A DNA stretch of 64,000 nt from positions 58,074,665-58,138,664 of the forward strand of contig OU862906.1 of the NCBI GenBank assembly GCA_917880885.1, in the 5' to 3' direction. The stretch is from Limnephilus marmoratus. Lineage: Eukaryota; Arthropoda; Insecta; Trichoptera; Limnephilidae. Under the pieces are notes generated by a model. That model saw nothing but the letters and a program-made list of their open reading frames with translations, made no database searches and had not been told where the DNA came from. This document shows, piece after piece, positions 1-64,000 of the stretch. A program made the position numbers and the translations under genes. Positions within the stretch are counted from its first letter, which is position 1, and the number at the start of each line of letters is the position of its first letter.

Positions 1-59
1 ACTCTTCACATAGGAGATGAGGTAGTGCACAATTTAAAGAAAACTACTCGCACGAAGTC

Positions 60-580
60 GTCGATCAATTCCACCAATCTAGGTGCCAGTCTGACAGGAG
101 AACAATAAGGATCCAGCAGAAATCAAAAGGAGAATCACGGCAGCCAACAAAACATACTTTTCTAAACTGCCAGTGTTTAAGTCGCGTAGCGTCCACAGGA
201 GAATCAAAGTAACATATAAGACCACTGTCAGAACTGTATTGGCATATGGATGTAAGGCGCTGACACTGATGGCAAAGAAGGCTGAAATGCTGGATACTTC
301 AGCCTTCAGCTGGAATGGAGATGGAATGGAGATGGAACAGTGGCGCATCGGGCACAACAAAGAACTGTATGATATATATCAGGTCCCTAACATCTCAACC
401 CGCATGAGACCCCTCAGGTTGAGATGGGCTGGGCATGTACAGAGAATGCCGGATAAACGCGTCCCAAAAAGAATTATGACTGGACACCCAGGTGGAAGGA
501 GAAAAGTGGGAAGACTCAGACTGAGGCGGGAAGACGATGTAAGAATACTGCAAGAGGCGATAGATCGATATGGGCTGTAG
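60..580 (+). pseudogene. LINE reverse-transcriptase C-terminal fragment
   Basis: This is the C-terminal tail of a non-LTR retrotransposon polyprotein. Seen: a frame with EIKRRI..ANKTYF about 50 residues before the first Met, then a TVRTVLAYGCKALTL stretch, and finally RLRWAGHVQRMPDKR followed by a GGRRKVGRLRLR basic segment. Family knowledge: the order 'KSRxxxRRxKxxxYKTxxRxxLxYG', then 'LRWxGHxxRM', then 'GRRxxGRxxxRWxDD' is standard at the C-terminus of many insect LINE proteins. An apparent frameshift lies near 105, because the LGASLTGEQ segment is in another frame. The 5' part of the element lies outside the window or is lost. Catalytic RT motifs are not included, so it is inactive. The exact clade cannot be decided by eye. 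Confidence 0.75.
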
Positions 581-674
581 CGCCATCGAAAAAGAAGAAA
601 TTATTACATCCAATCTTATTATTAAAATTCAAGCTTTTCCCGCATTAATTTCTGTATTTCTATTTTTTTAATAT

Positions 675-1006
675 CAATTTGGGAGGCGGGAATCGGTACC
701 GCCGCCCCGGGAACCTTTATTGGATAACCAACACCTCTGCCATAGGTCACCCCAAGTGGTTCGCTACGTTTGGTGATTTAGCAGGGGTGCCCGGGCTCAT
801 GGGGTGAGGTTTGTCTAGGTCGGATGACCAGGAAATACTGAACCCTAAATTCCTACCCACCCCTTAAACCCTTTTCCTACCCAGAACTCTTCTCTCCTTC
901 CCTTCCTTAAAAAAACCCTCCACACAGCATCCCCAAAGATGACATAGGCCCTGAGGGAAATTATTTTCCTCAGGGCCTCCTGTATGGAGCTCATGTAAAA
1001 AAAAAA
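675..1006 (+). repeat. Family-1 dispersed A-tailed hairpin repeat, full copy
   Basis: This copy opens with GGGAGGCGGGAAT..ACCGCCGCC and ends in a short A run at 997-1006. Just before the A run is a 10-bp stem, GGCCCTGAGG paired with CCTCAGGGCC, nested between CTCCACACA and a diverged TGTATGGAG partner. The same sequence recurs at 2.4, 2.8, 21.1, 23.5, 24.7, 40.6, 56.7 and 59.9 kb in both orientations. The A tail and 5'-truncated copies suggest retroposition. I see no convincing A/B box, so I do not call it a tRNA SINE. Confidence 0.8.
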
Positions 1007-2419
1007 CACATCATTTCTAAAAACATAAATCATTTACTATTCTTGTATCTTCGATATTCTTGACAAATATAAAAATTTTAAACAATTGAAACTCTTGCAG
1101 CATTACTATTAATAAGAAGTAAAAAAGTAAACATTAGTGAGTACATAGTTACAAAGTCTTCGCAATATACAAAAAAAAACAAATTTTGCCCACACACCGT
1201 AAAATTTGACAGATTAATAAGACCGTCTTCAAAATCTAATCCGAGTCTTAACTGAGTTTTCTGAAAATGGCCAAGCAAATGTGGAAACGTTCGCCAAACA
1301 CATTTCTCAAAACAAAACTCATTCATAAGTACCATCTTCCAACGCCGTGTGGTGATCTTGGAAATTTTAATCAAAATAAATTTCCCCTTTCAATTTGTAC
1401 GCCATCATTCAATTTCCCTGCCGCGAAATCGTTTGGCAAGAAATCAATGTTTTTCCACGGCGGCGAATTCGCAGCGTCATACGAATTTTCAATTTTCTAC
1501 CTTGGCGCCTGATAGTCTAGGCTTAGGGAAGGAAAATATTGGGTTAGGAAACAGCGAGGATTTCCTCACACATACCGGATTATTGACTTCCCCTGGAAGA
1601 TAGACTTGTTACTGCCTTATATACTTGATGATATTCTTCGTGCGAAAAACAACACCACTCTGATGATACTTGTGGAAGCTGCAGTCAGCTTTCAAATAGA
1701 AAAGAAAAAAGATAAATTCTAGCCATTTACTATTTGTGAGTACATTTATGCCATAACTTCTACATTTATAAATAAGTATTGAGGCTTTTGGTTAAAGTTA
1801 GCATGCATATATTTTAGCATATTGCTTTAGTAGTGTTGTTTTTAAAGTACATTTCACTTTACTGTTTGAAATTTTTATTTGTAAGACCGAATGGGAATGG
1901 TTTCGGAGAAAATAATAATTTTCCATGGATATAAAAGCTTCAATATTTTAAGCGGCGTCTCATTATTTATACACACCATATATTATTTGGTTTTGAAAAA
2001 CCGATTCTAAATATAACCGCAGAAAAATGTGTACTCTACTTAGTTTTGAGAATAAAAAAGGTAAAAAAATACTGTGTAATAATACATTGAAAAAATGACT
2101 ATAACATTCAAGAGAAAGCTTTAACTATGACATAAAAGAGAAAGCTTTTTGCGTTTAAATTTAAATACAGATACACATTGCTTTATTTTAATTAAAAGGA
2201 AAGCAGGTTTGCAATATTCAGTTATACACGGCTTTATCCCGCAAGTAGAAGAGATACGAGTATATAATCTAACCCGACAAAGGTTACACGATTGCAAATT
2301 ATTCATTTATATGACACCATAAGAATAATATAAAAAAATCTTCTCAAGAAAAGTTTTTTATGTTTAGTTACAACACGTTTAAATGTAAAGATTTTTATAT
2401 TTACACAAACTCCAGGTAT
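1007..2419. other. AT-rich stretch without recognised gene
   Basis: Short open frames occur on both strands (for example minus 1078-1374), but none has family motifs or credible codon structure. I see nothing else here. Confidence 0.6.
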
Positions 2420-2632
2420 GACCAGGAGTGACATACGTATGAATCTAACCCCTCCGCTGTGGTGCAAGGCGAGGGGTCGAGAGCGTTCAAACAAACCCAA
2501 CCGCATAAACTCGGGCGCCAATGCTAAGTCACCAAATGTAGCGAACCACTTGTGGAGATCTATTAAGGTTGAGGTGATAATTATCCAATGAATAGTTCCC
2601 AGGGCGGCGGTACCCATACCGACCTCTCAAAA
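2420..2632 (-). repeat. Family-1 repeat, partial copy
   Basis: The segment from CCAGGAGTGACATACGTATG to the GGCGGTACCCAT end matches the 23.7-23.9 kb copy and the 5' half of family 1 in minus orientation. The hairpin and A-tail half is missing on this side. Confidence 0.65.
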
Positions 2633-2779
2633 TGTTAGGTTCATCGAGGATTTTTGATGAAATTACATCAGTAGTAACGGTAACCCGACACTTGATCCCC
2701 TGATAGTTGAATCTCCGACAGTTTTCCCTCCCTTATTTCTATTGTAAATCCTCATAGGTGAAGAGAGTTTTCAATTTGT

Positions 2780-2952
2780 GAGGCGGTATCGGGATGGTAT
2801 CGGTATGGTTGACGGATGCCTTTTAATGTTTTCGACAAGACTCTCTTGGAACATAGCCTTGCACCGCAGTGGAGGGGATAGATTCATTCGTCCGTGACTC
2901 CTGGACACACTGACCCCCAGTTTCCTACCCACCTCTCATATCTTTTTCTGAT
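2780..2952 (+). repeat. Family-1 repeat, diverged partial copy
   Basis: The part with CCTTGCACCGCAGTG, then CTCCTGGACACACTGACCCC, then CCTACCCACCTCTCATA matches 40.85-40.95 kb. It is diverged and truncated at both ends. Confidence 0.6.
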
Positions 2953-3119
2953 AACAATTATTAAGCGTAAATCAGTCAACAATATACAAGTGTACACACG
3001 TACACACAATCCGTAGTAGATTTAGATTTGTCTCAATTTAAAAAAAAAGTAAATGTCAAAAGAACCCATCGACAAATTGATATGTATCAGTTTAACGGGA
3101 CTTAATTGAAAAATATAAA

Positions 3120-3469
3120 TCCATACTAACATTATAAATGCGAAAGTGCGTGCGTTTGTTTGTTATGCTTTCACGTCTAAACCATTAAACCGATTTTAAA
3201 AATTCTTTGACCAATAGAAAGCTACATTAACACAACAAAGGCTGTATATAATAGTAAGCTCTTGCGTTATAAAATTTGTATAAATGAAAATGTGTGTGTT
3301 TCATATATTTTAGCGGCAGGGAGGAAAGGCAGGGGGAAGGTGAGGTTCACGGAGAGGGAAGAGATGAGGGTGGGGGAAGGCGGGGAAGGTGGAAGGGAAC
3401 GGAGATGCACGGGAAAGGACATGCATATTTCTTTGAACGGCATTGCAACGCATACCGGATACCAGCTAG
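3120..3469 (+). mobile_element. Short non-autonomous Helitron-like element
   Basis: It begins TC at an A|TC junction (3119/3120), followed by CATACTAACATTATAAATGCG, and ends GGATACCAGCTAG with a T immediately after (3470). This is the 5' TC and 3' CTAG between A and T expected of Helitrons. The interior has a GA-rich, G-rich plus strand (3315-3415). Sequence just inside the 5' end (ACCATTAAACCGATTTTAAAAATTC) is typical of insect non-autonomous Helitrons. No Rep/helicase coding is present. The same family recurs at 20.9 kb and as a 3' scrap at 61.7 kb. Confidence 0.65.
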
Positions 3470-5427
3470 TAAATAAGAAAGGAATTTATTTAAAATAAAG
3501 TTCTTCGCCTTAAACCTAATTTCTTACTTAGGTACTTTTTTATTTCCATAAAAAAATTTATGATGTGCTATAAGTTTAAAATTTCATCTCTGAATATTTT
3601 TGCAAAGCCCAAACGCTGTATGTTTGTTGTGTAATAATGGTGGTTTTGTAAAATAACGTTAGGTGATTAGAAATTTCATCTCTGAATATTTTTGCCAAAG
3701 GCTGTATATTTGTAATGTAATAATAACGTTAGGTGGTTCGATGATATTGAGTTTCGATTAAGCAATTAAAACAGTGTATGAAACAAACAGCCACCCTTGG
3801 TCCACCGACTCTTTTGATCCCGCCCGTCGGTAGGGGTAGGTATTGTTTCATGTATGGGCCTGGAGAATAACCTTTTGAACTTGGTGTCTGTATTAGGAGT
3901 GCTTAGTGTACCCAGCCACTCCATCAACCCACCAACCTCTATCCGGCCCTACCTTTCATATGCTATTACCAGTTTGAAGGTAGATTAGTTTTTGAATTAT
4001 CTACCTATCTTTGTCACTTATACAGTTGTTTAAAAGTAGGTACACTGTTGTTAAATCAACATGAACATGTTATGTCCTCTGATTCGCATTCTTAGTCGTA
4101 AATCCGTTGTCATGGTAAAGCATTAAATTAAAAAATTTCAACTAGTAATTAACTGGTTAATTAATTATTAGACTAAATTTTGACTGGTCAACTTTTTTAT
4201 TATGATTTGAGAAAGTATAATATTAAATTCCTAATCTGTTCCCGTTTTATTATTTCTCTTGGTGCGTTTTATGCATCGACATGGTCACAATTTACAACGT
4301 CTAAGTTTTAAAATATGAAATTGAATCATCACAATAGCAAAATATTTTGCATTCTTGTTAGCTCAATGGAATAATGTATGTTTTCATTATCCTGCATATT
4401 TTTTTTCTTCTTTTAACGGTATTTAATACCCTTTGGTACCGGTTTTAACTAAGATAGTGAGTAGTTTTTAAATCATAGTGTTGGAAAGAAGTTACACCAC
4501 GAATTAAGAGGTTCTCTTGGATCAAATCTTGAGTCTGGTTTGCAACCAGGAGTTAATGGTTCAATCGTTTGCAATCTATACTCTCCATCATTTTACAATC
4601 ATAGGTTGAGAAAATCACAAATCTGGAGTACATCAGAATCTATCTATCCTCAATCGCCAAAAGAAGACGTAGATATAATTTCTGTTCTTCCTAAAACGAG
4701 GAAAAACACATTAGGCGGAAATTAGAGAGAAACGCTGAAGCCTTTTAAATCGATACATATCGTATAAAACCAACGTCAAGAATGAATCGATCGTGTAATA
4801 AATAAATAGATCACGAAGACTCGGATATAATTTCGAATTCAATCACTACTTTCAGAAGGAACATTTACTTGCATATACCTGATGCTTCTGATCTCTTCAC
4901 TTGGAGCCACTTTATAATTATTGTACCTATATTTACATACGTACACATATAAGTACGTAAATGCGTGTGTATGTATTTACTAATTTTATATACTTGTAAT
5001 TTCTCTTTGATTCATATACCTACTTGTAATTTAATTGATTATTACTTATTTTAATTTATCCGTAGGTTAATATCCACTTCCAAGATTCCACTTCACTCAT
5101 AAATTCAATCAATCGACAAACCAAAAGTGCATTGCAAATAATACCTATTTAAAAAAAAATAAGACAAATCCCTCGAGGACGGTTTACAATAATTGAACAT
5201 AAACTGTATTTCGTTCGATGAATCCCAGGGAGTTCCTGAGTATCTAGCATTGTCGATTGGTAAGGTTTTATCGGAATGTCGGTACTTGCCATCGTTCCAG
5301 AGCATGAATGCAGATCGCAAACGAACAAACAACAGTTCACAAGTAATTAATTCTTAATTTATTCGACGATGACCATTTATTGACATTATCGGTAAATCTT
5401 TTACCGAATGGTCGTGTTTGATACCCA
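3470..5427. other. AT-rich stretch without recognised gene
   Basis: There is a possible short internal duplication near 3583-3735 (two copies of an AAATTTCATCTCTGAATATTTTTGC block, the second followed by TTAGGTGG). A GC-richer segment at 3790-3965 may be a very diverged family-1 copy, but I cannot support this firmly. No gene is seen. Confidence 0.5.
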
Positions 5428-5675
5428 GCCGAGCGATTCTATATCTTTTGTGGGATCGTTATCGAGATTACAGACGAGATATCCAGTCAGATTTCTGTGA
5501 TTTTTACATTTTTTAGTTTAGATCGTTTTAAAAACGAATTCCTGCAAGTATGCATGATATTTATTCATTTGATTTACGTTGTACATTGTAAATATGTTAA
5601 AATCACACAGATCTGAGAGGATATCACGTTCGTTATCTCGATAAAGATCCCACAAAAGATATAGAATCGCTCGGC
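5428..5675. mobile_element. 248-bp MITE with ~75-bp terminal inverted repeats
   Basis: Outer ends GCCGAGCGATTCTATATC and its complement GATATAGAATCGCTCGGC are perfect at 5428 and 5675. Pairing continues inward with small mismatches for about 75 bp (TTTTGTGGGATC, then TATCGAGAT). There is no coding capacity and no clear target duplication was found. The inverted-repeat structure is directly visible; the superfamily is not determined. Confidence 0.75.
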
Positions 5676-6499
5676 AGGAAGGTTAAAAGGCCTCTCGGAA
5701 GCCAGTTTCATCCACGAGGTAAAAAAGTTACAAAGTATATATATAATTAGGTTGAAACACGTGGCAGAGTGGCTTGCGATAGTTATAAAAATAAATTTAA
5801 CTTTTACCTACCTGCCAGCGGCATCTCTTGACCTTTTTCGATTTTCCAGAAGGAAATGTTTTAGTTGGTAAATTTGGAATATTTTTTTTCATGTATTTGA
5901 TGTTGAAAACGCACTTGAATCTATTATTGTTTTTGTTTTACCTTCTTGATTTTTAATCAAATTAATGCCATTTACAATGGAATCAGAGGAGAAAGTTATT
6001 ATCAATAATCACAACAATAAAATAATTATTGATGTTGATTTATATTTGATGCTGGCAACGTCAGGTCATTGTGGATATCATATAATTTGCTCACACCGTA
6101 TCACTGTCCATAAAAAAATCGTAAAAATATTTTTTACTATCATGGCTTGTAAATAAGTGACCCAATAACATTTCCAGGAATGTTTGTTGTTGCTGTTGTT
6201 GTCAATATTTAATAAAAATATCAATTAAAACATGTAATTCAATGGAAATGGTGTAAATAAATTACTTTTAATTATTTGTTGATTTGCATTGTTCATTAGT
6301 TTGTTGAGTGTCCACCACGTTCTATCCATTAATTAGTAACTATTTTACCGAAAACTATACTTTTTACATATTTGTATTAAGTGAGTTTAGGCCTGTGTCA
6401 ATTATTTTCTACTTCTACCAATCCAGAATTTTAATGAACTTTATATTTATGTAGCATTTTTCCGCGTATTCTTCTTTAAATAATAATAATCAATCACTG
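5676..6499. other. AT-rich stretch without recognised gene
   Basis: The only sizeable frame (5965-6156, 63 aa) has no recognisable motif and AT-driven composition. Nothing else is seen. Confidence 0.55.
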
Positions 6500-7275
6500 A
6501 TAGATCTAAAAAAATGTTGGGTTTCATATTACGTCTGAGTAAATTATTTAAAAATCCACATACTCTAGTAATGCTTTACTCCTCATTAGTCGGAAGTACA
6601 CTGGAATTTGCATCGCCAATCTGGAATCCCAAATACACCCAATACGTCAATAAAATATAGAGCGCATACAAAATAAATTTATTAAGTCTCTTTGTTACAA
6701 ATACAACAATAATCAAATATCTGCACTCTCCAATCCCTGAAATCCAGGCGAACGGTAGCTGATATTACATTTCTTCATAAAATAATATATAACGAAATAG
6801 ACTGCCCAGAACTTCTATCCCAAATAAATTTTAACATCCCATCTAAAAGAACTCGCCACATCAACCTTTTTTACACAACCAGTAATAATACGAACGCTGC
6901 AGCCAACTCCCCCATTTCCCGCATCCTTCAAAGATTCAACTCAATTCAAAAAACCACAAATACAGATATATTTTTTGATTCCCTCCCTCTATTTAAGAAA
7001 ACATTTCTAGCACACTGAATTCGCACACATAACACACACATCCACACACACACACACGCGCACCCTCACACATACAAATACTCACTCACACACTCCTCTC
7101 CTATTTATTAACTTAATTTAGGTAAAATGTATAATTTATCACATAAAAACATAAGTATATAACAGCGACATGTCATTGGTACCAAATATTGTGTTAAATT
7201 ATATAACTCTAAAACTATTTTCTGTTATGTAATTATGTACTGTTTGTTTCTGCAAAATAAAATAAATAAAAAAAT
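6500..7275 (+). pseudogene. 5'-truncated CR1/Jockey-like LINE 3' end
   Basis: From 6514 the frame reads LGFILRLSKLFKNP, then LEFASPIWNPKY. This parallels LGFIIRVTKPFRSP and LEFGSVIWNPQY in the large LINE at 52.3-52.4 kb, so it is the region just downstream of the RT catalytic core. The frame then breaks (TAG near 6658) and later coding similarity is scattered across frames. A CA-rich simple repeat (7022-7096) and an AATAAAATAAATAAAA tail (about 7257-7275) close the element. The copy is 5'-truncated, as expected for LINEs, and dead. Confidence 0.75.
7022..7096. repeat. CA-rich microsatellite
   Basis: An interrupted (CA)n tract lies inside the 3' untranslated part of the truncated LINE. Confidence 0.8.
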
Positions 7276-8628
7276 TCGAGTGCAGTTTACACGCGGTAGA
7301 AGCGAAACTTCACTAAAACAATCTCAACCAATACTTGAAAAGTGAGGTCATCATCGAAGCGACCAATGAGCGCAGTGTGTGTAATTGCCGTTTCATATCT
7401 CAACCAATAGGAGCCCTTTAAAGTGACATCATAATCAAAACGGCCAATGAACGCAGTTGATGCATTGCAGGTGCAGTAATTGTCATTTCCGTTTCATCCA
7501 AAATCCAAATGCCAGAAGGGCTATAGAAGTTTCACTTCAAAAAGTCTTATTTAATTGTAATCAAGTGGGGCAAGCATGGGAAAGGAAATGAGCGATTATT
7601 GACGTAAAGGAAAAGCGCTGAGATGTTGGTAACAGAAATGGTTTCTTTAATTTTGACTGCGTGATAGGATTTAAAAAGTTTTAAGATTGAGTTATCAATT
7701 ATTTTCTAATTACTTACATGTTATGAACTCTACATCAACCATCATCCAGTTTATTTTCCATCACTATTGTTTAAATTGAATTAAAAATTATATTGGAAAA
7801 TCAAAATTAAGAAAAAATCAAAATCATAGCGTTGGTCAATTTTGTTTAGGTAAAAGTAAAACAAGACTGTTCGTATTTACTTCAGTTTATTTCCCAAAAC
7901 GCTTTAAATTGAAATTTTAGGGAGGGTGAAGAAAAAATACCAATAGGGGGGAGGAACGGTGGCCTCACCTAATCCAATCATTTATTCAAAGTCGTCTGGT
8001 AAATCTCAACTTTGGTAAAACTCTTCCAAACTTTCCCAATTATTTTCGGTGTATGGTCCTAAAAAGTTTTCTAATGAACGCGCGTGAATGGAATATAAAA
8101 ATGGGATCTGCCCACCTATGTGAAACGACCGAATTTTAGGAAAAATCGGATATCGGTATGCGACTTGCAATTTATTAGTGTGATGTAGTGTTGTAGAAAA
8201 ACGACTCCAGGGATGTAATGTGTTACGAAGTATATACAATCTTTTTTAAACACTACTACATATTCTAAAGTTTTTGCATAATTGCACCATTGGTTGCACT
8301 AGTCGTCCCTTATTACGTACAGTCGTCCCCGGTATTGCCCATGATTTACAAGAAGTTTTTCAAAATTACATAACATTCCTCTTGATGGTCAAATGATGGT
8401 CAAATGTGCAAAATTTATTTAATCTCGGAATAAAATTGCAGATTTGAACGAAAATCAAACAAACGCCTCCCACTCATCCGCCAGCAGCCAAACTTTTTCT
8501 TTGAATAAATATAATATCTGACGTCAACCCGGCGTTGCTCGGGGTTGTGAATAGTTTGGAGTTAAGTTTCGACCTCCTGAATTATGGTAAACTAGCTATT
8601 GTTTTAAGGTGGAGATATTGAATAAAGT
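7276..8628. other. AT-rich stretch without recognised gene
   Basis: A loose duplication with CGACCAATGAGCGCAG and CGGCCAATGAACGCAG is visible at about 7360-7460. A short scrap near 8525-8550 (ACCCGGCGTTGCTCGGGGTT) resembles degenerate transposon ends but is too short to assign. Confidence 0.5.
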
Positions 8629-8931
8629 GTGATGTCTTTCTCGGACGTCCTCAACTACTTCTACCATTCATTTCCAGTTTATTTAATCTCAATACTCCTT
8701 TTTTCGTTCTTCCGCTCTCTACACCCAAATAATCTATCGCTATCAATAATAAAGGATCCCTTTCTTGATCTTATACATTTAGCTTACATCAACCTTATAA
8801 CAACGCCTTTCTTTACCACAGATAGGTATTTATTTGATGTTCATCGGGCGTCCTCGACTTCTTCTACTATTCACTTACATGTCATAAATTCTGCTTTACA
8901 CCTTTTTTTCATCACTATGGATTATATATAA
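8629..8931 (-). pseudogene. Decayed LINE C-terminal tails
   Basis: The plus-strand text 'GGACGTCCTCAACTACTTCTACCATTC' (about 8643-8669) and 'GGGCGTCCTCGACTTCTTCTACTATTC' (about 8847-8873) both match the inverse of the RT C-terminal 'NLNGRRSRKRPRK' region at 57.29 kb. These look like two very decayed minus-strand copies in tandem. An open plus-strand frame over the same DNA is hydrophobic by composition only and I do not regard it as a gene. Confidence 0.45.
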
Positions 8932-9932
8932 TATGAATCGCTAGATCGCGAAAGTTCTGCTTTAAGCGGTTGAAAAATGGGATTATGTATATTTCAGGAT
9001 GAATTAATTTATACTGCTTAACTAATTCCGGTGATATTCATGCACTGACCTTACCTATGTGGGATTTTTTGTTATACATACGAGTAAATCATAGGTAAAT
9101 GTAATTACGTGTATATATTATTTTTTCTTTTCCCCTGATAACTAATTTTTTTATTTTATCTGCCAGATTAGGTTTATTTATTTTCGTACCGCTTGTGGAG
9201 AAAGCTTTGTTTTTATAATAGTATGAATAAATGTATGTACTCAATAAAAACATTTACTTACAAAATGTATAGTTATAATGTATTTTATTTAAAAATTGAC
9301 CATGTTTGTTTAATTCCAGTAATAATCCAGTGATGTTAGAGCTTTTACATAATATATTATGAGAGCTATTTTTAAAACTACGCACAATGAGAATGTTCTT
9401 TTTACCTTATTTGACGCTTTGGCATTCTAAAATTTACTCATGCAAGTAATTCCCGACTGTCAGCGGAGTCGGAAAAAACCTTTTCATCGGAAAATGTGTG
9501 GATTTTCAATACATTTTGTGAAAGGCTAAAGTTTGTAGAATCTATTGAAATATGCACTTTAAAATAAATTTATGAGGCAAAGGAAATCATTTTGAAATAT
9601 TTCTCTTTGTTTGTGAATGAATGTCGTAATATAGAGACGAAAATGAATTCTAGGTTTGTTTACTGTTTGGTTACACATGATGTATGTACAAAGGCATGGA
9701 ATCTGTATTGTTTATTGTTGCTTTACAAGGTATAATTATTTACATTTCAAATTTCAACTTCACAAGGACAAGCCCGTGTTGAGGTAAAAAAATTAGTAAT
9801 TATTAAAAATAAGATATAATGAAACATTGGGGGGTTTTTAAAAGCTCAGGTTTTACAGAAATGCAAATTATGTACATTTTAAATGTTCCCACTGATTCCT
9901 TACTTTAGTTAACTTCCTAAAAGGGACTATAC
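8932..9932. other. AT-rich stretch without recognised gene
   Basis: No frame, inverted repeat or RNA-like structure stands out. Confidence 0.6.
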
Positions 9933-10458
9933 TTGACGCTAGCGCCGCCATCATTCAGTCTGCGCATAAAATGTTATTTACCTACCTCGGAACACACTAT
10001 GTCTAGTGAGGTGGGTATACTTGACGCTAGCGCCGCCAACATTCAGTCTGCGCATAAAATGTTATTTACCTACCTCGGAACACACTATGTCTAGTGAGGT
10101 GGGTATACTTGATGCTAGCGCCGCCAACATTCAGTCTGCGCATAAAATATTATTTACCTACCTCGGAACACACTATGTCTAGTGAGGTGGGTATACTTGA
10201 CGCTAGCGCCGCCAACATTCAGTCTGCGCATAAAATGTTATTTACCTACCTCGGAACACACTATGTCTAGTGAGGTGGGTATACTTGACGCTAGCGCCGC
10301 CAACATTCAGTCTGCGCATAAAATGTTATTTACCTACCTCGGAACACACTATGTCTAGTGAGGTGGGTATACTTGACGCAAGCGCCGCCAACATTCAGTC
10401 TGCGCATAAAATGTTACTTACCTACCTCGGAACACACTATGTCTAGTGAGGTGGGTAA
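9933..10458. repeat. Tandem array of six 88-bp hairpin units
   Basis: TTGACGCTAGCGCCGCC recurs at 9933, 10021, 10109, 10197, 10285 and 10373, exactly 88 bp apart, with only a few substitutions (such as GATGC at 10109 and GACGCAAGC in the last unit). Each unit holds a perfect 8-bp palindrome CGCTAGCG and a hairpin: TACCTACCT pairs with AGGTGGGTA (one T:G), enclosing CACTA-TGTC-TAGTG. The array stops abruptly at GTGGGTA followed by AAATAAAA. No coding is evident. The near identity of units implies recent amplification or ongoing homogenisation. Confidence 0.95.
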
Positions 10459-12848
10459 AATAAAACTATGTAAATAAATGAAAAATGAATAAACGCCCGG
10501 GTTGCCGGCACTAACACTGAACTGAGTCTAACATAAAAAAGAATACGGTAGATAACGGCATAAGGGTAAATGTAAAATAGATTACGACGACTAAAGATAC
10601 AAATACTCCTTTGTTGATATTTTTAGAGTTGGATGTGAGTGGTGCCACCCACCCGTCTAATAATATCGGATTTTTTTTTATATATTCGAAGGTATTGTAT
10701 GGTGGCGCCATATGTCCATACGATAACCGGCTACCGGTAGCATCAACGTTGTTGTTAACGCGGTATTTAAAAATTCGTCAAGCGGTGACAGTATATAAAC
10801 AATCTTCTTAATATATAAAACAAAGTCGGGTTAGCTACACCATTTATAAATTGAAAACAGCTGGACCGATTTGTATGATCTTTAGTTTGTAATGGTCCGC
10901 CACTCTTGGCTTTTGACACCAATTGTGATGAACCCTACCTAGCTGATTTACTTTTCTAAGCTTCTACCTCGTAGTTCAAATCTCGTAGCTCCTGTCTCGT
11001 AGCCACGCTCATATTTCTACCCTTATGTCCTACTGATCACACCACTAGGTATGATGGCCTGACTAAACCCTCCTTCCAGTTTGTCTCTACCTCAGGCTCG
11101 TGATTTCTAAACCCCTATACCTTATAATCTAGCTAAACCTACCCTATCTTCTTAAATCCCTGCGATTTTCTCACAGTAATCAAGATTTAAGATTTTTGTT
11201 CACATTATTTCTATAATCTTCGTTGTGTAATTTTTTGTTTTAGATTTTACATATGTTTGCATACTTAATATGCACGCATATGTAGAGAAGATAATGTATT
11301 ACGTGTGGTAACCCATAGATTCTTTTAGAGAAAGGGTGAGAATTTTCCGATTTATTAATTATTATTATTTTAGTATCTTTTAACCGAGTTTGATAAACTA
11401 ACCCCGCCTTAAACTTTGTGTCTATTTGATTTCCGTAGGAATTTAGTGTGTTTATCTAATTCTTCCTATCACCGCGGATACATCGATAACATAAAACAAC
11501 AGTTAATAAATTAAACATTTCAAGAAAGCAAACCTTACCTTACCGGTGTAGGATGATCGTACTCGAGGGTCCAGTTTTCTCAATTTGCGTTCTTGTCTGC
11601 AGCTTCTCCTAACATAATGTTTTGTCTTCATAGTTAGTATTATTGGTTAGTATTCACGAAATTGTTTGAATAGTAAGGATGGTTGGATATGGAGGGGATA
11701 ATATGTTTGCTGAAAAGTCGGCTCCTCCGCTAACCAAGTGAAAACCGATGAACAACAATTACAAACCCGGATTCTCCCAGTACGTTTGCTAGGCTTATCC
11801 TTAAATCCGAGTTTTACTCTCTTCGACGAGCGTCTCATGCTATGGAAGGGGCCCTTCACGCCAGCAGGGGGAATACCAAGTCTTCATGCCGTTTTTCTGT
11901 TTCACTCCGACTTCCGTCTCCTCCGGATTGAATTTAACTCTACTGATTCTAGAAGGGGTATTTCATGTCTTCCCTTATCATGCCTCTATCCGTTGAATGT
12001 GGCGTAAGCTTGTGACGGGCAGATCCTTCCTCCCACGTGACCGACCCAGCGTTACACTCCACCTCTGACTAGCTGACATAAAACGCACCTCGTGAGCTTT
12101 ATGTTTGCTTTCAGGTTCGACAAGACTTACGGTATGCAAATAACCTGTAGCTTTAATGCCGCGTCAGCGTACTGTCCGCATACGTACTTCCTCTTCCCCG
12201 TATGCCCCAACTCGACAATACCGCCACAAGATCAAATCCCTCCGTTCGAGAAAGGTTGACACTTACATTTCCAGATGGCTCATACCCACATACAGAAGCC
12301 TTGAAGCTTACGTTCGAGAAAAGTTAGGATTCAGGACTGTATGAGTATTTGAACACCAGTGTTTTTTAAATGAGGTCACTAGCTCCTCGTGTGTTAGGTA
12401 TTTAGGATTTTTGGGTATTTATGGGTTCTTGGATACCTACTTGCTATAAGAAAGATTTAAAATGAGGTAAATCAAGTTGTCATTGAATCAATGACCTCCT
12501 GAATAATTGTGATGAGCTCTCTTTGAGTTTGAAGCTAGTCGAGGTACTTTACTTTGCGAAATTTTGCATGCTAAAACAATGCTACCTATTGGCGATCGCT
12601 CTAGTATAATCAGTTGTTTAGAATTGAGTGAATTTAACGTCGATTTTACTTTCACATATTGGGCGAAGTTTCCGTCGTAAGCTCTGATTGATAAACCTGC
12701 CCCTTGACTTTTGTGTTTTTGTTTTGTTTATTCGTTGGTGGAATCTAGGTGACCGTGTCATTGAACTCTAATCGAAATTTCAGATACACAATCGAAGGTC
12801 ATATAACATACCCTAATCTCATCAGTGAAAGGATTAGGTAGGTATTAG
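10459..12848. other. Stretch without recognised gene
   Basis: The segment at 11540-12330 is less AT-rich than its surroundings. It contains small frames at 11738-12007 and 12156-12344 that are unrecognised; the second is Arg/Ser-rich. It adjoins the BEL/Pao region and could be a decayed flank of that element, but no motif supports this. Confidence 0.45.
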
Positions 12849-13330
12849 TGTTTCATAACGCCGATGGATTTCTTTCGTTTTGTGCTCCGATTGTCATACG
12901 AGATCGGCAGGAACCCAGACTTGGGAATTCCACACAATAAGGGTACCTAACTACACGGTCAACAAGTGACAAGCGCTTTATCGTCAACAAGTCAGTCCGT
13001 TGCTAACCACCGATCGTATAGTGACATTTCGCACCGAACCGAAGTGTTATTCATCATATCGTCACATAAAGTATAAATCCTACCGTATTTTTTCGTATAT
13101 TTTGTGTGAACTCGTGACTCAAACTTTACCGAAGTTCTAACAATCAAATAGAACAATCTCGAATGCTTATGGACAATATGGACATCTATGACTGTCACCA
13201 AGCCAGAAGACAACTACCGTGAGTACCACTTAATTGTGATATACCTTTCTTGTTTGGTGGTTGGGCATAACTCAACGAAATCCATTAGCGTCTTAGCAAG
13301 GTTACTCTCATCCCCATGCCCCGTGCATGA
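12849..13330 (-). repeat. Repeat R, copy 1 (left arm of inverted pair)
   Basis: This is the reverse complement of 13789-14275 over about 480 bp at very high identity. Differences are a 9-bp duplication (ACAATATGG near 13172) and loss of an 11-bp GGGTATCCGCA segment that the other two copies retain between two CAAGG words. Read on its coding-like strand, the inner end gives GHG..NLADTLAK, resembling the end of an RNase H domain, followed by a stop and an unrecognised frame (SSGLVTVIDVH, then VKFESRVHTKYTK). Confidence 0.85.
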
Positions 13331-13582
13331 ACAATGGTGCCGAGACCAGCGAACATTTAGATAAATAAATTCTTTCTTTGACATAACGAAAGAATGCTAT
13401 GAAATGTTACGTGAATTGAAATGTCATTTTGAAGAACGAATTTCAAACAATAAATCGTAGAATTCGGTTACAGTTCTTAATTATTTACGACTTACCGGGT
13501 ATTTAAATTATATCGAAATCTATTTTTTAATTCATAACGTTTTCCTGTTTATTTCGTTAGTACATTTGTTTATTTAAAAAAA

Positions 13583-13846
13583 ATGGCTAGTACTTTACAA
13601 GGCTTGCGTAGAAGACGGAACGTTGCCATCAGCAGAATAAACAAGGTGTATGAGGTCGGTCAAAGCGTTTTGCAACATGCAACCAATTACCCATTATTTT
13701 TAGCGTATTATAGGAGGTTACAAAAAATTGTTAATGATTTTGAAACCGTTCACGCTGATATCTTAGCTTTAGATGAGGCAAACATTGGTCATGCACGGGG
13801 CATGGGGATGAGAGTAACCTTGCGGATACCCTTGCTAAGACGCTAA
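13583..13846 (+). pseudogene. BEL/Pao gag N-terminal fragment
   Basis: It opens with an ATG at 13583 preceded by an A run. The product reads LRRRRNVAISRINKVYE, then LAYYRRLQKIVNDFE, then ADILALDEA. This pattern of an Arg-rich start and a helical region with Y..RL..I...FE resembles the N-terminus of BEL/Pao Gag proteins. The similarity stops at about 13788, where repeat R copy 2 begins, and the remaining residues (GHARGMGMRVTL) come from R in a different frame. It is on the opposite strand from the rest of the BEL remnant, so the element has been inverted or duplicated here. It is non-functional as it stands. Confidence 0.5.
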
Positions 13847-14275
13847 TGGATTTCGTTGAGTTATGCCCAACCACCAAACAAGAAAGGTATATCACAATTA
13901 AGTGGTACTCACAGTAGTTGTCTTCTGGCTTGGTGACAGTCATAGATGTCCATAAGCATTCGAGATTGTTCTATTTGATTGTTAGAACTTCGGTAAAGTT
14001 TGAGTCACGAGTTCACACAAAATATACGAAAGAATACGGTAGGATTTATACTTTATGTGACGACATGATGAATAACACTTCGGCTCGGTGCGAAATGTCA
14101 CTATACGATCGGTGGTTAGCAACGGACTGACTTGTTGACGATAAAGCGCTTGTCACTTGTTGACCGTGTAGTTAGGTACCCTTATTGTGTGGAATTCCCA
14201 AGTCTGGGTTCCTGCCGATCTCGTATGACAATCGGAGCACAAAACGAAAGAAATCCATCGGCGTTATGAAACATT
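13789..14275 (+). repeat. Repeat R, copy 2 (right arm of inverted pair)
   Basis: It runs from TCATGCACGGGGCATGG to GGCGTTATGAAACATT and is the full-length inverse of 12849-13330. It contains an open 70-codon frame after a stop (13918-14130) that is shared with the other copies and matches nothing I recognise. Confidence 0.9.
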
Positions 14276-14277
14276 CC

Positions 14278-16943
14278 GCCCACCAAAATACAGCAAATTG
14301 TATTTTAAAGAAAAGTTGAACGTTAAGCGAAACGCAGAATGCCATGAAAAGTAACGTCGATGAAAAAAAGACGAAGCAGAAGAATTAGTTTTAAACGATA
14401 ACTAGATGTAGATAAACTAGACGAAAAGAAACTAAATGATACGATTAACATAGACGTAAAAAGAATAAAACGAACCGCGAAACGATGATGATTAGTCACA
14501 TTGCCTAGGCAATGGACACGATTAGGTGAATGGTCTTGTAAGAGAAGATCCATTCAATGTACGAAGCGTAACGATAGCACAAGATTTTTAATAATGATTC
14601 TAATCACTTGCTCCGTAGAGAGTGATGTCCAATGTTTGGTTAAAGATAGAATACGAATTTCGAAATGATTAAGTAGAAAATCCGAACGACGAGAGGCTTT
14701 GTTATGAAAGTTGTGTACGAATTGATAACAGTAAGCAGTAAGACGTTGGAGTTTCCGAATACGATATAATTTGTTAAATAAAAGTTTAGCAGAATATATC
14801 ATGTTGGACGAATGACGATTGAACTCGTTCTTCAGAGTGGAGTTCAGTTTTGTTAAAATGGCCATCTGAGATGGGCCAAGAGTCGTTTGGCTGGACAAAC
14901 CCGGAGGGCTCCGCCCACCGTAATACGTTACGGATAAGAACGGCCTGAGAATGGCCACGTGAAGCGATATCCGATGGATTATCAACCGATGATGCTTGAC
15001 GCCGATGATTAGATGCGATAACTGTCAAGAGCGATAATTGGTCGGTGTAATGATTCCCGTGACGAGTATCATCGGGTGAATCATCCGGTGGCCTCCACTT
15101 CCATCCCAATACCCTGAGAGTAAGAAAATGATCAACATTCTTGAAGATTACATCTGTGAGATAGTAGCCCGGCGGTAAGTTTCGGTAGGCGCGAAGTTTT
15201 GGTTTGCTACAATCCGACTTCTGCAGTTCAAGTTGACCTCGTTTGGTATGTTCGATAACTTCGGATTGTGTTTATTGAGCTTGTTCCACACTAGAACAGC
15301 CGACGACGATTGAATCGATATTTGAATACGAAGTGATCGCGTATCGTGTGAGTGATAATTCGTAACCATTATTTTCTGTCAACGATCTGACAATACGGTA
15401 GGACAGAATAAAGGCAGAGATATCAGAAGTCACAGGGTGTAATGGGTAATCCGGGGTAGATTCCGATAATTGATGACGCCAAAATATTATTTGGAACCCG
15501 TGATTTGGCTCTTGTGGGCATATTTGGCGATACATTTGCCGTACTTCAGCAATGAACACCACAGATGGCGAACGAAAGTTTTGCAGAAGTTCAGCAATGT
15601 TTGTTTGAAGCTTGGGAACGATAAGGAAGGCATCATTTGACGATGATTCATTCACCTCCGTCACCGAGGCATCGAAGACAATTCGCAAAGTAGTGGTAAC
15701 GGTGCCCGGACGAAGAATGCAATGACAAAGTATGTGATGCATTTCCTTGGGTAAATCTTTTCCAGGAACACGTGTCATGTGACCACTGTGCAAGTAGTCA
15801 GTCATGAAAGCGAAGTACGGTTCACGTAAACTGAGCTTTACTGTCGGTTTACGTTCGATTGAAAGGATGATGCGCGAAGAGACTTCGCGCGAACCTGGGA
15901 AAGCGAAATCCTTATTCTTTTCGCCAAAAGGTAAGGCTACGATGGATTGTCCCGAAGGGTCACGTGAGTGATTAGTGTGATGGACCTGCTCATCACGTTG
16001 TTCTTCAGGGGTGAGATGTGAAGACTGAGGGAATGTGTCCAACTCCCTCAGTTTCTTGACTTTTTCAGGAAGACGGTACTGGTTGGTTTCGATAAATTGA
16101 CTAGAAAAGTCACGTGAGCGATAAATACGATACACTTGTTCACGACGTTGTTTGGTGGGCTGTGAAGACTGAGGAAATGTATCCAACTCCCTCAGTCTCT
16201 TGACTTCTTCTGGAAGACGGTATTGGTTGGTTTCGATGAAGGAGTTTGTTTAACGATCGGTAGAAAAACCAACCAAATCCAGAGGAAGCCAACCGAATGG
16301 TGAATTGATAGCTGAAGGCTGGTGAAGATGAAGAACTTCGTGTTGAAGGTAGTTTGTCCCTTAACATTGACATCGAAATTAGTGACGCCTGACGCGGTTG
16401 TAGAAGATTGGCCTAAGCCACGGATTTTCTGAGAGCTGACTGGACGCTCGGCAGTGCGATTAGATACGAAGTGTGCTTGACTGTCTGAATCGGTCAACCC
16501 ACGAAACGTTTGAAAACTGCCGGAGGGATCACGATTGCTAATATGAGCAGTAGGCAAACGTACGATGGATCTGTCACCGAAGTTAGCGAGGAAAAGAACT
16601 GGAGGATCTGAAATAGAAGCTCCTTGAATGGCAAACGTGGTGGGTCATTGGTACTCCTCTTCAGCTGAAATGTTGTCTTCCCTATGAAGAAGAATGTGGT
16701 GCTTACGATGACATTTCTGACAATCAAACACAGATTTGCAATTCGTGAGAGAATGAGAAGGCGTGAAACAATTCAGGCACCAACGGTGTGCCTTGGCGAA
16801 TTGAGCACGTTCCTGAACCGATTTAAGTGCAAATGATTTGCACTTAGCGATATGGTGAGTACTCTTGCAAAACGCGCACTTTGAAGTGAACGCAGTCAAG
16901 GACCCTTTGATTTCAGGTTTTGCCTTATTTATGTCACAAGTAA
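14278..16943 (-). pseudogene. BEL/Pao retrotransposon gag-pol remnant
   Basis: Minus-strand order from 16.94 kb downward: Gag-type zinc knuckles (CAFCKSTHHIAKC, then WCLNCFTPSHSLTNC, then CQKCHRKHHILLH) at about 16.65-16.88 kb; a protease-like segment with DSDSQAHFVS and RGLGQSS at about 16.42 kb (families normally have DSGS); RT motifs FMTDYLHSGHM, LRIVFDAS and MYRQI at 15.4-15.8 kb; a VDNPSDIASRG motif at about 14.98 kb, typical of the segment before integrase; an integrase N-terminal part (ITAYC.. then RRS) at about 14.7 kb; and a pol-end-like QDHSPNR..LG.VT at about 14.5 kb. This domain order is diagnostic of BEL/Pao. The RT YVDD box reads YSNIDS and the integrase D,D35E core is absent between the two integrase pieces. 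Several frames are used, so it is long dead. Confidence 0.85.
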
Positions 16944-17207
16944 AAATCCTACCGTATTCTTTCGTATATTTTGTGTGAACTCGTGACTCAAACTTTACCG
17001 AAGTTCTTACAATCAAATAGAACAATCTCGAATGCTTATGGACATCTATGACTGTCACCAAGCCAGAAGACAACTACCGTGAGTACCACTTAATTGTGAT
17101 ATACCTTTCTTGTTTGGTGGTTGGGCATAACTCAACGAAATCCATTAGCGTCTTAGCAAGGGTATCCGCAAGGTTACTCTCATCCCCATGCCCCATGCAT
17201 GACCAAT
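16944..17207 (-). repeat. Repeat R, copy 3 (partial)
   Basis: It matches the inner 264 bp of repeat R in the same orientation as copy 1 and joins directly to the zinc-knuckle end of the BEL remnant. The open frame runs through this junction (YGRIF then TCDINKAKPE). At its other end it extends GCATGACCAAT, also found at the inner end of copy 2. Confidence 0.85.
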
Positions 17208-20200
17208 TAGTTATACCTATCAATTGGCTATTCCCATTGATTTTAGCGTTACGTATTTCATTTCTCATGGTTATTTGTTTATTTAATTTATGTGTTGTCG
17301 TTAATTATTTTCCCTCGTCTTATTATTGTCTTTATTTGTAATTTTAGAATATGGAGCGCATTGCACTGCACTTTCCCTGCACACATTCTGGAATAAATTA
17401 TTATTATTATTATACAAGTAAATACCTTAAATTGTTTGAGAGGCACATTTCTATTCACATCGTGTAATACCTAATTACATTGTGCCAATAGATGATTACC
17501 TCCAATGAACGAATGAACGATAATGAATAGATACCTACATCATATTTTTATGGTTTATTTGTTTACACTTCACATAGGTGACCTTCGGTATACTGACCTA
17601 CTTTGGAGATTGTTTATTTCTACGGTCATTGTCCTTTTGAAACACGATTCATTCTTTAACGAATTCTTTTATATTTTACTTGTCCTAGCTTTGCGCAAAC
17701 ATTGGTCGTTTAAGTAGGTACTTTGCTAACCTAAGAGGTATCTGGATGACTTAGCTTCAACTAAGGTATAGTTTGCTTGACCTACATAGTTCTGAGAAAT
17801 ATAGGTATTTCGGTTACGAATCAAACTGATATCGTATGTCGCCTATCCTTATACGCGCTTATGTAAACAATAGACCTACCTAACTAAAACAAGTACTTGT
17901 ATGACCTAATTTATAAGTAGGTATTTGTTTGTTTGACCTAATTTTGAGACGCATGTATACTCCCGCACACGAAATATAGAATAAAGAGCTTCCACGATAG
18001 TCATTTATTACGTTCTATGCGCCTCGATTCGTTTTATATGAGTTATAATAAATTAACGTATTTACCTAACTGAAGAGAATATCTACATATGTAGACTAAT
18101 TCTAGAATAGATATTTGGTGGGCATTGCTATCCTGCGTGGAAAAATAACATAATCTTTTAATTAGTAGCAGCGTGTTAGTGACAAAACTCCAAAGCTCCG
18201 ATTGATTTATTGGTGATGCACGCTCGTCCCTTTCTTCTTTGTCTCTGAAAATAATTAATAATTGGTTTTATCTTACCGCCCTCAATCGATTACATTTTTT
18301 TCCAGTCGGGACTTTCATAATTGACATTTCATTCGACATTGTGATCGAGGTTTTCCCTTTTTTCGTTTCCTAGCTAATGGATTCCTATCGGCCCTTTTTG
18401 AGAAAAGACTCTGATGATGGAAAAAACTCTTCAAATATCTGTCTATTTAAGATTCACTTCGGTATTTCGCTTAGTTCCTCAACCTCGTATTAACTACTGT
18501 TTTATTTCATTCGCCTTCGAGGGGTGATTCATCAAATAACAAATCAGATGTTTAATTTTATTGTCCGGAATTAGGTAAATTATTATTTATTCTCAATATT
18601 TTAATATCACTTTAGAATAAATAACCGTAGATACGCACGTTTTCCAAGTGTACGAATTATTATCACTACTGTTTATTACAATTTCGTTATTCAATTCACA
18701 AAGAATTTTTAACCGCCTTATTATTGAACCACTGTCGTTTAAACGTGACTCGAACAATTCGTTATTGTTATTTATTTTACCTATGTCATGTTATTTAAAG
18801 TAAAGTTAAAGTTTTAATTATTATATCACCTATAGTTAATTTTAAAATCGCGTGTTATATATTTTTTTTTATCCGGTAATTTGATTTATTTTAAGACACT
18901 GGATTTTTGTTAAATGTTATAAAACCACTAAATATAAGTTGTAAGAAAGAACCCCGAATGTCATTTAATTCTTATTTACTGACTTTAAACACTTTCATTA
19001 TAAAACACCCGCACTTTCACGAAGTATTATTTTAAAGCACTTTATCGGACTTTTATTTCTCAATTTTAAGAGGAAAATAAAACACTGAATTTACTATTTT
19101 TGCAAACACTTGTAGACATTTCAACTTTACTAGTAGTCTTCCACGACCACTCCTATAACTGTGCACTTTACGTTTTTTCTTGATCCCGCACTTCCCGTTG
19201 TTTCGTCCGAACTCTCCCCCAACCTTCCAACGAATTCCCCTTCTTTATCAAACCATGGTGTTTTAAAGACTTCTTAGAGCTCTCCTTTCATAGAAAAATG
19301 ACTCCTGATCGCCCAGACTTTCATAGGAAAAGGACCAAATTCGGTTCCTCCGTATATGACCTTTTGTCAAATCTCTGTTAATCTCCTATCTCATGCCTTA
19401 GAGCCAAATTTGTCTACTATCTCCCTCTCGTAGAAAATCACATAAATTTTCTCATTGACATGTATCTATAATAAAAATTTCATTTACTTGCTCGTAATTC
19501 ATTGTTAATGCCCACACTATAAAAAGTAATGGTTTTATTTTAGAGTAAATATTCGTATTTAACTTGAATAATTTTGTTTAGGTCGTTTCGTGTTAATGAT
19601 GCCCTTAATTGCTTGAAATCATGTTCTATAAATTTATTTGGATGAAGTCATATCAACAAAGTGATAGCCAACCTTTTTTCTCTAGTCAAACGGTTAGCGA
19701 TTGCTTCGACGGTTCACGCGTATTTCCCAGTGTCAGGCTACGTTAAGCATCTTTTCCTGTGATTTGATTTAATTGTAGAGTGACCAAAATGTACCGTGGC
19801 CTTTGACATGCCATATTTTCAATATCCTGTTTATCGTGAAAAGTGTTGTCAGATCAGAGTAATCCTTATACCGGTACCTATTAAAGTCAATTTAAGTAGT
19901 TCCAATTAGTTTTCTTTTGAGATATTTGGCTCTAATAACTTCGTTTCACCATTCCATTTCCATATCAATAGGTTTTCCCACTTTTCCAGGTTATTATCTT
20001 CAGTTTGTGAAATTTTCCGAGATTCTACCCGTTTTTTGTGATCATTCCAGATCGGTTTTAATTAAATCGACCCCTGGTACCATTCATGTTACGTTTTCCG
20101 TGCCCTTATTGATGATTTTTCATTTATTTATTTTCAACATTCCCGTCTAAGATTTTTTTGTGTTTCCGTTTAAAACTTTAGGTACCCAAAACCCCCAGTT

Positions 20201-20908
20201 CCCGATCGCGTCTTATGTAAACACGACCCGGAGTCAATAATCTTTCAACTTTTTGTCCTCAGTATTGTTTTTAATACAGTTGTTTTTAATACAGTTCATT
20301 CAACCTAAGTTCCTGTGAGAATTAATTAAAGGCCGCCCAAAATGATCAAAGTCCACTCTCTTATTGGTAGAATTTAAACTTCCTTTGTTCTCGATATAAC
20401 TATGATATGGGGTTCCCTCGCTCCAGTCTTTTAAGCATATCTCTGTAATAGTTCCCAACTGCTCGGACAGATGTCGCCGAATGTACCATTTCTCTACATA
20501 ATATTTAGAGGGAAAAAAAAAAATTTCTTGTAGGCTTCTCGTAGGTTGAAGGTTTTCATTCATCACAAGTTTGTTGGATTAGTCTCCGGTCCGAATAGCA
20601 GAATAACTATTAAAATATCGTAAAAATTCACGAAAAACGTAATTATGAAGAAAATTCTTTGCCTCATACATTTGGTATAGAACGAATTATCATTTTTTTA
20701 AAGAGCTGCAGGTATTGTGATAAGTTTAATATTGAGTAGTGGGTGTATTTCAAAAATTCAAAAACGTCAAATGCCAACGCATTGATTGTTTTGATTTTGT
20801 TCTGAAACATATAATGCTGCCCCTCTTTCTTACACACTAAATGTCAGCAGTCGAAAATGGGACAAACGGTGAACGTATGTCTGCACCCCTCCAAAGGAAA
20901 AATACAAT
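17208..20908. other. Long AT-rich stretch without recognised gene
   Basis: It holds a short (ATT)n run at about 17398-17413 and many small AT-driven frames. No conserved motif, inverted repeat or RNA gene is seen. This is the longest apparently unique segment of the window. Confidence 0.55.
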
Positions 20909-21141
20909 TTATACTAATATTATAAATGCGAAAGTGCGTGAGTTTGTTTTTTACGCCGTCACACCTTAACCACTAAACCGATTGAAAAATGAATATAATA
21001 TTAATTTTAAAAAATATTAATATATATTAATATTAATATATTTATCTATTATCTATCTATAAATAAAAAAAATATATAAATAAATATATAAATAAAAAAA
21101 AATCGCCGAAATGTATGTACGCGCATAACTTCTGACTGACT

Positions 21142-21483
21142 TTTTTTTTTTTTTACATGAGCTCCACACAGGAGGCCCTGAGGAAATTAATTTCTCTCAG
21201 GGCCTATGTCATCTTTGGGGATGCTGTGTGGAGGGTTTTTTAAGGAAAGGAAGGAGAGGAGAATTCTGGGAAGGAAAAGGATTTAAGAGGTGGGTAGGAA
21301 TCTGGGGTTCAGTGTGTCCTAGTCATCCGCCTCCAAGACCTAGACAAACCTCACCCCATGAACCCGGGCACCCCTGCTAAATCACCAAACGTAGCGAACC
21401 ACTTGGGATGACCTGTGGCAGAGGTGTTGGTTATCCAATTAAGGTTACCGGGGCGGCGGTACCCATTCCCGCCTCCCAAATTG
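21142..21483 (-). repeat. Family-1 repeat, full-length copy
   Basis: A T run (the inverse A tail) is followed by ACATGAGCTCCACACAGG, the CCCTGAGG..CTCAGGG stem, GGATGCTGTGTGGAGGG, and the far end GGCGGTACCCATTCCCGCCTCC. This is the clearest full copy and defines the family length as about 340 bp. Confidence 0.85.
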
Positions 21484-21649
21484 GCTGCATCAGATTGGAT
21501 TGATTTTTTTTTTGTGTCCGTTATTGTCACGACAAGGTTTGTGTAAAACTACTGGTGAGCTCTGGCATTATGAAATTTGTACAAAAAATTGCAATAGGTG
21601 GCACGCGAGCTGTTTGAAAAATGAATGTACCGGGACTGAATATATGGAA

Positions 21650-21825
21650 TGCGGTAGGGGGGATGGGGAGGGGAAGTCGGGTAGGTGGTTCGCGGGAGGC
21701 TGTGGGAGGAGAACCGTGGTGGGGGAAGGGGGGAGGGGGGAGTGGAGTGGGAAAGCGAGAGGGGAAGGGGACGCGGGAGAGGAAGGGGAGGCGTAAAGGG
21801 AACGGGACGAATGGGAAAGGACACG
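21650..21825 (+). other. G-rich tract with quadruplex-forming pattern
   Basis: The plus strand contains GGGGG-AT-GGGG-A-GGGG-AAGTC-GGG (21656-21680) and a longer G-run block at 21721-21745, within the Helitron-like element. Long Pro-rich minus-strand frames over it follow from composition and are not genes. Confidence 0.7.
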
Positions 21826-21883
21826 CAAGGAGAAACAATTTCTTTATTAAATGGTACAGCAACGCATGCCGGGTACCAGCTAG

Positions 21884-22189
21884 TTTAGGATACATGAGTT
21901 AATGCATACCTAAACATAATTTGAAATACATGTTTCGAATAACACTAACTTCGGTTTCAATTATTATTTTATGCACCAGATTTAAATGCCCGGGTTAAAT
22001 TTTCCTCAAAAAAAAAAAAAAAAGAAAAAAAGAAGGAAAAACTAAACCCTTTCACACACTTCCCCAAATGATCATCTAGTCAACCCACGCTATGCAATTG
22101 CACTATATAAGTATTATAAATACAAAACAATACAAGAACAACATGTCAACCTACTAGAGACCAAATGGGAATATAATTCACCGACTCCA
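21884..22189. other. AT-rich spacer
   Basis: An A-rich run lies at 22009-22040. Nothing else is recognised. Confidence 0.6.
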
Positions 22190-22590
22190 GATATTTTCAT
22201 ATCAGAGGGTTCGGCTCTGTGGCATTTCTAATTGAACCTATAAATCCTACCGATCCCTCAATATAAATATTTAAAAAATCCTTTGTAATCCTACATGTAT
22301 TTAAAATGACTGATTTTTGCATTTTTATATACAAATTCTTTGACAAATCTAATATGCTTAAATTTTGAATCAGATTCCTAGGTATTATGCCATTGGCCGA
22401 AATAACAAATGGCAATATTTTTATAGTCCGAGAATTACGTTTGGTTGAGATAATTGAAGTGTTTTGCGTGAATAATTTTATTTGACCAGGAATCTAATAA
22501 TTCCTGGTTAGTATTTATAAGAATGTTGGCATTCTCGTCATATAAATTTAAAGGTGTAATATTTCTATCTGCCTTGCAAATTATTATTAT
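22190..22590 (-). pseudogene. LINE RT C-terminal fragment
   Basis: The minus-strand frame 22415-22197 reads PFVISANGIIPRNLIQNL, then YIKMQKSVILNTCRITKDFL. The pattern 'P(V/L)VI(S/G)A.G.I...L', then 'Q(K)(A/S)VLL.T..I.RKFL', is the conserved C-terminal segment of many insect LINE RT proteins. Upstream (22416-22590) ADRNITPLN may represent the preceding part, with a stop between. It is a short decayed fragment with no catalytic region. Confidence 0.5.
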
Positions 22591-23537
22591 TATTATTAAT
22601 TTCGGTCAATAATAATCGACAATATATTTTCTGAGTAGTAAAACAATAACACGCGTTAAAAAAATATTGACGAGATACTTGTTTTTTGGACAATAGTAAT
22701 AGTTTTATAATGTTAAAATAGTAACGAAGTAAAAATAGCATTTGATTACAAAACCGAAAATGAAAAAAATATTTCTGCCATTAATAAATCATCGAATTAT
22801 TTTACTAATAAATTAAATGTCATAAAATGGCTATATCGTGATCTATGAGTAAATAAAATACCTAATGTGTGATTAGTTTCTCCATCTGAATTGCCATTAA
22901 CTCGTGTTTTCCTAATCATCTTTCCTTCTCCGTTTTTTTAAACTTTGCAACATTCCCCAAATTAAAACGTCAATCGAATTAGAAAGCACAAGCTGTTTTT
23001 TATTATAATTGCAATTCTCTGCAAGCTTTCATTACTACTATAGATGCAGTTAAATAATTTTTTAGGGTTTTTTCATTGTTTAATTTTTGTATGGAAAAAT
23101 CCATTTTTCCAGTTAAAGTCATTTCTCGTTGCACATACAAGGTATTATTGTAATACGCAGGACGCACCCCTATAGAGGGAGTGTAATATTGTGTTTGGCG
23201 CATTGTAACATCGGATTTTCCTGATGAGCGAGGACAAATCCTTTAAATTATTTCCGGTGTATTTCAGGATTAGCCTCTTGCCATGAAGAATTCGATTACT
23301 CTGCAGGAAATGGGGTCAAGCTAAAACAATGTTAAAGATAATGAAATAATTTAATTCGGATAATAGCGAAAGCAATAATTAGATATTACAGTAGTTACGA
23401 TTTGAGACCTGCAAAAAATAAATCTACAATTTTTTATGATTGTTCTTTGCTTGAGGTCCTTTGTCCTTTACTAAGCAAGTGAGTTCAGTAATTGTAATTT
23501 AAACTTAGCCAACAGATGAACTAACGACGACACGTCT
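22591..23537. other. AT-rich stretch without recognised gene
   Basis: A short (ATT)n run is near 22580-22600. No convincing frame or repeat is seen. Confidence 0.55.
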
Positions 23538-23945
23538 TTTTTTACATTAGCTCTTTACAGGAGGCCTTGAGGAATAAGATTTCCCTCAGGGCCTACGTCA
23601 TCTTAGGGGATCCTGTGTGGAGGGTCTTTTTAAGAAGGAAAAGAAGTTCTGGGAACGAAAAAGGTATGAGGGGTGGGTAGGAAAATAAGGATCAATATGT
23701 CCAGGAGTGACGGACGTATGAATCTATCCCTCCAATTGCGGTGCAAGGCGATGGGTCGGGAGAGTCTCGCTGTAAAGGTCAAAAGGCCTCTCCCTCAACC
23801 AGTCTCTCTCGATCCGGCCCCCCACTCAGCATGTGGGCAGACGCATTCGCCGCCAAGACCTGGATAAATCTCTAGAGGAGACAGACCTATGACAGTGGTT
23901 ATCCAATAAATATATATACCCATATATACCCATACCGCCTCCCAA
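23538..23945 (-). repeat. Family-1 repeat, longer variant
   Basis: It begins TTTTTTTACATTAGCTC with the GGCCTTGAGG/CCCTCAGGGCC stem and ends ..CATACCGCCTCCC. It carries an additional middle section (AGTCTCTCTCGATCCGGCC, then GCATGTGGGCAGACGCATTC) that is also in the 24.7-25.5 kb copy and partly at 40.8 kb, so at least two length variants of the family exist. Confidence 0.8.
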
Positions 23946-24711
23946 ATGTCTAGTGGAGGAAATTTTCGCATCCTCTAAATGGATTTTTGCAATACTTTTA
24001 AATTTTTTTTTTTAAAACATGAAGTAATTTTTTTAGGTAGGTCAAAATATCAGAATTCACTGACATTTAAAACTTAAAATAACTATAATCTTCTTTATAA
24101 TGCAAACATTTTAGAAAGTAGGACCTTTGAATAATAAAAAAATCTAATAAAAAGAACCCTTTCAAGTAAGTTTTTTTATTCTTTTGCACTTTTTAATATT
24201 TTTAGTTTGTAGGTACCAGACAACTGTATTTACAAGAACTGTTTATTTAAACCGGAAAACAAACACAAAATTCGTGTAATAATGTAATATTATGTCTTCC
24301 AATAAATTAGCCAAAACACTAAACACTTTAATTATTGGTACAGGCGACACCTATTTGGCACGGGTACGCAAGCGAACAGACGTTTATTGTTTAATTTTAT
24401 TAGGCCAATTAATTCATAAATACACAGATTACACGCGAAAATAAATTCCTGCCCATGAATTCACACTTAAAACTCGTACGCAGCGTTCATTTATATTACC
24501 GACTTGTAAAAATATCGCAATGAAAATAACATACATCCACTGAACAGATATTATCTAGAAGTGCGGCCTGTAAGAAAACTGATATTTTAGATAAGATCTT
24601 TCGAGTCCTTGACCACGGACAAGCCAAAGAAATTAATGTCCTGCTGAAGAAAAACTAATGATATTTGACTGAGCGTAGCGAAGTCCTGTTTTAACTAGAA
24701 CGTATTAGATT
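23946..24711. other. AT-rich stretch without recognised gene
   Basis: Nothing is recognised. The segment separates two same-orientation family-1 copies. Confidence 0.6.
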
Positions 24712-25497
24712 TTTTTGACATTAGCTCCAGCAGAAGGCCCTAAAAAAAAATCCCTCAGGGCCTTTGTCATCTTTTCGGATAATTGATTTGTCGTTTTTGT
24801 GCATGATTGATTTGTCATATTTGTGGATGATTGATTTGTTATATTTATGGATGATTTATTTGTCGTCTTTGTGTATGATTGATTTGTCATCTTTGTTGAT
24901 GATAGATTTGTCATCTTTGTGGATGATTGATTTGTCATCTTTGTGGATGATTAATTTGTCATCTTTTTGGATGATTGATTTGTCTTCTTTGTGGATGATT
25001 GATTTGTCGCCTTTGTGCATGATCGATTTGTCATCTTTGTTGATGATTGATTTGTCATCTTTGTGGATGATTGATTTGTCATTTTTGTGGATGATTGATT
25101 TGTCATCTTTGTGGATGATTGATTTGTCATATTTATGAATGATTAATTTGTCATATTTGGGGATGCTGTGGAAAGGGTCTTTTTGAAAAAGGAAGGAGAG
25201 GAAGTTCTGGGAAGAAAAACTATGATAGGGTAGGTAGGAATCAAGGGGCGATGGATGAACAATCAAGGGGTGACGGGGCCAGGAGTAACGAATGTATGAA
25301 TCCATCACTTCCTCTGGGGTTCAAGCCGATTTCAGCCGTTCAACCGGCTGAAGAGGTCTAGGTTAGGTCTCCCTCAACCTGTCTCTCCCGATCGGCCCGC
25401 CACTCAGTAGGTGGGTAAACGCATTTGCCGCTAAGACCGCACCTAATGAACCCAGGCACCCCTGCTAAATCACCAAACGTAGCAAATCACTTGGTGG
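24712..25497 (-). repeat. Family-1 repeat split by internal minisatellite
   Basis: The left part (24714-24772) carries ACATTAGCTCCAGCAG, then CCCTCAGGGCCTTTGTCATC. The right part (from about 25155) resumes with TTTGGGGATGCTGTGG and continues through the longer-variant middle (CTGTCTCTCCCGATCGGCC) to GCTAAATCACCAAACGTAGC. Between them lies a 24-bp tandem array. Confidence 0.85.
24768..25160. repeat. 24-bp minisatellite, about 16 units
   Basis: The unit core is TGTCATCTTTGTGGATG followed by ATTGATT, repeated about 16 times with point variation. Because 24 is a multiple of 3, frames stay open on both strands, giving 8-residue repeats (MIDLSSLW on plus, KSIIHKDD on minus). I regard these as artefacts. 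Both array edges lie within the family-1 word GTCATCTTTGGGGATG. Confidence 0.95.
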
Positions 25498-28154
25498 TGC
25501 AATAAAAATATTTTTTTCAAATGTGAAATCGTCGAGTTTCCTAGGATTTCCTTAATTCACATTTTTTCAATATTATAGTACCAAGGTACCTGAAAAAAAA
25601 ACATTTCATCAATGTATGGTTTATAATTAACCCGTCTGCTTGGTTCAATATATTGGCACCTCACAATCCGGAAGCCTCGGTTTCGCGCGTAAATTCTGAA
25701 ACCGTCACTTTGGATGGAAATTGTAAAATATCTATGCAAGGTAGCTTTCATATTTCAAAGACAATAAGAAGCATTATTTCGATCTCTTTCGTTCTCTTCC
25801 TAGTTAAAAGAAAAATATATATGTTTGCATGAGAGGAAGAGAGATGTATAGCTTTTAAAATGTAAGGTCGCTCTGGGACGCTTTTGGTCTTATGAAAGTA
25901 TAAAGCGATTACGTGTTTTGGGATGTAGTTATTCCTAAACAAGCAGACTTACGATTTCAGGGGAAGTTTTAGTTTTTGGAAGCCAGGTTTACGTTAAACT
26001 TGGAAGGTACTAGTTAAAAAAAATTTCAATCAATTTCACTAGAAAGTAAGGAAAACATTCAGCTTACTTCGAACACAACTCACTTCTATGCATATATCTC
26101 AACAGTGACTACATCGTAACTTTGAAAAAGCCAACGAACATAATACCTATCTTGAATGTACGTTTTGGTGAAAATGTTTAAATCTAATGGAATCACAACA
26201 AGTTAAAATACGCGTTATACCTAAATGTAAATCTAAAAAGATTTTAACTTTTGATTTGTACCAGACAGGTACCTACCGCTGAAATTTGTATCAGCCAAGA
26301 TTAGTTGTTGGCTTATTTGGAATTGGTACTTGATCAATGCTGATTGGTTGGAAACGGAGAGCTTTCGGTTTCCGATGGGATATATTTTGTCGCTTTGTTC
26401 GTTTTTGCAATGAAATATTTTATAGATTTTGTATTTATTCATTTAATTGTTTTTTTTTTAAATATATTCCGTTTAAAACTAATTTACAGATTAACGAGGC
26501 AATTTGAACAGGCTGCCAAAGAAGAAACTAATAAACAAACCATTTTTTATATTAGAAAAAAACTGATGGGTCATCAATTGTTGCACTATAATATTTAACC
26601 TGTTCATAACACGCGGCGCGAAAGTTATTTCTCGACTTTTTAAGGCAAATTTCCTAACTTTGTTTCGAAAATTTTGTAAAACAACAATTACCTCTTCTTG
26701 AAGAGAATAAGAGCAATTCATGGTTTGGCAAGGTGCATTCTGCTTATGCTTACTTCTCAAATATGAAAGGTTATTTTGCGCTACCCTATTTTTCTCGTAT
26801 GGAATTTAGATTCAATTGGATGGAACATTACTTTATACTGCCATATATTTTTTTACAGTTCGACACAATTTTGCTCGACACACCAAACTACCAAACTAAC
26901 AAACCCCATAATTGTTGGGCGCCAAAATGTCACCGTGGGATTAGTTGGAAGCGATATTGTTATTATTATTCTACAGCACAGCGTGGTCTTTAAAGCTGTC
27001 AACAAAAAATGAACAATGAAACTCCTTTAAGACAAAAAACTACTTAACCTCTGTAAAGGATAGGTTTTTTTTTTATACGGAAGGAAAGAAATATTTGAAA
27101 ATAAAAGATTTACATATTGAAGCAAAATAAAATTCCGAATCTAATACTGTCTGGCAAAGGGTTTTCTAAAAAAATAGGGTTAAGATGTGACACCGTGTTG
27201 TGTACGAACGGCATCAGAGTTGGTTTCTCCAAAAACAATCTCTTATCGAGAGATTGGGTGGCGTTATCAACAGTTTGCCTGTGTGGTTGCAAAATACACA
27301 GATGTCCTTCGATTTTACGAATTCTCCAGGAATCCAGTCTCCAGTATGTAAATTAGATCACGATATTGACCAGTAGGTGAATCATCCTTCCGTCAATCCC
27401 GAGGTGGAACAAAGCTCCAGACTGCCGTACAAGGAATACCAACTTCCTCTGAATATAGCTACCTCTATCGATAGCTAGTATTATTTCTTGCCCGCTGTTA
27501 CTAGAGTTGATTTTGTGAATACAAAAGTAAATGATTAAAAAACAGCTCGTTCTTAGATTCTTTAGTTCCATCTTTTTTGGAACAATTGTTTCTTAGTATT
27601 TATATATTTTTTATCACACGAATAAAAAAAAAGTGTCGCATTACGTTGTATGAATAATGCTCTTTTGGAAACACAACTAAATAGTTACTATGCTAATATT
27701 AACAATAAAAATTAAAATAAATCTTGTTTACTTTACATGAGTTGCCTTTTAACCATGCATTTACTGCATAATCTAAAACTCATTTGACCTCCAGTAATAT
27801 TCTTGTAATAACCCTTGTTTTTACGAATGCTGCATTTTACCGCCAAATTTTATGGTTAACAGCATTTATTGAACATTAATGGTTTAATCACGGAAATTTG
27901 TTAAAATACGAATTTTACTGGCGTATTAAACTGGTATGCATTTAAAACGTGAAAAATTGTGACATAAAATATATTAATTTTTTAAATTTTAAGTTAATGG
28001 TTTGGAAACCGGCGCACGGTAATAAATTAATTAAACTTTATTTAATTACAAAAACATATGCAGTAGGTATGATTTCCCCACTATGTAGAGTGATAAATAC
28101 TCTGGCATAGTATTGCCCTGCCGAAAAAAAAAACTATTTAAAAACCAGTAGTTT
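25498..28154. other. Long AT-rich stretch without recognised gene
   Basis: Several short frames occur (for example 26344-26598, 26733-26993, 27117-27356), overlapping on both strands and without motifs. No repeat with another part of the window is seen. Confidence 0.5.
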
Positions 28155-28250
28155 CTTAAAATGGCTTTAGCCGTATTCATTGTCCAGATCCAAATAGCCA
28201 GGTTCTTACCAACAATCTTAATATTTTTCCATCGCCTTCCGCCTCTCCAA
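28155..28250 (+). repeat. Fragment of tRNA-derived SINE (family 2)
   Basis: AAAATGGCTTTAGCCGT, then CCAGATC.AAATAGCCAGGT, matches the central body of the SINE at 58.16-58.22 kb. The tRNA head and A tail are missing and the downstream part is diverged. Confidence 0.6.
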
Positions 28251-28716
28251 TTATTTCAGTCCACAACTAACCTCAATAATATGATGCCACAGCAATCTAT
28301 GAGCATTTGGGACATTTGTGCGGTGCGTGTATAGCATGCAAACAAATTGTTATTTTGCAACGACTATAATATTATGTGTTATCACTGTTATCTATATTGA
28401 TTACTAGTAATTTTAGGAGCAGAAGACTTCGCGTCCTAAAAAGTTAAATCTGAAATGTAAGTAGGCACTTACAAACTTAATTAAATTTGATGAAACATTT
28501 TTTATTTATATCAAATAAGGAATTTGTTCAATGAAAATTCACTATCTCATTAACAATTGGTCGTTAAACTTTCTTCTGATGGGTAGGTAAAAGTGTAAAT
28601 CATAACATTGAAAATTGCTAATAAGAAAATAATCTTTACTGAACTAAATCAATTTCATGTTGTCATTACTTCCATACACGTCATTTTTTGTCATATTTAT
28701 TTTTCTCTTTAACCAT

Positions 28717-29386
28717 TGTTACGTAACAGAATCGGCTCCCGAGCGGAAGGTTAAGTGAATCGTCCCCACTACACGTGCCGACCGTTTCCTCTCCCCGCAC
28801 CGCGCGACCACCCCGCGTCAGGCGCGAAGCGCCGGGCGGCCCGCCGGCCGCCTTCCTTCGCTAGCTCTCGGCCAAGCAACTGGCTACGCGCGATTTGCGC
28901 TGTTTGTGCTCCACGATATTAACTCCGCGATGTATTGTTTGCAATTGTGTTGTGAACGGAATCCAGAAAAGATGGCAGACCACGCATCTAGCTATGTGAG
29001 TACCAACTCGCTTCCTCCCCCCCACCGTGTGCTTTGAACCGTTTGTAACTTCATTTAAACGCATAGAGAGAGGGAGAAATCCTCGTTAGGTCAGTAGGGT
29101 AGTTTAACTTGTGTTTTGTGCCGACACTGGCCGTATGTGTATCACCCTGTTCTGTTTATTGAATAAACCCTTTAAATGCAAATACTGTGTACTGATTGAA
29201 GAGGGAGTCCCGGGGATTTTGAGGAGAGGAGGGGAAGGAAGAATTGACCAAGCGAACCACTGGCACTCGCCCTGTTTTTTTAGGAGGAATCATGTTCGAG
29301 CCGGTTTGAGCTAACCGACGGCTGTTATTGTGTGTGTTTTACAGGAATAGGGCCTGGGGTAGGCCGCAGCAGCAGCGCCCCCAGCA
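28717..29386 (+). repeat. 5' LTR (670 bp)
   Basis: It starts with the perfect 12-bp palindrome TGTTACGTAACA. A CpG-rich segment lies at about 28790-28860, in contrast to the AT-rich surroundings. AATAAA at 29162-29167 is a candidate polyadenylation signal. A short ATG frame at 28972 (about 21 codons) overlaps a donor-like TATGTGAGT, and an acceptor-like TTTTACAG lies at 29337-29344. Confidence 0.92.
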
Positions 29387-30429
29387 CTGGCGTTCCCAAC
29401 TTAGGGGCAATTTTTTTTTCCTCCCTCTTCACAGTCGCTCGCCTCGTTCTTCAATCACCCATTGTTTAAACTGTATAATCTATAATGTTTTGTCTTGTTT
29501 TTTTTCCCAATTTGTCTAGCATTACCATCAAAAAACATCGACGCGAGTGTAACTTCGAATTGCAAATTTAAACTATCGCGGGCACATTCCTTCATTTTCG
29601 AGTCGTCACTCGACAAAACATTATCACCGGTATTCCTACGTAAAGTGCTCAACCAAGAAAGTTGCCGTCGTGAATAATATAGTGTTTACAAGTGTCGACC
29701 GACTAAATTTGCTAGTTTCAAATACAAGATTAATAGTGGAAATGTACACAAATATTTAAAACAAAGTTATTCAACAATTAAAATCCTGTATATGATAAAC
29801 CAATTACCCGCTTCGTTTCCCGAAAGTTAATTAACCAGTTTTCATTAATAAACTTATTCCGCAGTGTGCTGGTCTGTATTTGATATCGACATATACTGCG
29901 AATAGGGGTCTATTTCGCAAAATACTGGCCTGTATATATAACGGCATATTTTGCAGCTTAAGGGAAACAAGTGGATTAAATTCTTTCTACCTTTTGACAA
30001 TTGAGCATTTTTCTAATTTTGCCGCCTGTTTCATCATTTAGCTTTTTTTCTTTCGTAAGAAACAGACGACATAATTTGAAAGACGTTCGGTTCGCGTTGA
30101 CGTCGTTTCCTCGAGTCAGGCATTACATTACGTATGCACATCTGCATATAACTTGTTATGACAAGAGGAAGTCGGCGGATAAATACCAGTAATGGTGTAT
30201 GCTCAAATCAGGCTGCAGTATAGCCACGTTAAATAAAGAACAATTCCCCAAGACATTGTTGAATTTTCAAACATACTTCCACGAAAACTTGTATAAAAGA
30301 AAAAATATTTCCTTTCCTTTCTAAAGAACCCCCCCTTTGGAAGGCTAATCGAAATATTCCAAAAAACATGTTCATTTAAGGCGAACCTCGTTTCCGTTTT
30401 TTTTATTTTTTCTTTTCCGGACTTTTGCT

Positions 30430-31500
30430 TATTTGCAAACCTTTTTCAAAAACATCGGGATTTTTTCTCAAAATTACGTTTTTTGAGGGAAACCGCTGCC
30501 CAATTTTCTCTCGTTCCGGACTTAGAAAATTTTCAACAAATTTTCAAAACATCGGGATTTTTTCTCAAAATCACGTTTTTGTAAGGGAAGCCGCTGCCCA
30601 ATTTTTTTTCTCGTCTATGGACTTTGAAAATTTTCAACAAATTTTCAAAACATCTGGATTTTTTCTCAAAATCACGTTTTTTGAGGGGAACCTCTGCGCA
30701 AATTTTTCTCGTTTTCGGACTTAGAAAAATTTTCTACAAATTTTCAAAACATCAGGATTTTTTCTCAAAATCACGTTTTTGTAAGGGAAACCGCTGCCCA
30801 AATTTTTCTCGTTTTCGGACTTAGAAAAATTTTCTACAAATTTTCAAAACATCAGGATTTTTTCTCAAAATCACGTTTTTGTAAGGGAAACCGCTGCTCA
30901 AATTTTCTCTCATTCCGGACTTAGAAAAATTTTCAACAAATTTTCAAAACATCGGGATTTTTCTCAAAATTACGTTTTTTGAGGGAAACCGCTGCTCAAA
31001 TTTTCTCTCGTTCCGGACTTAGAAAATTTTCAACAAATTTTCAAAACATCAGGATTTTTTCTCAAAATCACGTTTTTGTAAGGGAAACCGCTGCCCAATT
31101 TTTTTTCTCGTCTATGGACTTTGAAAATTTTCAACAAATTTTCAAAACATCTGGATTTTTTCTCAAAATCACGTTTTTTGAGGGGAACCTCTGCGCAAAT
31201 TTTTCTCGTTTTTGGACTTTGAAAAATTTTCAACAAATTTTCAAAACATCTGGATTTTTTCTCAAAATCACGTTTTTTGAGGGGAACCTCTGCGCAAATT
31301 TTTCTCGTTTTTGGACTTTGAAAAATTTTCAACAAATTTTCAAAACATCTGGATTTTTTCTCAAAATCACGTTTTTTGAGGGGAACCTCTGCGCAAATTT
31401 TTCTCGTTTTTGGACTTTGAAAATTTTCAACAAATTTTCAAAACATCAGGATTTTTTCCCAAAATCACGTTTTTTGAGGGGAACCGCTGCCCAAATTTTC
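30430..31500 (+). repeat. Tandem array of eleven ~97-101-bp units inside the LTR element
   Basis: The word AACATC(G/A/T)GGATTTTT starts at 30451, 30548, 30649, 30748, 30848, 30948, 31045, 31146, 31245, 31344 and 31442. Units fall into at least two subtypes (GTAAGGGAA.CCGCTGCCC and GAGGGGAACCTCTGCGC) that recur in blocks, suggesting higher-order duplication. Ser/Phe-rich frames across it (such as 30979-31506) are repeat artefacts. Confidence 0.95.
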
Positions 31501-32953
31501 AAATAAACCAAACACTTATAAAAAACGCGTTTTTTTTTCAAAAACTTTTTGTAAAAATACGTCCCCAGTGGTCAATCTCTGCCCAATTTCTTTCCAATTG
31601 CGAGTCTAGTTCTCACTTTTTCCAACATAAGGTCACTCTGATACGACCTTATACACCATGGAAGTTCCTCAAGTCACGCTGGGTATAATCCCACACATTT
31701 TTACTTCAAAAAAGGAGGAACTACTACAGGCCCAGAGAAATAGAAAGATTTCTCCTAGGAATAAATCCAAAATGCCTTACTGTGACGGAATCAGTAAATT
31801 CCATCACATCAAGTTCTCAGGCGTTATCAAATTGGCAAAACTTTTGTCATAAACGACGTGAGTCATGTGTAATTATTAAATGTAAATAATCACCCACATG
31901 GGCATTCGTAAGGAAATCCTTACACCCGAAGGCACATTAATGTCAACGGTAGCCTAACTCCTGTACATTTTTTTTTTGCGCATAATTTTATATGTTCTTT
32001 TACATCCTGCGCGCCTTGCCTGCTGTACCACAAGAGCACCTCTTGGGGCACTGTTTTCATGCTTGTATGCATCCTCTTCCTGAAATTGATCACTTCGGAA
32101 AGGGACTCCTTTTTCCTCCTACCATCAACGGTTCCAGAAAACTCTTGCTCCGAGACGTCGTTTTTCCTTTCACAATTCTTGCAGCATCCGCGCGTTTTTT
32201 TTCTCACCTCATCGCCTCATCTTGTCATATCACCCCTTTTTTTTAATTTTTTGTTTCGTGTCGGGTTTTGTCGTACCAGTACGTCCCTACCCTAATGTTG
32301 TAAATATAAAATCATAAGCACAAGTCTGTATAATAACCATTGGTTTCAGACCTTTGCCGCGGGCTCGCTACTATGGTCACAGCACCATATTGTAAGAATG
32401 TCGCGACGATTTCTGTTATAATAGGAAATCCTCCCGTTTTTTCTTTCTTTCTTTTCCCTCTTCACCCCATCCTACACATTCATAGTAATGTTGTATATTG
32501 GGAATCGTTTCGAATACACCCAATGTACTCACCTATCAGGTCACATTCGCTGGATTCGAGACAATTAAAGAGCAACCTTGTTGCTATTTGTGGTTTTTTC
32601 TTCTTTTTCAAAAAAATTAGAATGGCGCTCAACCCAATTGCTCTTATTTTTCTAGAATCATATTTTGTCGGATTCGGAAAATTTTTTTTTTTTTGTTGTT
32701 ATAAAAGTGACAATATGTTTTGTCCCTTCATTAACTTTGTTCCTTGTACATATACAACTTCATTATGAGGTACATATTTTATCATGACATCAGTTTCTTT
32801 TGTCCTTTATTGTACCATTATTCTAGTTTGAAGTTTAAAATCTTGGCCAGATCTTCAATAAAATTTGTGTTTATCGCCTTTTGGCAAGTCTTGTAACGTA
32901 TGCTAATATGAAATTATTAAGCTACAGCAGTGCCGTATTAATTACATCATTGT

Positions 32954-33520
32954 AACCCGCCGTCTGTATTGAATGGGGACCCACTTTTTCGAACGTAAGT
33001 GGGCTACTGTCTTTCAATACTGGGCAAATTTGTTGTAAATCGTTCATTCCACCCGCCGTCTGTGTTGAATGGGGACCCACATTTTCGAACGTAATTGGGC
33101 TACTGTCTTTCAATACTGGGCAAATTTGTTGTAAATCGTTCATTCCTGTCACGTGAGACGTGAAAACGTGACAATATCTACCATCATAGGAGAGATCCTC
33201 AAAACATCCGCCATGATACGAGAAGTTCGTTATAATTACTTTATACTCTTAACTAAATGTTATTGAGTTGGTCGTGTGTCTTTTGGCATGAGAACCGCTT
33301 AATCCGCCGTCTGTATTGAATGGGGACCCACTTTTTCGAACGTAATTGGGCTACTGTCTTTCAATACTGGGCAAATTCGTTGTAAATCGTTCATTCAACC
33401 CGCCGTCTGTATTGAATGGGGACCCACATTTTCGAACGTAATTGGGCTACTGTCTTTCAATACTGGGCAAAATTTGTTGTAAATCGTTCATTCCTGTACA
33501 TGAGACGTGAAGACGTTACA
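32954..33520 (+). repeat. Paired ~96-bp repeats duplicated at 346-bp spacing
   Basis: CCGCCGTCTGTRTTGAATGG begins near 32957, 33053, 33303 and 33400, each followed by TCGAACGTAA.TGGGCTACTG and GTAAATCGTTCATTC. Each pair is followed by a similar CTGT.CA.GTGAGACGTGAA-like segment (33146 and 33494), so the pair as a whole was duplicated. Confidence 0.9.
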
Positions 33521-34736
33521 ATACTCACCATGAATCGTGCGAACGAAATAATATCTACCCCATGTTTGTGTGACCTACCAAGCGTAGATCACACGCCTTT
33601 TATTTTCTGTTATCAGAAAATTATTGCTTTTGCAGCAGAGTACTCATTAACATGCCCGTGGACTTCCTGTCACAAGAACCCAGGAACTATCCACTATCTC
33701 AAAAGGACTAATCATACGCTTCACTCATGATTATGGGGCATCGTGTCGTAGGAGTTAAGTTGATGGACACAAAAACACCTAACTCGTTGTCTGGGGGACG
33801 AACAAGAAAACCCCCAGGTTTGTGAGATTTGAGCAAGGGTCTGTCATTTCTCGCAAACAAGTAGGAGAATAAAACGACCTTCTAATCTTCTGCCCAATAC
33901 ACGTAGTGGATTAGACTCTTTTTGTCAGTGTATCCCTTTTGTCCCACTCTACCAATTGTATTGTAATGTGCCAGGAAAGTTGCTGTAGACCTTGTTTCAC
34001 CTTTCACTCAGAGGTCGAATTTCGGAAATAGCCGAGTCCTCAGCAGTTTTCTTCGTTCAAATGTTCCCAATTGTCACTCTTTCCTTTCCTCGAAATTATC
34101 CGTGAATGGGGATATATGCGTTACGCACTTGGCGTTTCGTTTGTCAAATGGGACAACCTTCATTCACGGATCTTTTCAACTTCCTACTCCTTTCCCACTT
34201 TTCATAACTTATTTGTACTCAATGTTTTGTTCTTCGAAAGTAGAAAAAATGCTACCGTATAGACGTGAGCATAGGTCATGGAAGACCAACTTCTTTCGAA
34301 AAGGGGCATTTTGTCATACGTACAAACCCTTACCTACGTGTTCTTGGAAATGTATTTAGTTTAAAAAAAAACTAAATGGGTTAAACAGAACTTTCCTTGA
34401 ATACGTACCTTTGTAATATGTATAAGTCTGTAGTTGCATTTAGTTAACTCTCTCTCCGTCTCTCTCTCTCTCTACGCGTCAAACAAATCCAATTTTTCTC
34501 AACATGCACACCTTGTTTCTCTCCAAACCTTTTCATCATTGGTCTACCAGGCAGGTAAACTTCAAGAATTTTGTTCTAATAATAATTTTTTCGCCGGATT
34601 AATAAGAAGACCAGCAGCTCTTCACCCTATCTACACCTGCGCCTCTCTTCATGCTGCCTTCACTACCGTCACGGAGGTCCCATGCCTTCAAACCCTACGT
34701 ACCAAAAGCACCCGACCACACCTAACATAACCTAGT

Positions 34737-35408
34737 GTGAGTCGTGCGTGTAGTTGCGAATTGTATCATCACAAAACCATCACTCAAACAAACCCGAGCA
34801 CGTCAGCTCTAAGTTGGTTCATGTTCCTGTTGCCATTGTACAATGTTCCTATTGCCATTGTACAAATGTTCCTGCGGCACCTTGCAAATGTTCCTGTTGC
34901 CATTGTACAAATGTTCCTGCGGCACCTTGCAAATGTTCCTGTTGCCATTGTACAAATGTTCCTGCGGCATCTCGCAAATGTTCCTGTTGCCATTGTACAA
35001 ATGTTCCTGCGGCATCTCGCAAATGTTCCTGTTGCCATTGTACAAATGTTCCTGTTGCATCTTGCAAATGTTCCAGCTGCACCTTGCAAATTGCTCTGTT
35101 GCCACCATGCCAATGCTCCTGTGCCTTTGCGCAAATAACAATACCAACGATTGTTCACACAACAATCCCACTGTATACAAACCAGTGTACCAACCACCAT
35201 CACAACAACGGCTGTCATGCACACAAACCACCTCCTCTATAAAGGACCAACCACCAATTACAATTCCGCTCTCCAGTACCTCAATGACGTCATACTGGCC
35301 CACCCACAGGATCCGGAAGCAGCTATCTTTTTGACCTCTGTGACAGGTAGAACCCTCTCCACCACCAAGAAGCCTCATCCTGCGTTCTCTTCTTCGTGTT
35401 TTCTTTAA
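34737..35408 (+). other. Open frames over and after the 45-bp array, coding status doubtful
   Basis: Three overlapping frames stay open here because of the 45-bp period: 34754-35242 (162 codons, no ATG at its 5' end, Cys/His-rich), 34737-35138 and 34843-35334 (both hydrophobic/Cys-rich). A further frame, 35151-35408, reads YLNDVILAHPQDPEAAIF. None matches a family I know. The Cys spacing (C.C.CHC) comes from the DNA repeat and does not resemble a CCHC zinc knuckle. If the element encodes anything, this is the most open part of its interior, but I cannot support a gene. Confidence 0.3.
34815..35100 (+). repeat. 45-bp tandem array, about six units
   Basis: AAATGTTCCTGTTGCC recurs at 34886, 34931, 34976 and 35021, with flanking degenerate units. 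Each 45-bp unit is itself two related 22-23-bp halves (ATGTTCCTGTTGCCATTGTAC and ATGTTCCTGCGGCA.CTTGC). The period is 15 codons, so all frames stay open. One gives a Cys-rich 15-residue repeat (CSCCHCTNVPAAPCK), another MFLLPLYKCSCGTLQ. Confidence 0.93.
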
Positions 35409-35867
35409 GGCCCTAGTGTTCCTTGAGTGTAATCTCAAACGGGCCAGGTTACTGTGACAAAGTAACCGTGTAACTTCAGTGCAACGTCCCAACACCCCAA
35501 ACATCCTACGCAAACCACGCTACGCAAACATAGCTCACAGACCAATGATACAATTAGAGTCATTTTTTTTCTATCACTCCATAACCCTTGTACCTTTCTC
35601 CAACAGGTCCTTGTTTATATTTATGTATGTCACTGCTCTTTCTTGTTCATTCATGTATAATTCCTTGTTCACCATGCTTTTTTCTCTTTTGTTTTTGTTT
35701 CTACTATTTTGTAGCTAGCAACCTTTTTTTCTCTCTCTCTCCTTTTTTCTCTTAAATTTTTTTTTTTTTTTTTTGTTTTGTTTTGGCACAAGTGCTAGAA
35801 GGGTAAGAGGATTTCTTAGCCCTACTGCTCCATTACCACGTCGCTTTTTTTGCGGCGAGGGGGGAAG

Positions 35868-36537
35868 TGTTACGTAACAGAATCGGCTCCCGAGCGGAAG
35901 GTTAAGTGAATCGTCCCCACTACACGTGCCGACCGTTTCCTCTCCCCGCACCGCGCGACCACCCCGCGTCAGGCGCGAAGCGCCGGGCGGCCCGCCGGCC
36001 GCCTTCCTTCGCTAGCTCTCGGCCAAGCAACTGGCTACGCGCGATTTGCGCTGTTTGTGCTCCACGATATTAACTCCGCGATGTATTGTTTGCAATTGTG
36101 TTGTGAACGGAATCCAGAAAAGATGGCAGACCACGCATCTAGCTATGTGAGTACCAACTCGCTTCCTCCCCCCCACCGTGTGCTTTGAACCGTTTGTAAC
36201 TTCATTTAAACGCATAGAGAGAGGGAGAAATCCTCGTTAGGTCAGTAGGGTAGTTTAACTTGTGTTTTGTGCCGACACTGGCCGTATGTGTATCACCCTG
36301 TTCTGTTTATTGAATAAACCCTTTAAATGCAAATACTGTGTACTGATTGAAGAGGGAGTCCCGGGGATTTTGAGGAGAGGAGGGGAAGGAAGAATTGACC
36401 AAGCGAACCACTGGCACTCGCCCTGTTTTTTTAGGAGGAATCATGTTCGAGCCGGTTTGAGCTAACCGACGGCTGTTATTGTGTGTGTTTTACAGGAATA
36501 GGGCCTGGGGTAGGCCGCAGCAGCAGCGCCCCCAGCA
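35868..36537 (+). repeat. 3' LTR (670 bp)
   Basis: Direct copy of the 5' LTR at a constant 7151-bp offset with no indel. I noticed no substitutions by eye. It is followed by CCAT, matching the bases before the 5' LTR. Confidence 0.92.
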
Positions 36538-36541
36538 CCAT

Positions 36542-38101
36542 AGAAATATATTCTTATTATAACCTACGTTAAAGATACGTCTTAAAGACGTAAGTTTAAA
36601 AGTGTATATTATTTGACATATTATCATACTTAAACAGTTTTAAAGGCAGTTGAATAATTAGTTTAGGGTTTTGTACTTTAAATAAAACCAAAATAATTTA
36701 AAAAATAACAAAATGCTAAACCTCTTACAAATCGACAATAAACTATTAAGTTTTTTTTTTAATTAAAAATAATGTTTTATTTTATGTCTAAATCGTATTA
36801 TTTTTATATGCTACAAAAGTTTGATTGCTAATCAGTCGTTATACTTAAAAGTAATATGAAAATAAATTTTTTGTTCGCCAAATCACATTTATAAGAACAA
36901 GTCCGAAAGTTACACAAAAGATAATCATACAACTTTCGAACGTATGGTGACGTATTTCTCCGTCTTTATTGTATTCACCGTGGTGACAGAGCCACCCCGG
37001 GTAAGCTCTGCTCGGCAACGAGCGAACTGAGATAGGCAGTGCGCTATGTGGCGAAATAAAAAAAAAAGATACCAACACTTGTGTCTCGCTTACGTAGCAA
37101 AGACGTAGATTATCTTTCTAGGGTTAAATGTAATAATTGTTTATGTTCCACGTAATATCAGCAGACTGAGATTGGACTATCCTCCCGGTCCTGCCGGATT
37201 AAGAACTTAATTAAAACAAATTAAACGTCCACCATCTTGAAATGAGAACGGTAATTGGAAAAACAAATACAGATACACATAATGCGAAACGGTCGAGATA
37301 AAACATGACTTCGGACGCAGGTAAGAAATACTAACAAGAAATTAATCCGGCAAATGAGAAACAATCCGACAAATACTTACCCAAATAATACTCCTTTGAT
37401 TTTGGTACCAAAGCTTTATAATAATATTTATGGGTTTATAATTGTCTGTTGAACAATATTTAATTGAAAAACCCACTGGCTCCAGATGTTGGCAGTCTGT
37501 TAGTATTATATTACCTTTGCGCCAAAAACTTATATTTTGGAAGCAGTAACTCAGCGTTGGTATAACTTGACCCAATGGGAATTAATGCCTGTCTTTGATG
37601 GTCACATTTTTAAACAGTGCGATTTCGTTGCCCAATTTCACCCCGAGACAAAATTACCCCACTTCAAAGATCCGACTGAACCTTGGACTGAAAAATCTAG
37701 AATTATAAAAGAATTCTAGCTAGCATAGCCATGTAGTAAAAAGGCTTGAATTCAATCGCAAAAGCTTCAAATTAAGAGTGTTTACGATATATATCTTTGA
37801 ATTTTGCGCTCGTTGCTTGATTGTTGGATCGGTCGGATTGGGAAATTCGGCCGGTTAAGTGCGGTCGACTAGCGTTACACCTTGAGTTAATGTAATATTC
37901 AATTATTTCTAAGGGTTTTGAGGCGGCCGCGGTTTGAATATAAACCCGAGTTGATCACTTCAAATGACACTGAGTAGGCCATTGTCGAACGGTCATATTT
38001 CATCAATTATCAGAGTGGAGCTAAGATTAGAAGGCGAATGAAAGTCAAAGGTGACTGGTCACACTAACTTAAGTAATATCACCGGAAAATCGTTGCTATC
38101 A
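36542..38101. other. Stretch without recognised gene
   Basis: A 60-codon frame at 37537-37719 (PVFDGHIFKQCDFVAQFHPE) has unusually ordinary amino-acid composition for this window but lacks an ATG at its 5' end and matches nothing I recognise. It could be an exon or a transposon scrap. Confidence 0.4.
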
Positions 38102-38269
38102 TCAATATATATTATAAAAGAAAGTCCAAAAAAGCGTGCGGAACGCAAAAACTCAGAAACGAGTGCCGGTATGATCAAGAGAGTTATATGGTATGGTAGA
38201 TCTCTATCCGCCCTAGGGAATAAGGGTATTCGTTTTTACCTAAAGGTCTTACTTTTGAAGATATAAGGG

Positions 38270-39900
38270 CTGGAAGTTCTAAGAAGACTCTAGAATTTTC
38301 AAGAAGAGTCTGGAAGATTCCGGAAACTTCTAGAAAATTCGATAAAACTCTGGAATGTTCTGGAAGAAATGGAGGAGTATGTTAGCGAATCTAGAAGGTT
38401 CCGGAAAGTTCAAGAAGGTTCGATAAAGCTGTAGAAAGTTCTGAAAGGAGTGGAGGAGTGTGTCGGTGTGTCTAGAAGGTTCCGGAAAATTCTAGAAGGT
38501 TCCATAAAGCTGTGGGAAGTCCTATAAGGTTCGATAGGGCTGTATAAAGTTCTGGAATGAGTGGCGGAGTATGTCGGTAAGTCTAGATGGTTTCGAAAAG
38601 TTCAAGAAGGTTCGGTAAAGTTGTGGAAAGTTCTGAAAGGAATAGTGGTATATGTCGGTGGGTATAGAAGTTTCCGGAATGTTCTACAAGGTTCGTAGAA
38701 AGTTCTAGAAGGTTCCGCAAGGCTGTAGAAAGTTCTAGAAGGAGTGGAGGAGTATTTTGGTGTACGTAGAAGGTTCCGAAAAATTCTTGAAGATTCCACA
38801 AAGCTGTAAGAATTTCTAGAAGGTTCGATAAAGCCGTGCAAAGTACTGGAAGGAGTGGCGGAGTAAGTCGGTGAGTCTAGAATGTTACGGAAAGTTCTAG
38901 AAGGTTCGATAAAATTGTACAAAGTTCTGAAACAAATGGTGGAATATGTCGGTGGGTTTAGAAGTTTCCGGAAAGTTCTAGAAGGTTCGATAAAACTGTG
39001 GAAAGTTCTAGAAGGTTACGTAAAGCTGTAGAAAGTTCTGATAGGAGTGGAGGAGTGTGTTGGTGTGTCTAGAAGGTCCCAAAAAATTCTAGAAGGTTCC
39101 ATAAAGCTGTAGGAAGTCCTAGAAGGTTCGATAGGGCTGTACAAAGTTCTGAAAGGAGTGGCGGAGTATGTCGGTGACTATAGAAGGTTCGATAAATCTA
39201 TAGAAAATTCTGGAAGGAGTGGCGGAATATGTCGGTGAGTCTAGAAGGTTCCGAAAAGTTTTACAAGTTTCCATAAAGGTATAGAAAGTTCTATAAGGAG
39301 TGGCGGAGTACGTCGGTGATTCTAGAAGATAAAGTTTCATAAGGTTCGATAAAGCTGCAAAAAGTTCTGAAGGGAGTGGCGGAATATGTCGGTGGATCTA
39401 GAATATTCCAGAAAGTTTTAAAAGGTTTCATAGAGCTGTACAAAATTCTGGAAAGCATGATGGAATATGTCAGTAGGTCTAGAAGGTTCCAGAAAGTTCT
39501 ATAAGGTTCGATAAAGCTATAAGAAGTTCTGGAAGGAGTTACGGAACACGTCAGTGAGTTGAGAAGGTAAGTTCTACAAGGTTCTGTAAAGCTGTAGAAA
39601 GTTCTGGGAGGAGTGTCGTGAGTCTAGAAGTTTCCGAAAAGTTCTACAAGGGTTCAATAAAGCTGTAGAAAATTCTATAAGGAGTGGCAAAGTATTTTGG
39701 TGAGTGTAGAAAGTTCCGAAAATTTCAAGAAATTTCGATAAAGCTGTAGAAAGTTCGGGAAGGAGTGGCGGAGTACGTCGGTGAGTCTACAAAGTTCCTG
39801 AGTTCTAGAAGGTTCGATAAAGCTGTAGAAAGTTCTGGAAGGAGTTACGGAATACATCAGTGAGTTTAGAAGGTTCCGGAAAGTTCTAGAAGTTTGGATA
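38270..39900 (+). promoter_or_regulatory. Heat-shock-element array, ~17 irregular units of 63-111 bp
   Basis: The repeated theme is tctaGAAggTTCcgGAA followed by agTTCtaGAAggTTC, ending in GGAGTGGCGGAGTATGTCGGTG. At 38394-38421 six inverted nGAAn pentamers are contiguous and perfect (GAA/TTC starts at 38394, 38399, 38404, 38409, 38414, 38419). Most other units retain three to five. Known biology: trimeric HSF binds three or more contiguous inverted nGAAn units and binds extended arrays cooperatively. Whether HSF binds this array in vivo is inference. Confidence 0.75.
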
Positions 39901-40149
39901 ATTATATTATTAAAAAAATAATTTGCATGCCGCTAAAGCTCAAAGACGAGTTCTGGTACGATAACGGGAGTTATATTGTGTGGTAGCCCCCTATCCTTCA
40001 TCCACGAAGAAAGTTCCCATTCTTACCTTAAGGGCTTGCTTTTAAAGATATAAGGGCTGGAAGTTTGGCTCCGTTGAAATTTCTAGAACAGTTCAAAAAT
40101 TCCAGAGTATTCTTGAGCATTCCACCACATTCCAGAACATCTCGAAACA

Positions 40150-40167
40150 TTCTGGAATGTTCGAGAA
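40150..40167 (+). promoter_or_regulatory. Perfect four-unit heat shock element
   Basis: TTCtgGAAtgTTCgaGAA has four contiguous, perfectly spaced pentamers. It lies about 160 bp upstream of a TATA box in the same element. Confidence 0.75.
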
Positions 40168-40307
40168 TAGGATGGAACTTCAGGAACATACTGGAATAGC
40201 CCAGATCATTATGGAACATTCCAGAATACTCCTGAATGTTGTGGAATGATCTGGAATATTATTCTGTAACATTTGATTTTTTTTTGTATGGGGATATCCA
40301 TATGGGG

Positions 40308-40367
40308 TATATAAAGTAAGATCCGTCGTGGATTCGAACGTCAATTCAATCTCACATCAACTCCATG
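40308..40367 (+). promoter_or_regulatory. Candidate hsp-like core promoter within the Helitron-like element
   Basis: TATATAAAG at 40308-40316 is followed 33 bp downstream (TATAAA start to A) by TCAATTCAAT (40341), which approximates an arthropod initiator. An ATG lies at 40365. HSE-rich DNA lies on both sides. The AATTCAAT cap-site context resembles the start of insect hsp70 leaders as I remember them. The frame from the ATG is short, so no product is proposed. Confidence 0.5.
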
Positions 40368-40631
40368 AGTGATGTCGGACACCCCAGTCAGAGTATTTGA
40401 GAGCATTCCACAACGTTCCAGAACATCCCGGAACATTCTGGAAAATTGTGGAATGTTCGAGAATAGGGAATCGGGAACATCAATGTGAAACATTCCAGAA
40501 CACTCTCGAATGTTTTTCTGAGCGAAGCCGGGTAACCCAGCTAGTTAAAAATAATGCATCCACCAACAATTTTTAAGAATGTCTAAAATGTTTCATAATG
40601 CACGATAATAAACCGCTGGTAATCAGGAAAT

Positions 40632-40985
40632 CTATCTGGGTATGGGTACCGCCGCCCCAGGAACAATTTATTGGATAACCAACACCTCTACCATAGGTCG
40701 CCCCAAGTAGTTCGCTACATTTGGTGACTTAGCAGGGGTGTCCGGGTTCATGGGTGAGTTTTGTCCGGGTCTGGGTGGCAGATGCGTCTGCCCACCAGCG
40801 GTGAGTCCATTTGTCTTCTCTAGACCTACTCTTCTACTAGACGTACTAACATCGCCTTGCACCGCAGTGTGAGGGATGGATTCATACGTTCGTCACTCCT
40901 GGACACACTGACCCCCAGATTCCTGCTCGCCCCTCATACCCTTTTCCTTCCCAGAACTTCCACTCCTTCCTTTCTTAAAAATATT
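40632..40985 (+). repeat. Family-1 repeat, 3'-truncated copy
   Basis: It starts at GGGTACCGCCGCCCC and runs through CATAGGTCGCCCCAAGTAG, CCTTGCACCGCAGTG and CCTTTCTTAAAAATA. It ends before the hairpin and A tail, unlike the 56.7-kb copy, which keeps only that end. Confidence 0.8.
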
Positions 40986-42545
40986 AGCTGTCATAAAAAT
41001 CAAAATGAAAAACTAACAGAATTTAATAATACCATTATTAATTAATTTTAAGTAAAGGCACAATTCACTTCATCTTAACTGTTCATCACATGGAAACCTA
41101 TGTTCAGACGTTCTCTAGGACCGCAAGGGCACAATACAATATTGTTACATTTAACCACTATTATTATTAAAGTTTTGCAAAAAACTTTCGCCATTGCTTA
41201 GGAATAATGGCTGGCATGATATCAGACTATACCAGCGCCAACGGCTGAATCGAGCATTTCAGATTAACTGCCATTGAGAAAGGTTAATTATTGCTCTAAA
41301 TTAATACCCAGCAAATCTTTTGATAAAACTATGTCGAATCTAAAGGGTGAGCATGTATGTACATCAAATACCTAGTAAACGAAAAGGCAAGGGACCCATT
41401 ATGTTACCTTTGATAAATCAATGTCCCTTTGTCATTTACCTTTTTGTTATTTACTTAATAAGGGAGGTTGGGAGAGTAAAAATGTTACACACAAGGAATA
41501 ATTCATAAAATGATATGTTTTTTCGATAAATACATAAAATAAAGCCCACACATAAAGCCGACGTGAATATGTCGGAATTGACAGAATCCTTACGGAGTAA
41601 ATTGTTCGGAATAACTGTTTTACGAGAAGGGTGTCTTTCTATAGGAGACGCCACAAAGGTTAAGGAAGAAAAATAACGGAAGAGAGCGTAGAAAGAACGG
41701 AAGAAATGTGTACTAAAGAAAAGAGCATTCAAATACCGTCAAGCGAAATATTTGCAATTTCAATTAAGGCAGTCTCTTTGGTAGTCGGCTCCCCAGAGCT
41801 AGAAAGATGCTATGCCCGGCCTCGGCCGCAGGGAAAATGCCCTTTCTGGTATTGAATCAAAAGTCAATTACTTACAGGCTTGCAACGTTGCCGATGAAGT
41901 GTCCGCTTGCGACATTTTCCTTTTCACTGTATTTTGAAGCGCTATTACTTGGAAAAATAAACGATTTCAAAGCCAGGTTCACAGTTGAGCGGCGAGGAAG
42001 GTTGAATTTCTCGTGCTTGATTTGACAAGAAAAATAATTTTGTTTTTTCAGTCACTGACTGAGTTCAGTCTACAAAAAAATTAAGAGCTATTCTTCTAAA
42101 AGATGCTGCTTAATTTTTAGAATCCTTATTACTCGTAGGTACGTATATTTAGCATGAGAAATTGTCTTGTTCCGTCTCGTAGACACAAAAGTTTTCTGTT
42201 TAACATGAGTTTCTGAACTTTGTATTTACTTAGGTAGCTACTGTATTTTGGTAAGAAGTTATTCATCAGTCATCAGTAATGACTGTTATTGTTGATTTTG
42301 TATTCTAATCAAATATTCAATAGAACAAATAGTTCATTATAACATTCAAACTAAATATGGAAAAATCAATTTCTCCATTTATGAATAAAACTTTGTAACT
42401 AATTAACCACAACACCATTTCCACAGCAGAAAGAGGTGAGACGCCACATAGTTCTACCATGGAGCGCACTCCTTACTTTATTCAATTTTGTACTTAATTT
42501 CAAACATAATCTTCTGTTGTTCTGACCGTTACGCATTTGCATGAC
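40986..42545. other. Stretch without recognised gene
   Basis: Open frames at minus 41732-41451 (93 codons) and plus 41807-42025 (72 codons, starts ATG, LVLNQKSITYRLATLPMK) are unrecognised. The latter's composition is less AT-driven than most here, so a decayed exon or element fragment cannot be excluded. Confidence 0.4.
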
Positions 42546-42604
42546 TCGACTCAAGTATTAATTGTTTTTGTGTTTAATTCGTAGAACTCCATTGTAATTT
42601 TCAG

Positions 42605-43256
42605 AAAATTTAATTGAAATTAAATTTGATAATGTTATTATCGAGTTCTACAAGCATTTAAGAATGTATTTTAGTTACAGCTGTTTCGACTTGTAAGGTC
42701 ATTTTCAAACTGTGGTGAAGCCACTTACGGACGACTTATTTATAATATTTTAAATGTCAATTTTTGAAGGTGTCTAAATTTATTTATTACCAGTTAACCC
42801 AATTTGCAGAGACACTCATTGAGAGAGTGATTATGTGGGATTCAGAATCTTTCCCTTTGGTTTCCTTTGCACTAAGTGAAAGGGTTTTCTTAATTGATTT
42901 ATAATGGCTATGACTATATTATATAATGCACTTAAATGTGTCATAGCAAAAACGTCATTCTAAATCAATTAAGAAAACCCTTTCACTTAGTGCAAGGGAA
43001 ACCAAAGGGAAAGATTCCGATTCCCACATAATCACTCTCTCAATTCGTGTTTCTGCAAATTGGGTTAACTGGTAATAAATCAATTTAGACACCTTCAAAA
43101 ATTGACATTTAAAATATTATAAATAAGTCGTCCGTAAGTGGCTTCACCACAGTTTGAAAATGGCCTTACAAGTCGAAACAGCTGTAACTAAAATGCATTC
43201 TAAAATACTTGCAGAACTCGATAACAACATTATTAAATTTAATTTTAATTAAATTT
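42605..43256. mobile_element. Foldback element with ~300-bp arms
   Basis: The left arm 42605-42904 and right arm about 42958-43256 are near-perfect inverses (for example TAGTTACAGCTGTTTCGACTT and its complement, and TTCACTTAGTGCAAGGGAAACC against its partner), separated by a loop of about 50 nt. Differences are scattered substitutions and a few single-base indels. A 12-bp direct repeat TCGACTCAAGTA lies outside at 42546-42557 and 43264-43275, and a run of seven A (43257-43263) sits directly before the right copy. It has no coding capacity. Confidence 0.9.
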
Positions 43257-43275
43257 AAAAAAATCGACTCAAGTA

Positions 43276-44279
43276 GTTACTACGGATTTACCTGATTATT
43301 AGAATTCTTCTTTGATCCGCTTTGCGTCCACATATTATACTATTGACACTCCTCTCACCGTACATTCACATTACATGTACTAACCCTAGCATTCTGGTTT
43401 GTAGTAAGGTCAAACGTGGTTTTAGATCGCATAATCCCAAGGGATCTCATTTTTCCTGCATTCAGTCCACTGCTTTCCTTCTTCTGTCAGTTCCGCGCTT
43501 AACTGACTTGTTGTAAAATTGGTATCAAAACTACAATAAACTTGTTCAAGCATTATATAAAACATATAAACTTTTATGGCAGTTGCGTTTGTCCTGAAAG
43601 ATGCCGCAAAATAAGAAAATTCTGCTAAGAACCAGACGTAAATATCACGTCCCAATGACCCTCAAATATAATAAAATAAATCTCAGGTAGAAGAGCCCGG
43701 CAAATTAGGCGGGTAAATGCCCTGGGAGAGTCAAAGAGGTGGCGAGGGACATAGGTAATTCAAATTCAGTGGGCGACGCGGAATCAAAGAGGGGAAAAGG
43801 AAAAACTAGGTCCACAATTCACGGGTGCAGGCGGTCGTGACTCGGGGACTGTCGAAAAGTGCCGAGGGAACACTTAGTCTATGATCAAAAAAGGTTTGTT
43901 GGTATCTACTATTGATTTAATGATATGAATAGCGAGGTGAAATATAATGATTTACATATGATCTATGTAGCTGGTACCTACTGATGTCATTATTTTCGCC
44001 AATAAAACACTATTTTAATGTTTTCAAAAACCGTTTTTTCAGTTTCTTTAGAAGTGGATATAATAATAATAACAATGATCATTATTCGAGAATGTGGGGA
44101 AGAAAGTGCAATCCCATAAATCGCACGAACAATATAGGTACATAGTTACATACAGGATTCAAGGAAGAACATATTGATAAATAAGAAAAAAAAAATAAAA
44201 CAAATAAACAAAGGAGAAAAAAAGAGATTCTTTTTTATTAAAAATGTAATATAAATAAATAATGAAAAAATTATTAAAT
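43276..44279. other. Stretch without recognised gene
   Basis: A GC-richer segment at 43690-43880 (GGCAAATTAGGCGGG, then GGTGCAGGCGGTCGTGACTC) stands out but matches nothing else here and holds no good frame. Confidence 0.5.
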
Positions 44280-44525
44280 AAAATAACATTCATTGGTCCA
44301 TCGCCATTGAAAGAAAAATTGTGGGGAACAATAACTTTCTCCAATATTCTTCGATGCTCGATTCTGAAGTCAGACATGGGATTCCAGAGAGTTTTCTGGA
44401 GTTGTTGATCCTTCCCCTCAGTCCAGCTAACCCTGGTTCTTACTAGAGTTGCGAATGCAGCAATTCGCCCTTCAACGTACATTGAGGAGGCACTGCAGTG
44501 CCTGGGAAGTCCGAACATCACACGC
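44280..44525 (-). pseudogene. LINE C-terminal scrap
   Basis: Reading down from 44521: MFGLPRHCSASSMYVEGRI..FATLVRTRV. The motif 'LPR.CSAS.M(F/Y)VE.R(V/I)..F..L.R' is typical of a conserved C-terminal segment of insect LINE RT proteins. Similarity fades after about 35 residues. It is head to head with the next fragment. Confidence 0.55.
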
Positions 44526-44544
44526 TATGCATTGTTATATTTAT

Positions 44545-44680
44545 ATTGCACCCAAAGCGAATCCATGGTTCCCCTTTTGAAATTGGCCCAGAGTTCGTAC
44601 GGAATAATCGTATGGGGAGGTACATACAATAACCATGTAATACCATTAGAAATTCCACAGAAAATCATTATTAATTTAAC
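44545..44680 (+). pseudogene. LINE RT C-terminal scrap, interrupted by SINE
   Basis: The plus frame reads LLKLAQSSYGIIVWGGTYNN, then PLEIPQKIII. It matches the 'YGI..WGG.y...l.PL...QK' segment that follows the RT catalytic core in Jockey/CR1-like elements and resembles the minus-strand LINE at the right edge of the window. It stops at 44680 where a SINE head begins. Confidence 0.6.
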
Positions 44681-45076
44681 GGCTGGCGTGGTCTAGCTGC
44701 AAGGTTTTTGACTCGCAATCCGAAAGTGGCGGGATTGAATCCCGGCATGGGCAAATAAATTTTATTTGATTTATTTGTGTTATTTCACGATTAATTAATT
44801 AATAAATAATATATAGTATATTTGCGGCACGTTCCAGAGTGGCAGATACCCCTAGTATCGCCCTGGTGTAAGATCACCATTCAGAATTGAAACGTTAGCC
44901 ATTTTTGGTGACCAAATATTAATAGCCAGGTACTTCCCTACCTTCCTTTTCCCCATCTCCTTCCCTTTCTAACTACCTTTTGCCTCACAACATACCCCAA
45001 TTAGGGATGCAATAGACTCACTGGCTCCAGGCAGGAGCAGCTGGGACTCTTGTGAGGTATTCATATAAAAACAAAA
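44681..45076 (+). mobile_element. tRNA-derived SINE (family 2), copy
   Basis: A tRNA-like head of about 72 nt has an A-box region GTGGTCTAGCTGCAAGG and a B box GGGATTGAATCCC. It is followed by CAAATAAATTTTATTTGAT, a body with TTCCAGAGTGGCAGATAC and GTATCGCCCTGGTGTAAGA, and a tail region CTCACTGGCTCCAGGCAGGAGC ending near an A-rich stretch. It is collinear with the 57.9-kb copy except for a short deletion after GAAACGTT. Pol III transcription of such SINEs is family knowledge. Confidence 0.85.
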
Positions 45077-45243
45077 TTTAGATAATGTACCAGAAGGCCA
45101 AGACGTATTCCGCCAATCAGTTATTTCAGGAAAATAAGGCGGACTGTATCTAATGTCTTAAATTAATATTTTCTCGTCCTAACAATCTCACCAAAAACAC
45201 AAATCTAGCAAGTGTCATACTAGCCCAGTCAAGATGTACATCC

Positions 45244-47300
45244 GTGCTTGCAAAAGGTCCGGTCATTCTGAATGTTTTATTTGTTGTTAGGACCTATACC
45301 AGTAATAAAAAAAATTTTTTGCAACTTCGAAAGTGCCGTGCGAGGGCGGTGGACCCAAAAAACCAAGAAATTTTTGGATTTTTTTCAGTTTTTGCTCAAT
45401 ATCTCAGTGAAGGACGAATCTGACCGGTATAGTTAGCACACATAATTTTAAAGTAGACTAAATTTGCTACAATTTGAGATCAAAGCGAGCTATATGCAGC
45501 CATTGGTTTCTAAGATACAGTTCTTCAAAAATAGGCCATTTTTTCCAAAAAGTGAAATATTTTCGAAATGGTCACTTATTTGATTGTTGTTCTCAAAAAC
45601 AAGCGTAGAGTAGAAGTGGCTGTTGCCGAAGAAGATGCGGATCGAGAGATCGTCATGATGGCGCTTTCAAAAAGAGCAGTAGTCGATCGGGTCGTCATAG
45701 TGGGAGAAGACGTCGACCTGCTCGTTCTTCTCAATGGTTTAGGTTGCTGAAAAGACAAACGTCTATCTTCAGAAGAGCACCAAGGGTGAAGCTGGTTGCT
45801 GTCACTACTCTACGACCTCCTACAATCACCAGGGCTTCCGGCAATTACCAGGAACGGTACTATTCACCCACGCGTTTACCGGGTGCGATACCACCTCAGC
45901 ACCGTTTGGCCAAGGAAAGACCAAAATCACCACACGTCTGAGCAAGAGTGAACCACTTGCTGAGCAAGTGGAGGTCTTCCTTCGGCCAGACTCCATCCCA
46001 CAAGCCATAAGTGAAGCAGACATCAAGTGCTTTGTGGCTCTATATGGGGGTGACATCGCGAGGGATACTTTGGATTTCCTGAGGTATAAGACGTTTGTCA
46101 TTTCAACAAGCATAAACCTCGCCCGTTCGCCAACGACGGAAGATGCCGCAGGCCACCATGCAGCAAGGTGCTACCTCCAAGTACAGAAGTGGCGAGGAAT
46201 CAACTTGAATCCCACTGAATGGGGGTGGAAGCTGTCTTCTCAAGGACTCGCCCCCATCCCCACCACGATGGATCCCGCACCTTCTGCGAAAAATTTCATG
46301 TAAATGCAAGAAAGGATGTTGCTCGTGCAGAAAGGCTGGGCTCCACTGCTCAGTCCTCTGTCAGTCATGCGGTGGAAAATTGTGCAATAACGTCCCGGAT
46401 GTGGAGCTGAAATGCTCGGACGATGAAGATGACCCGACTACAGACTGGGCGCCTCTTCCAGCGTCCATCACAGATATCGAGACACCTTCTTCGTGCGAGC
46501 CTAAGCCCGGGCCATCTAAGATAAAAAGAAAGACATGATTTGGCAACCAAGACACAATACCTACATGATTTATTTTTTGTGTACACATAACTTATCCATA
46601 CAGTAGGTACCATGATGTTTGTACAAGCATTTTAGTATGTAGGTATATAAAACAATGTTTGAAGATGAAATAATTCCCGATAGATGTATTATCTTTTCTT
46701 TTTTTCATCAAAAATGTGTTAATAATAACAACAAAAAAAATTGTAACTGTTTGATAAATAAAACCATAAAAAGACGTGAGAACAGTTTATTTGCATTTCC
46801 CTCCAAAACCCGCCTATGACTGTTTTTGGTTATCTGGCGTTCTTGAGAGAACCGTTAAGTCTACAGATATCAATCAAAATAAATGAAAGCTAATTAAATT
46901 TACTACAATTTTATGTCATATAATATTTGACGTGGGATACGTGTTTTAGAAAATATTTTACAAAATAAGTGACCATTTCGAAAAAATTTCACTTTCTGGA
47001 AAAAATGGCCTATTTTCGAAGAACTATATCTTGAAAACCAATAGCTGTATATAGCTTTCTTTGATCTCAAAATGTAGCAAATTTAGTCTACTTTAAAAGT
47101 ACGTATACTAACTATACCAGTCAGACCCTTCCTTCATTGAGATATTGAGCCAAAACTCTAAAAAATCCGAAAATTTCTTGGTTTTTTGGGTCCACCGCCG
47201 CTCGCACAGCACTTTCGGAAGTTGCAATTTTTTTTTAATTGCTGGTTTAGGTCCTAACAACATATAAAAAATTCAAAATAACCGGACCTTTTGCAAGCAC
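45244..47300 (+). mobile_element. DNA transposon with 338-bp terminal inverted repeats
   Basis: Left TIR 45244-45581 and right TIR 46963-47300 have equal length and high identity, starting GTGCTTGCAAAAGGTCCGGT and ending with its complement. The internal 1.38 kb carries a broken gene. No clear target duplication is visible next to either end. TIRs of this length with a PIN/FEN-like, Cys-rich product do not match any transposon superfamily I can name with certainty. Confidence 0.85.
45568..46538 (+). pseudogene. Transposon-encoded PIN/FEN-like and Cys-rich protein, frameshifted
   Basis: Three consecutive frames form one protein-like series. The first (from ATG 45568, inside the left TIR) has AEEDADREIVMMAL, then VVIVGEDVDLLVLL: paired acidic clusters like those of the PIN/FEN/XPG nuclease fold. 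The second (about 45748-46303) reads FTHAFTGCDTTSAPFGQGK, then YKTFV, then NPTEWGWKLSSQGLAPI. The third (46299-46538) begins CKCKKGCCSCRKAGLHCS and continues LCQSCGGKLC, a Cys-rich cluster, ending PSKIKRK. The second and third frames are separated by a +1 shift next to an A5 run near 46288-46292; the first and second by a shift near 45740. I recall this order as shared by a family of uncharacterised arthropod proteins. The product is N-terminally short and broken. Confidence 0.7.
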
Positions 47301-47794
47301 AACCCTTAACCACGTGCGTGTATAAACAGTGCCTCACTGCAAAACCAGGCTGGCCCAAAGGCGCATTAATTGTATTGCCCCAAAATTGTTCAATTTCCTA
47401 CTCAATTCCATCGACACGTTTCAAAATCTGAACTTAAATAAAAAAAATGTTAAAAGCTACGTAAAAAATAATTTGGGGAATGAGTAATTTTTTTCTATAA
47501 TTTGTACTATCTGTTTCTAAATCCCTAAAATACTCCATGTCTCTCTGTATATTTAGATTAATAAAAAGGATATATTTTATATGTATACACACATATATGA
47601 ACATGTGTATGTACATGGGTGTATTTGGGTGTATGGGTGTATTTCTAATATCTTTGGTCTATATATACGTTTATATATTTATCTATTCTAAAAAAAATCT
47701 CGGTAACTACTATAATATCAATCATATCGATCTCTATAGCCACTATATATTTATTTTTGAATTCTATTTTTACCACCACTGTTTAAATAATTGA

Positions 47795-48641
47795 ATCTAT
47801 CAGGGACCTTGGGGTATTACTGGATGTTAAATTAAATTTTATACAACACACTGATGAAATCATCAACAAGGCCAACAAAATGCTAGGATTTATTATTCGA
47901 ATAACGAAACCTTTTCGCAACCTTAAGACTCTATATTCCCTTTACACAGCGTTCATCCGTCCCCACTTAGAACACTGCACACCGATCTGGACTCCTTTCT
48001 ACCAAGCTCACATTGATAGAATCGAAAAAATCCAAAAAAAAATTTTTAACCACATAAATTATAAACAAAAATTACACTTCTTAAATTACAACGCATCTAT
48101 TAATTACCACAATTTCAACTCCCTTTATACACGACGTTTAATTTTTGACCAAACTTTATTATTTAAAATTGTTAATAATGGCCTGGACTCTCCAGAGCTA
48201 ACCAACTTAATAAATATTCATATTCCGTCAAGAACAACTCGGCAATCCCATTTGTTTCATTTGCCTACATGTAGAACTAACATTAGAAAAAATTCAACAA
48301 TTCCCCGTATATGTGCGCAATATAACACAAAATTCCAAAATATAGACATTTTTAGCCATACACTACAGAAATATCGATTAGAAGTAACACGTACGATCGA
48401 AAATTAATACGAGTGTGAAAAGGATCCGGAGCATCTCCTATCCTCCTCCTTTATTCCCCTTCCTCTCCTCCTCACCTCAAATTAATTTTAATATGTAATA
48501 AAACTCTATCTCCAATCAACTTTAACATAGGAGACTTTTTTGGCTTGACTTGATTTAACAATTTATATTTTTATCTTTATGTTTTATGTATAAGCTGTTT
48601 GTCCCTTACTAATAAATAAATAAATAAATAAATAAATAAAT
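47795..48641 (+). pseudogene. 5'-truncated CR1/Jockey-like LINE
   Basis: Coding similarity begins IRDLGVLLDVKLNF at 47795 and continues in one long frame (from ATG 47880, 175 codons): LGFIIRITKPFRN, LEHCTPIWTPFY, then FHLPTCRTN. This is the segment after the RT catalytic core to the protein end, close in pattern to 52.2-52.8 kb but diverged. The stop is at 48405-48407. The 3' end is a (TAAA)n tail at 48610-48641, directly adjoining the next LINE. The frame is intact for the part present; the RT core and endonuclease are missing. Confidence 0.8.
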
Positions 48642-48846
48642 ATGTAATAACCACCATTGTTTAATATCCACCTTTTCTTTTTTTGTTACTCTCTTATATT
48701 TTTTGTTATTTTTTTTATATCCTTTATTATCATATTTATATTATATTATATATTTATCACAACAATAACATCGTTTAAAACTACTGTCAAATTTTGCTCT
48801 TCCACTTTTGTAAATCAATATTGTGATAAATAACCGATATATAACA

Positions 48847-49602
48847 ATGACTACACGTGCAAATTCTAAGTCCGCCAATAACTCTAATCCCGAACTAATG
48901 CAAATTTTAGATAAAAAGTTCGATGAATTTAAAATCCAGTTTCTAGAAAAATCATTTGCAGACTTCAAAAATACGATTGTAGAAGTTATAAGAAAGGAGT
49001 TCAAGGAAGAAATTGAGGAGCTTAAGAAGAAAATTAAACATTTGGAAGGACAAATAGAAAGCAACGATCAATATAATCGTGCAAATAATCTTATAATAAG
49101 TGGTGTTCCAGAAGATAGAAACGAAAATATTTATGACATTCTCTTCAAAATTGGTGCTACAGCTGGATTTAAAATCACTCGAGAGGAAGTGGACTTCGCA
49201 AGCAGAATCTCCCCCAGAATAAACCAAAATGTGACAAATGAAAAAAAGAGGAACATTATCGTAAAATTTACACACTGACACCTTAAAGATAACCTGTTAG
49301 CTGCAATAAGGAAGAGGAAGGGAATGTTTGCTTCAGAATTGCAGCTTCCTGGTGCCAGCAGAATCTACATCAACGAGCATTTAACCTCCAAAAATCAGCA
49401 TCTACTAAAACAATGTAGAGATATAAAAAGGGACCGAAAAATTCTCTACTGCTGGATAAAAAACGGTAAAATCTTCATTCGTGTAAGTGATACAACACCC
49501 ATAATTTTAATTGCTGATCAGGATGACGTTAACAGACTTTCAACATTGAAGATAATGCCCACACAAGACGCTTCTACACCGGCCTTCCCTTTAGGAAACT
49601 GA
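48847..49602 (+). pseudogene. LINE ORF1 protein gene with one premature stop
   Basis: It starts ATG at 48847 with A at -3. A coiled-coil-like segment rich in Glu/Lys (EFKEEIEELKKKIKHLEGQ, residues about 55-75) is followed by YNRANNLIISGVPED, the RRM-like region seen in L1-type ORF1 proteins, and a C-terminal part with GASRIYINEHLT, then RDRKILYCWIKNGKIFI. An in-frame TGA at 49276-49278 (KFTH*HLKD) interrupts it and the same frame continues to a stop at 49600-49602. By family analogy the product is an RNA-binding chaperone of the LINE RNP. Confidence 0.8.
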
Positions 49603-49971
49603 ATTTACAGAATAATATCAAACATATTACTTTTAACATCAAATTTAACCTCTTGCAGTACATTAATATAACACCCAATTTCTACTTGGTCGTAATACAC
49701 ATATCATCACTATGCGTTAATTACAAACTTCCTTTTAACTCTTATCAAATAATGTTAAAACATGTTATCATTTGGTTGAATTGTATTAGTAATCTGTCCA
49801 TAGATATAACAATCAATCTGTCAAAACTTAAGCCTCCTAAAACCATAGACATTTTAATTTACCACAAACAAAAACAAAAAGAATCGTGTGTTCAAAAATG
49901 CCCCCAATCACAGCATAATTATTTTTTTTCAAGTTATTTTCCAAACAACTTCACGAACATAATATTTATAA

Positions 49972-52835
49972 ATGCTTAACATATATTTTCAAAATGTGCG
50001 AGGTCTTCGCACAAAAACTCATAGCTTCTTAAATCAGGTACTTTTGAACAATTACGATATTTACCTTATATGTGAAACTTGGTTAAATAAATCAATCCAT
50101 GACAGTGAATTGTTTGACAATAGGTATGATGTATTTAGAGAGGATCGTAACTACTTTTTGTCTGGACAGCAGCAGGGAGGGGGGGTACTAATTGCAACCT
50201 CCAAATCTCTCAAAGCACAGAGATTACCATGGTCTACTTGTACTAAGGAGATCTGGATATCAGTGCCAATATTAGGTGACAATAATAAACTCAAAAATTT
50301 ATATATCTGCTGCACATATCACCCACAAAACACCAACTACATCCACAATCTAATTCAGCACTTCAACACCACATCAGACCTGCACACAAATCACCCGGAA
50401 GGATTGTTTTTATTAGCTGGAGACTACAATACACCCAAACTAAACTGGAAGTTAACCGAAGGGCAAAACCAATTAGAACCAAATTTTCCAGAAGACACTG
50501 CTAGCCGTGCCTTGGTAGACTTCCTTTCATTCACCCAACTACACCAATTCAATACTGTAATCAATACAAACAAACGAATCCTTGATTTAATCATGACAAA
50601 TATTTAAAAATGTAGTATAACCCACTGTACCGAACCTCTGACGCCTGAAGATTCACATCACAGAGCATTAGACATAGAGTTATCACCTGTTACTGTACCG
50701 TCTCTCTCCGGCTCGTCTAGGATAGTTAAAATGTTTCACCTAGGTGATTACGGTAAAATTACTGATGAATTATCTAAAATAAATTAGAAACTCGAATTTC
50801 AAAGTAAGGATACCGAAAAGGCCGTATTAGATTTTTACAATATCATAAATGACATTATTCGCAAATACATCCCCGAAAAAAAAATTAACGGTAATTTAGA
50901 AAGGTTTCCCCCCTGGTACACTTTACCACTTATTAAAATTGTAAAAGAGAAACTAAAATATCACAAGAAATGGAAAAAATACAAGAACTTAGCTGACTAC
51001 CAATCATTCTCTGTACTGAGAAATCGTCAGAAGAAGATCTCGCTAGAATGTTATGAAAACTTCATTACGACGGCAGAAGATTCAATAAAAAAGTGTAGCA
51101 AATAGTTCTGGTCATTTGTTAAATCAAAGCAATCCTCTTCCGATTTACCTAAGCAAATGTATCTTGGTGATATTTCCTGCAATGATGGACAATCCATATG
51201 CGACCATTTTAGTGATTATTTTAGATTAGTTTTTGTAGAAAATTCCAACCCTCGCCTCAATCTTACTGAGAATGGTGACGACAACTCTAATCTACATATA
51301 CACACTATTAACTTCAATCAATCATGTGTACTTAGTTATTTAAAAAAACTTGATCCGAATAAAAGTGCGGGATCTGATTTAATTCCATCCATATTTTATG
51401 TAAAATGCCGGGACCAATTGGCTTATCCTCTCTCCTTGCTATTCAAAATGTCATTTGAAGAAGGCAACTTCCCCAACGTCTGGAAACAAGCACTCATTAC
51501 ACCAATCCACAAAAGCGGGGACAAAAATAACATCACCAACTACAGGCCCATCTCCAAACTCCCAATTGTCAGCAAGATCATGGAAAACATAGTTCTTGAT
51601 CAACTTTTTCCAGCAGTACAAACAATCATATCCAAAAATCAACACGGCTTTTTCAGAAAACGGTCGGTCGAGACAAACCTTCTGGAATACACAGATTTTA
51701 TTTTAAATTCTATGTGTGGTAAAAATCAAGTGGACTCTATCTATACGGATTTTTCAAAAGCCTTTGATAAAATTAACATTGAACTGCTTCTGAAGAAACT
51801 GTTAAAAATCGGGATTAAGGGTGACCTTCTCAGATGGATCAAATCGTATGTGACAAACAGAAGTCAAGCAGTTAGAGCTAAGGGTTTCTCCTCTCGTTTT
51901 TTCAATATACCTTCAGGAATCCCGCAAGGATCACATCTCGGACCTCTCTTGTTTATTTTATATATCAATGATATGAGTGAATGCTTTAAAAATTCCAAAT
52001 TCCAAATTTTTGCTGATGACACTAAAATTTACAAAAAAATCACTAATATTAATGACAGCCTAGAATTGCAAGATGATATTAATAGGCTTGGAATATATTG
52101 TGCGAACAACCAACTGTTCCTTAACCTAGAAAAATGTAATACAATATCATTCACCAAAAGCATAAATCCCCTAATATTTCCGTACAAAATCAATGACGTA
52201 GAGATAAAAAGATGTTGTGAAGTGAAGGACTTAGGAATAATTATGGACTCCGGAATGTCTTTCCGAACACATATAAATTCCATCTGTGACAGGGCATACA
52301 AACTTCTAGGATTCATCATAAGAGTGACCAAACCATTCAGGTCACCACACGTAATCAAAATACTGTATGTCTCTTTTGTTCGCTCAATATTAGAATTCGG
52401 ATCGGTCATATGGAATCCCCAATACAAAGTTAATATTGAAAGGTTAGAAAGAATTCAAAAAAGATACTGAAACACCTAGACTTTAAATCCTTTCGAACAT
52501 CAGAAAGCCTAAAAGACTCATTAACATTCCATAATTTATCAACCTTAGAAGATAGAAGAAATATATCCGACCAGAAATTTCTATTCAAAATTATTAACAA
52601 CGTTGTTGACAACAACTATCTTCTGGAACACATTAATTTCCACTGTCCAATAAGAAACACAAGGTCAAACCAACTATTCCACATCCCACACTCAAAAACA
52701 AATTACACACAACATTCATTTCTCCGAAGGACGTGCACAAAATACAATGATATCTTTTACGACGCTGATATTTTCCATTTGTCCTCAGGCCAATTTATTA
52801 AATTCATAATAGAAAAAATCAAAACAAATTGTTAA
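49972..52835 (+). pseudogene. LINE ORF2: endonuclease-reverse transcriptase, inactivated
   Basis: ATG 49972. The endonuclease domain has FQNVRGLRTK, then LICETWLN (catalytic E region), then LAGDYNTPKLNW (GDxN motif). The linker contains RFPPWYT. RT motifs in order are DPNKSAGSDLIPSI, ITNYRPISKLP, IYTDFSKAFDKIN, GIPQGSHLGPLLFILYIND and FADDTKIY, so the catalytic Asp residues are present. Same-frame stops occur near 50605, 50785 and 51103. At about 52460 a one-base loss in an A run shifts the frame, after which the C-terminus continues to 52835 (RNTRSNQLFHIPHS). The layout and motifs fit the CR1/Jockey superfamily; finer clade is not resolvable by eye. Confidence 0.88.
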
Positions 52836-53018
52836 TTATGAACTCTCCACCCCTGCTGCATGTTTTCCTTCTTTTTATAATAATAATAATAATATTTGGA
52901 TGATTTACATACCCCACATGCTTTAATTTGTGTTTTTTTTTTCATTTCTGTTGTACATATATATATTTTTTCTTTTTTTTTTACCACTTTATGTTTTCTT
53001 TTACGTTTTAATCTATGT

Positions 53019-53019
53019 T

Positions 53020-53055
<36 letters not shown>

Positions 53056-53056
53056 A
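53019..53056. repeat. (TA)n microsatellite
   Basis: Slightly interrupted TA dinucleotide tract in the LINE 3' untranslated region. Confidence 0.9.
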
Positions 53057-53217
53057 TAAATTTTAGCGGAAACTTCGCTGGTTAATGCAACCATGTAATA
53101 TGTTACTCTATTATGAAAATATGTATAACTGTTTGTTTCCTTAAACTAAAATAAAAAAATAAAAATAAATTCCAGATCTCGGGGAGAGTGGTGCAGTCCC
53201 GCGAGTTCCATATTATG

Positions 53218-53311
53218 GGATGGTCCGACGCTCTGTGGGGAACCCGCTTGCACAGCGCGGGTATAAACTGTGTGACCTAAAGTTTAAGTTTAGACTTACG
53301 GATTTCAATAC
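53218..53311. repeat. Paired ~90-bp structured repeat, copy 1
   Basis: GGGATGGTCCGACGCTCTGT, then ACCCGCTTGCACAGCGCGGGT, then TAGACTTACGGAT. It matches 57664-57752 with only a few differences. Its GC content is well above the surroundings. CCCGC pairs with GCGGG around TTGCACAGC, or alternatively CTGTG with CACAG. Confidence 0.8.
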
Positions 53312-54359
53312 TTCATTTGTGTGAAAGCACTATGAAACCAATACATATTATACATATACAATATGTCAAGTAAAAATAAAAATATTGCAAGATGAGAAAA
53401 AAAATTTACATGGTAAAAGAAAATAATAATAGTACAAAATAAAACAAGAAAATTTGAAAAAACATAATTTTCTGTTTTAAATCTATGTCATAAGGAAGTG
53501 GCTCCATCGCTTGTGTATGGGACCCTGCCAGAAGTGGAATGCTGCCATCACAAGACTGTTTTCGCTTGAGGCTAGTCGCGTTCTGTATTTGGTGATCTGT
53601 TTTTCATTAGTGCTCGGAATCCGGATTATGTATGTACCTATCTCCATGTATCAATAAAAAATTGCTAATAAAAAAATTTAAAAAAATGTTCGCATGTACA
53701 AAAAGCTAAGAAGAGCGTCCCTTTTACCTGTGGACTGCAGGGCCGATATCTTAAGCATGTTTCATTTTATATTCTTTGCTCGCCTCTGCATGTCGGTGTC
53801 GTCATGGTCGTTAACTTGCTAGTGATGATGTACCCTACATATTTTGTTGCTTCAACTATTTTGACCATTCAAAAAGTTTGGGGGAATGTTTTTTGGATCT
53901 TCTTCGTGTTAATCAACAGTGATGATTAGTTTCTAGCGTAAAACCTTCACAAGTCTTCAGGAGAATTCGAAGTTCCTTTATTGACGGTGCCATCGGAAAC
54001 ATGTCGTCTGCGTAAATATTGTTTATTCTTTAGGTATATTATGTAAATGTATCACTACAGACCGAACGAAGTGATTTTATTTTTATTTTACCAAATAAAA
54101 GTTTTGATTCAACAATTTGTCAAACCGAAATTAATTTCAATCATTTTCTCGAGTGAATTATTTTGGGTAGCAAGAAACCAATAACTCCACGTCCGAGCGT
54201 CAATTAATTCAATAGATAAAACTTGGATGTTTTGTCAAAGTCGTGCAGAAAATTCATTTGAAATTATTAAAACATTGCCTAATTGATGGCAAAAAGTTCC
54301 GCGCCCGTTTTCGGAATTTGCATTGAATTAAGACAAAACGTTTAAATCAAGTTAAAAAG
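53312..54359. other. Stretch without recognised gene
   Basis: No convincing frame or repeat is seen. Confidence 0.55.
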
Positions 54360-54818
54360 TTGAGCCGTCCCGAATATGAATTGGTTCCTTTTAAAAGAAT
54401 AAGTTTTGCGCCACCCGGCGTAAATCAAACGATTGTTACCGCAGCCCGGGTCATTAACAAACGAACACCATACAAATATTTTATTACTTCGTCTTTGGGA
54501 TACTTCAAAGCGCCACGGGGTCTGGATTATTCGAGAAAACTTGCTCCTGGGATACAATGGCGGGAAAACCGGACGAGAGAACTAAATCTTTTTGAACGTG
54601 CCTTTGGCGGGAACGTGCCGGGAAAAAACCCGCCGAGGAAAGTTTCGGGACTTGGCAACACTCGGTGGAACTTGGATGTCCGCTTTATGTGTTTATGTGG
54701 GAAAAGTGGGAAAAGTGCTCGCTTGTCATCGGAGGCAAGCGGGCGGGAGAGGGATAGGGTACCGATGTCCCCACGCTCCCCTCTTACTTGTGTGGTACAC
54801 CAATTATTTACCAATTAA
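54360..54818 (+). other. GC-richer block with long frames on both strands, possible exon
   Basis: A 152-codon plus frame (no ATG at its 5' end; contains YKYFITSSLGYFKAPRGLD, later RFMCLCGKSGK) overlaps a 95-codon minus frame. Base composition is clearly less AT-rich than the flanks and CpG is frequent. I recognise no domain. It could be a host first exon or promoter-proximal region, a decayed element, or chance. No splice-site or promoter evidence was strong enough to choose. Confidence 0.3.
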
Positions 54819-55519
54819 TCTTACCAGGCGATGCTATGTAAAGCCGTGTACTTTGGTTTGAAAATTTGATGGCTTAGAAAAATTATAGGTGCTTTAATTA
54901 AATACTGCGAGTAGAATACATCTTGGCATTTGCTACAACAGAGCGTTTTTTATAAGTATTTCATGAGCCCGGAAAATATTTAAATATCAGGTGTATAAAA
55001 ATGCCCTGAATATTAAAATTTCGTACTTACGAATTACGAATCCCTTTTCGGATATGGTCTTACAGTAATATATTGAAAATTAAGTTTTTAAGATTATAGA
55101 AGGAAAAACATTTTTCACTATTTGTGTCCTTATTCAATCAAATGAAATAAAACAATTTGGCGACGTTTTTTGGTATAAATCCGAACAGGCGCTCGGTGTT
55201 ACGCAGGAATTTAAACTTTATTGCCATCTGCGTAAGAGTGCGTGAGTTTGCCAGATTCCATATGTTACACGTCAAAGTAAGTCATCTTATGGCCAGCTAA
55301 AATCATGTTAGATTGATGTGAAGGGCGAAGCAGTAAAAAATTTCGATCACCTCTAATTTGACATTATGAAAATTGCACAGCTTTTTTAGGAATCTGACAA
55401 GTATACCATATATTCGTAAGATTATCACGGCTATCCATTTCAATGAGGAACTATGGCTTAGAATTATTAACTTTGGTTAATTTGTAAATTTTATTGTTTC
55501 CGAATGATACGGTAATGAT
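54819..55519. other. AT-rich stretch without recognised gene
   Basis: Nothing is recognised. Confidence 0.6.
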
Positions 55520-55858
55520 CGTTTTCATCCCGCGAAAAAATATTCCCGACAATATATCCTACGGACAAAACATTTCCCAACAAAATATTCCCGACAAAAT
55601 ATCCTACGGACAAAACATTCCCCAACAAAATATCTACTATAATCTAACCCAACCTAACCTAAGAATAATTTAATGTCTTTACAGGATGTCTGTATTATTT
55701 TTGTACCATTTTTTGTTAGGTTAGGTTAGGTAAGGTTAGGATCGGATAGGTTAGGTTAGGTTAGGAAAGGTTTAGATTTTATGTTGGGGGATGTCTTGTC
55801 CGTAGGATATTTTGTAGGGGATATTTTGTAGGAGATATTTTGTCGCGGGATGAAAACG
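55520..55858. mobile_element. MITE with internal TTAGG-like pentamers
   Basis: Terminal inverted repeats CGTTTTCATCCCGCGA (55520) and TCGCGGGATGAAAACG (to 55858) are followed inward by direct subrepeats (CCTACGGACAAAACATT, AACAAAATATTCCC) that are mirrored on the right (GTCCGTAGGATATTTTGTAG). The centre holds GGTTAGG-type repeats (55717-55770) with a short ACCCAACCTAACC partner on the left (55639-55652). No coding. Confidence 0.75.
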
Positions 55859-56687
55859 CGTGGAACCAAATGATACCGCTCTGTTGAGTGTATTGTAATA
55901 CTTGGGGGTATTTCACTTATTTCACCATCCTCTCGTTTAGCACCATCTATTGGATGACATATTATTTTCTATTTACTGCGATTTAAATATATTTTCTTTT
56001 ATTAATTCCGAGTTTCAATTACTATGAAATGAATAGTGGCTACTTGTATATATCGGATAAGTTAGCCGAGTTTCTACATATTTATTTATTATAATAGATT
56101 GTAGTTATTATTTTTATTACGTTTACCAAAAATTAGTGAAGTCATATTTCCATGATTTTAGGATTCTGTTAGGTACTTGTATATACATTTAATTTAATGA
56201 ACTCCACCAAAATTATAGGCCCCGAAAAATAAGTCACTTTAGTCCAACAATTATATTAGTAAGGACAAAAATAGTTAACCGGATGAAAGTGTTCACATTT
56301 TTTAAATCTACGCTTCTAAGTTAGCTAAGCTCAGAAGGCATAGAATTTACAAAGCTAAGGATAAGGCTCAGGTTGAGCTCAGCTAAAGACATCGCTCCAT
56401 AAATACAATTAAGCGGAGAACACTTAATTTGTTTTTTCTTCTCCGTTATTAAGCCTGCAATGTTCCGTTTTGTGACAAAAGGAGATAATAAAGCGTTATG
56501 TTATATGACACTTCACAACAATTTGAAGGATAATAAATACTCCGTTGATTCCTGATACTAAAGTGATTCACAGACTAAATAACTAACTGTGGTGAACGTA
56601 TGTCTTACGGTAAGAAAAGGGACATGTACGTTTGAGTGAGACAGCATGAGGAATGTATATAAGGGGTGATTGTTGTCCTCTCCTCTC
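55859..56687. other. AT-rich stretch without recognised gene
   Basis: Nothing is recognised apart from short AGCTAAGCTCAG-type words near 56320-56390. Confidence 0.55.
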
Positions 56688-56793
56688 CCTCCTTTCCTTA
56701 AAAAACCCTCCACACAGCATCACCAAAGATGACATAGGCCCTGAGGGAAATTATTTTCAGGGCCTCCTGTGTGGAGCTCATGTAAAAAAAAAT
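56688..56793 (+). repeat. Family-1 repeat, 5'-truncated copy
   Basis: Only the terminal ~100 bp is present: CCTTTCCTTAAAAAACCCTCCACACAG, the CCCTGAGG.. stem (right arm shortened to CAGGGCC), TGTGTGGAGCTCATGT and the A run. Confidence 0.8.
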
Positions 56794-56996
56794 TTTTCCC
56801 TCTTTACCTATAGACTTCCTAAGAAGAGCCATTGTACAATCTCGAATAAACATGACTAATCTACCCACGACTTATTATTGTCAGTTCCCTGTACTGAGAT
56901 TACCATAAAGGGAAACTGGATCCATCATTAGATTAGAAAATACAGAATATCGGCAGATAACCACACACGGCCGTTTCTCTGCAGGAGTAGGCAGAT

Positions 56997-57133
56997 TTTT
57001 TTTTTTTTTTTTTTTTTTTTACAGTTAATACCTCACAAGAATCTCAACTGCTCCCGTCTGGAGCCAGTGAGACTATGGCATCCCCAACTGGGGTATGTTG
57101 TGAGGCTGAAGGTAGTGGGGAGGGGGATAGGAC
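56997..57133 (-). mobile_element. SINE family 2, 5'-truncated copy
   Basis: A T run (inverse A tail) is followed by the inverse of the SINE tail (GCTCCCGTCTGGAGCCAG, CCCCAACTGGGG, TGTTGTGAGGCTGAAGG). The tRNA head is absent. Confidence 0.8.
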
Positions 57134-57135
57134 GG

Positions 57136-57400
57136 ATCTCTAAAGAACTCGGTCTTGGCACACACTCTTCGCCTCATTCACATTCATATACTGTTTCATG
57201 CACCCTCTTCTTTTATTCTGACTCTTAACATGTCCCGTCTCAAGAATATGATTTATTTGATCGTGCCATGTCTTCCTCGGGCGTTTCCGACTTCTTCTAC
57301 CATTCAAATTTGCGTCATATACACTACTTCCTTCGTCCATCCGCTCTACATGCCCAAACCATCTGAGGGCCCCTTTCTTAATCTTAATTACATGTTATTT
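57136..57400 (-). pseudogene. LINE RT C-terminal fragment
   Basis: Reading down from about 57370: (W)FGHVERMDEGS, then NLNGRRSRKRPRKTWHDQI, then NKRRGCMKQYMN. It is the conserved C-terminal 'GH..RM', then 'GRR.RGRPRKTW.D' segment of insect LINEs, similar in kind to the fragments at 0.4 and 8.6 kb. A SINE tail adjoins its 3' side. Confidence 0.7.
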
Positions 57401-57663
57401 ACAGGTCATGGTTAACATTAAGCAAGTCACACGCTAGAGATAATATAACCTCATAATATGTGTTCGCTTAGCCTATATCACCGTATCACTCACCGTATAT
57501 TCTGATAAAGACCTAGCCCACTTAAACTAATAGGTAATATAATAATATCTTGTCTCTCGTGTGTCACTAGTTTAATCCCAAAAAAACGATACTCACCTAT
57601 AATTTGCACTTTAAAAGTTATTTGTAAACATTGCACGTTGGGGTGTTGTGTATATGTATGTTT
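57401..57663. other. AT-rich spacer
   Basis: Nothing is recognised. Confidence 0.6.
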
Positions 57664-57752
57664 GGGATGGTCCGATGCTCTGTGGGGAACCCGCTTGCAC
57701 AGCGCGGGTGTAAACTGTGCGCCCTAAAGTTATAAAGCTTAGACTTACGGAT
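57664..57752. repeat. Paired ~90-bp structured repeat, copy 2
   Basis: Same orientation as the 53.2-kb copy. Differences include GATGC for GACGC and GTGCGCCC for GTGTGACC. The 5' flank differs, so homology begins at GGGATGGTCCGA. Confidence 0.8.
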
Positions 57753-57942
57753 ATAAGATGTTCATACAGGGCGGTTCCAATGAGAAAAATGAATTATTCT
57801 CCATACCAGCTTTTTAAAATTATAACTCAATATCGATTTTAATTCGTTCAAAGTTTGCTTTAATTTATATCTTCATCCAAAAATGCTGAAAGGCGTGATG
57901 ATAAAACTATTAAAACCAATAAACTATTAAAACTATTATGAC

Positions 57943-58341
57943 GACCTCCGTAGTCCAGTGGCTAAGACTCTTGACTCACATTCCGGAGGTCGCGGGTTCG
58001 AACCCGGCATGCGCAAATAAATTTTATTTGATTAATTTGTGTTATTTCACAATTAATTCATTTAAAATAATATATAGTATATTTGCGGCATGTTCCAGAG
58101 TGGAAGATACTATCAGTATCGCCCTGGTGTAAGACCACCATTCAGAATTGAAACGTTGCTTGAAAATGGCTTTAGCCGTGTTTAGTGACCAGATCTGAAT
58201 AGCCAGGTACTTCCCAACCTTCCTCTTCCCCACCTCCTTCCCCTCCCCACTAGCTTCAGCCTCACAACATACCCCAATTGGGGATGCCATAGTCTCACTG
58301 GCTCCAGACGGGAGCAGTTGAGATTCTTGTGCGGTATTCTC

Positions 58342-58432
<91 letters not shown>
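57943..58432 (+). mobile_element. Full-length tRNA-derived SINE (family 2) with 88-nt A tract
   Basis: The head, GACCTCCGTAGTCCAGTGG.., has an A-box-like GTCCAGTGGCTAAGACTC and a perfect B box GGTTCGAACCC, about 72 nt in total. The body follows as in the 44.7-kb copy. The tail includes the 12-bp palindrome CCCCAATTGGGG and a GCTCCAGACGGGAGC hairpin. An uninterrupted run of 88 A occupies 58345-58432. The long pure tail implies a young insertion. A 140-codon minus frame with about 30 Phe is an artefact of this tract. Confidence 0.9.
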
Positions 58433-58434
<2 letters not shown>

Positions 58435-59246
58435 TACTTTTTGTAATTTTTTTTTTTTGATCATAAGTATTTATAATTTTTCAATAATGTCTTAGCAAAA
58501 TAGGGATGTAAAAATAAGAATGTTAAAAAAATCTTAAATAAATTAGTTTGTAAGACCGTAAATAAATAGACAAACTGAAGTATTTTCGCCACAAAACACA
58601 TGCGCGGATCTTTTTTTAATGATTTCGTTAAAATTAAAAATTATATTCTGAATCATAGCTTTCCCAGATAATGTATTGATTTATTTTACTGCATGATTAT
58701 ATGATTTGAAATGGGTGTTGTGTAATACAAAATTTTGTTTGAAAATATAACAAATCCGCCAACGACCTATAGTGTAACCTAATTATACTAAAAATAAACT
58801 TTTTTTCTCAAAATTTAAAACATACGTTCACTAGATAAAAGAACAGTCTTTCGAAATCAATTTATAATTTTTTGTGGAAAAGAGTCAATAGTCTAAAATT
58901 TGATTTAAAAATAACGTATTTCCGGAATTTTCTGGTTATTCCCTCTTAAATAAAATTAATTATGTATATGAATTTTTTGAAACGCTGGACAACCGTTCCT
59001 TAGCATTGTACGTGACTGGTACGAGTGTAGTTCCGCGGAAATGTTGCAGGCTTTAGCTGGTAAGATCGTCATTATGATAGCAAACCTCCTGTAGGAAAGG
59101 GCACCAGATGAAAAAAAAAACTATATGGAGATAGATTCTGGGTTCTGATTGCTATATTTACTTAAATTGTTACAGTTATGTTAAGTATTCATTGATAAAA
59201 ACTTTTCATCCGCCTACCGTGATGTGAAATTATAAATTATGTTATA
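58433..59246. other. AT-rich stretch without recognised gene
   Basis: Nothing is recognised. Confidence 0.6.
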
Positions 59247-59400
59247 GACCGGTCAGTGGTTGAGTGGGCATCGCGTTTCGGTCCCACCCAAGCGTTCCCT
59301 GTTCGATTCCTCGGCTGGCTAATTCCTCCATCAACACTCAAGCAACATTTTCGGCTTACTGTCGTGGTGTTAAGGTAAAAATAATGGAAGCAAGATTTGG
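59247..59400 (+). mobile_element. tRNA-like SINE of a different family
   Basis: GACCGGTCAGTGGTTGAGTGG starts a tRNA-like segment with A-box-like TGGTTGAGTGGGC and B-box TGTTCGATTCC about 48 nt later. A non-tRNA body (CGGCTTACTGTCGTGGTG) follows. It differs from family 2. The 3' end is uncertain because a hAT terminus begins at 59437. Confidence 0.55.
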
Positions 59401-59436
59401 TCTTATTTTGATGTTCCCTTTTTCATTACTGTAGAG

Positions 59437-59690
59437 CAGGGGTGGGGAACCTGCGGCCCGGAGGCCGCATGCGGCCCGCGAGGCTTTCGGGAGAGGCCCT
59501 CGAGCACTTTTGGTGCGTCGGCGTCGTGCTGAAGGAATCGCAAAAAATTATATTTAGAACGCGAGAATGTTTTTTTTTTTCACAGTAAGTCTGATATATT
59601 TTGAAATAAGTTGTACAAAATGATGAATTCATATTTATTAACAAGGTATATCTTTATTGAAGGCTGTAAACATGTGAACGTCAATAAACA
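59437..59690 (+). mobile_element. hAT transposon end fragment
   Basis: CAGGGGTGGGGAACCTGCGG followed by CCCGGAGGCCGCATGCGGCCC is the classic terminal sequence of hAT elements. No matching inverse terminus was found to the right, so this is a solo end or truncated copy; the right limit is approximate. Confidence 0.6.
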
Positions 59691-59885
59691 TTCTAAAATC
59701 GTTTTCGTGTTCATTGCGCAATTTTAAAAAGGAGAACAATTATTATAATATAAGCTGGTGGACTGGTGGGCTGTAAGCAGGTTCATTCTTAAGTTAAAAC
59801 CATTCTTGTGTTCAGAATTTGTGTTCTGAAACAATCGGAGGGAAACAGTTTTCGAGTTTTGGGTGCAGTTTTGAACCTGAGGGAA

Positions 59886-60065
59886 CGTCTGTCACTCCTG
59901 GACACATTGACCCCAGGTGGGTAGGACCTACCCCTCATACCCTTTTCCTTCCCGGAACGTACCCTTCTTCCTTTCCTTAAAAGATCTCCACACAGTATTC
60001 TCAAAAAGGACCCTTAGGGAAATTGTTATCCTCAGGGCCACCTATGTGGGGTCAATTAAAAAAAA
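59886..60065 (+). repeat. Family-1 repeat, 5'-truncated and diverged
   Basis: GTCACTCCTGGACACATTGACCCC to AGGGCCACCTATGTGGGG and a short A run. The hairpin is partly degraded. Confidence 0.7.
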
Positions 60066-61689
60066 TGGGTTCCACATTCACAGTTGAATTTCCAGTTGTG
60101 GTTTCATCTATTGACGAATTTTGAAGGAAACCGAGCGAAGTATAAAATTCATGTTGCAAAGTTTTTTTCTAGCATTTTAATACCTCAAAATTCTGAGGAA
60201 AGATATTTGCATTTTATTAATGCATGATATGCTAAGAATAATACTAGAAGTACCTATGTCAAATTTTTTAATCGCCCAGGGATGAAGATTATGTAAAAAA
60301 CGCGGAGTTAAAATTTTACTTTGATTATTTTTATGATTATTAATCTAGAGCACTTCTTGCATTGAGATTCTTGTTGCAGACTATGTGCTACCAGAATAGG
60401 AGGAAAACCATTTTTGTGTTTAGGGTGTAGTTTTAATTAAAGCAAGTTTCCGTGTACAGATTCACTCCCTCCCCGCCGCTAAACTATTCAAAACACTCAC
60501 ATTTTTCAAACGACTCACGCGCAACGTATTGTAAAATTTAAACAAAATTTTGTATTTAGAATAAAACGATAAATAACCAGCAGTTGAGGCATTGTTGAAG
60601 AAAACCATCCTAATGCTTCGAGATAAGCTTTAAATGTGGGTTTTACATCATATGCTGTAAAATTTGGTAGAAAACAATTCGGTGGTTTTGTGTGTAACTA
60701 TTATTTATGCTTACGGACTCTTATGCAGAATCCATCAAAGTTAAAAGTACTCTAGTGTTTGAAACGTAATGTAGTTCGAGATGCAAACTCCCCATGTATC
60801 GCAGGTATATTTTTTTATTCGAAGAATTCACGACACCCCTCTCCCTGCCGTAGAATGTAGAATAGTTTTTTTGTTCACTACGTACATTCTGGTTAATATA
60901 TTTCAAACAGTAAGGCATTTTTAAGAGTCTTATTTTATTTTTTTCGTTTTGAACATCTTTGTTGCATTTGTTCCAACCTCGCATAAATTTTTCGAGTTGT
61001 CTTAAACTAGGTTACCCACTTTAACAAGCGAAAACGAAAAGTATTTTTACTGTAACTGTCACTTCCAAAGAAAATACTTTTATTCCATTTCATGAGAATT
61101 ATGTATGTCTCCGAGTCGATCTATCTGGGTCTCGTGGCACTTGGATAATTTTATTATAAATATTAAAAAAAATTGATAAGGTTCTCAACTCGTTTAAATG
61201 TTTGTTTTTAATGTACCTTCTACATTTTTAAATTTTCTAAATCGATGGCAGAGAACGGAGAGATGAAAGCGAAATTCAGCAAGAAAGCTCAAAAATTCAT
61301 TGATTGAACTTAAGCGCAACGACCACACTAACAATAACAATAATAATGAAAATAACAATCATATTCAATGCCCGGATTTATTAGATACGATTCAATTTAA
61401 CGTACCTACTGTTCAAGGTAGATCAATGCAAAAATCAACTACATGTAAACAAAATTCTTGCTTGAATAGATAATAACATAATATTAAAAATGGACATCTT
61501 CAATTGTAAGCATGGTGAATAATGTAATATGTCCATTAAAGTATATTTTACTGATATTTCATGAGTGCCTGCGTAAAATTTCTGCTGTTTATATTTATAA
61601 CTCAGTTGTGAATTGAATTTGTTTTATTTACTTCCTGTCTTCGTTTGGTTACCAATAAGTGATAAACGTGAATATAGGTATGCTAGGAT
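60066..61689. other. AT-rich stretch without recognised gene
   Basis: Several short AT-driven frames on both strands occur; none is recognised. Confidence 0.55.
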
Positions 61690-61763
61690 AGGATAGGACA
61701 CACTGTAAAAGGGCGAAACAATGTATTTCTTTGATTGTGCCCGTGCAACGCATGCCGGGTCTG
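61690..61763 (+). repeat. 3' scrap of the Helitron-like family
   Basis: GGACACACTG..AAAGGGCGAAACAATG, then GCAACGCATGCCGGGTC, matches the end of the 20.9-kb element but diverges before CAGCTAG. Confidence 0.5.
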
Positions 61764-63049
61764 TATAAATTCGGAATGCGGAGTCTTAAAATATATATTC
61801 TCAATACAGATATTGAATTCTTACGGATAAACAGTTTTTCTGAAACCTATCCTACTAAAACCCAGGAACTGTCGTAGATTCTTCCGCAGGGTACTCGTAA
61901 TTACAAATTTTGAAAATAGGTTTTTAAAATGTGTGGTTTGAATACGTCTCCTCTATTACATAGTTAAAAAAAATGGCTTCATGTATCTGTTAGTCACCAA
62001 TACATACGTATGTGATTTTGTTCTGTAGGCTATAAGAACTTACTTACCACTTTGGTTGCAAACCTCTCCGTGAGTAAATACTTAATAATGAAAAACTTTT
62101 TAATTTCGACCATCTATTTGATCGTTTCTTTTGTGCTAAATATTCCTTTTGGTGATTTAAATCCTTCTGCAAAATCTATAAATATTGTACTAATAATAAC
62201 TTCCATTTCATATAATCAATCAAACAGATAAACAGCAAAATCATTCATCATTCTGTTAAGAAGATATATTTATGTTGTCCTTCGGGTTATTTTGGCAAAC
62301 CCCCTTACATGCGCAGTTCTCGCAAAGTTGCCTTAACTCCATCCCAGGAGGCCGGCCAACTTGGAACCCCAAGCGCCGCGTAGGGACTGTCCCGAGTCGC
62401 GCGCCGTGCCAAAATGTTGACTCGTAAATTTTCATATTTCCTCCGCGAGTCATCAGCCCAGCTCATAATAAATGCATCGCGTCCTATCTGTCTCCTGTCT
62501 CTTTGCCGGGAGCGTTTAAATAGTTTGCGTTGGTGTTACATCTTTTGCTTGTGTTTGTCAATTTGAAGATTGAAATGCGAACTATTTAAAAGTTCCCGTT
62601 TAAATTGTTCTCGATAAGGTTTTATCTCTTTGCGTGCGTTAGTGATTTTGAAGAATGAAATTAGAACGCAACCTAAGTTAACATATTATACAAATTTGAA
62701 AAAAAAAACACAATTTTTGCAGTTTGACTCACCTATTTTTGAAACTGTCGGCCAAAGGAAGAACTATCAAATGAACTATGTTTTTTTTAATCCATTGCTT
62801 TTTGTATCCACATAATCTTCACTTACTTCACACCGTTCATATTTTATCATGAATTCATCACTCAAGGTCACATAGTTAGTAAGTGGGAATAATAAACAAA
62901 ATTTTTATCTTTCGTTGAGGTTTAAGAGATGATGGGGTAAGTTTTTTATATACTTTTTTTAGTGCGTTACATTATTCATACTTAAGAAATAAAATCTAAG
63001 ACTGCTGATATCAATAAAATTATTCATTGCTTGTCAATGAGGAAGCTCC

Positions 63050-63052
<3 letters not shown>
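61764..63052. other. Stretch without recognised gene
   Basis: A GC-rich island at 62295-62415 (GGAGGCCGGCCAACTTGG, GCGCCGCGTAGGG) interrupts AT-rich DNA. A minus frame of 65 codons across it is unrecognised. Confidence 0.5.

Positions 63053-63120
<68 letters not shown>
63053..63120. repeat. (AT)34 microsatellite
   Basis: A pure AT dinucleotide run next to the 3' end of a minus-strand LINE. Confidence 0.97.
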
Positions 63121-63123
<3 letters not shown>

Positions 63124-64000
63124 TAAAGGTGCCGGTAACCCGGGCGTTTATTAACATCAATAGTTATTTACCCGACTCACTAGACAATATCTGTTCTGAG
63201 CCGGGTAGCAGTATATCTCTAATTACATATATCATAAAGATTAAAGCAAAAACATACAAAAATAATAATTAAAAATACAAAGTACAAAAGAAAAACATAA
63301 TAATAATAATACAAAGTACAAAAGAAAAACATAATAATAATAATAATACAAAGTACAAAAGAAAAACGTAAATAAAATACAACAGATAACCTACATATAA
63401 TAATCTAAATATAAAAAAAATTACAAACATATATAAAGTAATTGAACATTTTCAGTATGAGAGTTCTTTTTTTTTAAATTTTAATGTATGTTTAAATAAC
63501 AATATACAACGTATAAAAAATAAACACGTTCAGTTTGCAAGTAACTTGTTAATGCAATTCCTTTTTTTGTTCAATAATCACGTATTAAAGTTTTTATATG
63601 CACGTTTTCTATTGGTTTGAGTTATGTGTTGTATTTCTTTAAAGAAAATGTTGAATATGTAAGGTGTGAGGTAAGATTCGTGTTTTTTAGCAAGAGTGGA
63701 TTTAATTTTTGGCACTTGTAAATGTTTGTTAGATTTAGCTCTAGTGTTCTGGGAGTGAGATATGTGGGAAGGTTACGATTTTATGCAATTTATATGTATA
63801 ATTTTTTTTTATGAATAGCTTCCTGACTTCAAGTATTTTATTTTAATTAAAAGATTTTCAGTGGGATGGAGATATGGTTTTTTGTACATAGTTCTAATAA
63901 GTGATTTATGGGCTGTATTAAGCAGCTTAATGTATGTGTCTGCGGCTCCACCCCATGCCGATATACCATAAATTAAAATGCTTTGGCAAAGCGAAAAGTA
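63121..64000 (-). pseudogene. 3' end of minus-strand LINE, runs off the window
   Basis: Reading leftwards from 64000, the frame gives LCQSILIYGISAWGGAADTY, then RTMYKKPYLHP, matching the segment after the RT core of Jockey/CR1-like LINEs. Further on it gives FPHISHSQNTRAKSNK, then LTPYIFNIFFK, and a stop near 63540. The part nearer 63.1 kb would be its 3' untranslated region and includes three copies of an ACAAAGTACAAAAGAAAAAC unit (63277-63368). The catalytic region lies beyond the right edge, so activity cannot be judged. Confidence 0.65.
63277..63368. repeat. Short tandem repeat, three units
   Basis: ACAAAGTACAAAAGAAAAAC followed by GTAATAATAAT-type spacers is repeated three times, starting near 63277, 63310 and 63347. 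Confidence 0.8.

What the first reader, a model, noticed from the sequence alone, without database searches (positions are those of the whole stretch)
38102..40544. Helitron-like element packed with heat-shock-element arrays
The sequence shows a 2.44-kb element with Helitron-type ends (TC at 38102, CTAG at 40544, inserted between A and T). Its interior is dominated by alternating GAA/TTC at exact 5-bp spacing. At 38394-38421 six contiguous pentamers are perfect, and about 17 irregular units continue to 39900. HSF binding to arrays of inverted nGAAn is established, and Helitrons that spread HSEs are known in Caenorhabditis. A comparable carrier in an arthropod, with this many sites, would be a potent mobile heat-responsive enhancer. 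That it acts this way here is inference.
Basis: partly seen in the sequence, partly recalled or inferred. Interest (0 to 1): 0.87.

Follow-up and report, generated by a model that had tools for sequence, protein, structure and literature searches.

The report
Insect Helitron loaded with heat-shock sites
A jumping gene of the Helitron type in what is probably an insect genome carries dozens of heat-shock-factor binding sites and a promoter, and related copies have the same arrangement in front of the jumping enzyme's own gene, so heat may switch it on, a trait so far reported from Caenorhabditis worms.

Summary
Window 38102-40544 is a Helitron-type element. Twenty other genomic copies start alike (TCAATATATAT), always after A (21/21 with the window); the 3' CTAG is followed by T in 16/16 with an exact end; two empty sites show clean A|T insertion. 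The 26-nt 3' end occurs 864 times in the 1.63-Gb host genome. The element holds 47 perfect three-unit heat-shock elements (HSEs); the rest of the window holds one. Of 15 other copies with an exact 3' end, 14 hold 66-97 and one holds 48.
New: (i) two Helitron 5' modules, each followed by an HSE array; (ii) TATA box and initiator between the last two arrays in 16/16; (iii) four RepHel loci have family 5' end - HSE array - TATA - initiator - RepHel, the last perfect HSE starting 69 bp before TATA in 4/4, while two other RepHel loci examined have none; (iv) HSE cores in arrays B1 and B2 vary less than neighbouring bases. Best explanation: HSF activates the transposase promoter on heat; non-autonomous copies keep that promoter, now reading outward. 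HSF binding and heat response are untested. Garrigues 2019 found such enrichment only in Caenorhabditis.

The parts
38102..40544 (+). Helitron-type copy (2443 bp; the shortest of the 16 copies with an exact 3' end, the other 15 being 3241-4443 bp)
   Evidence: ends shared by genomic copies, A|T flanks; its 26-nt 3' end is one of 864 exact ones in the genome
38102..38281 (+). 5' terminal module starting TCAATATATATTATAAAAG
   Evidence: 97-100% identity in the 40 scored genomic matches to 38102-38420, self included; near-invariant in 21 aligned rows; 205 bp of copy L031 align to RepHel copy L062 with few mismatches
38282..39897 (.). HSE array A: alternating nGAAn/nTTCn, higher-order units of about 81/111/30/20 bp
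   Evidence: 80 GAA/TTC pairs at 5-bp spacing, shuffle mean 2.13, max 10 of 1000; repeat structure
39898..40065 (+). second Helitron 5' module (aligns with 38104-38300)
   Evidence: pairwise alignment; the exact 5' core string occurs at this second place in 13 of 20 fetched copies and at both places in 12 of 20
40075..40257 (.). HSE array B1, with spacer letters different from array A
   Evidence: 9 pairs, shuffle mean 0.29, max 3; spacer counts
40308..40316 (+). TATA box TATATAAAG
   Evidence: present in 16 of 16 copies with exact 3' end
40341..40349 (+). initiator-like TCAATTCAA, 33 bp after the start of TATATAAAG in 16 of 16 copies; aligns with the GTCAGTT of the RepHel promoter
40405..40511 (.). 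HSE array B2, diverged duplicate of B1 (a 10-bp indel keeps the register)
   Evidence: alignment; 6 pairs, shuffle mean 0.29, max 3
40522..40544 (+). 3' terminus GCGAAGCCGGGTAACCCAGCTAG with a short predicted hairpin (40526-40542)
   Evidence: fold; 26-nt end with flanking T found 864 times in the genome, reversed control 0

Best explanation
This is a non-autonomous member of a Helitron family whose transposase (RepHel) gene sits behind a long array of heat-shock elements and a TATA/initiator core promoter. On heat or proteotoxic stress, HSF trimers would bind the array, switch on RepHel and mobilise the family. The non-autonomous copies lack RepHel but keep the 5' module, HSE arrays, core promoter and 3' end, so each insertion delivers dozens of HSF sites plus a promoter that reads out of the element's 3' end into neighbouring DNA. 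Shown: element identity, copies, empty sites, HSE arrays, core promoter, and HSE-TATA-initiator-RepHel in four loci. Inferred: HSF binding, heat induction, RepHel of this family as the mobiliser, and effects on neighbouring genes.
For: Ends and flanks, empty sites, 864 exact 3' ends. HSE statistics. Of 15 fetched copies with exact 3' ends, 14 have 66-97 perfect three-unit HSEs, L046 has 48. Six RepHel loci had their upstream DNA read beyond 1.5 kb; four (L062-L065) have the family 5' start, an HSE array (25 perfect three-unit HSEs between 5' end and TATA in L062, from the list; 41-43 in L063-L065), TATATAAA and TCAGTT 33 bp later, the last perfect HSE starting 69 bp before TATA. L062 has both family ends and encodes Helitron_like_N (E 5.8e-53) and PIF1 (E 2.5e-63). 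Among 13 aligned copies HSE core columns changed in 9 of 90x13 cells against 134 of 524x13 cells in the remaining columns outside the 45-bp promoter; Fisher p 0.0027. By array: B1 4 of 42x13 vs 81 of 186x13, B2 0 of 30x13 vs 11 of 164x13. Between L031 and L062 in B2 and the 3' end: core 1 of 30, other 12 of 122.
Against: No HSF occupancy, RNA-seq or heat data. The conservation test uses related copies and columns defined on the same consensus, so its p-value is optimistic; and the 18 core columns outside B1 and B2 hold the other 5 changes (5 of 18x13, by subtraction), no lower than the surrounding second 5' module (0.0188 per site per copy). Within array A, cores are only weakly more conserved among repeat units (0.857 vs 0.811, p 0.12; 0.911 vs 0.830, p 0.034; overlapping units). 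The RepHel frame of L062 is broken, and no intact RepHel of this family was demonstrated. Five of 20 fetched copies (L034, L040, L041, L044, L045) lack the exact 3' string in the stretch fetched. How many of the 864 3' ends belong to HSE-bearing copies is not known.
Confidence: 0.7

Rival explanations
1. The arrays are ordinary Helitron central minisatellites that resemble HSEs by accident and spread by slippage, recombination and hitch-hiking; HSF plays no part.
For: Central satellite-like arrays, including double arrays, occur in non-autonomous rolling-circle elements of the oyster (PMC7492417, passages). Array A is clearly a tandem repeat. Core conservation among units of A is weak, and core columns outside B1/B2 are not quieter than their surroundings.
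Against: Array B was not reported as a tandem repeat by TRF, uses other spacer letters (GAAnnTTC spacers GG or AG in 33 of 48 in A, 0 of 5 in B) and keeps the skeleton. Core columns in B1 and B2 vary less than other columns. The array ends at the same distance from TATA in 4 of 4 family RepHel loci.
Confidence: 0.2
2. The palindromic GAA/TTC arrays serve transposition itself (Rep binding, strand folding or replication), and the likeness to HSEs is secondary.
For: Arrays follow the 5' module directly and recur next to the 3' end in RepHel-bearing and non-autonomous copies. Many inverted repeats.
Against: Two other RepHel loci read upstream (L060/L061 and L066) have no perfect three-unit HSE, so such arrays are not a general Helitron need. 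The exact nGAAn register predicts HSF rather than a generic hairpin.
Confidence: 0.1
3. The TATA/initiator block was captured from a host hsp70-like gene.
For: [quoted passage not shown]
Against: The match (11 of 16) is equalled by another site in the window. The block aligns with the family's own RepHel promoter.
Confidence: 0.04

Closest known systems
HSE-bearing Helitrons of Caenorhabditis (Garrigues et al. 2019, PMC6927752; abstract, sections 8, 9, 12 and passages read)
   Same: Helitrons with clustered, overlapping HSEs; non-autonomous and autonomous copies among the HSE carriers; authors speculate about selfish use of heat to mobilise
   Different: Probable insect host, whereas the paper found enrichment only in Caenorhabditis among the genomes it searched; 66-97 perfect three-unit HSEs in 14 of 15 other full copies; two 5' modules and an outward-reading core promoter. 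No sequence comparison with the Caenorhabditis elements was possible here.
Insect Hel-2 Helitrons (PMC4344730, passages read)
   Same: 5'-TC, 3'-CTAG, A/T flanks, internal tandem arrays, non-autonomous
   Different: No HSE arrays or heat promoter in the passages read; sequences not compared
Non-autonomous Helentrons/HINEs with satellite-like central repeats (PMC7492417, PMC4067079; passages read)
   Same: Central repeat arrays, sometimes two in one element
   Different: Here the ends are TC/CTAG with A|T insertion, and the repeats form an HSF-site register
ONSEN/COPIA78 heat-responsive plant retrotransposons (PMC5059998, search listing with start of abstract only)
   Same: Transposon with heat-responsive elements in its own regulatory region
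   Different: Retrotransposon of plants, unrelated machinery

Membership tests
Helitron superfamily | 5' TC and 3' CTRR termini | tested here: met
   TC in 21 of 21; CTAG in 16 of 21 by exact 3' string, 5 fetched copies lack it
Helitron superfamily | inserts between A and T without target-site duplication | tested here: met
   A before 21 of 21, T after 16 of 16; two empty sites for L031, in the flank of L046 and at about window 22415|22416
Helitron superfamily | Rep + PIF1-type helicase in a relative with the same ends | tested here: met
   L062: PF14214 and PF05970; frame broken in this copy
Helitron, canonical in the strict sense | 16-20 nt palindrome about 11 bp from the 3' end | tested here: not met
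   only a short hairpin 2 nt from the end, 15 of 200 shuffles fold as well over the 61 nt tested; definition from PMC4067079. So filed as a Helitron-superfamily variant, not as strictly canonical.
Helentron / HINE | T-rich target, subterminal inverted repeats | tested here: not met
   A|T target; only one 8-bp inverted match between 5' and 3' parts
Helentron / HINE | endonuclease fused to RepHel | tested here: inconclusive
   no endonuclease family in the four ORF pieces of one broken copy
HSE-bearing Helitron (Caenorhabditis type) | clustered HSEs, more than 10 per kb | tested here: met
   47 in 2443 bp here, 97 in 4198 bp in L035; my motif string differs from the one printed in the paper, which has 0 matches in the window
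HSE-bearing Helitron (Caenorhabditis type) | HSF occupancy and heat induction of nearby genes | not testable with these tools
   needs ChIP-seq and RNA-seq
HSE-bearing Helitron (Caenorhabditis type) | homology to the Caenorhabditis elements | not tested
   no Caenorhabditis sequence was on hand

The most novel reading that the evidence does not exclude
An insect Helitron lineage has independently made its transposase a heat-shock gene and amplified its HSEs into long arrays. Its copies, possibly hundreds, each with an outward-reading heat promoter, could be rewiring, or soaking up HSF from, the host heat-shock response: a second origin of what was thought to be a Caenorhabditis peculiarity.
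Probability: 0.4. Interest if true: 0.88.

Novelty: new variant of a known kind. Interest (0 to 1): 0.77.

Why it matters
Garrigues et al. [quoted passage not shown] A family in a probable insect with the same trait, including HSE-TATA-initiator-RepHel loci, suggests convergence or spread, and gives a direct test of whether a transposon can make itself heat-inducible and in passing distribute heat-shock promoters through a genome.

Tried and rejected
Captured hsp70 promoter: the resemblance to the Drosophila core is equalled by another site in the window, and the RepHel promoter explains the block. Strict Helentron/HINE: see membership table. Copies in other collections: 3'-end, 5'-core and 5'-start strings gave 0 stretches in viral contigs, the first two kinds also 0 in prokaryotic genome contigs; neither collection is meant to hold insects. 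Seven- and nine-unit HSE strings gave 9 and 1 stretches in viral contigs; I looked at a stretch of each of the nine by eye, without alignment, and they did not look like the element. The RepHel family of L050 was examined as a possible partner and rejected: no family ends and no perfect three-unit HSE in the Rep stretches of L050-L059 (10 of 10, about 1.5 kb either side) or in the 4.9 kb before and 5.5 kb after for L050 alone. L066 likewise had none. A host gene under control could not be named: Pfam gave nothing above its cut-off for 10 neighbouring ORFs, chosen from 53 listed.

Not in print: in the listings of my paper searches (each showed only part of what it found where more than the listed number matched) I saw no report of HSE arrays in insect Helitrons; the library is partial.

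Full report
What was claimed. A 2.44-kb Helitron-like element (38102-40544) packed with heat-shock elements (HSEs), possibly a mobile heat-responsive enhancer in an arthropod.

The HSE array is real. In the element there are 28 perfect runs of three or more alternating GAA/TTC units at 5-bp spacing, ten of four or more and five of five or more; 2000 dinucleotide-preserving shuffles average 0.084, 0.003 and 0, with maxima 2, 1 and 0. Perfect three-unit HSEs number 47 inside and 1 outside in the 64-kb window. Six-unit windows with at least 16 of 18 matches number 49 inside and 0 outside. Counting near-HSEs (at least 8 of 9 letters) in 500-bp bins, the five bins from 38001 to 40500 hold 24, 31, 18, 19 and 25; 122 other bins have mean 0.24 and maximum 2 (the bin at 40501 was left out of that control). 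Among 32 reverse-complementary trinucleotide pairs at this spacing only GAA/TTC is frequent, so this is not a generic palindrome effect. The HSE string printed by Garrigues et al. (GAA..TCC..GGA) has no match in the window; my counts use GAA..TTC..GAA and its complement.

Anatomy. The element is composite. Its 5' end (38104-38300) aligns to a second 5' module at 39900-40083. Array A (38282-39897) follows the first module and array B (40075-40511) the second. A is a tandem array with higher-order units; B is not reported by TRF. They share the GAA/TTC skeleton but not the spacers: GAAnnTTC spacers are GG or AG in 33 of 48 cases in A and in 0 of 5 in B. Array B is split into two diverged duplicates, B1 and B2, with a 10-bp indel that keeps the register. 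Between them lie TATATAAAG (40308) and TCAATTCAA (40341).

Genomic copies. The host genome (1.63 Gb, 67 contigs) was searched with the 5' 319 bp: 40 of 2178 first-look candidates were scored, and all 40 (self included) matched at 97-100%. These are the best candidates, so they lean towards young copies. All 20 start TCAATATATAT; 18 are identical to the window over 30 nt, L047 and L048 differ by one base. The base before is A in 21 of 21 including the window. The exact 3' string GCGAAGCCGGGTAACCCAGCTAG is present in 15 of 20 plus the window, followed by T in 16 of 16. The five without it are L034, L040, L041, L044 and L045. Flanks of L031, joined in a script, align to an uninterrupted paralogous sequence in the flank of L046 and to the window near 22415|22416, with no gap at the junction: a precise A|T insertion without target duplication. 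The 26-nt 3' end with its flanking T occurs 864 times exactly (449 + 415), and the reversed control 0 times; how many of these close an HSE-bearing copy was not tested. Of the 15 other copies with an exact 3' end, 14 (3.2-4.4 kb) have 66-97 perfect three-unit HSEs and L046 has 48. The window copy, at 2443 bp, is the shortest of the set. The exact 5' core string occurs at the second place in 13 of 20 and at both places in 12 of 20.

The promoter belongs to the transposase. PF14214 (Helitron_like_N) has 146 matches in the genome (150 of 170 candidates scored). One, on C1 at 25392358, has the family 3' end 3 kb downstream on the same strand and was chosen for that. Its locus L062 shows A|TC with the family 5' module, an HSE array (25 perfect three-unit HSEs up to TATA in the list), TATATAAAAC, GTCAGTT, RepHel pieces with PF14214 (E 5.8e-53) and PIF1 (E 2.5e-63), then a B2-like stretch and CTAG|T. 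Its reading frame is broken. Upstream DNA of four further RepHel matches of lower score class was fetched. Three (L063-L065) have the 5' start, 42, 41 and 43 perfect three-unit HSEs, the same TATA and TCAGTT 33 bp apart, and the last perfect HSE starting 69 bp before TATA, as in L062; one (L066) has none of this. A second TCAATATATAT also lies before the promoter in all four. The RepHel match of L050, from another and larger group, has no perfect three-unit HSE in 4.9 kb upstream and 5.5 kb downstream. So 4 of 6 RepHel loci read upstream have HSE-TATA-initiator-RepHel, and they are the ones with this family's 5' start. The six are not a random sample. The TATA/initiator of the non-autonomous copies aligns to that promoter with the same 33-bp spacing. 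The window element is therefore best read as a derivative without RepHel that kept both ends, the arrays and the transposase promoter.

Constraint. In 16 of 16 copies with an exact 3' end no AATAAA/ATTAAA lies between initiator and 3' end, so transcripts could run out of the element. In 13 aligned copies (L033, L046 and L049 dropped because they align poorly upstream; the five without exact 3' ends not used), HSE core columns vary less than others: 0.0077 against 0.0243 in spacers and 0.0193 elsewhere outside the promoter, per site per copy; core against the rest, Fisher p 0.0027. The direction holds within B1 and within B2 and between L031 and L062 in the 3' part. Against it: the 18 core columns outside B1 and B2 hold 5 of the 9 changes (by subtraction), no lower than the second 5' module around them (0.0188). 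The copies are related and the columns were defined on the same consensus, so this is supporting evidence, not proof. Within array A the effect among units is weak.

Mechanism. HSF binding to arrays of inverted nGAAn units is established, and cooperative binding to multimeric HSEs is described in PMC9148306 (passages). Inference: heat activates RepHel through the array; the family amplifies; non-autonomous copies spread HSF sites and an outward promoter. Garrigues et al. found Helitron HSEs bound by HSF-1 and enriched near heat-induced genes in C. elegans, with autonomous Helitrons among them, and no enrichment in the other UCSC genomes with annotated Helitrons. The trait is therefore known in kind, but that survey saw it only in Caenorhabditis.

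Host. Most reverse-transcriptase relatives listed carry no species name; those that do are Lepidoptera and one aphid (120 of 3341 listed). Another ORF has named relatives in a flea beetle and a psyllid. An insect is likely; the species is unknown.

Limits. No expression or binding data; no comparison with other insects or with Caenorhabditis elements; genome-wide HSE count, 5'-end count, promoter origin and hsp70 searches did not complete by the tool.

Noticed in passing
window 37504-37719 (+): 71-aa open frame 0.4 kb upstream of the element, 94% identical over 75% of its length to one 53-aa predicted protein without a name; perhaps a host exon. Pfam and PDB gave nothing.
   Followed up: partly
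window 28717-29387 and 35868-36538: 671-bp direct repeat, 100% identical, about 7 kb apart.
   Followed up: no
window 22116-22435: Paralogous empty site for the Helitron copy L031.
   Followed up: yes
L041 (C22:44744395-44751395): Element sequence in both orientations gives one stretch with 146 perfect three-unit HSEs.
   Followed up: partly
L040 and L044 (C7): Two copies matching only the first 504 bp of the element, with nearly the same upstream flank.
   Followed up: partly
host genome, L050-L059: A different Helitron RepHel group: dozens of matches of nearly equal score with open frames up to 1884 aa; no perfect three-unit HSE in the 10 stretches read.
   Followed up: partly
window 49972-52470: Non-LTR retrotransposon with endonuclease-like and reverse-transcriptase ORFs.
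   Followed up: no
window 9928-10457: 88-bp unit repeated six times at 98% matches.
   Followed up: no
L001-L009 (IMG/VR contigs): Seven-unit perfect HSE strings in contigs labelled viral; by eye they do not resemble the Helitron.
   Followed up: partly
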